Source: an uncultured Elusimicrobiales bacterium
GTDB taxonomy: Bacteria > Elusimicrobiota > Elusimicrobia > Elusimicrobiales > Elusimicrobiaceae
Direction of reading: 5' to 3'
Length of the DNA stretch: 43,948 bases
Assembly: GCA_944324105.1 (NCBI GenBank)
Contig: CALUVA010000002.1
Coordinates: 1-43,948, forward strand
Shown: positions 1-43,948 of the stretch, one piece after another
How positions within the stretch are numbered: the first letter of the stretch is position 1
How the letters are laid out: each line of letters opens with the position of its first letter
Notes under the pieces: model-generated
The model's database searches: none
What the model was told of the DNA's origin: nothing
Seen by the model: only the letters and a program-made list of their open reading frames with translations
Program-made: the position numbers and the translations under genes

Positions 1-35
1 TCATTAAACGCTTTTTGCAATTTTTCGCTAAACAT
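1..35 (-). CDS. Start of a leftward gene, possibly ferritin (partial)
   Basis: Only the first 11 codons are inside the window, read leftward from an ATG at 33-35: M-F-S-E-K-L-Q-K-A-F-N. An AAGGAG ribosome binding site lies just upstream (about 42-47) and a TATAAT -10 box reads leftward at 69-74. The N-terminus resembles bacterial non-haem ferritins, which commonly begin M-x-S-x-K-L-Q-x-A-x-N. Eleven residues cannot establish the family, so the start is well supported and the function is a guess. Confidence 0.4.
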   Translation of the reverse strand, partial: MFSEKLQKAFN

Positions 36-173
36 ATTTTCTCCTTAAATAAGAATTTTTCTTAATTTATTATAACTCTTTTACCACAAATCCGTAAATG
101 AAACGGACGGATTGTTCCTTCTATACTCCGCCGGAAAAAGCTATAATAAAAGATATTTACTTGGATATGAATT

Positions 174-629
174 ATGTTTCAGATACGAAAAGCGGAACAA
201 AAAGACTTGGAAACCCTGGTGGATTTTAACAACCGCCTGGCTTTGGAAACCGAAAACCGCCCGCTGGACCTGCAGCGCCTGCGCGCGAGCATGCAGGCCA
301 TTTTGGACGACGAACGCAAAGGCGTTTATCTGCTGGCCTGCGACGGAGAAGAGGTACTGGGGCAGATTATGTACGTCTTTGAATGGAGCACCTGGCGCAA
401 CGCCAATTTTATGTGGCTGACGGATTTGTATGTGCCGCCGCAGCATCGTAAATGCGGTGTATTTAAATCCTTGTTCCGCGCAGTAATGGATTTTTATCAC
501 AGCCGCACAGACATCATCGGCCTGCGTTTTTATGTGGACAAAACGAATACCGCCGTCGTGCCGCTGTATAAAAAAGTAGGCTGGAAAGAGTCCAACTATA
601 ATTTGTGGGAAATTAAAAAGCATGACTGA
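174..629 (+). CDS. GNAT-family N-acetyltransferase
   Basis: This 151-residue protein has the size and layout of a single-domain GNAT acetyltransferase, which moves an acetyl group from acetyl-CoA to an amine. The core strand and pyrophosphate loop are visible as WLTDLYVPPQHRKCGVFKSL (residues about 82-101), a degenerate R/Q-x-x-G-x-G/A signature. The C-terminal N-T-A-V-V-P-L-Y-K-K-V-G-W segment is the typical end of the fold. A TATAAT box lies at 142-147. The gene overlaps the NRPS gene by 8 bases (ATGACTGA), so the two are probably translationally coupled and the enzyme may acetylate the NRPS product or a precursor. The substrate cannot be read from sequence. Confidence 0.85.
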   Translation: MFQIRKAEQKDLETLVDFNNRLALETENRPLDLQRLRASMQAILDDERKGVYLLACDGEEVLGQIMYVFEWSTWRNANFMWLTDLYVPPQHRKCGVFKSLFRAVMDFYHSRTDIIGLRFYVDKTNTAVVPLYKKVGWKESNYNLWEIKKHD

Positions 630-3600
630 ACGCCCCCAAAATATTTTAATCGTGGACGGCTACGCCACCGGCACCCAGTATGCCGCGCGTATCCGCGCGC
701 GGGGGATGAAGCCGTATCACATCACGTCCGGCTGGGAAAAACTTTCTTCCTTTTCGCCGGATTTTATGAACAAATACATCAAATCCCAGGTAGGCGGACT
801 GTATGAAGCCTGCTGGCGTATGCCAGACGATTTGGAACAGGCCGTACAAAAGCTCAAACCCTATCGTTTTGCCGCCGTTATCCCGGGTACGGAAACAGGC
901 GTCATCGCGGCCGAAACGCTGGCGCTGCGTCTGGGCCTGCCCGTTAATAAACCGGAACTGTTATGGGCGAGGCGGGATAAATTTCTCATGCAAAAAGCCC
1001 TGGCTGCGGCGGGACTGAACCACATTGATTCCTTTTTGACTGGCTCTTTGGACCAGGCCCTGGCCTGGTTTAAACAAAAAAATTACCCGCGTATTATCAT
1101 TAAACCCACACGCAGTGCGGGAACGGACGGCGTGGCTTCCTGCCAAAATGAAGACGAAATCGCCCGTTATTTTCACAAGTACCTGCACCAAACCGACGCC
1201 GCTGGCAACCTCAACGACCAACTGCTTTTGCAGGAATATGTGGAAGGGGACGAAATGGTGGTCAACTGCGTTTCCTGCCAGGGCCGCCACATTCTGACCG
1301 ATGTCCTGCTGTATAACAAAGTGCTGACCCGTTCCGGCGTGCCCGTTTATGAAGCCAGCAAACTAGTGCACGACATTTCCGGCCGCTATAAACAGGCCGC
1401 AGAATACACTTTTAAAGTGCTGGACGCGCTGGGCATTACGCGCAGTTCCTCACACAGCGAAATCAAACTGACGGACCGCGGCCCCGTGCTGGTGGAGACC
1501 GGCGCGCGCATTATGGGCAGCACGCCGCCGCAGTATTACGACGCACTGGGATACAACCTTATTGACTGGTCTTTAGACGCATACCTGGACCCTTCGGCCC
1601 ACCAAAAAAACGCCCGCAAGCCCTACGCGCCCAAAAAGCACTTCATGGCTAAATTTTTCATTTCCGAAAAAGACGCCCCCATAGATGAAGTAACGGCGGA
1701 AAAAACCCTGCCGCTCCTGGACTCTTTTGTTACCTCCAATTTCAACACATTAAAAATCACCAAGCGCCTGCATAAAACGGTGGATATGCCCTCCAAGCCT
1801 GGGGACTGTCTGCTCATGGCCGACTCCGAGCTGCAGCTGCTGCGCGATTACAACCTGTGCCGTTTTATGGAAAAATGCCGCAGCGGCCTTCTGTGGAGGG
1901 AAGCGGGACAGACGCTTACGGACGGTGAAAAATTACTGCTGGCCCAGCTGAAAGCCAAAGAATACCCGCAGGCAGATATAGACCGCGCGTTAAACGGCTA
2001 CCGCATGGGATACATGAATTACAAAAATACCCAGCTGTATGTATTAAACGGGGACTTGCTGCCCTGTCAGGCGGGTGAAAAAGGCGAGATATATGTAACG
2101 GGCGCCTATCTGGCCAAACGGCCCTACGATTTGCCCTGCGTGAAAAAGGAAAATTTTCTGCCCAATCCGTTTTACAGCGCTGTTACACGCCAGTATACGC
2201 CCATGTATCCGTTTTTGTATAAAACCGGCGATTATGCACTGGTCAATGCGGATGGATCTTTGTGGTTTATTGATAAAAAAACAAACAAACTGACCCATTC
2301 TTTCGGCAAGCATGAGCCGCGGCCTTTCTGGCCGCTGACCTACACCGAAAGGCAAATGGCCGCCGAGCAGCGCTTGTCGCCTTCGTCCAACGCATACAAC
2401 GCCAAATTTGCTTTTAAAATCACGGGACAGCTGGATTTGCGCCGCTTTAAAGAAGCATTAAAAATCTGGGTCGGGCGTTACCGTATTTTATCTTCATACT
2501 ATCCGACGGAAAACGGACAAATCGTGCATAAACTGGCCAAAGACCTGCCCCTTGCAATGACGGTATTTTCCTGCCCGTTTGGGCAGGCCATGAAAAAAAT
2601 AGAAGAGCTCAACGCCCCGTATGATATTTCCGTGCCTCCGCTGTACCGCTTTTACCTGTTTAAGACCGGCGCAAAAGAATATGTGTTCCACATGAACGCG
2701 CACCACATTATAGCCGACGGAGTCAGCGTAATCAGCATTATTGAAGAACTGTGGAAACTCTACAAAAACCGCCGCGCCAAAAAATTCCGCCTGGAAGAAG
2801 AAGACTTTTTGGATTATGCCCTGTGGCAGGAGCAAAACCCCGATTATAAAGACAAGGCACAGTTTTTCCTGGATATGTTTAAAGACGGCGTGCCGGAAAA
2901 CGAAATGCCGCTGCGCGGCCTGCGCCCCGAGATATTGCCGCATGCGGCACAGGTCAGCGCGGAATATTTATTTCCGACCGCACGCGTGGACGCGGCGGCC
3001 AAAACGCTGGGCGTTTCCCCTTCTTTGCTGCTGACGGCACTGTCCGCCGCCGCCCTGGCCAAATACACCGCCAGCGAAGATTTTGTGCTGGGCGTAATTA
3101 TGAACGGGCGCAGCCATCCGCAAAGCAAAAATATTTTCGGTATGTTCGTCAACGCCGTGCCCGTACGCTTTAAACCGCAGGGTGCGCTGACACTACAGGA
3201 ATATTTGCAGCGTTCCAATGAAGTTTTCCGCGGGGTAATCGCCAACCAGACCTGCCCGTTGGAATACCTGGTGCCCGTGCTGGCGCCGCGGCGGGACCTT
3301 TCGCGCAAACCGCTGTTTGACGTTATTGTTAACTACCGGCCGGAAATACGTCCTTTTTCCACGCCGGAAATAAACGTAACTTTTCTGCAAATGCGCCAAG
3401 CCACGCAAACGGATATGCAATTGGAAATTCTGCGTGGCACAAAAGACATAAATGTATCCGTTTCTTATTCCCGGCAGCTGTATCAGGACGAAGTGATTAC
3501 AGGCATACTGGATTTATTTAAAAATATGCTGGACCAAATTCTGCGAGACCCCTGCGCCAGAATAAAGCTCTCCGATCTGACAGCTCTGACGGCATCGCAG

Positions 3601-6153
3601 CGTAAACAGGTTTTATCGGATTTTGCCGGAAAACGAACTACTCCGCCGCAGGAAACCATCGTGGACACCTTCCGCCGTACGGCGCATACCTATGCTGCAC
3701 GCCCCGCCGTAGTCTGTGAAGGGCGTGTTTTGACCTATAAACAGCTGGACGAAGCCTCTGACCGCCTGGCCCTCCTGCTGGCACAAAAAGGCCTTAAACG
3801 CGGCGACAAAGCCGGCATTTTGGTCGGCCGCAGCGAAAATCTGCTGGTATATGCGCTGGGTATCTTAAAAACCGGCGCGGCATATGTGCCGCTGGACAGT
3901 TCCCACCCGCGGGAACGCATTCAGTTTATGCTCAAAGACGCAGCGGTAAAGCTGGTTATTGCCGATGAAGAATTTTTGCCTTTGGCCCAAGGAACCGCTG
4001 CTCTTACACCAAAACAGTTGGCCAAATTCGCTACCCCCGCCAAAGCCGCCGTTCCGCCCGCACCGGGTATGCCCGATGATTTCGTCATTTTATATACTTC
4101 CGGCACGACGGGCCAGCCTAAAGGGGTGGTGCTGACCCACCAAAATTTGGCCGTATTCTGCCAGGGGCACCGCAAACGCTTCCGCCTCGGCCCGCAGGAT
4201 CGCGTGGCCACCTCGGCGGGGTTGGGTTTTGACGCATGTATGATGGACTTTTACCCTACGCTGACCTGCGGCGGATGCGTGCATGTCATTGCGCAGGACA
4301 TCCGATTTGACATAGAGGCTTTAAACGAATACTATCTCAAAAACCAAATTACCGCCACACTGCTCACAACTCAGCTTGGGTATCAATTTGTCAAAAACAT
4401 TCAAAAGACCTCCCTGCGCTACCTCATTGTGGGCGGGGAAACCTTAACGCCCGTACAGCCGCCGAAAACATATAAACTTGTCAACGCCTACGGGCCGACG
4501 GAATGCACGGTATACGCTTCCTGTTTTACGGTGGACAAATTTTATGACCGCGTGCCTATCGGGCACCCGGCCGACAACTGCTCCGTCTATATTGTGGACA
4601 AAGCCGGCCGTCTGGCCCCTGTGGGCACGTTCGGGGAGCTCTGCATAGCGGGGCCCAATGTGGCGCGGGGATATCTCAATCACCCCAAACTGACGGCGGA
4701 AAAATTTGTGCCCAATCCTTTCAGTACCGAAAAAGGGTTTGAACGTATGTACCGTACCGGCGATTTTGCACGCTTTAATCCGCAGGGGATACTGGAATTT
4801 TTAGGCCGCAAAGACGGCCAGGTGAAAATACGCGGCTTTCGCATAGAGTTAAACGAAATAGAACTGCAGTTGCGCAAATTTAAAACTGTCCAAGACGCCA
4901 CCGTCATCGCCCGTGAAGACAAAAGCGGGAATAAATATGTGGTAGCCTATTTTGTTTCAAAAGAAAAGACCGATGCAGCCGCCTTAAAACGCTTTTTGGA
5001 AGACAGCCTGCCGCCTTATATGATACCCGCCTTTTTCGTGCAGGTGGACCATATTCCTTTAAATCCCAACGGCAAAGTGGACCGCCGCGCCCTGCCGGAG
5101 CCGGACCTGTCCGCCCGCAGTACGGCCAAATACGCTGCGCCGCAGGGACGCATTGAAAAAGAACTGATGTATATTTGGGCCCAGCTGCTGAATATGGACC
5201 CCGCACACATCGGCCGCGACGACAATTTCTTTGATTTGGGCGGCACATCTTTGCGTTCTACGGAGCTTTCCCTGCGCATACGCGACGTATTCAGGGAACA
5301 TATTTCCCCCGCCCTGATTTTTAAATACCCCACCCTGCGCGAACAGGCAGAGTATCTGGACAGCCACAACAGTTTTCCCATGGTACACGCGTTCAATACG
5401 CAGGGCAACAAAACACCGCTGATTTTTATACACACGGCCAATGCCGGCTCGGAAGCCTATGTGCCGCTGGCGGCCAAACTGCCGCCGGACCAGCCCTTTT
5501 ACGCCGTGGAACCCCATAATATTTTCAGCGGGGAAGACGTTATCCGCGGCATACCGCAGCTGGCCAAACGCTACATCAAATACATCCGCCGCGTACAGCC
5601 CAAAGGGCCGTACAGTCTGGGCGGCTGGTCCTTCGGGGCGGCGGTGGCGTATGAAATTGCCGTTCAGCTGGAAAAGGCCGGAGAACGGGTGGAATGGCTG
5701 TTTTTGCTGGACCCGCTGATAGAACACAGCCAAGAGGAGCAGGAGCTGACCAAAAAACTGATCGGCACTTCTTTTTTCCACGGTTATTTAAACAACGATC
5801 CGCTGTTTGCGCGTTTTAAAAAGCTGGGGCTGGTGGACAAGCTGCTTTCCAACAGCAAAGCCGTGTTTGAAGACATGTTTGCCTTCAAACCGCGTCCGTA
5901 CGGCGGCAACGTGATTTTGTTTAAGGCCACGCGGCCCGACCCTCCTGCCAAAGACATAGACCCCGCCATGGCCCGCGCCCTGCTCTCTTTCCAGCGCGCG
6001 CATATTGCGCAAAAGGACAACGGGTTTAAAAAATATGTGCGCCGTTTGCAGGTAATTCCCATTTTTTCGCGGCATGATTTCCTGATGCGCGGCAATGCGC
6101 TGGAAATAATTGCCCGCGTCATCGCCCAAAAAGGAAAACGCCGTGTCCGTTAA
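622..6153 (+). CDS. Hybrid ATP-grasp / nonribosomal peptide synthetase (ATP-grasp, A-fragment, C, A, PCP, TE)
   Basis: This is a cytosolic 1843-residue assembly-line enzyme. Residues 1 to about 410 form an ATP-grasp ligase (IIIKPTRSAGTDG at 158-170, VETGARIMG at 291-299). Residues about 485-555 look like a decayed piece of an adenylation domain. A condensation domain follows with an intact HHxxxDG motif (694-700). A complete adenylation domain runs from about 1010 to 1495 (YTSGTTGQPKG near 1158, NAYGPTE at 1288-1294, YRTGD at 1377-1381, NGKVDRR near 1483). The carrier-protein serine is Ser1543 in DLGGTSL. A thioesterase ends the protein (GGWSFG with Ser1670, Asp near 1697, His1818). One full module plus an ATP-grasp unit suggests a very short peptide or amide product released by the thioesterase. 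The product is unknown. It overlaps both neighbours. Confidence 0.93.
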   Translation: MTERPQNILIVDGYATGTQYAARIRARGMKPYHITSGWEKLSSFSPDFMNKYIKSQVGGLYEACWRMPDDLEQAVQKLKPYRFAAVIPGTETGVIAAETLALRLGLPVNKPELLWARRDKFLMQKALAAAGLNHIDSFLTGSLDQALAWFKQKNYPRIIIKPTRSAGTDGVASCQNEDEIARYFHKYLHQTDAAGNLNDQLLLQEYVEGDEMVVNCVSCQGRHILTDVLLYNKVLTRSGVPVYEASKLVHDISGRYKQAAEYTFKVLDALGITRSSSHSEIKLTDRGPVLVETGARIMGSTPPQYYDALGYNLIDWSLDAYLDPSAHQKNARKPYAPKKHFMAKFFISEKDAPIDEVTAEKTLPLLDSFVTSNFNTLKITKRLHKTVDMPSKPGDCLLMADSELQLLRDYNLCRFMEKCRSGLLWREAGQTLTDGEKLLLAQLKAKEYPQADIDRALNGYRMGYMNYKNTQLYVLNGDLLPCQAGEKGEIYVTGAYLAKRPYDLPCVKKENFLPNPFYSAVTRQYTPMYPFLYKTGDYALVNADGSLWFIDKKTNKLTHSFGKHEPRPFWPLTYTERQMAAEQRLSPSSNAYNAKFAFKITGQLDLRRFKEALKIWVGRYRILSSYYPTENGQIVHKLAKDLPLAMTVFSCPFGQAMKKIEELNAPYDISVPPLYRFYLFKTGAKEYVFHMNAHHIIADGVSVISIIEELWKLYKNRRAKKFRLEEEDFLDYALWQEQNPDYKDKAQFFLDMFKDGVPENEMPLRGLRPEILPHAAQVSAEYLFPTARVDAAAKTLGVSPSLLLTALSAAALAKYTASEDFVLGVIMNGRSHPQSKNIFGMFVNAVPVRFKPQGALTLQEYLQRSNEVFRGVIANQTCPLEYLVPVLAPRRDLSRKPLFDVIVNYRPEIRPFSTPEINVTFLQMRQATQTDMQLEILRGTKDINVSVSYSRQLYQDEVITGILDLFKNMLDQILRDPCARIKLSDLTALTASQRKQVLSDFAGKRTTPPQETIVDTFRRTAHTYAARPAVVCEGRVLTYKQLDEASDRLALLLAQKGLKRGDKAGILVGRSENLLVYALGILKTGAAYVPLDSSHPRERIQFMLKDAAVKLVIADEEFLPLAQGTAALTPKQLAKFATPAKAAVPPAPGMPDDFVILYTSGTTGQPKGVVLTHQNLAVFCQGHRKRFRLGPQDRVATSAGLGFDACMMDFYPTLTCGGCVHVIAQDIRFDIEALNEYYLKNQITATLLTTQLGYQFVKNIQKTSLRYLIVGGETLTPVQPPKTYKLVNAYGPTECTVYASCFTVDKFYDRVPIGHPADNCSVYIVDKAGRLAPVGTFGELCIAGPNVARGYLNHPKLTAEKFVPNPFSTEKGFERMYRTGDFARFNPQGILEFLGRKDGQVKIRGFRIELNEIELQLRKFKTVQDATVIAREDKSGNKYVVAYFVSKEKTDAAALKRFLEDSLPPYMIPAFFVQVDHIPLNPNGKVDRRALPEPDLSARSTAKYAAPQGRIEKELMYIWAQLLNMDPAHIGRDDNFFDLGGTSLRSTELSLRIRDVFREHISPALIFKYPTLREQAEYLDSHNSFPMVHAFNTQGNKTPLIFIHTANAGSEAYVPLAAKLPPDQPFYAVEPHNIFSGEDVIRGIPQLAKRYIKYIRRVQPKGPYSLGGWSFGAAVAYEIAVQLEKAGERVEWLFLLDPLIEHSQEEQELTKKLIGTSFFHGYLNNDPLFARFKKLGLVDKLLSNSKAVFEDMFAFKPRPYGGNVILFKATRPDPPAKDIDPAMARALLSFQRAHIAQKDNGFKKYVRRLQVIPIFSRHDFLMRGNALEIIARVIAQKGKRRVR

Positions 6154-7351
6154 TAGATTGCGCAGCAAACTGGGTCTGTTTTTTACGGCCAATGCCTTGG
6201 CCTGCGTCGGCATGAACGTAGGCGTGGTGGGCGTGGCCTGGTTTGTCATTCATTCCACGGGGCAAAACCGGATACTGGGCCTGTACAGCGCGCTGTCCTT
6301 GCTCACGGCGTTTTTGGCGCTGGCCGCCTGCGGCACCCTGATAGACCACCGCGGCAAAACCGCCGCCATGAAATACTGCTGTCTGGGGCAGGGCGTTTTG
6401 TTTGCGCTGACGGCCCTGTTGCACGCTTGCGGCGCGCCGGCATTGCTGATTATTTATCTGCTGGCATTTTTGAATATGCCCTGCATGGTGATTTTTACCA
6501 CCGCCTCACGCGGGGCCGTGCCGGCGGTGCTACCGCCGCAGCGGCTGGCGCAGGGCAATTCCGTTATAGAGATTACCATGCAGCTGGGAGCCATGGCCGC
6601 GGCGCTGCTGACGGCTTTTTCGTACCAGGCCTTCGGGTTTCATCTGCTGATGTGCGCCGGAGCCGCTTTTACCTGGGCGGGGGCCTGGCTGTTTGCCCGC
6701 GCCGGAAAAGATTTTGACTGTCCCAGCCCCGCCTCCGAAGGATTATGGAAAAACCTGACGGAAGGCGTGGCGTATTTGTGGCGGGACAAAAAACGCCTGC
6801 TGTTTGGGCTGGCGGTCTTTTTGCCCACGGTGGTGATATCGGTTTCCAATGTGATTATCCCGGGATATGTGCAGTTTACGCTGAAACAGGGACCGCTGGT
6901 ATACGGTACGGCGGATATGTTTTTTGCGCTGGGGGCTTTGCTGGCGGGACTGTATGCGGCCAGACTTATTTCCCCCGCCGGAATAAAGGCCTGGCAGTAT
7001 GCGCTGTTTGCCGCGGCGGCGGCCGGCATGGGGCTGTTTTATGTCAACACCGCCACGGCGGGATTTTTCGCCTGCGTGTTTCTGACGGGGCTGGCCATGG
7101 CGGCCCTGCGCGTGTTGCTCAACACCTCTTTTATGCAGTGCGTACCGCCGCAATATCTGGGCCGCGCGCTGGCTTTTCTGATGGCTCTGTCCGTCGTCAT
7201 TCAGGCCCTTCTTTCCTATGCCGTGGGACGCATGATGGACCGGTTCGGCGCGCCGAGCGGTTTTTTGGCCGCCGGGGCCCTGCTCCTCTGCGGCCTGCCG
7301 CTTTTATTTTGGGCCCGCCCGGACAGACACCGAAGGAATGCTAAATTTTGA
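6143..7351 (+). CDS. MFS-family transporter, probable exporter of the peptide product
   Basis: This is a 402-residue, strongly hydrophobic protein with about 12 membrane segments and the Major Facilitator layout, including a loop of the GTLIDHRGKTAA type after the second segment. I place the start at GTG 6143 because an AAGGA site lies 7 bases upstream and the gene then overlaps the end of the NRPS by 11 bases. The in-frame ATG at 6110 has no comparable site. By position it probably exports the NRPS product or confers self-resistance. Its last about 25 codons look swapped: a second, slightly different copy of the 3' end lies at 8563-8623. Confidence 0.88.
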   Translation: MSVNRLRSKLGLFFTANALACVGMNVGVVGVAWFVIHSTGQNRILGLYSALSLLTAFLALAACGTLIDHRGKTAAMKYCCLGQGVLFALTALLHACGAPALLIIYLLAFLNMPCMVIFTTASRGAVPAVLPPQRLAQGNSVIEITMQLGAMAAALLTAFSYQAFGFHLLMCAGAAFTWAGAWLFARAGKDFDCPSPASEGLWKNLTEGVAYLWRDKKRLLFGLAVFLPTVVISVSNVIIPGYVQFTLKQGPLVYGTADMFFALGALLAGLYAARLISPAGIKAWQYALFAAAAAGMGLFYVNTATAGFFACVFLTGLAMAALRVLLNTSFMQCVPPQYLGRALAFLMALSVVIQALLSYAVGRMMDRFGAPSGFLAAGALLLCGLPLLFWARPDRHRRNAKF

Positions 7352-7371
7352 CGGCGTAAAACTTTTCGTTT

Positions 7372-7461
7372 TTAACTGATTTCTTTAACCACTTTGGCCG
7401 GCACCCCCGCCACGACGGTGCGGGCGGGCACGTCTTTAGTCACCACCGCGCCGGTGGCCAT
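7372..7461 (-). pseudogene. Truncated 3' fragment of a hexapeptide acetyltransferase gene
   Basis: Read leftward, this stretch encodes [20 protein letters not shown] followed by AKVVKEIS and a stop. That nearly matches the end of the intact acetyltransferase at 9647-10222 ([25 protein letters not shown]). Similarity stops abruptly at about 7461 inside the left-handed beta-helix repeats. No start or upstream domain is present, so this is a remnant left by a duplication or insertion. The 7462-7564 spacer holds no gene apart from the AAAGGGG ribosome binding site of the next one. Confidence 0.8.
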
Positions 7462-7564
7462 CTGTCACAATAACTACACCACTAACAAAAAGAATATCAT
7501 TTCCACTTGATATTTGATACACTTGAAATGAAGAAATACTACTTAATTAAAGGGGCAAAAGACG

Positions 7565-8497
7565 ATGAAACGAAATGTTTTGACAATACTATTATTCTTC
7601 TGTACGTTAGGAATATCTGCCCAAACATTTGTGGCAGACACCAGTTTGCTTGACCCCACTGAGAGCTACGTTTTCTACTCCTACAATAAAACGCGACCGC
7701 CTTTTTTAGCTGTTTATCAGAAGAACGGACGAACCCTTGTCGTATTGGGAGCCTCACACGGTCCTCAATCTTTACCTGCCGTACAATATACTTTCGATAC
7801 CTACCATCCGCAAGTTGCACTTATTGAAAGAGAGCCGGGTTCCCCTTTGAGTGGCCGTAATTGTAGAGAAATGGAAGACGTATATACAGCTGCTTTAAGT
7901 GCCAAAAACAATATCCCACTGGTACGAGCGGACGCCGATTTGGAAAAACAATGGAAGTATGCTGAGCAGCATGGTTTTTCGTATGAGGATTTCCAAATGT
8001 TGTGGATAATTCGCAGTGCATACTCTTTTGTTGCTAAATATGAGGGAAAACAAACGAGTGCTACCCAAGAAATTAGAGATTACAAGCGTACAGTACACAA
8101 TCCCGCATGGGGAGAATTGTTTACTGAAGACCGTTTGCTTGCTTATTTCCAAGAGCACTATAATAGAGATTTTAACACGACCGATTTTATATCGTTCTAC
8201 TTAGATTTAATGGAATTAACTCCCAAGAAATGGGTAAAGAAAACTCCTTTTTACAAAATTACAAAAGGACTAGACAATGCGCGAGGTGTATTTATGTTGC
8301 AGAATATAGCCGCAGCCCTGAATGAATACGAAGTCGTATTTAGTGAAATGGGAGCCGCACATTTTGTTGACATCCACAAAGCACTCAAAAAAATGTTAGG
8401 TAAACCGCGCTATATTACAGCAGACCAAATCCCTTCGCAAGAACTATGGCAAGATTGCACGTTAAATGGCTTAAAGGAAATTGTGCTGGTGCCATAA
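7565..8497 (+). CDS. Exported protein, possibly TraB/GumN/EreA-superfamily
   Basis: This 310-residue protein starts with a clear signal peptide (MKRN, a hydrophobic stretch, then ISAQ), so it is probably periplasmic or surface-exposed. An N-terminal V-V-L-G-A-S-H-G, a following A-L-I-E-R-E-P-G and a C-terminal V-F-S-E-M-G-A-A-H-F resemble the spaced G-x-x-H, E and G-A-x-H motifs of TraB/GumN/EreA-like proteins, some of which are metalloproteases or esterases. I assign the superfamily only tentatively. An AAAGGGG site precedes the ATG by 8 bases. Its base composition is clearly more AT-rich than both flanks, and it sits between duplicated gene tails, so it looks acquired. Confidence 0.6.
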   Translation: MKRNVLTILLFFCTLGISAQTFVADTSLLDPTESYVFYSYNKTRPPFLAVYQKNGRTLVVLGASHGPQSLPAVQYTFDTYHPQVALIEREPGSPLSGRNCREMEDVYTAALSAKNNIPLVRADADLEKQWKYAEQHGFSYEDFQMLWIIRSAYSFVAKYEGKQTSATQEIRDYKRTVHNPAWGELFTEDRLLAYFQEHYNRDFNTTDFISFYLDLMELTPKKWVKKTPFYKITKGLDNARGVFMLQNIAAALNEYEVVFSEMGAAHFVDIHKALKKMLGKPRYITADQIPSQELWQDCTLNGLKEIVLVP

Positions 8498-8524
8498 TGA
8501 CATAGTTATAAATCTTGTGCTACG

Positions 8525-8546
8525 CTCCTTGCTTAACCGCAAGGGG
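8525..8546 (+). terminator. GC-rich hairpin after the exported protein gene
   Basis: CTCCTTGC and GCAAGGGG form an 8-bp stem around a TTAACC loop, 28 bases after the stop codon. There is no strong T-run after it, so termination efficiency is uncertain. Confidence 0.4.
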
Positions 8547-8562
8547 CGTTATCATGTCGAGC

Positions 8563-8623
8563 TGGGGCCCTGTTGCTCTGCGGCCTGCCGCTTTTGTTTT
8601 GGGCCCGTTCTTCTAAATCATGA
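8563..8623 (+). pseudogene. Orphan duplicate of the MFS gene 3' end
   Basis: Bases 8563-8607 match the MFS gene at 7273-7317 at about 42 of 45 positions. They encode the same ALLLCGLPLLFWAR tail, followed here by S-S-K-S and a stop. There is no start codon or upstream membrane domain. This is probably the ancestral end of the MFS gene, separated from its body when the sequence at 7318-8562 came in. Confidence 0.75.
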
Positions 8624-8639
8624 GCAGGGAGCGGCAGAA

Positions 8640-9593
8640 TTAATACCATTCATGTTTTTCATGCCTGTCCAAAGCGGCCATTTGTTTCATTTCTTCTTCG
8701 GTCAGTTCAAAATCAAAAATTTGCAGATTTTCCCGTATATGCGCGGGATTGGACGAGCCCGGAATAACGGATATCCCCCGCTGTAAATTCCACCGCAGAA
8801 TTACCTGCGCCGGAGTTTTGCCGTGAGCACGAGCAATGGAAGCCACCGTGCCGTCGGAAAACATGCGCCCCGTATGACCGCGGCCGCCAAAAGGAAACCA
8901 GCCCTGCACGGTAATCCCCAAACTTTGTATATATTTCACTACTTCGGTATCCTGGTAATACGGATGTATTTCATTTTGCACCAAAGCGGGCTTGACGCTG
9001 ACCTGAGGCAAAAATTCCCGAAGTTCTTTAATGTACCAGTTGGACAAACCGATGGAACGCACTTTTCCCTGCGCCACGGCTTTTTCCAACGCTTTATAGG
9101 CTTTTACGTCCCCGCGGCCGGGATGATGCAACAGGAGCAAATCTATATACCCGATGTCCAGTTTTTGCAAGGCCTGTTCTATGGCTTCCTCCGCCCGGGC
9201 AAACTGGGTGGGATAAAGTTTGGTGATAACAAAGATTTCCTCCCTCGGCACGCCGCTTTTGCGCACGGCGCGGCCGACGCTTTCCTCATTTCCGTAAAAA
9301 GAAGCCGTATCAATCAGCCTTCCGCCGGCAGCCAGCAGGGCCAGCACGGAGCTTTCACACGTCTTATCCGCCAACGCATAGGTGCCCAGGCCCGCCAGCG
9401 GCATTTCATATCCGCTGTTTAAACGCACGGTTCTTCTTTTTAAATCAAAATTTCCCGCCATGGGATTGGACGACAAATTTGCCAAAATATTCATATTTTT
9501 TTCTCCTTCCTGAGCACTGTCCGCCGCCCCGCCGCAGGCGCAAGCCCCCAACAAACACACCGAAAATAAAGCAAACAGTTTTTGTTTATACAT
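8640..9593 (-). CDS. Aldo/keto reductase with a lipoprotein signal peptide
   Basis: This is a 317-residue protein. After a short hydrophobic leader comes a lipobox, L-L-G-A-C, predicting lipid attachment at Cys18 and export. From about residue 53 it is a canonical aldo/keto reductase. The catalytic tetrad is visible: Asp and Tyr in D-T-A-S-F-Y-G-N-E, Lys in V-I-T-K-L-Y, and His in L-L-L-L-H-H-P-G. An NADP-binding I-P-G-S-S-N motif lies near the C-terminus. Most family members are cytosolic NADPH enzymes, so the export signal is odd. An AAGGGG site precedes the ATG. It is the last gene of the leftward operon headed by the DUF3737 gene. Confidence 0.88.
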   Translation of the reverse strand: MYKQKLFALFSVCLLGACACGGAADSAQEGEKNMNILANLSSNPMAGNFDLKRRTVRLNSGYEMPLAGLGTYALADKTCESSVLALLAAGGRLIDTASFYGNEESVGRAVRKSGVPREEIFVITKLYPTQFARAEEAIEQALQKLDIGYIDLLLLHHPGRGDVKAYKALEKAVAQGKVRSIGLSNWYIKELREFLPQVSVKPALVQNEIHPYYQDTEVVKYIQSLGITVQGWFPFGGRGHTGRMFSDGTVASIARAHGKTPAQVILRWNLQRGISVIPGSSNPAHIRENLQIFDFELTEEEMKQMAALDRHEKHEWY

Positions 9594-9646
9594 ATTTTCC
9601 CCTTATGATCCGATACGTTTACTGCGGCAAAGCACACCGCAGACAT

Positions 9647-10222
9647 TTATATTTCCGCCGGTATAACCTTCACGGCTTTGGCTGGCACCCCCGCCACAAC
9701 GGTGCGGGCGGGCACGTCTTTAGTCACCACCGCTCCGGCGGCAATGACGGCGCCGTCGCCTATGCTTACCCCGGGCACTACGGTGGCGTTGGCCCCTATC
9801 CATACTTTTTTGCCGATGCGTATGGGCGCGGGCAGGGTGGTGGAACGGCGGTGCGGCTCCAGCGCGTGGTTTAATGTAGCCAGCACAACATTGTGGCCGA
9901 TTAAACTGCCGTCGCCTATGCTGATGCCGCCCTGGTCCTGAAAGCGGCAGCCGGAATTGATAAACACGTCTTTTCCGACGGTAATATTTTTGCCGCAATC
10001 TGTATAAAAAGGAGGGAACATACGGAAAGACGCATCCACCTTTTTTCCCGTCAGCTCCGAAAACAAAGCGCGGATTTCCTCCGGTTCATGGTAGCCGGCG
10101 TTCAGACGCGCCGTAATGCGCATGGCCTCATGCGCCAGGCGGGTCATATACCGTTGCATCTCCGAGGAGCCGTCCACGGGCAGGCCCCGGTTGACATGGT
10201 CCAAAAACTCTTTTAACTCCAT
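9647..10222 (-). CDS. Maltose/galactoside O-acetyltransferase-like hexapeptide protein
   Basis: This 191-residue protein has an N-terminal helical cap (residues 1 to about 60) and a left-handed beta-helix of hexapeptide repeats, for example [10 protein letters not shown] and [10 protein letters not shown]. The active-site region is L-A-T-L-N-H-A, whose histidine is the catalytic base in sugar O-acetyltransferases of the LacA/Maa group. The reaction would be acetyl-CoA-dependent acetylation of a sugar hydroxyl. I start at ATG 10222 because AAGGGGGG lies directly upstream. A longer frame to 10360 runs through the neighbouring gene. It lies 10 bases after the DUF3737 gene. Confidence 0.88.
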
Positions 10223-10232
10223 TTTCCCCCCT

Positions 10233-11090
10233 TTATGCCGCCACGGGGCACAACTGCGTAATCTCGCAGTTGCTGCCGCGCAGGCGGTGTTCGTCCAAAA
10301 TAATTTCCCCGATATGCTTGGCACGGATAAAGCCGCTTTTGGGATTTTTGACACTGACAATGTCCGTCGTTACGTCGGCCTGCACGTCGGTGTATTCAAA
10401 GGCCAGGTCCGCCCCTTCCATTTCGCAGTTTTTCAGCGTCAGGTTTTGCGCGTAACACAAAGGCTGGGTGCCGATAATTTTGCAGTTAATAAACGTCAGG
10501 TTTTTGCTGTACCAGCCCAGATATTCGCCTTTGACCACGCTGTCCTCCACCGTAACGTTTTCGCTGTGCCAAAAAGCGTCTTTGGTATCCAGCACGCTGT
10601 GGCGGATATGCAGGTCCTTTACATATTGGAAAGAATATTTGGCCTTCATGTCCAGGCGGTTGATTTCTACGTCGCGGCTGTCCAAAAACGGATATTCCGA
10701 AACCAAACTGCAGCGGTTTAGGGTCAACCCCCGGCATTTCCAGCCAAACTCGTCCGAATTGATTTGGCAGTCCTCCAGCGTAATGCCGCGGCCTTCGCGC
10801 ACGGCTTTTATTCCGCCTAAACTGCAGCGGGCCAATGTCAGGTCTTTGTTATACCACAGCGCGGCGCGGCAGGTATTCGTTAAGCGGCAGTCCGTGACGG
10901 TGCTGTCCTGCACGTGCCACAGGGGATAACGCAGGCGGAAATCGCAATCTTCCACCCGCAGGGAGCGCGCCTCTTTCAGGGCCGATTCCCCGTCCGCCGG
11001 CCCGTCAAAGGTGCAGCGGCGCACTTCGGCGTTTTTCAGGCCGTACAAGGCCCGTTCTTCATCCAATACCAAATTGACATATTGTTTCAT
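10233..11090 (-). CDS. DUF3737-family right-handed beta-helix protein
   Basis: This 285-residue protein is built of short repeats of the form L-x-x-x-x-C-x-h, such as [24 protein letters not shown] and L-T-F-I-N-C-K-I. These are the rungs of a parallel beta-helix, and the sequence fits the DUF3737 family. No enzymatic role is established for that family that I can name. No signal peptide is visible, so it is probably cytosolic. It is the first gene of the leftward operon, with an AAAGGAG site 9 bases before the ATG and a promoter at 11115-11143. The same gene set beside a LysR regulator is a common arrangement in gut anaerobes. Confidence 0.85.
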
Positions 11091-11114
11091 AGTTTTCGTC
11101 TCCTTTATGCCAAT

Positions 11115-11143
11115 AGTATAAGAAAAGTAAAATTACATAGCAA
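11115..11143 (-). promoter_or_regulatory. Sigma-70-type promoter of the DUF3737 operon
   Basis: On the minus strand TTGCTA (11138-11143) and TATACT (11115-11120) are separated by exactly 17 bp and precede the DUF3737 ribosome binding site. The -35 box overlaps the LysR-type dyad at 11137-11163. Confidence 0.65.
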
Positions 11144-11163
11144 ATACTTATTTTTTATGCTAT
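11137..11163. promoter_or_regulatory. Candidate LysR-type operator dyad
   Basis: ATAGCA (11137-11142) and TGCTAT (11158-11163) form a perfect inverted repeat with a 15-bp spacer in the divergent region between the regulator and its putative target operon. The spacing and AT-rich centre fit a LysR-type regulatory binding site, and it covers the -35 box of the leftward promoter. Binding by the neighbouring LysR protein is inferred. Confidence 0.5.
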
Positions 11164-11198
11164 TATATGCTTTTAAAGTATATAATTTTGGAGGAAAT

Positions 11199-12086
11199 AT
11201 GGATTTACGCGTCTTGCGGTATTTTTTGGCGGTGGCACGGGAAGAAAGCATTTCCCGTGCGGCCCAGGCCGTACATATTACACAGCCCAGCCTGTCGCGG
11301 CAAATTATGGACTTGGAGCGGGAACTGAAAACCAAACTTTTTGAGCGCGGGCGCAAAAAACGCCGCCTGATGCTCACGCCGGCGGGCGCACTGTTGCGCA
11401 AGCGCGCCGAAGAGCTGGTGCTGCTGGCCGACAAGACCAAAACGGAATTTCTCTCCCAAGACAATCAAATCAGCGGCGATGTCTACCTGGGCGGCGGGGA
11501 AACCGACGGTATGCGCCTGGCGGCGCGCGCCGTGCGCCAAATGCAACGGGAGCACCCGCTGGTGCGCTATCATCTTTTCAGCGGAAACGCCGAGGATGTG
11601 ACAGAACGTCTGGATAAAGGGCTGTTGGATTTTGCCGTACTCATCGGGGCGGCCAAACTGGAAAGATACGATTATATCACGCTGCCCGTACAAGACCGCT
11701 GGGGGCTGCTGCTGCCCAAAAGCCACCCGCTGGCCGCGCAAAAAAACATACGCGCAAAAGATCTGGCCGGCGTGCCGCTGCTGGTGTCGCGCCAGGCCGC
11801 GCGGTATAATGAACTGTCCGGCTGGTTCGGCTCCATGCGCGGAAAACTGGACAGCGTGGCCAGCTATAACCTGATTTACAATGCCGCTCTGATGGTGGAA
11901 GAAGGCGTAGGCTGTGCGCTGACGCTGGAAAAACTGATCAATACCTCCGGCTCCTCCCCGCTTTGTTTCCGCCCTTTGCAGCCCGCGGTTTATTCCCCGT
12001 TATATCTGGTATGGAAAAAAGAACAGGTCTTCTCCAAAGCGGCGGAAACATTTCTGCAGCATATGCGCCGGATTTGCGGGGTATAA
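11199..12086 (+). CDS. LysR-family transcriptional regulator
   Basis: This 295-residue protein begins with the classic winged helix-turn-helix of LysR regulators: M-D-L-R-V-L-R-Y-F-L-A-V-A-R-E then S-I-S-R-A-A-Q-A-V-H-I-T-Q-P-S-L-S-R-Q-I. A coiled-coil linker and a periplasmic-binding-protein-like effector domain (residues about 90-290) follow. The start is ATG 11199, with a GGAGG site 4-5 bases upstream. It is divergent from the DUF3737/acetyltransferase/aldo-keto reductase operon, which is its likely target, with a candidate operator between them. The effector cannot be inferred. Confidence 0.93.
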   Translation: MDLRVLRYFLAVAREESISRAAQAVHITQPSLSRQIMDLERELKTKLFERGRKKRRLMLTPAGALLRKRAEELVLLADKTKTEFLSQDNQISGDVYLGGGETDGMRLAARAVRQMQREHPLVRYHLFSGNAEDVTERLDKGLLDFAVLIGAAKLERYDYITLPVQDRWGLLLPKSHPLAAQKNIRAKDLAGVPLLVSRQAARYNELSGWFGSMRGKLDSVASYNLIYNAALMVEEGVGCALTLEKLINTSGSSPLCFRPLQPAVYSPLYLVWKKEQVFSKAAETFLQHMRRICGV

Positions 12087-12122
12087 CATTTAGACGGAAC
12101 AGGTAAAAGGTATAATAAATAT

Positions 12123-13163
12123 ATGCAACACAAAAAAGCCGTATTATTCGCCGTTTTGGCGGCGGTATGTTACGGGTTGAGCGCGCCCTTTTCCAAATTG
12201 TTTTTAGACAAATTAAGCCCGACGTTTCTGGCAGGGCTGCTATATCTGGGAGCGGGGCTGGGGATGCTGTTGCTATATATACCGTCGCTCCGCCGGTCCG
12301 GGTGCGAAGCGCATGTAACGCGCAAAGACCTGCCGTACTTAACCGCGATGGTACTTCTGGATATTGCCGCGCCCATACTGCTCTTATGGGGTTTATCCTT
12401 ATCCACGCCTGCCACGGTATCTTTGTTAAATAATTTTGAAATAGCCGCCACGGCGGTTATTGCGCTGGTTATATTCAAAGAGGTGGTCGGCAAGCGCCTC
12501 TGGGCAGCTATCGGGCTCATCACGCTGTCCTGCATCGTATTGTCCGTGGACGATTTTGCTTCTTTGTCTTTTTCTAAAGGGGCGATGCTGGCCCTGCTGG
12601 CGTGCCTGTGCTGGGGAGCGGAAAACAACTGCACCCGGCAAATGTCGCTGAAAAATCCGATGGAAATCGTATTGATTAAGGGCTTTGGCTCCGGCCTGGG
12701 GGCCCTGCTTATCGCATTTGTACTGGGAGAAGCCGCATGGGCTCCCGCTGCCGTATTGCTGGCCCTGCCGCTCGGAGCGGTGGCTTATGGGGGAAGCGTA
12801 TACTTGTACATTTTGGCACAGCGTGATTTGGGAGCGGCGCGTACCGGCGCCTATTATGCATTTGCGCCTTTTATCGGCGTTTTCCTGTCTTTTATAGTGG
12901 TGGGACAGCCCCTAAAGACAAACTTTGTCGCGGCATTTGTTTTGATGGCCGCCGGAGCGTATTTGGCCGCCACGGAAACCCATATACATAAACACCGACA
13001 CGAAACCTTGGCGCATGAACACCGCCACCGCCATGACGACGGGCACCACACCCACAGCCACCCCTGTCCCGTTACAGGTTCACACAGCCATTTCCATACG
13101 CATGAACCCATAGAACATACCCACGCCCATTTGCCGGATCTGCACCACACACATATGCATTAA
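12123..13163 (+). CDS. EamA/DMT-family transporter with a histidine-rich tail
   Basis: This 346-residue protein has two EamA repeats (residues about 6-140 and 150-283) with about ten membrane segments and the typical starts A-V-C-Y-G-L-S-A-P-F-S-K and A-C-L-C-W-G-A-E-N-N. The last about 60 residues are extremely rich in histidine (runs such as H-K-H-R-H and H-E-H-R-H-R-H). Such tails bind divalent metals such as Zn, Ni or Co. The family exports or imports small metabolites. The tail suggests a metal link, but metal transport is an inference. It may be co-transcribed with the LysR gene 36 bases upstream. Confidence 0.87.
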   Translation: MQHKKAVLFAVLAAVCYGLSAPFSKLFLDKLSPTFLAGLLYLGAGLGMLLLYIPSLRRSGCEAHVTRKDLPYLTAMVLLDIAAPILLLWGLSLSTPATVSLLNNFEIAATAVIALVIFKEVVGKRLWAAIGLITLSCIVLSVDDFASLSFSKGAMLALLACLCWGAENNCTRQMSLKNPMEIVLIKGFGSGLGALLIAFVLGEAAWAPAAVLLALPLGAVAYGGSVYLYILAQRDLGAARTGAYYAFAPFIGVFLSFIVVGQPLKTNFVAAFVLMAAGAYLAATETHIHKHRHETLAHEHRHRHDDGHHTHSHPCPVTGSHSHFHTHEPIEHTHAHLPDLHHTHMH

Positions 13164-13270
13164 TCTCCTTCTGCGCTTACAGCCTTCTGCCATACCGCCG
13201 GGCCACCACATCATATGGCAGGACAAATATTTAATTTGCGTACCGTCACAATAGCCCTCTCCGGATATTC

Positions 13271-13298
13271 TTGTTATATCAATATAATATGCTATAAT
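13271..13298 (+). promoter_or_regulatory. Extended -10 promoter of glycan unit A
   Basis: TTGTTA (13271-13276), a 16-bp spacer and TATAAT (13293-13298), preceded by TGC to give an extended -10. Transcription would start near 13305, about 370 bases before the first coding start at 13673. Bases 13164-13270 contain nothing I can identify. Confidence 0.7.
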
Positions 13299-13334
13299 GA
13301 AAATATCTTATTTAAGGAGCAAACGGCGTACTGC

Positions 13335-13553
13335 ATAAGCCCTGGGAAAAGGGACTTATTACAAATTTGTCTGTTTTGGGAATCCTGTCTAAAGAACAGG
13401 AAGTCGTTGTAAAACGTGCTAATCCCGTCCCAAAACAGCTGGTTTAGGCAGGAGGTGAAGGGAAGTCATGAGCCCTTTACCTTCTGCCGAATGTTTCGCA
13501 TAGACTTTTCTATGCGAAACTACAGCTGTTTAATGACTGGGACTGGGATTAGC
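13335..13553 (+). ncRNA. Structured leader RNA, copy 1 (unrecognised family)
   Basis: About 220 bases of dense, ordered secondary structure precede glycan unit A. In order: a 5' hairpin (13335-13359); an 11-bp helix 13371-13381 with 13428-13438; inside it a CCTGT/ACAGG hairpin (13384-13400) and a CGTT-GTAA-AACG hairpin with a GNRA loop (13405-13416); a 16-bp hairpin 13447-13488 with loop AAGTCATGAG; and a perfect 11-bp hairpin 13493-13520. The strand 13418-13432 can pair with 13538-13553 (15 bp, one bulge), and 13433-13441 with 13523-13531. This long pairing forms a pseudoknot with, or competes against, the first helix. Copy 2 (29405-29597) preserves the layout and several loops while helix sequences differ. 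I cannot match it to a known riboswitch class. Confidence 0.75.
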
Positions 13554-13603
13554 CTCGGGATTATCCAGCCGTTTTTGTTGGCTTCCTTTTTATTTTTTTC
13601 TTT

Positions 13604-13639
13604 AAAGGCGGAATCCCATTTTGGGGGTCCCGCCTTTTT
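13604..13639 (+). terminator. Intrinsic terminator between leader RNA and first glycan gene
   Basis: AAAGGCGG pairs with CCGCCTTT around an inner ATCCC/GGGGT stem, followed by TTTTT. It lies after the leader RNA and 34 bases before the first coding start, so it could act as the attenuation point of unit A. A weaker AGCC/GGCT hairpin with a T-rich tail (about 13567-13600) precedes it. Confidence 0.75.
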
Positions 13640-13672
13640 CTGTGCGGGACACCTGGCCGCAAATATATAATT

Positions 13673-14662
13673 ATGCCGGAAAAATATCCGTTAATCAGCG
13701 TCTTGGTACCCGTATACAATGTCCAGCACTTTTTGCCGCAGTGCCTGGACAGTATCCTGGGGCAAACCTATAAAAACCTGGAAATCATCTGCACCGATGA
13801 CGCTTCCACCGACGGCAGCGCCGAAATCCTGCACGCCTACGCCCAAAAAGATGCGCGCCTGCGCGTAATCTCCCTGCCGGAAAACCTGGGAGTGGCCCAC
13901 GCACGCAATATACTGCTGCAGCACGCCAAAGGCGAATACATTTGCTTTATAGACAGCGACGATTGGGTAAAACCCGAATATCTGGAACATTTATACAACT
14001 TGGCCCGGCAACACCAAGCCGATATTGTGCGCTGCCGCTATATGTTCCTGGATATGCACACGGGAGCTTTCATTCCTTGCGACCATAAACACAAAGAATT
14101 TTTAAAGCCTGCCCCGCCTGCTGCCAGCGCGCAGCGCTTCCAGGCGGCCCTGGATGACAGCCAGGTATGGCTTAAACTCATACGGACGGCTTTGGTGCGG
14201 GAGCATGATTTATCCTTTTTGCCGGGAACCATCGCGGAGGATTTCCCGTTTGAAGTACTGTTGTACCAATATGCGGGAAAAATCATATTCAGCAACGAAT
14301 ACCTGTACATTTACCGCGTGGGGCTGGCCGGTTCCGTTTCGGCCCGGAAAAGCGCTTTGGACAAAGGCACGCTGGAAAATATGCTGGCCCTGTGCCAAAC
14401 CCTCAAAGACAGGGGCTTTACCCAAAAGGCCGTTTTCCCGCTGGCGCTGTCTTATACGGCACGGGCCGTACGCCGCCTGCGCAAATCCCCCAAAGAAGTC
14501 CGGCAACAGACCGACGCTTTGTGCCGGAAAGCCGTTTTGTTTTTGTATGAAAACCGCGCGGAAACAAGCCGGATACAACGCGCTAAATTTACGCTGCTGA
14601 AATGGCTCACGCCTTACGCCGGGACGGGCAGTGTCCCGCACCTGGCCTGGTGGGTGCATTAG
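13673..14662 (+). CDS. Family 2 glycosyltransferase
   Basis: This 329-residue protein opens with the GT-A fold of family 2: [12 protein letters not shown], then [10 protein letters not shown] and the metal-binding D-S-D-D-W near residue 99. No membrane segment is evident, so it is probably a cytosolic or membrane-associated enzyme adding a sugar from a nucleotide donor during surface-glycan assembly. It is the first gene after the structured leader RNA and its terminator. No good Shine-Dalgarno sequence precedes the ATG (the upstream bases are A/T only), so the start is less certain than for its neighbours. The acceptor is unknown. Confidence 0.88.
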
Positions 14663-14672
14663 GAGGCATGAT

Positions 14673-15557
14673 ATGAAAGGAATTGTGTTGGCCGGAGGAA
14701 CGGGGAGCCGTCTTTATCCCGCCACCCTGGGAATATCCAAACAGCTCATCCCGGTTTATGACAAACCGATGGTGTTTTACCCCCTGTCCGTACTCATGCT
14801 GGCAGGCATACGGGATATTTTGCTCATTTCCACCCCGGCAGACCTGCCCCTGTACAAAAAACTGTTCGGAGACGGCAGCGCCTATGGGCTGCATATGTCA
14901 TACATGGAGCAGCCTAAGCCCGAAGGCCTGGCCCAGGCATTTATTTTGGGGGCGGATTTTATAGGCCAAGACAGTGTGTGCCTGATTTTAGGCGATAATA
15001 TTTTCTACGGACGCGACCTGAAAAACCTGGTACAGCAGGCGGCGGCCCAAAAAACGGGCGCCACGGTGTTTGGCTATCACGTCAAAAACCCCAAAGCCTA
15101 CGGCGTGGTGGAAATAGACGAAAACAAAAAAGCCATATCCATTGAAGAAAAGCCCCAAAACCCCAAGTCCAACTGGGCCGTAACGGGGCTGTATTTTTAC
15201 GACAACCGGGTGGTGGACGTGGCCAAAAACATCAAGCCTTCCGCACGCGGCGAACTGGAAATTACCGCCGTCAACGACTGGTACCTGCAAAAAGGCGAGC
15301 TTTCCGTACAGCTGATGGGCCGCGGCATGGCCTGGCTGGATACGGGCACCCACTCGGACTTAATCAAGGCGTCCATGTTCATTGAAGCGCTGGAAAGCCG
15401 GCAGGGGCTGAAAATCGCCTGCCTGGAAGCAATCGCTTTTAAAAACGGCTGGCTGACGCTGGACGACCTGGCCCGCCGCGCACAGCAGATGAAGAATACG
15501 GAGTATGGCGCCTATCTGGCGGCCATTCCGGAGGATATAAAAAATGGATTTTTTTAA
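14673..15557 (+). CDS. rfbA: Glucose-1-phosphate thymidylyltransferase
   Basis: This 294-residue enzyme makes dTDP-glucose from glucose-1-phosphate and dTTP, the first step of dTDP-rhamnose synthesis. The nucleotidyl-transfer motif is [15 protein letters not shown], followed by [12 protein letters not shown] and [10 protein letters not shown], all typical of RmlA. The start is ATG 14673, with AGGAGG 6 bases upstream. It lies 10 bases after the glycosyltransferase gene and overlaps rfbC by 14 bases. Length matches the family. Confidence 0.96.
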
Positions 15558-16098
15558 AACCCCGATAGACGGGCTTGTCGTGCTGACGCCCAAGGTCTTC
15601 AACGACAACCGCGGATATTTTTACGAATCTTACAATAAACAGGTATGGGAACAGGCCGGCATAAAGGCTGACTTTGTGCAGGACAATGAAAGCTTTTCCC
15701 GCCAAAATACCCTGCGCGGGCTGCACTTCCAAAAGCCCCCCTTCGCCCAGGCCAAACTGGTGCGCGTGCTGGAAGGGGCCGTATGGGATGTGGCCGTGGA
15801 TTTGCGCCGCGGCAGCCCGACTTTCGGCCAATGGTACGGCGTGGAACTGACGGAAGAAAACAAAAAGCAATTTTTTATCCCGCGCGGTTTTGCACACGGA
15901 TTTGCGGTGCTGAGCGACACGGCGCGTTTTGCTTATAAATGCGATAACTTTTACAACAAGGCTTCCGAAGGGGCCGTACGTTTTGACGACCCGGAACTGA
16001 AAATAGACTGGAAGATAGACTTAAGCAAAGCCGTCCTGTCTGAAAAAGATTTGCAAAACCCGCTGTTTGCGGCTTACAAGGAGAACCCATGTTTTTAA
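15544..16098 (+). CDS. rfbC: dTDP-4-dehydrorhamnose 3,5-epimerase
   Basis: This 184-residue cupin-fold enzyme epimerises C3 and C5 of dTDP-4-keto-6-deoxyglucose. The signature is visible as T-L-R-G-L-H-F-Q with the catalytic His, [10 protein letters not shown], and Y-K-C-D-N-F-Y then F-D-D-P at the end of the barrel. Start supported by GGAGG 8 bases before ATG 15544. It overlaps both rfbA (14 bases) and rfbD (10 bases), so the four rhamnose genes form one translationally coupled unit. Confidence 0.96.
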
Positions 16099-16931
16099 TC
16101 ACCGGCGCCAACGGCCAGCTGGGCCGCTGCCTGCGCGATATGTTGGGCGAAAACGGCGCGCTATATACGGACGCGGCCGAACTGGACATTACCGATTTAC
16201 AGGCCGTGCAGGCTTTCGGAGCGGAACACCATTTTAGCGCCATTATCAACTGCGCCGCTTATACCAATGTAGACAAAGCCGAAGAAGAACCCGCTTTGGC
16301 GCGGCGCATAAACGTAACGGGAACGGAAAACCTGGCTAAACTGGCCGCGGCCAGGCATGTGCCGCTGGTGCATATCTCCACGGATTACGTTTTTGACGGC
16401 ACGGCCCACACCCCGATACCGGAAGATGCCCCCGCCCGCCCCACCGGCGTGTACGGACAGACAAAAAAAGAAGCGGAAGAGGCCGTCTTTAAATATGCAG
16501 AAACGGCCTGCATTATCCGCACGGCGTGGCTGTACAGCCCGTACGGGAAGAACTTTGTCAAAACCATGTTGGAGCTGGGCCGCACGAAAGAGGAAATACG
16601 CGTGGTGGCCGACCAAATCGGCACGCCAACTTATGCACCGCATTTAGCCGAAGTTATTCTAAACATCCTGCCCCGCATGGCCACCGGCAAAAAAGAAATA
16701 TACCATTTTACGGATTCTGGGGTATGCTCCTGGTATGATTTGGCCTATTATACAGTCAAACAAGCCGGATGCAGGGCCCGTGTACTACCCATTACAACCG
16801 GTGAATATCCCGCACGGGCACAACGGCCGGCTTATTCCGTATTAAGCAAAGAAAAAATCAAAAAAGCGTTCGGGATCGTTCCCCCCCACTGGACGCAAGG
16901 AGTGGAAGAATGTCTGAAGAAACTTTATTAG
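16089..16931 (+). CDS. rfbD: dTDP-4-dehydrorhamnose reductase
   Basis: This 280-residue short-chain dehydrogenase/reductase catalyses the last, NADPH-dependent step to dTDP-L-rhamnose. It has a Rossmann start I-T-G-A-N-G-Q-L-G, the family sequence I-N-C-A-A-Y-T-N-V-D-K-A-E, H-I-S-T-D-Y-V-F-D-G and the catalytic Y-G-Q-T-K-K-E-A-E. AAGGAG precedes ATG 16089. It overlaps rfbC by 10 bases and rfbB by 22 bases. Confidence 0.96.
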   Translation: MFLITGANGQLGRCLRDMLGENGALYTDAAELDITDLQAVQAFGAEHHFSAIINCAAYTNVDKAEEEPALARRINVTGTENLAKLAAARHVPLVHISTDYVFDGTAHTPIPEDAPARPTGVYGQTKKEAEEAVFKYAETACIIRTAWLYSPYGKNFVKTMLELGRTKEEIRVVADQIGTPTYAPHLAEVILNILPRMATGKKEIYHFTDSGVCSWYDLAYYTVKQAGCRARVLPITTGEYPARAQRPAYSVLSKEKIKKAFGIVPPHWTQGVEECLKKLY

Positions 16932-17941
16932 TGACGGGCGGAGCCGGGTTTATCGGTTCCAATTTCATCCCGTATTTTTTGGAAGCGTTCCCGCAATACC
17001 GCATTTTAAACCTGGACAAATTAACTTATGCGGGCAACCTAAGCAATGTGTCCGAATGTGCGGGCAATCCCCGTTACAGCTTCGTCCAAGGCGATATTTG
17101 CGACGCAGAGCTGGTCAACGACCTGTTTTCCCGGCACGATATCCGCGGCGTTTTCCACTTTGCAGCCGAATCACATGTAGACAATTCCATTTCCGGCCCG
17201 CTGCCTTTTATCAAAACCAATATTGAGGGCACTTTTACTCTGCTGGAAGCAGCGCGCAAACACTGGATGGATGCGCCGGGCCGGGTAAAAGCCGGCTATG
17301 AAAACTGCCGCTTCCACCACATTTCCACCGATGAAGTATACGGTTCCCTGGGGGAAACGGGACTGTTTAAAGAAACCACTCCTTATGCCCCCAATTCCCC
17401 GTACTCGGCCAGCAAGGCCTCCAGCGACATGCTGGTACGCGCCTATCACCATACCTATGGCCTTAACGTAACCACCAGCAACTGCTCCAACAATTACGGC
17501 CCGAAGCAGCATCAGGAAAAGCTTATCCCCACCATCATCCGCAAGGCCCTGGCGGGGCAGCCCATCCCCATTTACGGAGACGGCAAAAACGTGCGGGACT
17601 GGCTGTATGTGCTGGACCATTGCAAAGGCATAGCCCTGGTATGGCAAAAAGGCCGCGCGGGCGAAACATACAATATCGGCGGGCGCAATGAGCGGAACAA
17701 TTTGCAAATCGTGGACGTTATCTGCGGGCTCTTGGACGAACTCAAGCCCGCCGCGGACGGGCAGCCCTATAAGCACCTGGTTACGTTTGTCAAAGACCGT
17801 GCCGGCCATGACCGCCGCTACGCCATAGACGCCTCCAAACTGGAAACGGAACTGGGTTGGAAAGCGCAGGAAACCTTTGAAACGGGCATGCGCAAAACGG
17901 TGCAGTGGTATCTGCAAAAAGGCGGATTATGCAAGGAATAA
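16910..17941 (+). CDS. rfbB: dTDP-glucose 4,6-dehydratase
   Basis: This 343-residue enzyme converts dTDP-glucose to dTDP-4-keto-6-deoxyglucose, the branch point for both rhamnose and the 3-amino sugar made by the next gene. It shows the Rossmann motif V-T-G-G-A-G-F-I-G-S-N-F, the catalytic S-T-D-E-V-Y-G and Y-S-A-S-K-A-S-S-D, and N-N-Y-G-P-K-Q. GGAG lies 7-8 bases before ATG 16910. The order rfbA-C-D-B differs from the enterobacterial order but all four enzymes are present. Confidence 0.96.
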   Translation: MSEETLLVTGGAGFIGSNFIPYFLEAFPQYRILNLDKLTYAGNLSNVSECAGNPRYSFVQGDICDAELVNDLFSRHDIRGVFHFAAESHVDNSISGPLPFIKTNIEGTFTLLEAARKHWMDAPGRVKAGYENCRFHHISTDEVYGSLGETGLFKETTPYAPNSPYSASKASSDMLVRAYHHTYGLNVTTSNCSNNYGPKQHQEKLIPTIIRKALAGQPIPIYGDGKNVRDWLYVLDHCKGIALVWQKGRAGETYNIGGRNERNNLQIVDVICGLLDELKPAADGQPYKHLVTFVKDRAGHDRRYAIDASKLETELGWKAQETFETGMRKTVQWYLQKGGLCKE

Positions 17942-18327
17942 AACTGCTGTCTTTTAGTACGTTCGGCGATGAGAACGGCCTGCTGTCCGTGATAGAAGGG
18001 GCGGAAAAACTCCCGTTTGAAATCAAACGTGTTTATTATATCTATAACACCAAAAAAGATTTCATCCGCGGGAAACATGCCCACCGGAAACTGCAGCAAA
18101 TCCTTTTTTGTCCCAAAGGTTCCTGCGATTTTATCCTGGACGACGGCCGTGAACGCCAAACCGTCCGCCTGGACAGGCCGGACAAAGGGCTGTATATTTG
18201 CGGCCCCGTATGGAGGGAGTTTACCAACTTCAGCCCGGACTGCGTCGTTATGGTGCTAGCTTCGGAAAAATACGACGAAACAGACTATATACGGGATTAT
18301 GAAGATTTTTTAAAGGAAAAGCGATAA
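17929..18327 (+). CDS. FdtA/QdtA-type dTDP-4-keto-6-deoxyglucose 3,4-ketoisomerase
   Basis: This 132-residue single cupin domain is of the WxcM/FdtA type, with the active-site sequence R-G-K-H-A-H-R-K and the strand F-C-P-K-G-S-C-D-F. Such enzymes move the keto group of dTDP-4-keto-6-deoxyglucose from C4 to C3, feeding a PLP aminotransferase that makes dTDP-Fuc3N or dTDP-Qui3N. A suitable aminotransferase lies at 22851-23939. FdtA and QdtA products differ in C4 configuration, which I cannot decide here. The start at ATG 17929 overlaps rfbB. The stop overlaps the next start (ATG at 18327). Confidence 0.85.
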   Translation: MQGIKLLSFSTFGDENGLLSVIEGAEKLPFEIKRVYYIYNTKKDFIRGKHAHRKLQQILFCPKGSCDFILDDGRERQTVRLDRPDKGLYICGPVWREFTNFSPDCVVMVLASEKYDETDYIRDYEDFLKEKR

Positions 18328-19625
18328 TGGCGAAACATCACTGGAATGTCCTTGTTTTTCCAGGCGGAATGGAAAACGGAATAGAGATATACAACAGCCT
18401 TAAACACTGTAAAGAGGTATCCTTGTTTTCTGCGTCCAGTGCCGTACCAAATCAGGCTTTTTTTCTGTACCAGGATAATCATATCGTCCGAGATGTACGA
18501 GAAAAAGGCTGGGTGGAAGACTTAAACCGGGTAGTAGACATCTGTCAGATAGATGTAATTTATCCGGCAAATTCCTTTGTTATAGACGCCCTGTTTGAAA
18601 AAAGACATGAAATCCATACGTCCATTTTATTACCTGATGAGCAGGTCTTGCGTATTACCCGCTCTAAAAAATTAACTCTTCAAACTTTGCGTGACACATT
18701 GCCTGTTCCTCGGGTATATGCTTCAGCAACCGAACCCGACAAATTCCCCCTCTTTGCAAAATTAGACAAAGGTTACGGTGCACAGGGTGCACGTATTCTG
18801 CAAAACAAGCAGGAAGCCGATGCCATTGATTTCTCAAAATTCGTCGTACAGGAATTCCTCCCTGGGAAAGAATACACTGTAGACTGCCTTTCTGATAACG
18901 ATGGCAATCTGTTGTTTGCCGCAGGCAGAGAACGTTCGCGCATTCGTATGGCCACCTCCATGCATGCAGAACCGCTGCTGCCCCAGACAGATGAATATTT
19001 CCGTCTATGCGCCCGTAAAATTTTAAAGAAAATAAAAATTTCCGGGGCTTGGTTTTTCCAAATGAAAGCAGATGCTGAAGGCAACCTGAAACTGCTGGAA
19101 ATTGACGTGCGAATTGCCGGCACTATGTGCTACCACCGTTGTTACGGGGTAAACTTCGCTTTATTGGGGCTGTATCTTTTCTTCGGCCTGCCCGTATCTG
19201 TCTGCCCCAACAAACCCAAGCTGGTTTTAGACAGAGCTCTTTGCAACCGTTATTTGTTGGATTATGAATATGAAAATGTTTATATTGACCTGGATGACAC
19301 AATCATCAGCAAGGGGCACATCAATACGGACATTATTAAATTTCTCTACCAGTGCGTAAATAAAAAGAAAAAAATTATTCTGCTTTCTAAACATTTAGGA
19401 GAAAACAAAACCGCCTATTTGAAAAAGTGGCGCATAGAATCCCTTTTTGACCAAGTTATCTGGTTAAAAGAAAAAGATAAAAAATACAAATATATCACAA
19501 AGAGCAAATCTATTTATATTGACGACAGCTTTTCACAAAGGCAGGAAGTGGCCGCACAACTAAATATTCCGACATTTGACGCCTCTATGACGGAATGTTT
19601 GTTTGACGAGAGGATTGTATGTTAA
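18327..19625 (+). CDS. ATP-grasp ligase fused to a HAD-like domain
   Basis: This 432-residue protein has two parts. Residues 1 to about 290 form a carbamoyl-phosphate-synthase-like ATP-grasp domain (F-A-K-L-D-K-G-Y-G-A-Q-G-A at 143-155, acidic metal site L-E-I-D-V-R near 258). Residues about 315-420 form a compact HAD domain with motif I D-L-D-D-T (321-325), motif II L-L-S-K near 352 and motif IV Y-I-D-D-S (397-401). The HAD aspartates are intact, so phosphohydrolase activity is possible. The substrate is unknown. Location suggests an amino acid, phosphate or other non-sugar decoration of the glycan. Codon use is more AT-rich from here on. It overlaps the next gene by 7 bases. Confidence 0.75.
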   Translation: MAKHHWNVLVFPGGMENGIEIYNSLKHCKEVSLFSASSAVPNQAFFLYQDNHIVRDVREKGWVEDLNRVVDICQIDVIYPANSFVIDALFEKRHEIHTSILLPDEQVLRITRSKKLTLQTLRDTLPVPRVYASATEPDKFPLFAKLDKGYGAQGARILQNKQEADAIDFSKFVVQEFLPGKEYTVDCLSDNDGNLLFAAGRERSRIRMATSMHAEPLLPQTDEYFRLCARKILKKIKISGAWFFQMKADAEGNLKLLEIDVRIAGTMCYHRCYGVNFALLGLYLFFGLPVSVCPNKPKLVLDRALCNRYLLDYEYENVYIDLDDTIISKGHINTDIIKFLYQCVNKKKKIILLSKHLGENKTAYLKKWRIESLFDQVIWLKEKDKKYKYITKSKSIYIDDSFSQRQEVAAQLNIPTFDASMTECLFDERIVC

Positions 19626-20560
19626 AAAATTATATATGGCATAAAAAAGGGCTAATTTACAAACCATATCATGAATATCAAGGTTGGACCGACCATGCCA
19701 TGGCGCCGGCTCCCATTATGTATGACGCCGATACTATCCGGGTATATGTGGGAGCCTGGGATGAAAATAAAATTTCCCGTATTGCTTACATAGATGTAGA
19801 CAGCAATAACCCAGCTCATGTCAAACAAATATCTCCGGGATTTGTATTGGACATTGGTCAGGATGGATGTTTTGACGACAACGGTGTGTTCCCCGCGCAT
19901 GTTTACAGGCATCCGGACGGACGTATTTTTTTATATTACACCGGCTTTCAAAAACTAGATAAAATTGCTTTTTCCAATTTTTCTGGTTTGGCCATCAGCC
20001 AGGATAACGGAAACTCTTTTCAACGTGTCAGCCAGGCCCCCGTTATGGACAGGCAGGATGAGGGACTGTATACGCGGGCCGGTACATCTGTCATTTACGA
20101 AGATCGTATTTTTAAATGCTGTTATTCCGTCGGTTCTGGTTGGTATCGTATCGCGGGCAAAGACCGTCCCGTCTACGAAGTAAACTATATTGAATCTGTT
20201 AACGGTATAGACTTCCCCAAGCGGGGAATTTCTGCCGTAAAAGCAGATTTATCCAAAGAACATGGACTCGGCCGCCCCCAAATTGTTAAGTTGTTGGGAA
20301 AAACCATGGTATTTTACACACGCCGGACACTGGATTTTAAATATTTTATGGGCTGCGCCGTACAAAACGGTACAAACTGGCAACGCCATGACGAATGGTT
20401 GGAAACCATTCCCCACGGACACCCCGGAGAATTTGACGAACAAATGGTATACTTTCCTGCAGTTATTGATACCGGTAAAAAAATATTTCTTTTTTATGTA
20501 GGAAATGGATACGGAAGGGATGGATTCGGCTATGCGGAGCTGATATATGCCGCCGGTTAA
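19619..20560 (+). CDS. Five-bladed propeller protein, GH43/GH130-like
   Basis: This 313-residue protein lacks a signal peptide. Repeated blade motifs are visible: M-A-P-A-P-I-M-Y, G-V-F-P-A-H-V-Y then F-L-Y-Y-T-G-F, A-G-T-S-V-I-Y, L-G-R-P-Q-I-V and F-L-F-Y-V-G-N-G-Y-G-R-D-G-F-G-Y-A. These are typical of GH32/43/62/68/130-type beta-propellers often annotated as glycosidase-like in O-antigen loci. A cytosolic propeller of this sort may be a glycoside phosphorylase, a sugar-modifying enzyme or a non-catalytic protein. I cannot choose between them. Its tight overlap with the ATP-grasp/HAD gene suggests a joint function. Confidence 0.65.
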   Translation: MLKNYIWHKKGLIYKPYHEYQGWTDHAMAPAPIMYDADTIRVYVGAWDENKISRIAYIDVDSNNPAHVKQISPGFVLDIGQDGCFDDNGVFPAHVYRHPDGRIFLYYTGFQKLDKIAFSNFSGLAISQDNGNSFQRVSQAPVMDRQDEGLYTRAGTSVIYEDRIFKCCYSVGSGWYRIAGKDRPVYEVNYIESVNGIDFPKRGISAVKADLSKEHGLGRPQIVKLLGKTMVFYTRRTLDFKYFMGCAVQNGTNWQRHDEWLETIPHGHPGEFDEQMVYFPAVIDTGKKIFLFYVGNGYGRDGFGYAELIYAAG

Positions 20561-21707
20561 AAACATTATTTTTCTGTTGCACAGTTACGGGATAGGCGGA
20601 GAAGTGCTTACTTGCCTGCGGATGGCCTGCTGGCTGATGAACGACGGCCGGTACAAAGTATATATAGCAGACAGACAAGAAAGTCCCTTGTGGTATTATC
20701 TGGACAAACACTTTGCTGATCCGCAAAAAAGATCTATTTGTCAGCTTGCATATAACACACAAAAACTAATCCAAGGGAGAGAAAAGTTTCCGACAGACGC
20801 CGTCATTGTAACAAACGGAACGTTTTTATTGTTGAATTCATTGCTGGCTTCATTAAAAACACAAAAATTTGTGTTTTATTTCATGGAGCCTCACACTTAT
20901 GACGATATATTGGAAAAACTTTCCTTTTGGCAAAAATTAAAGTACCGCTGGATAATATACCAAAGGTTGTATAAAGCAGACGTTGCAGACGCCCTGCTGT
21001 TTCAAGACTGGCCAAACTACGTTAATTTAAGAAAATATTATCCATTTTTGAAAAAGAATTATCTGCCAATTGCCATTGAAACTCCTGTACCACATAAAGA
21101 AAAAACCTTTCATCCTGAGTATTTGCATATATGTTACATAGGTAGAAATGTTTCCAGTAAAAACAATGCTTTGCTGTTTATTTCTTCAGCTCTCAGTGAT
21201 TATGCCCGTAGCCGAAAAATCAATATTACTCTGTCGGTTATATCCGATATCGGTGCTCACGACGAACTGCATCAACAACTATACAAAAATTACCCTTTTA
21301 TTGATATCCGTTTTCCAGGCACTTTATATGGCACCCGGCTTAATCGATTTTTGGCAGAACAGGCCGACGTCGTTATCTCAATGGGAGTATCTTGTCTGGA
21401 AGGGGCGAAACTGGGTATTCCAGCCTTATCTGTACCAGCATCATCACAAGCGTTGCCACCAGATACAAAAGTGGGCTTCCTGCCGGATTTTAAGGACTTT
21501 TCTCTGGGAGGATTCTTTGGGGAAAACAACGGTTTGACCATCTCTTATTCCCTGGCCGAAGCTCTAGACCGTATTAGAATAGACTATGATAGACTTACCG
21601 ATAAACAAAACCGCTATATTGTACAGAATTTTAACATAAACAATACGATGGCTCGATTTCTACAAACTGTAAAACAAACTTCTTTCCGCTTTTCGGATAT
21701 TGGATAA
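20547..21707 (+). CDS. GT-B-fold glycosyltransferase (GT4-like)
   Basis: This 386-residue protein begins N-I-I-F-L-L-H-S-Y-G-I-G-G-E, a typical GT4 acceptor-domain start with a glycine-rich loop. The C-terminal half contains I-C-Y-I-G-R-N and a V-S-C-L-E-G-A-K-L-G-I-P-A-L-S segment, which matches the E-x-x-x-x-G-x-P motif of the donor site. It probably uses a nucleotide sugar in cytosolic glycan assembly. It overlaps the upstream propeller gene by 14 bases. Donor and acceptor are unknown. Confidence 0.75.
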   Translation: MPPVKNIIFLLHSYGIGGEVLTCLRMACWLMNDGRYKVYIADRQESPLWYYLDKHFADPQKRSICQLAYNTQKLIQGREKFPTDAVIVTNGTFLLLNSLLASLKTQKFVFYFMEPHTYDDILEKLSFWQKLKYRWIIYQRLYKADVADALLFQDWPNYVNLRKYYPFLKKNYLPIAIETPVPHKEKTFHPEYLHICYIGRNVSSKNNALLFISSALSDYARSRKINITLSVISDIGAHDELHQQLYKNYPFIDIRFPGTLYGTRLNRFLAEQADVVISMGVSCLEGAKLGIPALSVPASSQALPPDTKVGFLPDFKDFSLGGFFGENNGLTISYSLAEALDRIRIDYDRLTDKQNRYIVQNFNINNTMARFLQTVKQTSFRFSDIG

Positions 21708-21713
21708 CGATTT

Positions 21714-22670
21714 ATGAAAATCACACAAATTTCTGCCCACGAATACGATGTAATACAAAAAAACCTTTGCTCGGTATTTGATAGCAGTCCATTTTGCGAG
21801 CTGAACAAACACAAAGCCGATGAAGTGGCCTATTTGCTGTTTAATGACGGGAAAAACCGTTTTGTTGCTGTAGTAGGTATTCGGGAAAGAGTGCTGAAAA
21901 TTCCTTTTTCTGCCTCATTTTCCATGTTAAACGAAGCCTCTAAACACAATAAAATCATTTGTTATCATGAGGCCGTAAAAGAATTAGATCAGTGGGCAAC
22001 GGAAAAAGGCTGTGACAAAATTGTTTTTTCCCTTCCCCCTCACTTTTATAATCCCTCCGCCCTGTCTATGTTTTATAATGCTCTGTTCGTTAACGGATAC
22101 AAGACGGAAGATATTGAAGTAAATTTTGAATATTATCTAAAAGACTTTTCGGGCTCTTACGAAATGAGTATAGATCCGAAAGCCCGCCAGAAACTACGTG
22201 CAGCCATTAAAAATGGCCTGTCCTTTGAAAAAACCGATGATTTGCATACCGTTTATGAAATCATCCGTAAAAACAGGCAGTACCGTGGGTTCCCTCTTTG
22301 GATGAGCCAGAAAGAAATAGAAAATACCCATTCTGTAGTGAATATGGACTTTTTTTTGGTGCGGAATTTCCATCAAACCCCTGTTGCTTCGGCTCTGGTA
22401 TACCATATCAATGACACGGTTCTGCGCGTAATTTACTGGGGCAATACTCCCGAAAGTGAAAATCTGCGCCCCATGAATTTTTTGGCTTACCATGTATTTA
22501 AATTTTACAGCGACAGCCAATTTCAAGTCATTGATATTGGCCATTCTACAGACAAAAGTATACCCAACTTTGGCCTGTGTGACTTTAAACAGGCCATAGG
22601 CTGTGCCTGTTCTCCAAAATTTATTATGGTTAAAGATCTGCTTTCAGCAAAATCGAGGACGGACGTATGA
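21714..22670 (+). CDS. FemAB/GNAT-like acyltransferase
   Basis: This 318-residue protein shows a late K-A-R-Q-K-L-R-A-A-I-K-N-G segment followed by V-A-S-A-L-V-Y-H-I-N and an N-F-L-A-Y-H-V-F-K-F stretch. This resembles the second acyltransferase domain of FemAB/Fmh-like or BioF2-like GNAT proteins found in glycan loci. These transfer acetyl or aminoacyl groups onto amino sugars. The FdtA/FdtB route makes such an amino sugar, so N-acylation of it is a reasonable hypothesis. The family match is by eye and moderate. Confidence 0.55.
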   Translation: MKITQISAHEYDVIQKNLCSVFDSSPFCELNKHKADEVAYLLFNDGKNRFVAVVGIRERVLKIPFSASFSMLNEASKHNKIICYHEAVKELDQWATEKGCDKIVFSLPPHFYNPSALSMFYNALFVNGYKTEDIEVNFEYYLKDFSGSYEMSIDPKARQKLRAAIKNGLSFEKTDDLHTVYEIIRKNRQYRGFPLWMSQKEIENTHSVVNMDFFLVRNFHQTPVASALVYHINDTVLRVIYWGNTPESENLRPMNFLAYHVFKFYSDSQFQVIDIGHSTDKSIPNFGLCDFKQAIGCACSPKFIMVKDLLSAKSRTDV

Positions 22671-22830
22671 ATTTAAAAATACAAACTTTCAAAACGATCT
22701 TTTATGCCGTTCCTCTATCTATCTGCCACCGGGAGACAGACTGTTGATTCACGGGGAAACACCCTGGAGTTTTTATTTACCCTGCTCTGACTTAGAATGG
22801 ACAAGGCGCCTAAATCAGGTAAATTACTAA
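22668..22830 (+). other. Unassigned short frames between two glycan genes, possible gene remnant
   Basis: An ATG at 22668 overlaps the previous stop but opens only a 26-codon frame (to TGA at 22746-22748). In another frame, a protein-like stretch S-S-I-Y-L-P-P-G-D-R-L-L-I-H-G-E-T-P-W-S then F-Y-L-P runs on to a stop at 22828-22830 without a start of its own. A single frameshift joining the two would give a protein of about 54 residues. I do not recognise it. It may be a decayed small gene or chance. Confidence 0.25.
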
Positions 22831-22850
22831 ATAAAATAACGGAGTCATGC

Positions 22851-23939
22851 ATGATTAAATTTTTGGATTTGCATAAAATAAACGAACGCTTCCGCACGCA
22901 ACTGGATGCGAGGTTTAAAGAAGTGCTGGACAGCGGGTGGTATATTCGCGGTAGGCAGGACGAGCTGTTTGAAAAGCATTTTGCCACTTACACAGGGGCC
23001 CAACATTGCATAGGAGTAGCCAATGGTCTGGATGCACTGAATATAATCATCAAAGCTTACGGCTTTGGACCGGGTGATGAAATTATTGTGCCGGCCAATA
23101 CCTATATTGCCACCATTTTGGCCGTCAGTGCCAACGGCTGTACACCCGTGCTGGTGGAGCCGGATATACGCACGTACAACATCCATCCGGATCTAATAGA
23201 GGCCAAAATTACCCCCCGCACCAAAGCCATTATGGTAGTGCATTTATACGGCCAGGCAGTACAAATGCAAAAAATCTGGGAGTTAGCCCAAAAATATCAT
23301 TTGAAAATCATTGAAGATGCAGCGCAGGCCCACGGGGCGGAGTATCAGGGCCGCAAAACCGGCAACCTGGGTGATGCGGCGGGATTTAGTTTTTATCCCG
23401 GCAAAAATTTGGGCTGCCTGGGCGACGGCGGCTGCGTAACCACCAACGACGCGGCGCTGGCCGCCAAAGTGCGCGCGCTGGCCAATTACGGCAGCGACCG
23501 CAAATACCACCATATTTACAAAGGCATCAACTCCCGCCTGGATGAATTACAGGCCGCCTTTTTGGACGTTAAACTGCCGTATTTGGATGCAGACAATGCC
23601 CGCCGGCGCGAAATAGCCGCTTTTTACCGCAGCCACATCTGCAATCCGCGCATTACCCTGCCGCAAACCTATGATGAAAAGTCCCATGTATGGCATGTGT
23701 TTGCCGTGCGCGTGCAGAACAGGGCCGCTTTTCAAAAATACCTGGAGGACAACGGCATCCAAACCGTCATCCATTACCCCACCCCTCCTCACAAACAGGA
23801 AGCTTACCGGGAATGGGCCGCGCACTCATTTCCCGTGTCGGAAACCATACACCGGGAAATCATTTCCATTCCTATTTCTCCCGTCCTGACCGATGAAGAA
23901 GTTCGGGAAACAGTGCACCTGCTGAATGCATGGAAATAA
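22851..23939 (+). CDS. DegT/DnrJ/EryC1 aminotransferase, FdtB/QdtB-type
   Basis: This 362-residue PLP enzyme has the internal-aldimine lysine in [10 protein letters not shown], preceded by [11 protein letters not shown], the classic sugar aminotransferase signature. Its start [11 protein letters not shown] resembles FdtB/QdtB, which aminate C3 of the dTDP-3-keto sugar made by FdtA/QdtA (17929-18327). I start at ATG 22851, next to a GGAG site. The upstream in-frame ATG at 22797 has no site. GC content rises again relative to the genes on both sides, so it and the rhamnose genes look like an older core. Confidence 0.9.
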
Positions 23940-23970
23940 ACAAAACGCTAAATAACAAGGAGTCGAATCC

Positions 23971-24771
23971 ATGTCTAAAAAATTATATACGGGTCTTAAA
24001 TTTAAAAAGAAAAAACGCTATGATCTGATTTTCAGCATTGGAGAAGCTTGTTCCTGTTCCCAATCGCTACGCAAGGCAAAAATGCAACGCGCCAGTTATC
24101 CGCTGGATTGGGTATTTGGATCTGATTTTCTGGGAAGAATACATCTTCTGGTATCCGGTTTTGACCGTTACATTGAAAAAGCCGACCTGGAAGATACCCA
24201 CAGCAACAACGGGGACCAGGCCAATCTGTGCCATGTATACCACAACGCCCACAATGACATGGGCTTTAACCATGATTTTTTAGAAGGGGTTCCTTTTGAT
24301 GAAGCATACTCGGCTGTACGTCAGAAATATGACCGCAGAATTGCACGGTTGTATGCTAACATAGACGCAGCGCCGCGTGTATTGGTTGTTTTTATTGAAA
24401 AACCTGATACTCTGTCCAATGCCTCCAATGAAGACATATTGAACGGCTTTAAACAACTCAAAGAAAAATATCCGGTTAAGACAATTGACTTGCTGTATTT
24501 TTCGCTGGACCAAAATATGGTTCCGGGTTGCTTCTCTCAAAAACAACTAAGTGAAAACGTATTGAAAATTACAGGCAATTACAAACATCAGGATCCCAAA
24601 GCTCTTCCGCACGCCATAGAAATTAATACACTGGCCCAAATTCTAAAGGCCTATTGTGTCTTTCACAGGCCTTTCCCTGTTTTTCTAAAAGAACAAAGCC
24701 GTAACATAGCTATACGTCTGATTCCTTTCAAAAAATTACGCGACAGAATGAGAGATAAATACCATGTTTAG
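23971..24771 (+). CDS. DUF1796 putative papain-like cysteine peptidase, first copy
   Basis: This 266-residue protein has F-S-I-G-E-A-C-S-C-S-Q-S-L-R near the N-terminus, followed by Y-P-L-D-W-V-F-G. This matches the start of DUF1796 proteins, in which a cysteine follows S-L-G-x-x-C and a fixed P-F-D-W-like motif follows. A histidine-rich segment (C-H-V-Y-H-N-A-H-N-D) follows at about 90-99. The family is annotated as papain-like by fold prediction. Its substrate is unknown to me. Genes of this family are common inside O-antigen and capsule loci. It overlaps the next, related gene by 8 bases. AAGGAG precedes the start. Confidence 0.7.
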   Translation: MSKKLYTGLKFKKKKRYDLIFSIGEACSCSQSLRKAKMQRASYPLDWVFGSDFLGRIHLLVSGFDRYIEKADLEDTHSNNGDQANLCHVYHNAHNDMGFNHDFLEGVPFDEAYSAVRQKYDRRIARLYANIDAAPRVLVVFIEKPDTLSNASNEDILNGFKQLKEKYPVKTIDLLYFSLDQNMVPGCFSQKQLSENVLKITGNYKHQDPKALPHAIEINTLAQILKAYCVFHRPFPVFLKEQSRNIAIRLIPFKKLRDRMRDKYHV

Positions 24772-25483
24772 GCACTGGTCAGCTTTCTTTAGAAAGGATA
24801 TAAAATATTACGGGCATGTTATATCGCTTGGATATAACTGCGAGGTTTCGTTTCAGTTTTTTCTTAAGTACCATTTTGTAGAAAGCAGTCTGTTTGCCTG
24901 GGCTAATGTAGGTTCAGCTGAGAATCTGGTACGAACGCTGGAACATTTGCAATCCATCGGCACAGGCCGTCTGGAAAACGAAATGAGCCTTTGGAAAGAC
25001 TTCAATACGGGTATTTATTTCCATGGCAAAGCCCCTATGGACTGGTGGAAAAACCATACCATCACGCCGCAGCAGGAGGAAGAGGACAAACAGGAGCTTC
25101 TGGATAGGCTCTCCTACCTAAAAGAAAAATTTATCCGCACCGCCACGGATGGAAAACGGAACCTGTATATTTTTCAATATCCGCCTGATGAAACGAATGC
25201 CCAAATTGCAGCGTCAATGATACTTCGCTTAAATGACACCCTCGGCCGGCTGGTTACTAATAGGTTTGATTTGCTTATTATCACACAGGAGAGTTTTTGT
25301 CCCGGCTTGGAAAATCTTTTGTCCAATGAGAATATTTTTATTCGCCGCGTGCGGTTTTTTGCTCCCCCTTCCGATGTAACAGGCAAACATAATGACCATA
25401 AACACTATAGGCGGATTTTTAGCGAGTTCCGTCCAGACTTTAAGCTGAAAAAATCAAAAAAATTTAAATTTGAGGTCCGCTAA
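24764..25483 (+). CDS. DUF1796 putative papain-like cysteine peptidase, second copy
   Basis: This 239-residue protein begins with V-I-S-L-G-Y-N-C-E-V-S-F-Q-F, the DUF1796 signature with a candidate nucleophilic cysteine, followed by S-S-L-F-A-W-A-N-V. A histidine in I-Y-F-H-G-K-A could serve as partner. It is adjacent to and overlaps the first copy, but the two are divergent, so they are probably old paralogues working on different substrates or as a pair. No signal peptide or membrane segment is seen. Confidence 0.7.
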   Translation: MFRHWSAFFRKDIKYYGHVISLGYNCEVSFQFFLKYHFVESSLFAWANVGSAENLVRTLEHLQSIGTGRLENEMSLWKDFNTGIYFHGKAPMDWWKNHTITPQQEEEDKQELLDRLSYLKEKFIRTATDGKRNLYIFQYPPDETNAQIAASMILRLNDTLGRLVTNRFDLLIITQESFCPGLENLLSNENIFIRRVRFFAPPSDVTGKHNDHKHYRRIFSEFRPDFKLKKSKKFKFEVR

Positions 25484-25484
25484 T

Positions 25485-26444
25485 ATGGAAAGTACAGCTC
25501 CCTTGGTATCCGTCATAATGCCAGCCTACAATCACGCCCGCTATATACGTCAGACTGTGGCATCTATTATGGCACAGACATATCCGCATATAGAGTTTTT
25601 AGTTATAGATGATGGATCTTCCGATAATACCCTGGAAGAATTAAAACGTTTAAAATCCTCATGTGAAAAACGCTTTGTTCGCAGCATCATACAAACCCAG
25701 CCCAACAGCGGAACCTGTTTGACCCTGAACAAGTTGCTTGACATGGCACGCGGAGAATATATCTATTCCTTAGCTTCTGACGATCTGCTTAAACCCCAGG
25801 CTATTGCGGTACTGCTGGATTTTTTACATACCCACAGAGAATATGTAATGGCCGTCGGAGACAATGAGATTATTGACTCCGATTCCCGCCGTATTGGCTG
25901 GGACGCACAGCGCCGCGGCGTTCCACTGGAACAGGCCACATATAAGACATTAGCCGCCTTTACCATGTACAAAGACAAAGACTTTCTGACGAGCCATTTT
26001 GGCACATACGCTTCTTTAGTGCCGGGTAACTACATACCTAATGGATATTTAGTCAGGACCGCAGCACTGAGAGATACGGGCGGATATGTAAAAGAAGCTC
26101 CGCTGGAAGATTGGTATATGATGTTGCAGTTGGCCAAACGCGGAAAATTCAAATTAATAAACGAAGTATTATATTCATACCGCTGGCATGAAAAAAACAC
26201 CTCCCAGGATATTGCCCATATGCAAAAAATGACATGGAAAACGTTGGCCTATGAACAAAAACTGCTCCAGCAGCCGGAATACATACAGTATCGGGTTTTT
26301 TGGGAGGAAATCTGGTATCGGCATAAAATGAAAATAAATCTGGGGAAATTTTTAAAGTTTTATAACCGCCAATCTAACTGTAAAAAACAGTATATCCTGG
26401 AAATTTTCGGCAAGCCCTTTATCCTGCTGGAACACAAACTTTAA
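25485..26444 (+). CDS. Family 2 glycosyltransferase
   Basis: This 319-residue GT-A enzyme has P-L-V-S-V-I-M-P-A-Y-N-H, V-I-D-D-G-S-S-D-N-T and the metal site S-A-S-D-D (instead of the common DxD). The start is ATG 25485, one base after the upstream stop, with GAGG upstream. It adds a sugar to a glycan intermediate on the cytosolic side. Donor and linkage cannot be inferred. Codon use is AT-rich like its neighbours in this block. Confidence 0.88.
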   Translation: MESTAPLVSVIMPAYNHARYIRQTVASIMAQTYPHIEFLVIDDGSSDNTLEELKRLKSSCEKRFVRSIIQTQPNSGTCLTLNKLLDMARGEYIYSLASDDLLKPQAIAVLLDFLHTHREYVMAVGDNEIIDSDSRRIGWDAQRRGVPLEQATYKTLAAFTMYKDKDFLTSHFGTYASLVPGNYIPNGYLVRTAALRDTGGYVKEAPLEDWYMMLQLAKRGKFKLINEVLYSYRWHEKNTSQDIAHMQKMTWKTLAYEQKLLQQPEYIQYRVFWEEIWYRHKMKINLGKFLKFYNRQSNCKKQYILEIFGKPFILLEHKL

Positions 26445-26453
26445 ATATATATA

Positions 26454-27425
26454 ATGGTGAAATCCTACATGCCCAGACGAATTGCTTTTTATACTTTTTA
26501 TGATCCAAACGGACAAGTAAAAGACTATGTTTTGTACTATCTCTCCGCGCTGAAAACAATTGCCCAAAAAGTTATAGTCATCGTCAATGGAAGCCTATCG
26601 GATAGCGGACGGGACAAGCTGCAAAATCTGGGAGCAGAACTGCTCATACGGGAAAACAGAGGATTAGATTTTGGAGCCTGGAAAGCCGCCGTCAAACACA
26701 TTGGTTTTGAAAATCTTGCCGCTTTTAGCGAATTAATCCTGACCAACTGCTCTTGTTATGGGCCCCTTTATCATTTCAATACCCTTTTTCAGAAAATGGA
26801 CAAAAAGACAAATATTGATTTTTGGGGTATTACGTTATTTCCCACGACAAAGAATGCTCTCCCTCCCTGGCCTGCCCCCATATTACAAAAGCATGTCCAG
26901 TCTTATTTTTTAGTATTACGAAGCCCCATCCTGGAATCAAACGCCTTTCAACAATGGTGGGAAAATCTAACAGAATATGATACTTACTACGAAGAAGTTT
27001 TTTACCACGAAATAGCATTTACACAATATCTAGCTCTCCAGGGATATCAGTATGACGTGGTTATTTCTGTCCCTACCGACAAAATTATGACCTTTGAGGG
27101 AATGCTTCAAAGTCTGCAACAGAAAAGCCCGTTTATTAAAAGAAAAGCTTTGACGGAAACAAACTGTTGGTTGCGTGCCTTGTTATACAGATATTTGCGC
27201 TGCCATACGAATTATGACCTAAAACTAATTGAAGAAGAAGTATCTGTGATTTCTCCCATAAAACAAAGCAAATGCTACGAGCTATTAGCAATTCTGCGGC
27301 TGCATTTCGTGTATATCCGCTATTTTCTTCTTTTCCGCATTTTTCGCTCTGAACATTACCGCCAAAAATACAACAGAATAAAAACCATTAAAGATATTTT
27401 ATTATCAGTTAAAAAACGGACATAA
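26454..27425 (+). CDS. RgpF-like (rhamnan synthesis F family) protein
   Basis: This 323-residue protein contains L-L-I-R-E-N-R-G-L-D-F-G-A-W-K, the hallmark of the RgpF family (rhamnan synthesis protein F), followed by L-I-L-T-N-C-S-C-Y-G-P. These are cytosolic enzymes or modules linked to rhamnose-rich polysaccharides, which fits the dTDP-rhamnose genes upstream. The start may be 26454 or 26469 (M-P-R-R). A GGTGA lies 8-9 bases before the latter. Confidence 0.78.
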   Translation: MVKSYMPRRIAFYTFYDPNGQVKDYVLYYLSALKTIAQKVIVIVNGSLSDSGRDKLQNLGAELLIRENRGLDFGAWKAAVKHIGFENLAAFSELILTNCSCYGPLYHFNTLFQKMDKKTNIDFWGITLFPTTKNALPPWPAPILQKHVQSYFLVLRSPILESNAFQQWWENLTEYDTYYEEVFYHEIAFTQYLALQGYQYDVVISVPTDKIMTFEGMLQSLQQKSPFIKRKALTETNCWLRALLYRYLRCHTNYDLKLIEEEVSVISPIKQSKCYELLAILRLHFVYIRYFLLFRIFRSEHYRQKYNRIKTIKDILLSVKKRT

Positions 27426-27428
27426 TTT

Positions 27429-28385
27429 ATGTACACACCCCAAGACATACAGGTATTTTTCTTTGCACACAACCGCGCGGAATTTCTGCGCCAGGCGGTG
27501 GAATGCTATTTACACCAGACCGCCCGGGGGGCGGAGCTGGTCATCCTGGCCAATGCCCCTACTGACGACGTGGTACAGGTAGGCCGGGAGTACGAAAAAA
27601 AGGGCGTCAAACTCATGTTAGAGCCCAAACCGCTAAATGTATACGGCTGTGCGCAGCGCTGCCAGGAAACAGCCAGCCGCGCCATTACAGTCATGGCACA
27701 TGACGACGACTTGGTTCACCCCGCTTATTTGGAAACCCTGCTGAAGGCTTATAACCAAATCCCGGATTTAAACGTCGCCATATCCTCCATGCAGGATTGG
27801 GACAACGCGCCCTTTTCCCCGGATTATCACACGCGCTGCGCCCTGCTGGATGAATGCGAATTTTCCGCTTATATCTTTTTGGGAGGCTCATTCACATATA
27901 GCTCGGCCAGTTATAAAACGCAAGCCCTCCGCCAAGCGCCGCGGCCCGATTTTGCCCGGTACGGCAAAGTGCAGGACGTACCTTTCATGCTGGGCGTATG
28001 CGGCGTTGACAACGGCAAAGCCGCCGTACTGCAATATCCGTTTGTCAAATACCGCCTGCACGAAGGGCAGGACTGCCAGACTTTTTCCACCGGCCCGACG
28101 GCCGCCCAATGGCTGGAGCTGGATAATCTACACCGGGAGCTGATGTGCCGCGGCAGTAGGCTGCGACGCGCGTGGAAGCTAAACACCTACCACCGCCTGC
28201 GCATCGGCTGGCGGGACTGGTGTTTGTGCGAACACGGGAAAATGACTTTCTCTTCGTATTTGGCCGCAGCGCGCCAAAAAGGCCTTCTGCCGCCCTTAAG
28301 CCGCGCAGCCGGCCTGCTGTTGCGCGGCGGCCTGCGCAAGCAAATCCTGCGCCGGCTGTTTACGCCGCAAATTATTTCCTTATGA
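27429..28385 (+). CDS. Family 2 glycosyltransferase
   Basis: This 318-residue GT-A enzyme has Q-V-F-F-F-A-H-N-R-A-E-F at the N-terminus, L-V-I-L-A-N-A-P-T-D-D and the metal motif M-A-H-D-D-D near residue 94. It is GC-richer than the preceding gene, which suggests a different origin. Its TGA overlaps a possible start (ATG 28382) of the next gene. Confidence 0.85.
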   Translation: MYTPQDIQVFFFAHNRAEFLRQAVECYLHQTARGAELVILANAPTDDVVQVGREYEKKGVKLMLEPKPLNVYGCAQRCQETASRAITVMAHDDDLVHPAYLETLLKAYNQIPDLNVAISSMQDWDNAPFSPDYHTRCALLDECEFSAYIFLGGSFTYSSASYKTQALRQAPRPDFARYGKVQDVPFMLGVCGVDNGKAAVLQYPFVKYRLHEGQDCQTFSTGPTAAQWLELDNLHRELMCRGSRLRRAWKLNTYHRLRIGWRDWCLCEHGKMTFSSYLAAARQKGLLPPLSRAAGLLLRGGLRKQILRRLFTPQIISL

Positions 28386-28396
28386 GAGGTTATGCC

Positions 28397-29278
28397 ATGA
28401 CTGCATCCAAACCGCTGGCCGTCCACCTGCATATTTATTATGCATCCATGTGGCCCCTAATGCAACAATATTTATCCAATATAGGGGACTGCCCGCACCG
28501 CCTTTTCGTAACCATGCCGAAAGAAAACGCCGGCCTGGCCGGTGAAATACAGCGCTTCTGCCCGGAAAGCAAAATTTACATAACGGAAAACCGCGGCTAT
28601 GACGTGGGCCCGTTCATCCACTTTTTGCACCAAATTAATTTGGAAGACTATGACTATATTTTAAAAATTCATACCAAAAGCCTCTCTGCGCCGTATACCA
28701 CCGCTACGCTAAACGGGTACCGCTTTACACAAAAGGCCTGGACGCTGGCCCTTTTGGACGGGCTGCTGGGTACGCCGCAGATTTTTAAAGACAATATCCG
28801 CCGCCTGCAGACGCAGCCCGGCACGGGGATGATTGCATCGCCTTATTTTATCATCCGTCAGCCTCTCTGTTCCGCAAGTATGGTGCCTGCCATAGAAAAT
28901 GTGATGGGTAAACTGGGCTATATCTGTCCGCCAGACATTCCATTTGTGGCCGGCACTATGTTTTTGGTGCGCAGCCGGCTGATGCAGAAAATTAAAGAAA
29001 ATTTTTCTTTGACCGATTTTCCTCTTACCGTACGCGGCGTAAAAGATGAAACTCCGGCCCATGTGTTTGAACGCGTATTCGGCTGCGTCACGGAAGCCGC
29101 CGGATACAAAATAGAAGGCTCCGCCCGGAATAAAAAGTTTGAACGCCACTCCCGCTGGCGGCGCATTTTGCGCTTTTTCTACAGTTCGGACATTACCAGC
29201 CACCAGTATTTATTGGTCAAAGTCTGCAAAATCCCGGTATATCGCAAAAAAGTGCCGCCCATAATCAAAGGCAGCTAA
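28397..29278 (+). CDS. RgpF-like (rhamnan synthesis F family) protein, second copy
   Basis: This 293-residue protein has I-T-E-N-R-G-Y-D-V-G-P-F, matching the E-N-R-G-x-D-x-G signature also present at 26454-27425, followed by I-L-K-I-H-T-K-S. It begins V-H-L-H-I-Y-Y, typical of RgpF-family domains. I chose ATG 28397 because GAGAGG lies 7 bases upstream. ATG 28382, overlapping the previous stop, is the alternative. It ends unit A. The two RgpF-like proteins are divergent and probably act at different linkages. Confidence 0.78.
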   Translation: MTASKPLAVHLHIYYASMWPLMQQYLSNIGDCPHRLFVTMPKENAGLAGEIQRFCPESKIYITENRGYDVGPFIHFLHQINLEDYDYILKIHTKSLSAPYTTATLNGYRFTQKAWTLALLDGLLGTPQIFKDNIRRLQTQPGTGMIASPYFIIRQPLCSASMVPAIENVMGKLGYICPPDIPFVAGTMFLVRSRLMQKIKENFSLTDFPLTVRGVKDETPAHVFERVFGCVTEAAGYKIEGSARNKKFERHSRWRRILRFFYSSDITSHQYLLVKVCKIPVYRKKVPPIIKGS

Positions 29279-29360
29279 TCGCTTTTATGGTATACTTTGA
29301 TCTACTGTTAAGCCTCCTTCTTCTAAAATACGGCCGGAGCTTTCGGAAACCGATTGAAAT

Positions 29361-29390
29361 TTGGTATTTCTGATTATTTTATGCTAAAAT
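29361..29390 (+). promoter_or_regulatory. Extended -10 promoter of glycan unit B
   Basis: TTGGTA (29361-29366) and TAAAAT (29385-29390) are 18 bp apart, and TGC directly precedes the -10 box, as in the unit A promoter. The structured leader RNA begins about 15 bases downstream. Bases 29279-29360 show nothing else identifiable. Confidence 0.6.
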
Positions 29391-29404
29391 AAACTTATTC
29401 ATTC

Positions 29405-29597
29405 CCAGTTTTTGTAGGAAAACTGGCGGCCAAATAACGTTTTACCGCTTTGGGAATCCTGCCAAAGGGCAGGAAGTCGTTGAAAAACGCGCTAATCCCG
29501 TCCCAAAGCGATGGTTTTGGATGAAACAAAGGAAGTCATGATTCCTTTGTCCGTTTTTGTATACGGACGAGGAAAAATGGCGTTAATCGGGATTAGC
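29405..29597 (+). ncRNA. Structured leader RNA, copy 2 (unrecognised family)
   Basis: This has the same layout as the leader at 13335-13553. A 5' hairpin CCAGTTTT/AAAACTGG (29405-29426) is followed by a 10-bp helix CGCTTTGGGA (29446-29455) with TCCCAAAGCG (29501-29510). Inside are a CCTGCC/GGCAGG hairpin (29458-29473) and CGTT-GAAA-AACG (29478-29489). Next come a hairpin at 29526-29550 that again presents AAGTCATGA, and a GTCCGT/ACGGAC hairpin (29549-29568). GCTAATCCCG (29491-29500) pairs perfectly with CGGGATTAGC (29588-29597), forming a pseudoknot across the first helix. The first helix has different bases but keeps pairing in the two copies, which is covariation. After it, the region 29598-29676 is T-rich and contains no clear terminator. 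Confidence 0.75.
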
Positions 29598-29676
29598 CGC
29601 GTACTCTTAATTATCCGAATTATTTCCTCTTTTTCTTCCCAAATCATCGTTTGGCCCTATCCCTAAGGAACCAAAG

Positions 29677-30456
29677 ATGAAAGTTCTTATTTTGGCAGGC
29701 GGACTGGGCTCGCGCCTAAGCGAAGAAACCGTCCTCAAACCCAAGCCCATGGTGGAAATAGGCGGTTACCCCATTTTATGGCACATCATGAAAATCTATT
29801 CCCATTACGGGTTTAACGATTTTATTGTACTGACAGGTTACAAATCCCACGTCATTAAAGATTATTTCGTCAATTACTACCAACGTTATTCAGACATTAC
29901 AGTAGATATGGTTAAAAACAGCGTTACCGTCCATAAAACGCGCCAGGAGCCTTGGCGGGTAACCATGCTTTATACCGGACAAAACGCTATGACCGGAGCG
30001 CGCATAAAAAAAGCCTCGGATTATATTGAAAACCAGCCCTTCCTGCTGACATACGGCGACGGACTGAGTGATATAGATATCAGCCGTTTAATCGCCGACC
30101 ATAAAAAATCCGGGAAACTTATTACCATGACCGCCGTTAAGCCTTCCGGCCGTTTCGGAGCGCTGTCCATAGACCAAAGCAACACCATTACATCCTTTGT
30201 AGAAAAACCCAAAGGGGACGGCTCGTGGATTAATGGTGGTTTTTTTGTCTGCCAGCCGGAAGTCATGAATTACATTTCCGAAGGGGATGATGTCATTTTT
30301 GAACGGACCCCGCTGGAAAAATTGGCCAAGGACGGACAGTTACACGCCTACAAGTATGACGGCTTTTGGCGTCCCATGGACACCTTAAAAGACAAAACCG
30401 AACTGACCGCCATGTGGGAAAGCGGACAAGCCCCGTGGAAAAAATGGGAGGACTGA
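29677..30456 (+). CDS. rfbF: Glucose-1-phosphate cytidylyltransferase
   Basis: This 259-residue enzyme makes CDP-glucose from glucose-1-phosphate and CTP. It has L-I-L-A-G-G-L-G-S-R-L-S-E-E-T and the family-specific K-P-K-P-M-V-E-I-G-G-Y-P-I-L-W-H-I-M-K-I-Y, plus L-T-Y-G-D-G-L-S-D. Length equals that of RfbF/DdhA. The AAGG of CCTAAGGAACC lies 11-14 bases upstream of ATG 29677. It is first in unit B and feeds the dehydratase that follows. Confidence 0.96.
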   Translation: MKVLILAGGLGSRLSEETVLKPKPMVEIGGYPILWHIMKIYSHYGFNDFIVLTGYKSHVIKDYFVNYYQRYSDITVDMVKNSVTVHKTRQEPWRVTMLYTGQNAMTGARIKKASDYIENQPFLLTYGDGLSDIDISRLIADHKKSGKLITMTAVKPSGRFGALSIDQSNTITSFVEKPKGDGSWINGGFFVCQPEVMNYISEGDDVIFERTPLEKLAKDGQLHAYKYDGFWRPMDTLKDKTELTAMWESGQAPWKKWED

Positions 30457-30458
30457 TC

Positions 30459-31526
30459 ATGTGGCAAGACACTTACCGGGGCAAAAAAGTTCTGCTGACG
30501 GGGCACACGGGCTTTAAAGGTTCCTGGTTGGCTCTGTGGCTCACAGAGCTGGGCGCGCAGGTAACCGGATATGCTTTGCCCCCCAATACCCGCCCTTCTC
30601 TTTTTGACGCAGCGGAAGTATCCCGGGACATCCACAGCGTCTTGGGCGATATTTTAGACAGCAAAAAACTGGAAGAAACATTCCGTGCGTTTCAGCCGGA
30701 TATTGTCTTTCATCTGGCGGCACAGCCGCTGGTGCGCCTGTCTTATGCAGAGCCCGTGCTGACCTATCAAACCAATGTTATAGGTACGCTGAACGTATTG
30801 GAAGCGGCACGCAAAACCTCGTCCGTTAAAGCTTTTGTCAATGTAACAACAGACAAATGCTATGAAAACAAAGAAATCGCCCGGGGTTACCGCGAAGACG
30901 AACCCATGGGCGGGTACGACATGTACTCCTCATCCAAAGGGTGTGTGGAAATTATGTCTTCATCCTACCGCCGTTCTTTTTTGCAAAACAGCGGTTACGC
31001 CATGGCTACTGCCAGGGCGGGAAATGTCATCGGCGGCGGGGACTGGGCGGCTGACCGATTAATCCCGGACTGTGTGCGCAGTATAGAAGCAGGCAAAGAA
31101 ATAGAAATACGCAATCCGCAAGCCACCCGCCCGTGGCAACATGTATTGGAGCCGCTGTCCGGTTATTTGCTGTTGGGCCATCTGCTTTACACCTGCGGCA
31201 AGACATATGCCGAAGGCTTTAACTTTGGCCCAAATCCCGACAGCGTACTGACCGTGGCCGAAGTGGCCCGGCAAGTGGTAGAGGAATACGGCCGGGGCAG
31301 TGTCAAAGTACACAAAAAAGATGATTTGCATGAAGCCAATTTGCTCATGCTGGATATCAGTAAAGCCCAAACCGTACTGGGCTGGCAGCCCGCGTATACC
31401 GCCCGTCAGGCCGTGGAAAAAACGGTGCAATGGTATAAACGCTTTTACCAGGGGGAACCTATACGGACTTTTACCCTGCAGCAAATTAAAGAATATCAAG
31501 AGAGTATTGTATGGAAAAAGAATTAA
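30459..31526 (+). CDS. rfbG: CDP-glucose 4,6-dehydratase
   Basis: This 355-residue NAD-dependent short-chain dehydrogenase has L-L-T-G-H-T-G-F-K-G-S-W-L-A-L-W-L, which is diagnostic for RfbG/DdhB, and the catalytic Y-S-S-S-K region (M-Y-S-S-S-K-G-C). It makes CDP-4-keto-6-deoxyglucose. I use ATG 30459, with GGGAGG upstream. It begins two bases after rfbF and overlaps rfbH by 16 bases. Confidence 0.96.
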   Translation: MWQDTYRGKKVLLTGHTGFKGSWLALWLTELGAQVTGYALPPNTRPSLFDAAEVSRDIHSVLGDILDSKKLEETFRAFQPDIVFHLAAQPLVRLSYAEPVLTYQTNVIGTLNVLEAARKTSSVKAFVNVTTDKCYENKEIARGYREDEPMGGYDMYSSSKGCVEIMSSSYRRSFLQNSGYAMATARAGNVIGGGDWAADRLIPDCVRSIEAGKEIEIRNPQATRPWQHVLEPLSGYLLLGHLLYTCGKTYAEGFNFGPNPDSVLTVAEVARQVVEEYGRGSVKVHKKDDLHEANLLMLDISKAQTVLGWQPAYTARQAVEKTVQWYKRFYQGEPIRTFTLQQIKEYQESIVWKKN

Positions 31527-32869
31527 GAGAGCAGGTCAAAGAAGCCGCACGCAAATATTACCGGGAAGTATACGGAAAGAAAAAAGAATTTGCTTACATT
31601 CCCCCTTCCGGCAAATTGCTGGACGAGCAGGATTTAATCAATATGATAGACGCCAGTCTGGATATGTGGCTGACCGCCGGCCATTTTAATGACCGCTTTG
31701 AAAAGGATTTCGCAACATTTTTGGGCGTTAAATTTGCCCTGTCTACCAATTCCGGCTCTTCGGCCAATTTACTGGCCCTGTCCGCATTGACCTCCTATAA
31801 GCTGGGAGATAAACGCCTCAAAAGAGGAGATGAAGTCATTACCGTGGCGGCGGGATTCCCCACCACGGTAAACCCAATCATCCAGCAGGGGTTGGTGCCT
31901 GTATTTGTGGACTGTGAGGTAGGCACCTACAATATTGACGCTTCACAAATTGAAGCCGCCCTCTCTCCCAAAACCAAAGCCATATTTGTGGCCCATACAC
32001 TGGGAAATATGTTTGATATGGACACGATTCTGGATATTTGCCAAAAGCACGGCCTGTGGCTGATTGAAGATTCCTGCGATGCGTTGGGCGCAGAATGGAA
32101 CGGCAAAAAGGCCGGCACCATTGGGCATATCGGCACCTTTAGTTTTTATCCCGCCCACCATTTAACTATGGGCGAAGGCGGAGCGGTAGTAACCAATGAT
32201 CCGCTGCTTTACCGTATTATCCTGTCTTTTCGCGACTGGGGTCGCGATTGCTGGTGCAAACCGGGCGTTGACAACACCTGCAAAAACCGCTTTAACATGA
32301 AGCTGGGGCATTTACCCTTTGGCTATGACCACAAATATACCTACTCACATGTGGGATTTAATTTAAAGATTACGGACTGGCAAGCAGCTATTGGTACCAG
32401 CCAAATCCAAAAACTGCCCGCTTATATTCAAAAACGTACCGAAAACGCCACCTACCTGACACACGCACTGGCAGACCTGACGGACTGGCTGATTCTGCCC
32501 GTTATTGCAGCTAAGGTCCGGCCCTCTTGGTTTGGCTTTTTGATTTCCGTTAAGTCTGATGCCCCTTTTACCAAACAGCAACTGGTGGAATACCTGGAAC
32601 AAAACGGCGTGGGCACCCGCCAGCTTTTTGCGGGCAACCTGTTGCGACAGCCCATGATGGTAGAAAACGATATTGCACTGCGCATTAAAAATTCGCCGCC
32701 GCTTAACTCACGCAATCTGACGGAAAAGGAATATGCCATGCTGCCCAATACGGACTTTATTATGAACCATACGTTTTGGGTCGGAACATTCCCTGCATTG
32801 GGAGAAAAAGAACTGGCCAAGACTTCAGCGGTTATACATACATTTATAAGAGAAAAATTAAAAAAATGA
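31511..32869 (+). CDS. rfbH: CDP-4-keto-6-deoxyglucose 3-dehydrase
   Basis: This 452-residue protein is of the RfbH/DdhC/AscC (E1) type. In the PLP pocket the motif is F-Y-P-A-H-H-L-T-M-G-E-G-G: histidine stands where aminotransferases have the Schiff-base lysine, as in E1. E1 uses PMP and an iron-sulfur centre to remove the C3 hydroxyl. Cysteines that could ligate it occur around R-D-W-G-R-D-C-W-C-K and N-T-C-K. E1 needs a reductase (E3, AscD/DdhD), and none is encoded in this window. It overlaps the following epimerase gene by 4 bases. Confidence 0.95.
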   Translation: MEKELREQVKEAARKYYREVYGKKKEFAYIPPSGKLLDEQDLINMIDASLDMWLTAGHFNDRFEKDFATFLGVKFALSTNSGSSANLLALSALTSYKLGDKRLKRGDEVITVAAGFPTTVNPIIQQGLVPVFVDCEVGTYNIDASQIEAALSPKTKAIFVAHTLGNMFDMDTILDICQKHGLWLIEDSCDALGAEWNGKKAGTIGHIGTFSFYPAHHLTMGEGGAVVTNDPLLYRIILSFRDWGRDCWCKPGVDNTCKNRFNMKLGHLPFGYDHKYTYSHVGFNLKITDWQAAIGTSQIQKLPAYIQKRTENATYLTHALADLTDWLILPVIAAKVRPSWFGFLISVKSDAPFTKQQLVEYLEQNGVGTRQLFAGNLLRQPMMVENDIALRIKNSPPLNSRNLTEKEYAMLPNTDFIMNHTFWVGTFPALGEKELAKTSAVIHTFIREKLKK

Positions 32870-33390
32870 AATTTATCCCCACGGCCCTGGAGGGCGTATT
32901 TTTAATACAGACCGAACCTTTTAAAGATCCGAGGGGCTCTTTTGCCCGACAGTTTTGCCAAAAAGAACTGGCACAACACGGTCTGTCCTTTGAGATTCGT
33001 CAATGCAATCTTTCCGGCAATACGCACCGCGGCACCCTGCGCGGCCTGCATTACCAGAAAAATCCCTGGCCGGAAATTAAAATTGTTTCCTGTTTCAAAG
33101 GGGAAATTTTTGACGTAGTCGTGGATCTGCGGCCCGGTTCCCCCACTTATTTAAAACATATCTCCGCCATCCTGTCCGAGGAAAACGGGTATATGCTCTA
33201 TATTCCACCCTTGATGGCGCACGGCTTTCAAACCCTGCGGGACGACACAACGGTCTATTACCAACTGGGTGAATTTTTCCACCCGGAAGCCTATGACGGT
33301 CTGCGTTACAACGACCCGAAGTTGTGCATAGAATGGCCGTTGCCAAATCCCATTATGAATGAGAGGGACAAAAACTATGCCTTGCTCTAG
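32866..33390 (+). CDS. RmlC-family nucleotide-sugar epimerase (possibly CDP-sugar 5-epimerase)
   Basis: This 174-residue cupin has the RmlC signature G-T-L-R-G-L-H-Y-Q with the catalytic His, I-P-P-L-M-A-H-G-F and a Y-Y-Q-L-G-E-F-F-H loop. It is diverged from the rhamnose rfbC at 15544-16098 and sits right after rfbH. In CDP-ascarylose synthesis a related enzyme epimerises C5 after C3 deoxygenation, so this is probably a CDP-sugar epimerase rather than a second rhamnose enzyme. The exact specificity is inferred. Confidence 0.82.
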   Translation: MKFIPTALEGVFLIQTEPFKDPRGSFARQFCQKELAQHGLSFEIRQCNLSGNTHRGTLRGLHYQKNPWPEIKIVSCFKGEIFDVVVDLRPGSPTYLKHISAILSEENGYMLYIPPLMAHGFQTLRDDTTVYYQLGEFFHPEAYDGLRYNDPKLCIEWPLPNPIMNERDKNYALL

Positions 33391-34267
33391 ACGCGTTTTT
33401 GTTACGGGAGCCACGGGACTTATCGGCAAAGAATTGATTTCGCCGCTTAAACAGGCCGGATTTGACATCTTCGCCCTGGATTTTGACGGACGCCACCCCA
33501 TCTCTGCGGATGTAACCTGGCTGCGGGGAAATTTATTTGATGAAAATTCCGTGGCCCGGGCGCTGGAAGCGGCGCAGGCGCAATATTTGCTGAACATGGC
33601 CTGGTGCACAACGGGAGATTACCAAAGCTCCAACTTAAATTTTGATTTTGTACGCGCCGGACTGGCATTGCTCAAATATTTTGCCCAATACGGGGGCAAG
33701 CGGGCCGTTTTTGCGGGTACCTGCCTGGAATACGCGCCCAAAGAAACACCGCTGAAGGAAACGGATCCTCTGTTGCCGGTCAGTAATTACGCCCAATGTA
33801 AAAATGCTTTGCACGGCTTGGCAGAGGCTTTTTGCGCCTCCAATGACATTAGTTTTGGCTACGGACGTATTTTTTATGTATACGGCAAGGGAGAAGCCCC
33901 CGGTCGCTTGACCGTCTCTTTAATTTCACAGCTGAAAGCAGGGCAACGGGCAAGCATAAGCCATGCCCAACTAACCAAAGATTATATGTACACCAAAGAT
34001 ATCGCCGCCGCATTTGCGGCGCTGCTGGATTCGGATGTGCAGGGAGCTGTCAATATTTGTACCGGGGTACCCATATCTCTGGCCCACTACGCCCGAACAT
34101 TAGCCCAGGAACTGGGCCGGGCGAATTTGCTGGATTTGCAGCAGCTGCCTACGGAACAGCCTTTGTATATCGTCGGGGATAATACGCGTTTGGTGCAGGA
34201 GGTGGGCTTTGCCCCCGCTTATACGCTGCAAACGGCCCTGACAGAAATCTTACAGGAGAAAAAATGA
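33377..34267 (+). CDS. NAD(P)-dependent epimerase/reductase (probable CDP-sugar ketoreductase)
   Basis: This 296-residue extended short-chain dehydrogenase has V-F-V-T-G-A-T-G-L-I-G-K and the catalytic Y-A-Q-C-K (Y-x-x-x-K) preceded by F-A-G-T-C-L-E-Y. By order (rfbF, G, H, epimerase) it should reduce C4 of a CDP-3,6-dideoxy-4-hexulose, as AscF, RfbJ or paratose synthase do. ATG 33377 is preceded by GAGAGGGA at 8-9 bases. Whether the final sugar is ascarylose, abequose or paratose cannot be read. The upstream epimerase favours an L-configured product such as ascarylose. Confidence 0.82.
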   Translation: MPCSRRVFVTGATGLIGKELISPLKQAGFDIFALDFDGRHPISADVTWLRGNLFDENSVARALEAAQAQYLLNMAWCTTGDYQSSNLNFDFVRAGLALLKYFAQYGGKRAVFAGTCLEYAPKETPLKETDPLLPVSNYAQCKNALHGLAEAFCASNDISFGYGRIFYVYGKGEAPGRLTVSLISQLKAGQRASISHAQLTKDYMYTKDIAAAFAALLDSDVQGAVNICTGVPISLAHYARTLAQELGRANLLDLQQLPTEQPLYIVGDNTRLVQEVGFAPAYTLQTALTEILQEKK

Positions 34268-35199
34268 AGAAAAAAACGGCTGTTTTATTCTCTTCCAGTC
34301 CTGCCTATGCTTTTGCTCTGTTTGTCAGCGTGAGTACATTTTTTAAAAACTCACCGCGTCTGGCCGCACAGGCAGACGTTTATATTTTTCATTATCACTG
34401 GGACGAAAAAACAAAAAACATATTTAGCCGTTCTTTTCCCGTACGATTGGTAGCCTATGATTTACCGGCTTTTATCCCGCGCACGGAATTTGTCAATAAA
34501 TTCACCCCGGCTCTTTTTGCCCGTTTCGAGATATTTAAACTATTACAAGAATATGAAAAGGTCTTATGCCTGGACGCGGATATCTTAGTACAAAAAGAAC
34601 TGGAACAGGTTTTTGACTTTTCCCATGACCTGGCCATGACGATGGACGACTGTCCTACAGTCGGGCACAATTTCACGGCACTCGTCCCTGGCTATGATCT
34701 GTCCCTGCCCTGCTTTAACGGTGGATTTATTGCACTGAAACGCGCACAATTTCCAGCTAATCCCAGCCAGGTATATGAATGGCTCTATCAAATGCTGGCC
34801 CAACACGCAGACATTATTTATTTGGGAGACCAGGGCATTACCAATTTAATGTTACAGCACTTCCGTCTCACTCCGGATACCCTGCCGTCGTTGTATAATC
34901 TGCCGGCTTCCGCTCCCTGTAAACAGCTGAAAAAGGCGTATATTGTCCATTCCACGGGACACCGCAAGTTTTGGTGTTATTATTATTTTCCACAATGGTA
35001 CCGGCAATACGAATGCTGGATTGCCGCGGGCGGCGCGCCCGTTTCCGTACGCAAGGATACGGTCGCTTGGAAAAAACTGATTCGGAAGTTTCATCTGGAC
35101 GAGAAAATATTTTTCCAGCTGGCGCCAGATGGATTTAAATATCCCGTAAAATTCCTTACTTTTGTGTTGTGTTATTCTCTGACATGTCTAAAAACTTAA
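34264..35199 (+). CDS. Family 8 glycosyltransferase
   Basis: This 311-residue GT-A retaining glycosyltransferase has V-L-C-L-D-A-D-I-L-V with the D-x-D metal site, C-F-N-G-G-F-I-A-L, L-G-D-Q-G-I-T-N-L and a late V-H-S-T-G-H-R-K-F-W. This matches GT8 (LgtC/galactinol-synthase-type). It overlaps the upstream gene by ATGA and closes unit B. It probably adds a galactose or glucose residue. The donor is unknown. Confidence 0.88.
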   Translation: MKKKTAVLFSSSPAYAFALFVSVSTFFKNSPRLAAQADVYIFHYHWDEKTKNIFSRSFPVRLVAYDLPAFIPRTEFVNKFTPALFARFEIFKLLQEYEKVLCLDADILVQKELEQVFDFSHDLAMTMDDCPTVGHNFTALVPGYDLSLPCFNGGFIALKRAQFPANPSQVYEWLYQMLAQHADIIYLGDQGITNLMLQHFRLTPDTLPSLYNLPASAPCKQLKKAYIVHSTGHRKFWCYYYFPQWYRQYECWIAAGGAPVSVRKDTVAWKKLIRKFHLDEKIFFQLAPDGFKYPVKFLTFVLCYSLTCLKT

Positions 35200-35280
35200 G
35201 TCTCTATATTGTACATGCCAGACAAAGTAGGCTAATAGACAGCATATACACCTTCCAGGCCATTTAAGAAGCTTTTAATA

Positions 35281-35370
35281 AAAGCCTTGCCGGGCACAAA
35301 CAAAATATACGCCCACTTAATCCCAGATACCCTGCAAGAAGCGGTAAACCGACTGCCCGAAATGATATAA
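35281..35370 (+). pseudogene. C-terminal remnant of a tyrosine recombinase (integrase)
   Basis: In frame with the TAA at 35368, bases 35305-35367 encode IYAHLIPDTLQEAVNRLPEM plus I, the usual end of a tyrosine recombinase (R/I-Y-A-H-L-x-P then A-V-x-x-L). Just upstream, in another frame, L-A-G-H-K is readable, the conserved L-L-G-H-K. The two are joined by a frameshift with several codons missing. No other part of an integrase is visible in 35200-35280. A terminator follows at 35370-35402, then the left copy of the tRNA repeat. Confidence 0.75.
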
Positions 35371-35402
35371 AAAATTCCCAGCTTAAAAGCTGGGGATTTT
35401 TA
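35370..35402. terminator. Bidirectional intrinsic terminator after the integrase remnant
   Basis: A TCCCAGCTT/AAGCTGGGGA stem is flanked by A-run on the left and TTTTT on the right, so it could terminate transcripts from both sides. It insulates glycan unit B from the island. Confidence 0.8.
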
Positions 35403-35435
35403 AATCAACAACACTTTCAACAACACTAGCGTCGG

Positions 35436-35490
35436 TAAATGGTGTGCCCAACAGGAATCGAACTTGTATCTTCAGCTCCGCAAGCTGACA
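35436..35490 (-). repeat. Left att-like repeat: 3' half of tRNA-Arg(GCG)
   Basis: This 55-bp stretch matches 42512-42566 at 53 of 55 positions in the same orientation. It covers the tRNA 3' end, T-arm, variable loop and anticodon arm, after which similarity to the tRNA stops. This is the expected outcome of site-specific integration at a tRNA gene. Confidence 0.85.
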
Positions 35491-35558
35491 AGAATGTTTT
35501 ACTAAGACAGACTTTTTTACTGGAGAAAGCTTCTTGAAACAAACTTGTTTGATTAAAA

Positions 35559-35587
35559 ACGACATTTAAATGACAAATTGCTATAAT
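35559..35587 (+). promoter_or_regulatory. Promoter of the WYL regulator, with operator O1 over the -35 box
   Basis: ACGACA (35559-35564), a 17-bp spacer and TATAAT (35582-35587) with an extended TGC. The palindrome CGACATTTAAATGAC (35560-35574) covers the -35 box. Transcription starting 7 bases after the -10 would begin at or next to ATG 35594, giving a leaderless message. Confidence 0.65.
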
Positions 35588-35593
35588 CTTATT

Positions 35594-36382
35594 ATGTCCA
35601 AAGAAATTACCGGTAAAACTAAACGTATAGCAGATATTTTGTCTTTATTGGAACATGCGCCTGTAAAACTGCCTGAATTAGCGGCCCAATTTGGGGTTTC
35701 TAAACGCACTATTCAGCGCGATATGGAATTAATAGCACAGGCACAATTTCCGGTTATTTCCCCTAAACAAAGCATATACATGTTAGCACCGGGGTTCTCT
35801 TTAACCGCGGCTAACCTATCTGCCGAGCAGGCCAGTTTGCTCATTATGGCAGCGGATATTTCCCATCAACTAGGGGGCCGTTTTTCCCAAATACTGGAAG
35901 AAATTGCTCAACGTTTTATACCCTCATCCTTTGAACACTGCGTATTTGGTGCCACTAAATACGATTTTGCCGAAACGGCCGAACCTGCTATTACCTTTTT
36001 AAAATGTATTAAATACCATTGTTTAGTGCGGGTATATTTAAAGAACTTCAAAAAAAACCGCACCTTATATCCCTATCGTCTCCTTCGTCTCTACGATAAA
36101 TGGCATGTGGTTAGTGTAAATTCCAAGGGAGAAATTTCTTGCTATGCTTTGGAAAATATAGGCAACTTCTCTTTGCGGGAAGATAGAGATACCTCCACCG
36201 GATATGCCCAATTCCAGCCGATTCCCTTTATCGACTGGGCCATTTGGCAGCATGCTCATCAGTGGGTAAAGGATCAAGCGCCTCAACCTGTACAAAACGC
36301 TGCTCCCTTAGCATCCGAACCGCAGGCCACAGTTGCCATAGAGGCTATCCCCGAAAAGCCCTCCCAAACACTACCATCTTAA
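35594..36382 (+). CDS. HTH + WYL-domain transcriptional regulator
   Basis: This 262-residue protein has an N-terminal helix-turn-helix (I-A-D-I-L-S-L-L-E-H, then L-P-E-L-A-A-Q-F-G-V-S-K-R-T-I-Q-R-D-M) like DeoR/HTH_11 regulators. Its WYL domain lies around residues 125-190 (L-Y-P-Y-R-L-L-R-L-Y-D-K-W-H-V-V-S-V). The C-terminal about 40 residues are proline/alanine-rich and probably disordered. WYL domains bind nucleotides, oligonucleotides or ssDNA in several families and often control phage-defence loci (BrxR/CapW type). I start at ATG 35594 because ATG 35570 lies inside its own operator and upstream of the predicted transcript start. Three palindromes in the island are its likely operators. 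Confidence 0.85.
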   Translation: MSKEITGKTKRIADILSLLEHAPVKLPELAAQFGVSKRTIQRDMELIAQAQFPVISPKQSIYMLAPGFSLTAANLSAEQASLLIMAADISHQLGGRFSQILEEIAQRFIPSSFEHCVFGATKYDFAETAEPAITFLKCIKYHCLVRVYLKNFKKNRTLYPYRLLRLYDKWHVVSVNSKGEISCYALENIGNFSLREDRDTSTGYAQFQPIPFIDWAIWQHAHQWVKDQAPQPVQNAAPLASEPQATVAIEAIPEKPSQTLPS

Positions 36383-36419
36383 TGCTAGAGTAGTGTTTTA
36401 CATCGCAATATACAAAAAA

Positions 36420-36435
36420 CGACGTTTAAATGCCG
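36420..36435. promoter_or_regulatory. Operator O2 upstream of the island promoter
   Basis: CGACGTTTAAATGCCG is an imperfect copy of the palindromic consensus GACATTTAAATGTC. It lies 14 bp upstream of the -35 box of the main island promoter. Confidence 0.6.
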
Positions 36436-36449
36436 CAAAACATCTTGGG

Positions 36450-36478
36450 TGGACAAAAAGCCCTTTTTATGCTATAAT
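36450..36478 (+). promoter_or_regulatory. Main island promoter
   Basis: TGGACA (36450-36455), a 17-bp spacer and TATAAT (36473-36478) preceded by TGC. Operators O2 and O3 flank it on both sides, so looping repression by the WYL protein is plausible. Transcription would start near 36485 and run about 500 bases through the SAM riboswitch before the first large gene. Confidence 0.7.
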
Positions 36479-36500
36479 TTTATTATAGAAAGAACAAAAA

Positions 36501-36516
36501 AGACATTTAATTGTCG
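36501..36516. promoter_or_regulatory. Operator O3 downstream of the island promoter
   Basis: AGACATTTAATTGTCG is the third copy of the GACATTTAAATGTC-like palindrome, about 20 bases after the predicted transcription start. A 14-bp palindrome AAATAACGTTATTT lies further on at 36535-36548. Bases 36549-36660 contain several small hairpins without recognised function. Confidence 0.6.
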
Positions 36517-36662
36517 TTTTTATTATTATTTTATAAATAACGTTATTTGAAGGAAGAGAGATAGTTTTACTATCAATCTACCAATTCCTAGGAAAAAGAA
36601 TAGCTTTAATAGCTCTAAGCTTGTCAGACAAGCAGGGATTGGGTCTTCCGGAAAATACCGTA

Positions 36663-36754
36663 TAGATCCATATAGAGTGTACGAGGGACAAGCCCGATGA
36701 CTACACAGCAACCTGCCTAAGGGTAAGGTGCTAAAGCTTGAACGATGGGAACTA
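36663..36754 (+). promoter_or_regulatory. SAM-I (S-box) riboswitch aptamer
   Basis: The conserved S-box core is present: GAGGGAC (36683-36689), GCCCGATGA (36692-36700), CAGCAACC (36706-36713) and GGTGCTAAA (36727-36735). P2 is GTGTA (36677-36681) with TACAC (36702-36706), with the kink-turn bases in GATGA. P1 is TAGATCCAT (36663-36671) with ATGGGAACTA (36745-36754), one mismatch and one bulge. The P1 3' strand can instead pair with GTAGAACCCAT (36772-36782) as an antiterminator. With SAM bound P1 forms and the terminator follows, so the downstream genes should be expressed when SAM is low. The P4 region is short compared with the consensus. Confidence 0.85.
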
Positions 36755-36773
36755 CAACCGTTTTATTGTGAGT

Positions 36774-36805
36774 AGAACCCATTGGAGACGATGGGTTCTT
36801 TTTTA
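36774..36805 (+). terminator. Riboswitch expression-platform terminator
   Basis: AGAACCCAT (36774-36782) pairs with ATGGGTTCT (36791-36799), followed by a run of T. The 5' arm is shared with the antiterminator formed by the aptamer's P1 3' strand, giving a textbook on/off switch. Confidence 0.88.
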
Positions 36806-36808
36806 CCA

Positions 36809-36845
36809 CCTCTCTGATGGGACATTCCCAAAGAGGGGTTTTTTT
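36809..36845 (+). terminator. Second tandem terminator
   Basis: CCTCT/AGAGG enclosing TGGGA/TCCCA, followed by seven T. It comes directly after the riboswitch terminator and before the first large gene at 37001, so the operon faces two stop signals. How read-through of the second is achieved is not obvious. An 18-base GC-poor spacer then leads to a 9-codon ATG frame at 36846-36875. Confidence 0.75.
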
Positions 36846-37000
36846 ATGGCTAAAAGAAATTTTGCCTACAAGTAAGAAAAATTAATTTTTCAGCCGTGTG
36901 TGAATACTGATGGGCAATTATCTTGAAGTGCAAAAGCTGTGTAGTAAGAATTTGACTATAGAAATTGGAATATTTATCGCTATATACAAAGGAAATGAAT

Positions 37001-38365
37001 ATGAAAACAACGAAGAAGGCTACAACTATTAAAAAATATACTTCACGTGCGGAATTGATTGGGCAGTTAACCCGGTGGCATGCCAAATGCGGTGTAGCTA
37101 TACGCCAAGCCGAGTGTGTAGAGCTGTTCAAGGAAATCTGCGCACGCTTAAAAAAGACCAATGGCAAAAAAGTGCCTATGGCTGCTCTCGTGCAAGAATA
37201 TAAGTTAAACGATACAGAACTGTTTTTATTGTTATTTTTGGCCACATCCCAGGTCTTGCGGGTCATCACACCGTCTACTTGCAAGGTCACAGCACTGTTG
37301 GAAAGCGCCCAAACCTTTGCCTCTTCCAAAGAAGTATTGGAAACTCTTTTTGACGGAAAAAGCGTGCTTTTTAGCAAAAAGATTTTAGTTTTATCCGGGG
37401 GAATATTAGACATAAAGAAAAACCCCCTCTTGACTCCGCCGCCGAGCAAACCTCGTCCTGCGATTCGCCGCACGTTCAGTGCTCAACGGGTTTTGGCGGA
37501 GCTGAATAAATATGTTATCGGGCAAGAAAATGCAAAAAAACAATTGGTAGCCGGAGTATTTGAACATTTAACAAAATGTGCCATAAAACCTGATATGACG
37601 TTTACAAAAAACAACATTTTTATCAGCGGGCCAACAGGCTGCGGCAAAACCTATTTATGCCAGTCTTTAGCACGTATTTTGAAACTTCCATTTGTTCATG
37701 CAGACGCTTCCCAATACACCCAAACCGGCTATGTCGGTATGAGCGTGGGCAATATTCTGCAACCGCTACATTCGCTGGCAAATGACAAGAAGTTGCCGCT
37801 TTCTATCGTGTTTATAGATGAAATTGACAAATTACATGAAGGGGGCGAACGCTGGGGCGTTGCTTCCAGCAATGTGCAGGCGGAGCTTTTGCGTATGATA
37901 GAAGGCCAATATTTCACCACCGAAGATCCTATTACTCATAAAAACATAGACTTGGATGTTTCCCGTGTAATTTTTGTAGTAGGTGGTGCTTTTGAAAACT
38001 TACAGGTAAAACACGCTGATAAGTCCGTCGGTTTTACACAAGGCAACGGCGTGCGCAAAGAGGCGCTGTCGGCAGATGATTATATTGGTTATGGGATGTT
38101 ACCGGAATTTATTGGGAGATTTTCATACTTTGTGCAGTTAAACCCGCTAGAAAAAGAAGATTTACGCCGTATTTTACTTAACCCCTACAACGGCCCGATC
38201 AGCCAATACGAAAAGCTATTGCATAGATCCACGTCCCTGCGGCCGGAACAAGTAGAAGAAATGGTCAATCAAGCTTATGAGCGGCGTTTGGGAGCGCGAG
38301 GCTTACAACAGCAAGTAGGGCAGTTATTTCAAGAGCAATTTTTACACCAAACAGTAAAGGTCTAA
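37001..38365 (+). CDS. ClpX-like AAA+ unfoldase with a novel N-terminal domain
   Basis: This 454-residue protein aligns by eye with ClpX from about residue 160 onward: Walker A G-P-T-G-C-G-K-T (210-217), pore loop G-Y-V-G (243-246), Walker B V-F-I-D-E-I-D (270-276), arginine finger in E-F-I-G-R-F (Arg373) and sensor-2 G-A-R-G-L (431-435). The loop that in ClpX carries the IGF ClpP-docking tripeptide reads V-G-F (343-345). The zinc-binding N-domain of ClpX is absent. A mostly helical about 140-residue domain replaces it. It probably unfolds specific proteins, perhaps feeding host ClpP. ATG 37001 is chosen over 36995 for its spacing to AAAGGAA. Confidence 0.85.
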   Translation: MKTTKKATTIKKYTSRAELIGQLTRWHAKCGVAIRQAECVELFKEICARLKKTNGKKVPMAALVQEYKLNDTELFLLLFLATSQVLRVITPSTCKVTALLESAQTFASSKEVLETLFDGKSVLFSKKILVLSGGILDIKKNPLLTPPPSKPRPAIRRTFSAQRVLAELNKYVIGQENAKKQLVAGVFEHLTKCAIKPDMTFTKNNIFISGPTGCGKTYLCQSLARILKLPFVHADASQYTQTGYVGMSVGNILQPLHSLANDKKLPLSIVFIDEIDKLHEGGERWGVASSNVQAELLRMIEGQYFTTEDPITHKNIDLDVSRVIFVVGGAFENLQVKHADKSVGFTQGNGVRKEALSADDYIGYGMLPEFIGRFSYFVQLNPLEKEDLRRILLNPYNGPISQYEKLLHRSTSLRPEQVEEMVNQAYERRLGARGLQQQVGQLFQEQFLHQTVKV

Positions 38366-38469
38366 CAAGAATCCCAAATTTTATCTATCTTGCAGACTTA
38401 GACAATATGTTGTCGAGGATGAGAGATAGAATAAAAAGTCGTAAAAATTAAACTTATAGGAGAAATTCT

Positions 38470-38580
38470 ATGGCAGAACAAAAATATGAATGCAGTCGTT
38501 GTCGGCAAGTTTTTGTCTTTACGTTTCCCCCTTCTGGGATGAAATGTCCCTCTTGCGGCGGGCCTTTGTTTAGGAAGTAA
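38470..38580 (+). CDS. 36-residue zinc-ribbon protein
   Basis: This short gene is well formed: AGGAGA lies 7 bases before ATG 38470 and the frame ends at TAA 38580. The protein has two knuckles, C-S-R-C (residues 8-11) and C-P-S-C (27-30), spaced as in rubredoxin-like or FmdB-like zinc ribbons. The ClpX-like protein has lost its own zinc domain, so this peptide could supply an adaptor or substrate-binding zinc module in trans. That role is speculation. Confidence 0.7.
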   Translation: MAEQKYECSRCRQVFVFTFPPSGMKCPSCGGPLFRK

Positions 38581-38584
38581 GGAC

Positions 38585-38618
38585 ATCCCTGGACTAGGAA
38601 ATATCCTAGTCCGGGGAT
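38585..38618 (+). terminator. Long perfect hairpin after the zinc-ribbon gene
   Basis: A 15-bp stem (ATCCCTGGACTAGGA with TCCTAGTCCGGGGAT, one G-T wobble) has an AATA tetraloop, starting 5 bases after the stop. No T-run follows directly, so it may be a transcript-end or processing and stability element rather than a terminator. Bases 38619-38740 hold no gene and no convincing promoter. Confidence 0.5.
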
Positions 38619-38740
38619 AGACTAGAACTTTTCGTATACAATCTTATCAATCTTTAAAGAAAAGTGCATGTGTTTGGGAACAGTAAATACAGCTTGGAAA
38701 GTATTGAATTTAAATAAGTTTATTTGAGGTATAGAATACC

Positions 38741-39355
38741 ATGGCTTCAACTCAACAGGAAACAGAATTAACAAAAATTTTGGAAATATTTGAAGGGAGG
38801 GTTGTGTCCCCTACGGAAAAAGAAGCCCCCCAAGAAGAGGATGACATTTTTGCCCGCCATCTAACCCCCGCGGAACGCAAATTGTTACAACAGTTTACCT
38901 GTTTGCGCTTTTTTAGCCAAATAGACACACTGGTCTGTGAGTTGGGGCTTACGGCGGAGTTTTTCCGGCGGGCTCAGGGGGCCTTGCGGGAACTGGCTAC
39001 TTTTTTACCGTTAAACGATTTGCAAATAGTTCTATTTGTGGTACTTTATATGAACTCCGAAGATACAGGCTCTGATATTGATATAAACACGATTTGTGAG
39101 GCTTTACACCTACCCAGCCAGCGTTTACTTAGTTTAATAGATTGGCGAGAAATGGAAGATATGGGTTTGTTAAAGACAAATTTTCAGTGCTCTCCGGCTG
39201 TTTTGCGCTTGCCGGAACAGGTAATAGACGCCGTGGCAATGGTAGATATGGCCTTTTATTTAAAACTTTTTAAAAACAGAGGCGCCGAAGGGACAGTAGA
39301 GGACAAAACTGATTTATTTATGCTTATCTCTTTAGGAAGGATAAAGAAAAAATGA
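38741..39355 (+). CDS. Unrecognised helical protein, possible winged-helix adaptor
   Basis: I do not recognise this 204-residue protein. It is mostly helical with a long acidic N-terminal segment (E-A-P-Q-E-E-D-D). A stretch L-P-L-N-D-L-Q-I-V-L-F-V-V-L-Y (about 91-105) followed by I-C-E-A-L-H-L-P-S-Q-R-L-L-S-L-I-D and M-G-L-L-K looks like a winged helix. The N-terminal domain of the ClpX-like protein has a comparable L-N-D-T-E-L-F-L-L-L-F-L pattern, so the two may share a fold and interact. Its stop overlaps the next start (ATGA), so co-translation is likely. GAGG lies about 10 bases before the ATG. Confidence 0.6.
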   Translation: MASTQQETELTKILEIFEGRVVSPTEKEAPQEEDDIFARHLTPAERKLLQQFTCLRFFSQIDTLVCELGLTAEFFRRAQGALRELATFLPLNDLQIVLFVVLYMNSEDTGSDIDINTICEALHLPSQRLLSLIDWREMEDMGLLKTNFQCSPAVLRLPEQVIDAVAMVDMAFYLKLFKNRGAEGTVEDKTDLFMLISLGRIKKK

Positions 39356-40206
39356 GCGTTCAAACTATTTATATTGCAAAACCTACACCGGAAGTGTTAA
39401 AAATTTATCCGGCTTATCGGGGCTTTTTTCCGGGTTTTTATGAGGCTTTGATAGAGTTTCACCCGGTCAAAATGCTGGAATTGCCCGACATTTGGGTGCG
39501 GGACTTTCTACCCGTTCAAAACAGCAAAACAGGAGAACTTTTTCAGCTTGGTTTTAACCCTCGTTATGCCAACTACACCCCCAAGTTTACGATTGAAATA
39601 AACACCGCAGTACGGCGTTTATTCCCCGTGAGGGAATGCGTGCTGCCTTTAGACGGGGGCAACATTGTACGCGGGCCGGACGGAATGGTGTTTTGTTTAG
39701 AGAGCAGACGTCTTTTCAGAAAGTCTGTTCCTGAAGAGCAAGGCTTGGCTGAAGATGCGCTCTGCCCTGCGCTAGGTACAGAACACATTGTCTGGCTGCC
39801 CAGGGAAATAGGCGATAAGGTTGGACATATAGATGGATTTATGCAATTTATCGGTGATACGCTTTTTGTCAGCGATGAACGCTTTGACCCTTATTTGGAA
39901 CAGCTTTTGTATCGCCGACTGGAAAAAGTACGTCAGGTATATTGGAACTTGAAAGCACGCTTCTTGCCCTGTGTGCAGGACGCAGCAGACCCAAGCGGAT
40001 TAAGCGCGCGGGGCGTATACGTCAATTTCTTAGAAACAGCCTGTGCAGTTTTTGTACCGAAATACAATTTGCCGCAGGACGAAGAAGTACTTGCTATAAT
40101 AAAAACAGCCACTGACAAACCGGTAGTCGGGATAGACTGTACTGAAATAGCACGCTATGGCGGGGCGCTGCATTGTTTAACCAGAGAGTATGAGGGAGAA
40201 CTATGA
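39352..40206 (+). CDS. Agmatine deiminase / PPAD-family guanidino hydrolase
   Basis: This 284-residue protein belongs to the bacterial-type peptidylarginine/agmatine deiminase family. Key residues are present: I-W-V-R-D (47-51), L-D-G-G-N (100-104), G-H-I-D-G (158-162) with the catalytic His, and G-G-A-L-H-C (270-275) with the nucleophilic Cys275. The enzyme would release ammonia from a guanidino group (agmatine, arginine residue or another compound). It is about 70-80 residues shorter than typical agmatine deiminases and lacks a signal peptide. No putrescine-pathway partner is nearby, so a peptide or small-molecule role within the island is possible. It overlaps both neighbouring genes by 4 bases. 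Confidence 0.85.
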   Translation: MSVQTIYIAKPTPEVLKIYPAYRGFFPGFYEALIEFHPVKMLELPDIWVRDFLPVQNSKTGELFQLGFNPRYANYTPKFTIEINTAVRRLFPVRECVLPLDGGNIVRGPDGMVFCLESRRLFRKSVPEEQGLAEDALCPALGTEHIVWLPREIGDKVGHIDGFMQFIGDTLFVSDERFDPYLEQLLYRRLEKVRQVYWNLKARFLPCVQDAADPSGLSARGVYVNFLETACAVFVPKYNLPQDEEVLAIIKTATDKPVVGIDCTEIARYGGALHCLTREYEGEL

Positions 40207-40802
40207 CTTTAAATCAACACTTTAATGTCTTCTTAAAAAATAATAAAAATAATGAGCATGCGGCAATGATAGAGATGGCCGACTACATATTTAAAAACTG
40301 TTGCCTGCAGGCGGGAGATACGCCTTATTGGTTTACGGAAATAGAGTTTTATTATTATACGCCGAACCACAGAGACCCTTTTTGCAAACGGAATCCCATA
40401 AAGCCGCAAGATACTAAATTCCCGGAAGTAGCCAGCGATAAACTGTTTTTCCATTATTCCGGGGTAGATATCAGTTTTGATAGTCCTGAGCCCGATAAAA
40501 TGAAGCGCCAATATGGCGGAATCTTAATCCGCGGGATAAAAAATCCGGATGAGAAATGTGCGGTCAGCGGACCCTTAAAAGTGCTGTGCCACTTGCTTAA
40601 CAAAACGCAACAAACAAAAGATGGACGATTAACACTTCAATTGGCGCCTTCTCCTTTTTCGGATACGTATAAGTTCATTCCTCGCTATGGTTTGTCCGCA
40701 CCCACAGGGGATGACCTCAAACAGGACTTTGTTGCCAAACTCTATCGCTTTCACTTAAGCCAGGCAACAGGCGTAAAGCAAGCCAAAACAGGTAAAAAAT
40801 AA
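40203..40802 (+). CDS. Unrecognised conserved-looking protein (possible distant MPG-like fold)
   Basis: I cannot assign this 199-residue protein with confidence. It has F-T-E-I-E-F-Y-Y-Y-T-P-N-H-R-D-P-F (about 44-60), F-H-Y-S-G-V-D-I-S-F and Y-G-G-I-L-I-R-G-I. The E-x-E-F-Y followed by D-P-F and a later F-H-x-S-G-V-D and G-G-I-L-I-R arrangement is faintly reminiscent of 3-methyladenine DNA glycosylase (MPG-type), whose catalytic Glu lies in E-V-E-A-Y. That is a weak similarity. It is sandwiched by 4-base overlap between the deiminase and the nuclease, so it is part of the same system. Confidence 0.6.
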   Translation: MTLNQHFNVFLKNNKNNEHAAMIEMADYIFKNCCLQAGDTPYWFTEIEFYYYTPNHRDPFCKRNPIKPQDTKFPEVASDKLFFHYSGVDISFDSPEPDKMKRQYGGILIRGIKNPDEKCAVSGPLKVLCHLLNKTQQTKDGRLTLQLAPSPFSDTYKFIPRYGLSAPTGDDLKQDFVAKLYRFHLSQATGVKQAKTGKK

Positions 40803-40806
40803 ATAT

Positions 40807-42267
40807 ATGTTATCCAAATCCCAATACACCAAATACAAAGGTTGCCCCAAACACTTGTGGCTGTACCGAAACAAAAAAGAGGTTTTAACCCCGCCAGATG
40901 AGGCCACCCAAAAGAAACTCGCCCGCGGGCAGGATATTGGTCTTTTAGCACAAAAGCAGTTCCCAGGCGGAGTGGCGGTGCAGGACGGGTGGAAAAATCC
41001 TTCCGCAGCTGTTGCCCAAACGCGGGGATTAATGGCCCGCGGCGTGCCCGCCATTTACGAAGCGACTTTTTTATACAACGGCATTTGTGTACTGGTGGAT
41101 ATTTTGGAAAAAACACCCACAGGCTGGAACATTGTGGAAGTAAAAAGCAGCGGAAAGAACCTAAAAGCCATTTATGTGGACGATGTTTCTATACAAAACT
41201 ATGTGGTGTCTAACTGCGGGGTAGCGGTGGAGCATTGTTATTTAATGCACATCAATACGGATTATTTCCAAACCACGCAAGAACCCGATTGGAAACAGTT
41301 TTTCCTCTTAACGCTTTTAGACCCGGAACTTACGCCTATCAAAGAGATTGAACAGGATATTCAGGACATTAAAGCTTTACTGGCCGCGCCAGAGCCACAA
41401 GCCCTGTTGGACAAAAGCGGCTGCGCGGGTTGTGAAGCCTATGCTTATTGCTGGCGGGATGTTCCGAAAGACTCTGTGTTTGAAGTGTTCCGCAGTAATG
41501 CCGCGCGGGAATATATGGCCTTGGGCATTTTGCGCGTGCAAGACGTGCCGCCTGACAGTTGCAATACGGATAAACTAAACCATTGGGTAGAAGTGTACCG
41601 CACCCAGCGGCCCTATATAGACCGTACGGCGGTGGCCCAATGGTTAAACAAGCTGGAATATCCGCTGTATTATTTTGATTTTGAAACGACTCAACCCGTC
41701 GTTCCGCTGTGGCCGTACAGCCGGCCCTATCAGCAGATACCGTTCCAGTTTTCGCTGCATATCCAACACAAGCCCAACGGGCCTTATGAACATAAGGAAT
41801 ACTTGTTTGAGGGGAAACAAGACCCGCGCTACGGCTGTGTGGACGCGATGCTTAAATATATTGGTGAAAAAGGAACGTTAATTGCTCACCACGCCACGTT
41901 TGAAAAAACACGCATACGGGAAATGGCTAACGACTTGCCTATCCCGCAGGAGCAAAAAGACGCGCTTTTGCGTATGAGCGAGCGGTTTATGGACACGGAA
42001 ACTCCGTTTAAGCAGGATTATTTGCACCCCAATATGCACGGCAGTTCATCTATTAAAAAGGTTTTGCCGTCCCTGGTGCCGGAAATGACGTATGAAGGTA
42101 TGCCCGTGGCCAATGGTGGGGACGCGATGAACGCGTTTGACGAGTTGTATTTCGGCAATTTATCCGAAGAGGCCGCTCGGCAACTACGCCAGGATTTACT
42201 GGCCTATTGCAAGCAAGACACCTGGGCAATGGTAAAACTAGTGGACGCCTTGCGGGATAGTGTGTAA
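40807..42267 (+). CDS. DUF2779 protein: Cas4-like nuclease fused to a DEDD exonuclease
   Basis: This 486-residue protein has two nuclease parts. Residues about 1-220 are Cas4/RecB-like: Cys13 in K-G-C-P-K-H-L-W-L-Y, Glu85, Asp98, and E-V-K at 111-113, and a cysteine cluster C-x2-C-x5-C at 206, 209 and 215 that could hold an iron-sulfur centre. Residues about 285-480 are a DEDD-type 3'-5' exonuclease (D-F-E-T-T at 291-295, L-I-A-H-H-A-T-F-E near 358, Y-C-K-Q-D-T-W near the end), which fits DUF2779. It probably degrades or trims DNA or RNA. It is the last gene of the island, just before the terminator. Confidence 0.85.
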   Translation: MLSKSQYTKYKGCPKHLWLYRNKKEVLTPPDEATQKKLARGQDIGLLAQKQFPGGVAVQDGWKNPSAAVAQTRGLMARGVPAIYEATFLYNGICVLVDILEKTPTGWNIVEVKSSGKNLKAIYVDDVSIQNYVVSNCGVAVEHCYLMHINTDYFQTTQEPDWKQFFLLTLLDPELTPIKEIEQDIQDIKALLAAPEPQALLDKSGCAGCEAYAYCWRDVPKDSVFEVFRSNAAREYMALGILRVQDVPPDSCNTDKLNHWVEVYRTQRPYIDRTAVAQWLNKLEYPLYYFDFETTQPVVPLWPYSRPYQQIPFQFSLHIQHKPNGPYEHKEYLFEGKQDPRYGCVDAMLKYIGEKGTLIAHHATFEKTRIREMANDLPIPQEQKDALLRMSERFMDTETPFKQDYLHPNMHGSSSIKKVLPSLVPEMTYEGMPVANGGDAMNAFDELYFGNLSEEAARQLRQDLLAYCKQDTWAMVKLVDALRDSV

Positions 42268-42413
42268 AACCGCTGTTTATACTAAATTCCATCTTTTCCC
42301 GTTCTTTATTCAAGGCTCAATTGTCCACAATTTGGCAGTTTATAGAGGGAAAAGAGGTGTCCAAAAAGTGTCCATTTTTGGTCAAAATGCGTTAAAATCT
42401 GTTAAACTACATT

Positions 42414-42447
42414 AAAAAAAGACCTCCTAGTTTTAGGAGGTCTTTTT
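42414..42447. terminator. Strong terminator at the end of the island operon
   Basis: A symmetric GACCTCCTA/TAGGAGGTC stem with an A-run before and TTTTT after terminates the island operon, and could also act leftward. Bases 42268-42413 show no gene. A GTGTCC direct repeat (42357-42362 and 42368-42373) and GTTAAA repeats occur but without a clear role. Confidence 0.88.
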
Positions 42448-42511
42448 ATATTTTTTTGGCTCTTTTATCGTCGGAAGATTAAACTTTGTTAAACTCCGTT
42501 TAGAACCATTT

Positions 42512-42566
42512 TAAATGGTGCGCCCAACAGGAATCGAACTTGTATCTTCAGCTCCGCAGGCTGACA
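42512..42566 (-). repeat. Right att-like repeat within tRNA-Arg(GCG)
   Basis: This is the intact-tRNA copy of the 55-bp direct repeat at 35436-35490. The two mismatches lie in the acceptor stem and the anticodon arm. Confidence 0.85.
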
Positions 42567-42590
42567 CTCTATCCATTGAGCTATGGGCGC
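42516..42590 (-). tRNA. tRNA-Arg, anticodon GCG
   Basis: The cloverleaf is complete: acceptor GCGCCCA with TGGGCGC, D-arm with AGCTCAATGGATAGAGT, anticodon loop CTGCGGA (anticodon GCG, reading CGC) and T-arm GTTCGATTC. The discriminator is A and CCA is encoded. The island is joined to its 3' end. Confidence 0.93.
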
Positions 42591-42703
42591 AAAAAATTCA
42601 GTCTGCTTTTTTACTACAGTAATATTTTAACATTTTTAAAAAATATTTACAAAAACTTTCATTTTTACGACGGGAAAATTCATTTCCCGCACAATTTTTT
42701 CCG

Positions 42704-43456
42704 CTACAAATACAGAATTTTAAAGCCCATATTCAGAGTCCAGTCCCGTGTTTTCCAGTTGCCGCCCAGATGTGCGCCCGGCTTAATGTAAAGCGCCGTT
42801 CCGGCATTGACCATTACGCCGATTTCGCTTTCCCACACTAGCTCTGCCTGACCGGAATTTTTATAATCTACATAATACTGCGGGTCAAAGGTAATCCACC
42901 ACTGGTCATCATCCATATAAGAGAACAACAAACGAATGCGACCATAATTTAAATCCTGCCGGCCACCGTCCCCCGCTACGGAAACATATTGCTTATACCC
43001 CGCCGCCACAAAGAAATTTTCATTAACAGGCAACACTGCAAACACGGCAGGGGAAATGACCCACTTGCCCGTCCCCAGCGTATCATCGGTGGCCGTGGGC
43101 AGAAAAGTTTCCAGTTTTACCCCCCAGTCTATGTAGTGCACGGAATGAACGGCCTGGGCGGACAAAAGTACGTCTCCCAGCCCGTTGGCGGACTTGTCCG
43201 GTGATTCAAACCTGGCTAAAGGGACTTCTATACCGATGTTATAATCAGAGGTAAAAGCATAATAAAGTTTACTCGTCAAGGAATTAACGGACACGCTGCC
43301 GTTATTGTCTGCCACAGTCATCCCCGGAGCGAATTCCAAAGATGTAACACGGCGGGAAGGCGCCACCCCCGGGATGCAAAATTTCTGGATTTGTGCCCAA
43401 GCCGGTAGCACTGCGCATATCAAAAACCACGCCAAAAGGAAAATTTTTCTGCCCAT
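42704..43456 (-). CDS. Outer-membrane beta-barrel protein
   Basis: This 250-residue protein has a clear signal peptide (M-G-R-K-I-F-L-L-A-W then A-W-A-Q). The mature part consists of alternating hydrophobic/aromatic strands with polar turns, ending G-F-K-I-L-Y-L, typical of an outer-membrane barrel. Patterns such as G-L-G-D-V-L-L-S-A-Q and L-E-T-F-L-P-T-A-T resemble transporter-like barrels annotated as MetA-pathway/phenol-degradation proteins. The cargo is unknown. The start is ATG 43456 with GAGGGG upstream. An upstream in-frame ATG (43522) would place codons before the signal peptide. This supports a diderm envelope. Confidence 0.8.
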   Translation of the reverse strand: MGRKIFLLAWFLICAVLPAWAQIQKFCIPGVAPSRRVTSLEFAPGMTVADNNGSVSVNSLTSKLYYAFTSDYNIGIEVPLARFESPDKSANGLGDVLLSAQAVHSVHYIDWGVKLETFLPTATDDTLGTGKWVISPAVFAVLPVNENFFVAAGYKQYVSVAGDGGRQDLNYGRIRLLFSYMDDDQWWITFDPQYYVDYKNSGQAELVWESEIGVMVNAGTALYIKPGAHLGGNWKTRDWTLNMGFKILYL

Positions 43457-43700
43457 ATATTTTCCCCTCCTCACGCTTTTGCTTTTAGTATAACAGGTAT
43501 TCAAATTTTTTACCAGCCCCATTTTAATTTAGTAGGAACAGGTATTTACCCCGTTAAAAAGAAAGCTGATATAAAGCGCAACAGCCCCCTTTGGTTTTAC
43601 TTTATTTACAAAAACGCTATTCGTAAAGTTATAAAAAACAAACCAAAGCCCAAGTTATGATAAAATATATATAATCAAGCGATGAGTATCGCTTATTATT

Positions 43701-43772
43701 GCGCCCGTAGTTCAATGGATAGAGCGTCAGCCTCCGAAGCTGGAAATGTGGGTTCGACTCCCGCCGGGCGCA
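43701..43772 (+). tRNA. tRNA-Arg, anticodon CCG
   Basis: Acceptor GCGCCCG pairs with CGGGCGC, with D-arm AGTTCAATGGATAGAGC, anticodon loop CTCCGAA (anticodon CCG, reading CGG) and T-arm GGTTCGACTCC. CCA is not encoded (TGG follows the discriminator A). An AAGCGAT/ATCGCTT hairpin (43678-43695) sits just upstream and a TATAAT at 43670-43675 may be its -10 box. Confidence 0.93.
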
Positions 43773-43775
43773 TGG
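43756..43775 (+). repeat. 3'-end of tRNA-Arg(CCG), first copy of a 20-bp direct repeat
   Basis: GACTCCCGCCGGGCGCATGG is identical to 43929-43948, the last 20 bases of the window. Confidence 0.85.
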
Positions 43776-43928
43776 ATTTTTTGTGCCCGGAGCGGGCAAA
43801 CTGCTTTGCCCGCGTCGGGAGGCGAAGGCCGGAGCGATGTTTTTGTTTGAGCGGCATCTGTGCCGCGAAAGGCAAAAACCGCGAGGCCCGGCCCGAAGGA
43901 AAATCCCGTCAGGGATTTTACCGCAGGG
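43776..43928. repeat. Palindrome-rich REP-like spacer
   Basis: About 150 bases with no gene, made of nested hairpins: GCGGGCAAA/TTTGCCCGC, GCGGCA/TGCCGC inside a longer GTTTTTG/CAAAAAC arm, and AAAATCCC/GGGATTTT. Its GC-rich palindromic make-up resembles REP-type or tRNA-linked intergenic repeats. More copies elsewhere in the genome would confirm this. Confidence 0.5.
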
Positions 43929-43948
43929 GACTCCCGCCGGGCGCATGG
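43929..43948 (+). repeat. Second copy of the tRNA-Arg(CCG) 3' end (at window edge)
   Basis: Identical to the last 17 bases of the tRNA plus three flanking bases. Either a duplicated tRNA 3' end (att-like) or one unit of a tandem repeat continuing beyond the window. Confidence 0.8.

Follow-up and report, generated by a model that had tools for sequence, protein, structure and literature searches.

A P4-less SAM-I riboswitch in an uncultured Elusimicrobiales bacterium: probable control of a ClpX-like gene in a mobile island, and a recurring sub-type linked to mobile genes

A SAM-I-type riboswitch that lacks the P4 hairpin is located upstream of a ClpX-like gene in the DNA of an uncultured Elusimicrobiales bacterium, within a mobile island bordered by a tRNA gene, and we consider it likely that the riboswitch controls this gene by the mechanism proposed below. 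Computation revealed the aptamer, an intrinsic terminator, a second hairpin, their conservation and their linkage to the gene. Textbooks present SAM-I riboswitches as regulators of methionine and SAM metabolism. The P4-less sub-type, named class B for present purposes, is defined by a SAM-I core, a kink-turn and a pseudoknot in combination with the absence of P4. A limited literature search found no earlier report of a P4-less SAM switch before mobile genes. All positions given here and in Table 1 refer to the window, that is, the whole stretch of 43,948 nucleotides that was analysed.

Table 1. Features of the island and of the riboswitch leader within the window.
Feature	Positions	Strand	Remarks
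Left island repeat, partial copy of tRNA gene 3' half	35436..35490	.	53/55 bases identical to 42512-42566
HTH/WYL-like transcription regulator	35570..36382	+	upstream of riboswitch
Promoter-like site TGGACA-17-TATAAT	36450..36478	+	11/12 consensus match, extended TG; called from consensus match alone
Structured leader RNA upstream of aptamer	36535..36660	+	folding z -3.9
SAM-I-type aptamer without P4	36665..36751	+	P1 5' strand 36668-36671, P1 3' strand 36745-36748
Antiterminator	36743..36784	+	36743-36749 (P1 3' strand) pairs with 36778-36784 (terminator 5' arm)
Intrinsic terminator	36774..36804	+	stem 36774-36799, then T-run; pattern scan and folding
Conserved hairpin, 3' arm = Shine-Dalgarno of first ORF	36808..36839	+	folding, relatives
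Broken remnant of small first ORF (MAKRNFAYK, stop)	36846..36875	+	from sequence; longer in relatives, e.g. L024
ClpX-like AAA+ unfoldase gene	37001..38365	+	own Shine-Dalgarno 36990-36994
36-residue zinc-ribbon-like ORF	38470..38580	+	from sequence
Strong 15-bp hairpin, likely end of riboswitch-controlled unit	38585..38618	+	-28.3 kcal/mol
Separate four-gene module	38741..42267	+	four proteins, see text
Right island boundary	42512..42590	-	repeat partner 42512-42566 overlaps intact tRNA gene 42519-42590

Identity and fold of the aptamer

A first-pass annotation, made from the letters of the window, had called a classical SAM-I riboswitch with a visible core, kink-turn and P1, and had proposed a covariance-model scan as a check. 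Such a scan (cmscan, Rfam 15) bears out the call, with a match to RF00162 (SAM) of 56.9 bits (E 1.2e-10) against a gathering score of 44.4, and the RF00162 alignment contains P1, P2 with its kink-turn internal loop, P3 and the pseudoknot. The label "classical" does not hold, as P4 is absent from the alignment and is missing systematically in relatives; the aptamer is therefore filed as a SAM-I variant and not as a classical member. No other RF00162 match occurs in the window's own genome, which is approximately 81% complete. Judging by sequence, SAM is presumably the ligand, and the missing P4 could weaken or change its binding. SAM auxotrophy was considered, the window's genome having yielded no metK, and was rejected, given that metK is present in 84 of the 90 family genomes and that the assembly is incomplete. 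The aptamer is preceded by a structured RNA (36535-36660; -34.7 kcal/mol), at the position of which relatives carry hairpins differing in sequence.

Terminator, antiterminator and second hairpin

Folding of the terminator stem yields -19.1 kcal/mol (z -6.3). When the transcript ends just before the terminator 3' arm, the minimum-energy fold, thermodynamic and not co-transcriptional in nature, is the antiterminator, and P1 is lost. The mutually exclusive antiterminator and terminator proposed earlier are thus confirmed, the T-run terminator by scan and its competitor by the shortened-transcript fold. We infer a switch that is ON at low SAM and that operates in two steps. With SAM bound, P1 would form, the terminator would fold and transcription would halt, while at low SAM the P1 3' strand would capture the terminator 5' arm, letting RNA polymerase proceed to the ClpX-like gene. 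Where the leader is complete, low SAM would in addition free the P1 5' strand (CCAUAGAGAG-like) to pair with the anti-Shine-Dalgarno arm, exposing the Shine-Dalgarno sequence of the first ORF.

The second hairpin (-18.4 kcal/mol, z -2.9) had been taken for a second terminator. The hairpin itself stands, but its role as a conserved terminator is rejected: the T-run that follows it is missing in many relatives (L016, L017, L021, L022, L174 and L182), where the Shine-Dalgarno sequence of the first ORF forms the 3' arm, and these two observations together argue for a hairpin that sequesters the ribosome binding site. In the window itself, which does carry a T-run after this hairpin, some termination may occur there. 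The window also seems to have lost much of the translational layer, since the duplex between the aptamer 5' strand and the anti-Shine-Dalgarno arm is no stronger than expected by chance (p 0.165) and a stop interrupts the small first ORF after nine codons. With P1 and the terminator blocked in folding, the Shine-Dalgarno sequence is still hidden in the window, and the same is true of L019.

The Shine-Dalgarno hairpin across leaders

When leaders were folded from the terminator to the start codon, the Shine-Dalgarno sequence was paired with a probability of at least 0.8 in 34 of 39. Because segments of this length give a high level of pairing by chance (mean 0.73), the weight is carried by the hairpin energy (mean z -3.1 over the 39 leaders, shuffling upstream of the Shine-Dalgarno only) and by the changes in stem sequence, which include ACCTCT/AGAGGT, ATACTCC/GGAGTAT, GCCTC/GAGGC and CGCTC/GAGCG. 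The 5' arm and loop of the hairpin are complementary to the aptamer 5' strand, comprising the P1 5' strand and J1/2. The duplex has a mean z of -3.4 over 50 leaders, with p <=0.05 in 40, although this pattern was spotted by eye and tested on the same, related sequences, and these numbers are thus not independent evidence of mechanism. The pairing reaches 13-14 consecutive base pairs in L016 and L251, and is present in the minimum-energy folds of three leaders, two of which were folded from sequences truncated ahead of or inside the Shine-Dalgarno arm. CCAU loci carry RUGG in the hairpin, and phage-type CCUAU loci mostly UAGG.

These features suggest that class-B leaders combine transcriptional and translational control, ON at low SAM. 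Comparable arrangements are described for SAM-I in Xanthomonas and SAM-II in S. meliloti, which act on translation or with two outputs (PMC7270179, PMC9373788), as is proposed for class B. These switches control methionine genes, beside which no class-B switch was seen, and differ further from the class-B proposal in that here the aptamer's own 5' strand would pair with the anti-Shine-Dalgarno arm.

The island and the ClpX-like gene

The two repeats (35436-35490 and 42512-42566) align with a score of 100, compared with a best score of 26 among 300 random windows, and G+C content between them is 0.43 versus 0.49 in the first 35 kb of the window; the intervening stretch of approximately 7 kb is a small tRNA-bordered mobile island. 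Outside it, at 622-6153, the window holds a 1843-aa ORF that looks like a nonribosomal peptide synthetase.

The ClpX-like protein has conserved Walker A/B, pore GYxG, [IV]GF loop and GARG motifs. It shares with ClpX the AAA+ module, the pore and the [IV]GF-type loop, but has its own N-terminal domain (approximately 165 residues unlike those of ClpX) and scores 210 bits against the ClpX equivalog cut-off of 359. PADLOC models identified it with no named defence system, returning weak AAA matches of which DolB was the best (1.9e-10), and a scan of genome contigs with the protein returned general ClpX relatives and nothing closer.

It had been noted at first pass that no methionine or SAM gene follows the switch before 42267, and indeed none was recognised between 36850 and 42267. 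The accompanying suggestion that SAM controls an operon of unfoldase, deiminase and nuclease genes is retained in part: the switch does precede a non-methionine island gene, but a single operon is not upheld. The four-gene module encodes a 204-aa protein, a PAD_porph/agmatine-deiminase-like protein, a 199-aa protein and a Cas4/DUF2779 nuclease-like protein. A relative (genome G034, locus L024) has its deiminase-like and nuclease-like genes on the upstream side of the riboswitch, and this gene order, together with the hairpin at 38585-38618, indicates that control by the riboswitch probably extends to the ClpX-like gene but need not reach the later block.

Linkage of riboswitch and ClpX-like gene

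Whether island relatives keep the riboswitch next to the ClpX-like gene had been posed as a check, and the answer is uniform: across the 90 family genomes, an RF00162 aptamer lies approximately 230-390 nt upstream of all 17 ClpX-like homologues of at least 55% identity, a set that spans 55-100% identity, counts the window's own copy, and consists of loci kin to each other, G088 and G091 being nearly identical. Relatives of the HTH/WYL-like regulator stand before the riboswitch in 13 of these 17 loci. Two distant homologues (37-39% identity) have no aptamer among the RF00162 matches listed.

This linkage bears directly on the possibility, raised at first pass, that island cargo took the place of the original target gene. 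On that reading the lost gene would be a methionine gene and the riboswitch a relic with no present target. Such a history would fit the lack of a methionine gene downstream and the broken first ORF in the window, but it is at odds with retention of the aptamer by 17/17 homologues, with maintained covariation and Shine-Dalgarno hairpin, and with the distance, by coordinate comparison, between the family's metK genes and class-B switches. The 17/17 linkage is evidence against a replaced target, and the relic hypothesis, which we hold to be very improbable, was rejected on that basis.

Several loci (L018, L020, L024 and L160-L171) share a recurring operon behind the switch, which begins with the small ORF and the ClpX-like gene, continues with a 170-aa and/or a 165-aa membrane-anchored-looking protein, and extends to a TPR-containing 527-aa protein and a 263-aa protein; no named system was found for it. 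In L019 the 170-aa protein is encoded immediately 3' of the switch. No plasmid relatives were found.

Class B as a sub-type of SAM-I

Across the phylum, RF00162 matches split into two groups, with and without P4. Matches from elsewhere in the class and phylum are mostly 100-148 nt long and contain P4, and those of their downstream reading frames that could be recognised, by eye and with no profile search, look threonine synthase-, cysteine synthase- or homocysteine-related. Those from the window's family and from a single genus in a neighbouring family, the class-B aptamers, are approximately 84-92 nt long and lack P4. No class-B switch was seen beside a methionine gene in the window's family, the related genus, Lachnospiraceae or phage contigs. 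A model built from class B found 35 copies in 29 of the 90 family genomes, in agreement with RF00162.

An alignment of 43 distinct class-B aptamers, phage copies included and not tool-fitted to structure, has 97.5% of cells paired, and 12 pairs changed on both sides (shuffled mean 3.7; none of 500 shuffles as high). Slid-structure controls give 26-37% paired, a comparison that partly favours the class-B structure because the RF00162 model guided its placement. The pseudoknot, formed between the P2 loop and J3/4, is paired in 100% of cells, and two of its pairs show compensatory changes. The positions of the SAM-I core that we take, from general knowledge, to contact SAM are invariant or nearly so. 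Within P3 (alignment A2, columns 52 and 65), a G-U wobble alternates with A-C, as if wobble geometry were kept.

Class B shares with SAM-I (RF00162, S box) the P1/P2/P3 core, the kink-turn loop of P2, the pseudoknot, the core positions and the terminator/antiterminator platform. It differs in that P4 is absent from all members, in that its targets are accessory island or phage genes, and in that it adds a Shine-Dalgarno hairpin able to pair, by complementarity, with the 5' strand of the aptamer. SAM-I/IV (RF01725) belongs to the same SAM clan, and some class-B members score 34-37 bits with it; membership was rejected, there being no match in the window's genome and a best score among relatives of 37.1 against a cut-off of 41.1 bits. 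Moreover, SAM-I/IV is defined as lacking an internal loop in P2 (PMC2864571), whereas class B conserves one. By sequence comparison, class B is a recurring P4-less sub-type of SAM-I tied to mobile genes. It is unlikely that class B responds to a different SAM-like ligand (SAH, SAM-AMP or another): a systematic structural change does coincide with a complete change of target genes, but the core positions are conserved and nearly all loci score above the RF00162 cut-off.

Class B outside the phylum and its cargo

Class B was also found in several IMG/VR phage contigs and in two phage-collection records, one of which (MT835503) is flagged unverified and has bacterial-looking surroundings. Among 397 Lachnospiraceae genomes, the family label being that of the locus used as centre and of near relatives, seven contain strong matches (10 copies); weaker matches there resemble ordinary SAM-I switches, one of them before a metK-like gene.

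In phage-like contigs, class B mostly precedes an alignable family of approximately 100-residue proteins, for which neither Pfam (above cut-off) nor PHROG gave a significant match. The predicted fold is of moderate confidence (pLDDT 76), and the model has no significant structural match in viral or PDB libraries. DNA methyltransferase-like genes lie near the phage switches of L133 and L202. L202 holds two such genes and a gene recognised by eye as MetK-like (7848-8885), its class-B switch being at approximately 3612.

In the Lachnospiraceae loci L253 and L255, class B precedes proteins that by eye resemble N-formylglutamate amidohydrolase, a family to which Pfam assigns one class-B cargo protein of the window's family. 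Similar proteins occur near or directly behind class B in L184, L174, L164 and L168 as well as L253 and L255, across the window's family, a related genus and Lachnospiraceae. A recurring first gene of approximately 300-340 residues follows class B in L017, L021, L025, L174 and L182; those members that were scanned matched nothing in Pfam above cut-off. Other class-B cargo scanned gave few or no family matches.

Possible purposes of SAM sensing

One possible purpose, which we put forward tentatively, is that SAM depletion acts as a danger signal: a phage degrades SAM or uses it for DNA methylation, and the riboswitch would induce defence or rescue genes of the island. Soon after infection begins, the SAMase of phage T3 drains the cell of SAM (PMC8406200; also PMC7877911), so that a drop in SAM would be a plausible sign of infection. 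From the window's family and a related genus, the 128 larger proteins closest to class-B switches matched 215 PADLOC models at E 1e-8, compared with 36 models matched by 127 proteins of 20 arbitrary regions. These control regions, drawn largely from the same genomes, were not position-matched and left out one very long ORF, and counting models exaggerates the gap, since a single protein can match many of them. Matches near class B include type I restriction, DRT, Gabija GajB, SoFic and mads, among others; GmrSD and resolvase domains also occur among the nearby proteins, and WYL-type regulators adjoin many of the switches. Judged by these matches, the context of class-B switches is defence-rich. 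Against a danger signal, the ClpX-like system finds no match among known defence systems, phages themselves carry class B, and the PADLOC comparison has the weaknesses just given.

Alternatively, low SAM may create a methylation debt, in response to which restriction is restrained or DNA protected; the ClpX-like unfoldase would act by analogy with ClpXP, which removes EcoKI on unmethylated sites in restriction alleviation (PMC11109961), and phages, for their part, would employ the switch alongside methyltransferases of their own. The methyltransferase genes near phage class B in L133 and L202, the MetK-like gene of the latter, and conservation of the [IV]GF loop throughout the ClpX-like family are consistent with this, but much class-B cargo is not ClpX-like and the ClpX-like gene has no fixed neighbouring restriction system. 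We regard this purpose as rather unlikely.

Implications

Class B recurs ahead of accessory genes that are unrelated to one another, in phages as well as in defence-rich islands, which suggests that some mobile genes are wired to the level of the methyl donor. It is conceivable, though we advance it with reserve, that class B is a mobile SAM-riboswitch sub-type, common to phages and defence-rich islands of different phyla, which ties its cargo to SAM depletion at two levels, the P1 3' strand antiterminating and the 5' strand freeing the Shine-Dalgarno sequence. The short leader offers a directly testable element, and the aptamer together with the Shine-Dalgarno hairpin provides a sequence handle for finding genes responsive to SAM depletion. 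The presence of a P4-less sub-type before mobile, mostly uncharacterised genes, in phages and in bacteria of more than one phylum, suggests that metabolite-sensing RNAs also regulate the conflict-related gene pool and, if the two-level reading of class B is true, the SAM level would be a currency of phage-host conflict that is read directly by RNA.

Follow-up and report, generated by a model that had tools for sequence, protein, structure and literature searches.

A ClpX-like unfoldase gene behind a SAM-I riboswitch in a tRNA-Arg island of an Elusimicrobiales bacterium

Introduction

What does a ClpX-like unfoldase work with when it lacks the zinc-binding N-domain of ClpX, and what decides when it is made? 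The question is raised by a 43,948-nt stretch of DNA from an uncultured Elusimicrobiales bacterium of the gut (contig CALUVA010000002.1; this whole stretch is called the window below). An earlier note had described one of its genes as a ClpX paralogue in a dedicated protease adaptor system that uses the host ClpP, with a small zinc ribbon encoded next door as a possible substitute for the missing domain. Here, we examine the protein and its relatives, the RNA leader of the gene and the surrounding genes to determine which parts of that description hold.

Sequence and structure of the ClpX-like protein

The gene and its main features are located as follows.

37001-38365, + strand: clpX-like gene, 454 aa; N-domain at residues 1-146, AAA+ large and small domains at about 158-454
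37001-37438, + strand: N-domain, residues 1-146, winged-helix-like, without a zinc finger
37727-37738, + strand: pore loop 1 GYVG, residues 243-246
38027-38035, + strand: V-G-F docking tripeptide, residues 343-345, in a flexible loop (341-357)

The start codon ATG at 37001 is preceded by AAAGGA at 36988-36993. The protein matched the Pfam AAA_2 profile (E 3.9e-20) and the NCBIfam ClpX profile (E 4.9e-62), remaining below the ClpX equivalog cut-offs (NF003745, 210.1 vs 359 bits; TIGR00382, 182.1 vs 370.75). Walker A, Walker B, the Arg finger, the sensor-2 GAR and GYVG were all intact, and the best sequence matches among solved structures were ClpX chains, with whose IGF the V343-G344-F345 tripeptide aligned. 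The ClpX zinc finger (PF06689) produced no match in the protein and the RKH loop of ClpX was absent from it in the alignment; in the branch to which the window gene belongs, both this loop and the RDVSG pore-2 segment are gone. These observations bear out the earlier description: the ClpX-type AAA+ protein is intact, has GYVG and V-G-F, and lacks the zinc N-domain. The accompanying statement that all AAA+ motifs are intact holds for the Walker motifs, the Arg finger, sensor-2 and GYVG, and fails for the RKH loop and RDVSG.

The AlphaFold2 model reached a mean pLDDT of 75.7, with the AAA+ blocks mostly above 90. Residues 1-146 were modeled as helical at low confidence, which, with the missing PF06689 match, agrees with the earlier view that about 140 helical residues replace the N-domain of ClpX. 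In the comparison of the model with solved structures (VIA-align), ClpX came first with Z of 25-31 (for 4i34_B, Z 29.8 and 2.4 Å over 278 residues) and HslU next with Z of 24-25. HslU is thus the next-best fold at Z of about 25, but the sequence match of the window protein to HslU is weaker than that to ClpX. HslU works with HslV rather than ClpP and carries an I-domain. A likeness to DolB of the Dodola system was also detected with PADLOC (E 1.9e-10 over residues 162-280), but this match covers only part of the AAA+ core and is far weaker than the ClpX match.

A separate family and its patchy distribution

We inspected two sets of 80 ClpX relatives each, one taken from named genomes and the other from viral contigs, and nearly all of these proteins had the zinc finger. 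L055, L084 and L188, which lacked it, did not match the window-type N-domain either, and this domain was absent from both sets; with the query used, a search of viral contigs for the N-domain itself was likewise negative. The 36 distinct proteins that combine this N-domain with the absence of a zinc finger, hereafter WHD-ClpX for winged-helix ClpX, were all collected through searches of Elusimicrobiota. In an unrooted tree of 35 WHD-ClpX and 21 canonical ClpX proteins, the WHD-ClpX sequences formed one side of a branch with support of 100/99, and eight canonical ClpX proteins of the same phylum grouped with the other canonical ones. As judged from these searches and the tree, the window protein belongs to a separate ClpX family, seen here only in Elusimicrobiota genomes.

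The N-domain resembles the winged-helix variant PF22977, which was matched by 14 of the 35 rows in the alignment (a free-standing relative of the domain, described below, accounting for three rows) with a best E of 1.9e-9; the window's own N-domain matched it weakly (E 0.004). A match of the N-domain profile to Glr1262 in the PDB (E 2.9e-4) was rejected, because it sums three weak stretches and the accessible portions of the relevant papers place that protein in phycobilisomes. Pvc15 was also set aside as a winged-helix precedent, the available part of its paper containing nothing supportive. Among the papers listed by literature searches, none dealt with a zinc-less ClpX of Elusimicrobiota, and the accessible text of a 2007 survey (PMC2258182) contains neither "protease" nor "ClpX". 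Two loci are worth recording in their own right: L161 (G283) is a contig with a tandem pair of WHD-ClpX genes, and at L121:5330-9027 (G038) a WHD-ClpX gene is followed by Ser/Thr-kinase-like and cysteine-rich DnaJ-like proteins, as judged by eye.

To place the gene among its closest relatives we used 61 genomes, 37 from a single genus, among them the window genome, and 24 from a second family in the order. None of them yielded a canonical ClpX (0 genomes passing the TIGR00382 cut-off and 0 matching the zinc finger of ClpX, with controls detected), and neither did the window assembly as one of them, which spans 1.32 Mb and is 81% complete; this assembly does encode a ClpC-like protein with an LGF loop. 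Canonical ClpX occurs elsewhere in the phylum, with the zinc finger confirmed in all eight proteins fetched. The designation "ClpX paralogue" therefore has to be given up, since neither the window's own assembly, at its 81% completeness, nor 60 relatives yielded a resident ClpX of which the protein could be a paralogue. The clpX-like gene itself is patchy, occurring in 5 of the 37 genus genomes and 6 of the 24 from the other family. Canonical ClpX and WHD-ClpX are found together in six genomes of the phylum, G117, G125, G101, G156, G140 and G208 (L163, L167, L248-L251, L254-L259).

The docking loop and its possible partner

Within the family, the docking tripeptide is strongly conserved: among 35 proteins, 19 have IGF, 15 VGF and one AGF, so that [IV]GF is found in 34, and the loop around it differs in both length and sequence between members. 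The pore loop reads GYVG in 25 of the 35 and GYTG, GYSG, GYAG, GYHG or GFVG in the remainder. RKH persists in 1/35 family proteins vs 19/21 canonical ClpX, and RDVSG in 11/35 vs 21/21. From the counts for the tripeptide, RKH and RDVSG, it follows that the contact to ClpP would be kept while the substrate-recognizing parts of ClpX are not. A dN/dS of about 0.08 for the clpX-like gene (against three orthologues), together with the persistence of [IV]GF despite the variation of the loop, indicates that the frame is not a chance one and that the gene is under purifying selection.

In the model, residues 341-357 form a low-confidence, flexible loop between helices 334-340 and 358-364, at the position of the ClpX IGF loop; the earlier note had staked its reading on a docking loop being present in the model at residues 335-350. 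The claim of a ClpP-docking tripeptide at the IGF position is thus upheld by both conservation and model. A potential partner is also available, as that note had assumed, given that the genome encodes a single full-length ClpP with conserved catalytic blocks; ClpP was detected at full strength in 58 of the 61 relatives. On these sequence comparisons, the ClpX-like protein likely docks on ClpP. This reading is weakened by the loop itself, which measures 17 residues in the window protein model and has N349 instead of a hydrophobic residue at the position of V274 of E. coli ClpX. In the accessible portion of the E. coli study (PMC7112951), the docking loop comprises residues 263-283, i.e., 21 residues, altered loop length lowers ClpP affinity, and contacts are made via I268, F270 and V274. 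Overall, the window protein shares with ClpX the AAA+ large and small domains, the Walker motifs, GYVG, the Arg finger and an [ILV]GF loop, but differs in its missing zinc-binding N-domain, RKH and RDVSG, its shorter docking loop and its own clade (100/99).

A SAM-I riboswitch leader upstream of the gene

The region directly upstream of the clpX-like gene contains a riboswitch with its antiterminator and terminator (36665-36799), which had been overlooked in the earlier reading.

36665-36751, + strand: SAM-I riboswitch aptamer (RF00162), 56.9 bits (gathering score 44.4)
36744-36783, + strand: predicted antiterminator, in which 36744-36755 (P1 3' side) pairs with 36772-36783 (terminator 5' arm), -11.3 kcal/mol
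36774-36799, + strand: intrinsic terminator hairpin of 11 pairs followed by a U run
about 36809-36846, + strand: second T-run hairpin, read by eye
36450-36478, + strand: promoter-like site TGGACA-17-TATAAT with TG, 11/12, from a scan that overall performed no better than shuffles

The aptamer match is full-length and has the conserved core. In predicted folds, an RNA ending before the 3' arm of the terminator adopts the antiterminator, and the terminator with its U run appears once the leader is complete. The antiterminator duplex was found at -6.6 to -13.9 kcal/mol in those leaders, 23 out of 24, in which both arms could be located. Across 24 leaders, 99.1% of the cells of 28 leader and terminator pairs can pair, and 9 of the 28 show two-sided changes; slid controls formed 31-44%, a comparison favored by the derivation of the structure from the same sequences. 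As predicted from pairing and conservation, the leader is a SAM-I aptamer with an expression platform that competes with P1. In S-box logic, SAM silences and low SAM activates, and the clpX-like gene would respond to SAM accordingly.

The association between riboswitch and gene is confined to one branch of the family. All 16 other loci of the window branch have the aptamer above the gathering score (50.8-65.3 bits), and none of the 22 WHD-ClpX loci of other branches has it, so that SAM control is not a family-wide trait; the second ClpX-like gene of G135 (C8) belongs to another branch and has no riboswitch. An independent search of 90 genomes of the bacterial family with strict filters revealed that SAM-I is rare there, with 35 matches in 29 genomes; 17 of these matches belong to the window branch, one about 200-400 nt upstream of each of its 17 genes (17/17). 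The 18 other matches were all inspected and had no clpX-like gene nearby. Several of them precede a family of about 304-340 aa (L301, L304, L305, L321, L324, L326), for which five proteins scanned (three and two) gave no Pfam match; others precede small uncharacterized proteins, and at L302:2147-2843 (G018) the riboswitch is followed by the free-standing N-domain relative alone, without a clpX-like gene. For L306, L329 and L330, the first gene behind SAM-I was assessed by eye alone. At several of these 18 loci, WYL, PAD or DUF2779 recurs, or a double-AAA protein with an N-terminal part that looks by eye like the winged-helix domain; in L301 and L305, a double-AAA protein of about 670 aa lies on the opposite strand. 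No methionine or SAM family was matched among 20 proteins scanned near SAM-I riboswitches, and none of the riboswitches in these genomes was seen ahead of a methionine gene. The element therefore resembles known SAM-I (S-box) leaders in its full-length aptamer, conserved core and P1/antiterminator/terminator logic, but differs in standing ahead of an AAA+ unfoldase and other island genes, with no methionine or SAM gene among those tested.

The tRNA-Arg island and its residents

The clpX-like gene lies within about 7.08 kb flanked by tRNA-Arg repeats, boundaries that the earlier reading had missed.

35436-35490, no strand assigned: left direct repeat, a copy of the 3' part of tRNA-Arg(GCG), 96% over 55 nt
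42512-42566, no strand assigned: right direct repeat, within tRNA-Arg(GCG) at 42516-42590 (- strand)
35570-36382, + strand: HTH-WYL-type regulator gene, 270 aa (PADLOC WYL, E 3.9e-17)
38470-38580, + strand: 36-aa zinc-ribbon ORF with four Cys, a neighbor judged not to be part of the ClpX-like module
38741-39355, + strand: 204-aa co-resident with no assigned function and no significant profile match to the N-domain
39352-40206, + strand: peptidyl-arginine/agmatine deiminase-like co-resident
40203-40802, + strand: 199-aa co-resident with no assigned function
40807-42267, + strand: DUF2779 co-resident with Cas4-like and RNase H-like parts

Direct repeats of the tRNA 3' end at both borders, also present in G034 where the same att pair encloses 17.9 kb, are those of a tRNA-integrated genomic island; the difference is that no recombinase or integrase was matched among the seven island proteins scanned. 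In G007 and G033, DUF2779 islands occupy the same tRNA sequence without a clpX-like gene. The tRNA-Arg(GCG) site thus appears as a hotspot with differing cargo and no recognizable integrase in the window, G034, G007 and G033. The 204-aa and deiminase-like genes (38741-40206) travel together, and deiminase-like genes were also observed near WHD-ClpX in the distant loci L248 and L251. Elsewhere in the window, positions 622-6153 hold an open frame of 1843 aa.

DUF2779 co-occurs with the clpX-like gene, being present in 8 of 11 carriers vs 5 of 50 other genomes (Fisher p 5.5e-5, the genomes being related) and, within the other family alone, in 3/6 vs 2/18 (p 0.08). As a functional partner it was rejected, given the relatedness of the genomes and the case of G033, where DUF2779 occupies this tRNA with no ClpX beside it; a shared hotspot suffices to account for the co-occurrence in the genus. 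The upstream HTH-WYL protein recalls the WYL regulators of defence islands, of which BrxR is an example in the accessible part of PMC9122601, but its WYL domain falls below the Pfam cut-off and no known defence system was recognized around the clpX-like gene. By association alone, the presence of WYL regulators together with Cas4-like genes points to a neighborhood of the defence type; a defence role of the clpX-like gene itself is a guess.

Conserved neighbors of the gene

Gene neighborhoods were compared over about 1.5 kb to each side in 17 loci of the window gene's branch, the near-identical copies of G174 and G232 being counted separately. A 170-aa free-standing relative of the N-domain lies directly downstream of the clpX-like gene in 12 of the 17, its copies being 52-100% identical to the L115 query (the L148 copy is truncated). 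Profile alignment of the N-domain with this protein by hhalign gave 95% and E 2.7e-8, and 96% and E 3.8e-9 with larger alignments; in tblastn of the free relative against the window, the N-domain was the only significant match (E 1.8e-5). A WYL-type regulator is found upstream in 13/17 loci and a LemA-like gene within 1.5 kb downstream in 11/17, "LemA-like" being a by-eye label for proteins without a Pfam match. In 6 of 23 wider loci, the LemA-like gene is accompanied by a TPR membrane gene of 526-557 aa. The LemA-like protein of L114 matched PHROG 1383 (E 5e-26), whose name, "virion structural protein", is to be treated with care. The window locus has neither the free N-domain relative nor the LemA-like and TPR membrane genes and, by comparison with the other loci, has lost the gene for the free relative, which we regard as a real candidate companion of the ClpX-like protein.

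The zinc ribbon behaves differently. The ORF exists where the earlier note had placed it, 104 nt from the clpX-like ORF, but its proposed role as a stand-in for the N-domain is not sustained: it adjoins the clpX-like gene in 1 of 17 loci, that of the window, and 4 of the 8 relatives (of 61) that have it are without a clpX-like gene. In G010, G015 and G034, a DUF2779 gene is no more than about 1.3 kb away from it, and we rejected the ribbon as a partner on these three grounds. The 204-aa neighbor was likewise rejected as a further N-domain, given hhalign E of 0.05-0.4 and its occurrence in G007 without a clpX-like gene; its single-sequence structure model was uninformative (pLDDT 45).

Discussion

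The family, the motifs kept and lost, the riboswitch architecture and its association with the window branch are established. Building on them, we infer that the gene encodes an island-borne, ClpP-docking, non-canonical ClpX-type unfoldase that is switched on when SAM falls, a reading whose docking and SAM response are both inferred and to which we assign a probability of about 0.58. With ample SAM, the aptamer would close P1, the terminator would form and the clpX-like gene would stay silent; at low SAM, the 3' side of P1 would pair with the 5' arm of the terminator and the gene would be transcribed. The resulting hexamer would dock on the host's single full-length ClpP, and its N-domain would select a set of substrates different from that of ClpX. 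Substrate choice in most relatives probably also involves the free-standing N-domain relative encoded directly downstream, the gene lost here, and the upstream WYL regulator may add a second input. Points that count against this reading are the short docking loop, the loss of RKH and RDVSG in most family members, the restriction of the riboswitch to a single branch (0/22 loci elsewhere) and the missing free N-domain relative, LemA-like and TPR membrane genes of the window locus. The dedicated protease adaptor system proposed earlier thus survives as far as the conserved tripeptide and the ClpP of the genome carry it, and falls with respect to the zinc ribbon as its module.

Several other explanations draw on the same observations. 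A methionine or SAM-starvation response without any defence role, in which low SAM triggers selective proteolysis that rebalances metabolism, would differ from the preferred reading in purpose only and overlaps with it. The predicted ON state at low SAM speaks for it, but we consider it somewhat unlikely for a gene that no more than 5 of the 37 genus genomes carry and whose island also holds WYL and Cas4-like genes, and for a switch not seen in this family ahead of any methionine gene. Almost on a par, and also unlikely, is a ClpP-independent remodeller of a specific complex, such as the LemA-like and TPR membrane proteins, with the xGF loop as a relic. The downstream LemA-like genes (11/17 loci, with the TPR membrane gene in 6/23 wider ones), the shortened docking loop and the loss of RKH and RDVSG speak for such a remodeller; yet [IV]GF persists in 34/35 proteins although its flanks drift, and the window locus has kept the clpX-like gene, its riboswitch and VGF while lacking LemA and TPR genes.

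The remaining candidates fare worse. Service to island mobility, by disassembling recombination or replication complexes, is suggested by the att-like tRNA-Arg repeats bounding the island in the window and in G034; with no recombinase among the island proteins scanned, and with islands of the same kind lacking the clpX-like gene in G007 and G033, we hold it to be very unlikely. A housekeeping substitute for a lost ClpX would account for the 0/61 relatives with the canonical protein, but is highly improbable for a gene absent from most of these relatives (5/37 and 6/24 carriers), in a genome with a ClpC-like protein bearing an LGF loop, and for a protein missing RKH. Hardly credible is the completion of the ClpX-like protein by the 36-aa ribbon as a split zinc N-domain: the 104 nt between the two ORFs in the window invite the idea, which founders on adjacency in 1/17 loci, on the 4/8 ribbon genomes without the ClpX-like gene and on another gene, that of the free N-domain relative, being the conserved neighbor.

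Within the preferred reading of a SAM-regulated, ClpP-docking unfoldase, a more specific role may tentatively be proposed, which we think possible rather than probable: an alarm for SAM depletion, in which SAM keeps cassettes on mobile islands of this Elusimicrobiota family silent by way of an S-box attenuator that they have captured, until a collapse of SAM lets the ClpX-like motor feed chosen proteins to the host ClpP. Infection by phage T3 brings about such a collapse through the T3 SAM lyase, according to the accessible part of PMC7877911. If the alarm reading were true, it would point to a general SAM-sensing family of mobile cassettes, because the same switch precedes other uncharacterized genes in related islands.

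Whatever its trigger, the locus presents a natural ClpX without the zinc domain and RKH loop, in genomes where no canonical ClpX was found, which makes the roles of both parts testable. In addition, an AAA+ motor carried by an island stands here behind a metabolite riboswitch, a switch that other uncharacterized island genes share, and the idea that mobile genes may read the methylation state of their host can be tested on it directly. A switch that responded to infection would represent a new type of defence sensor.
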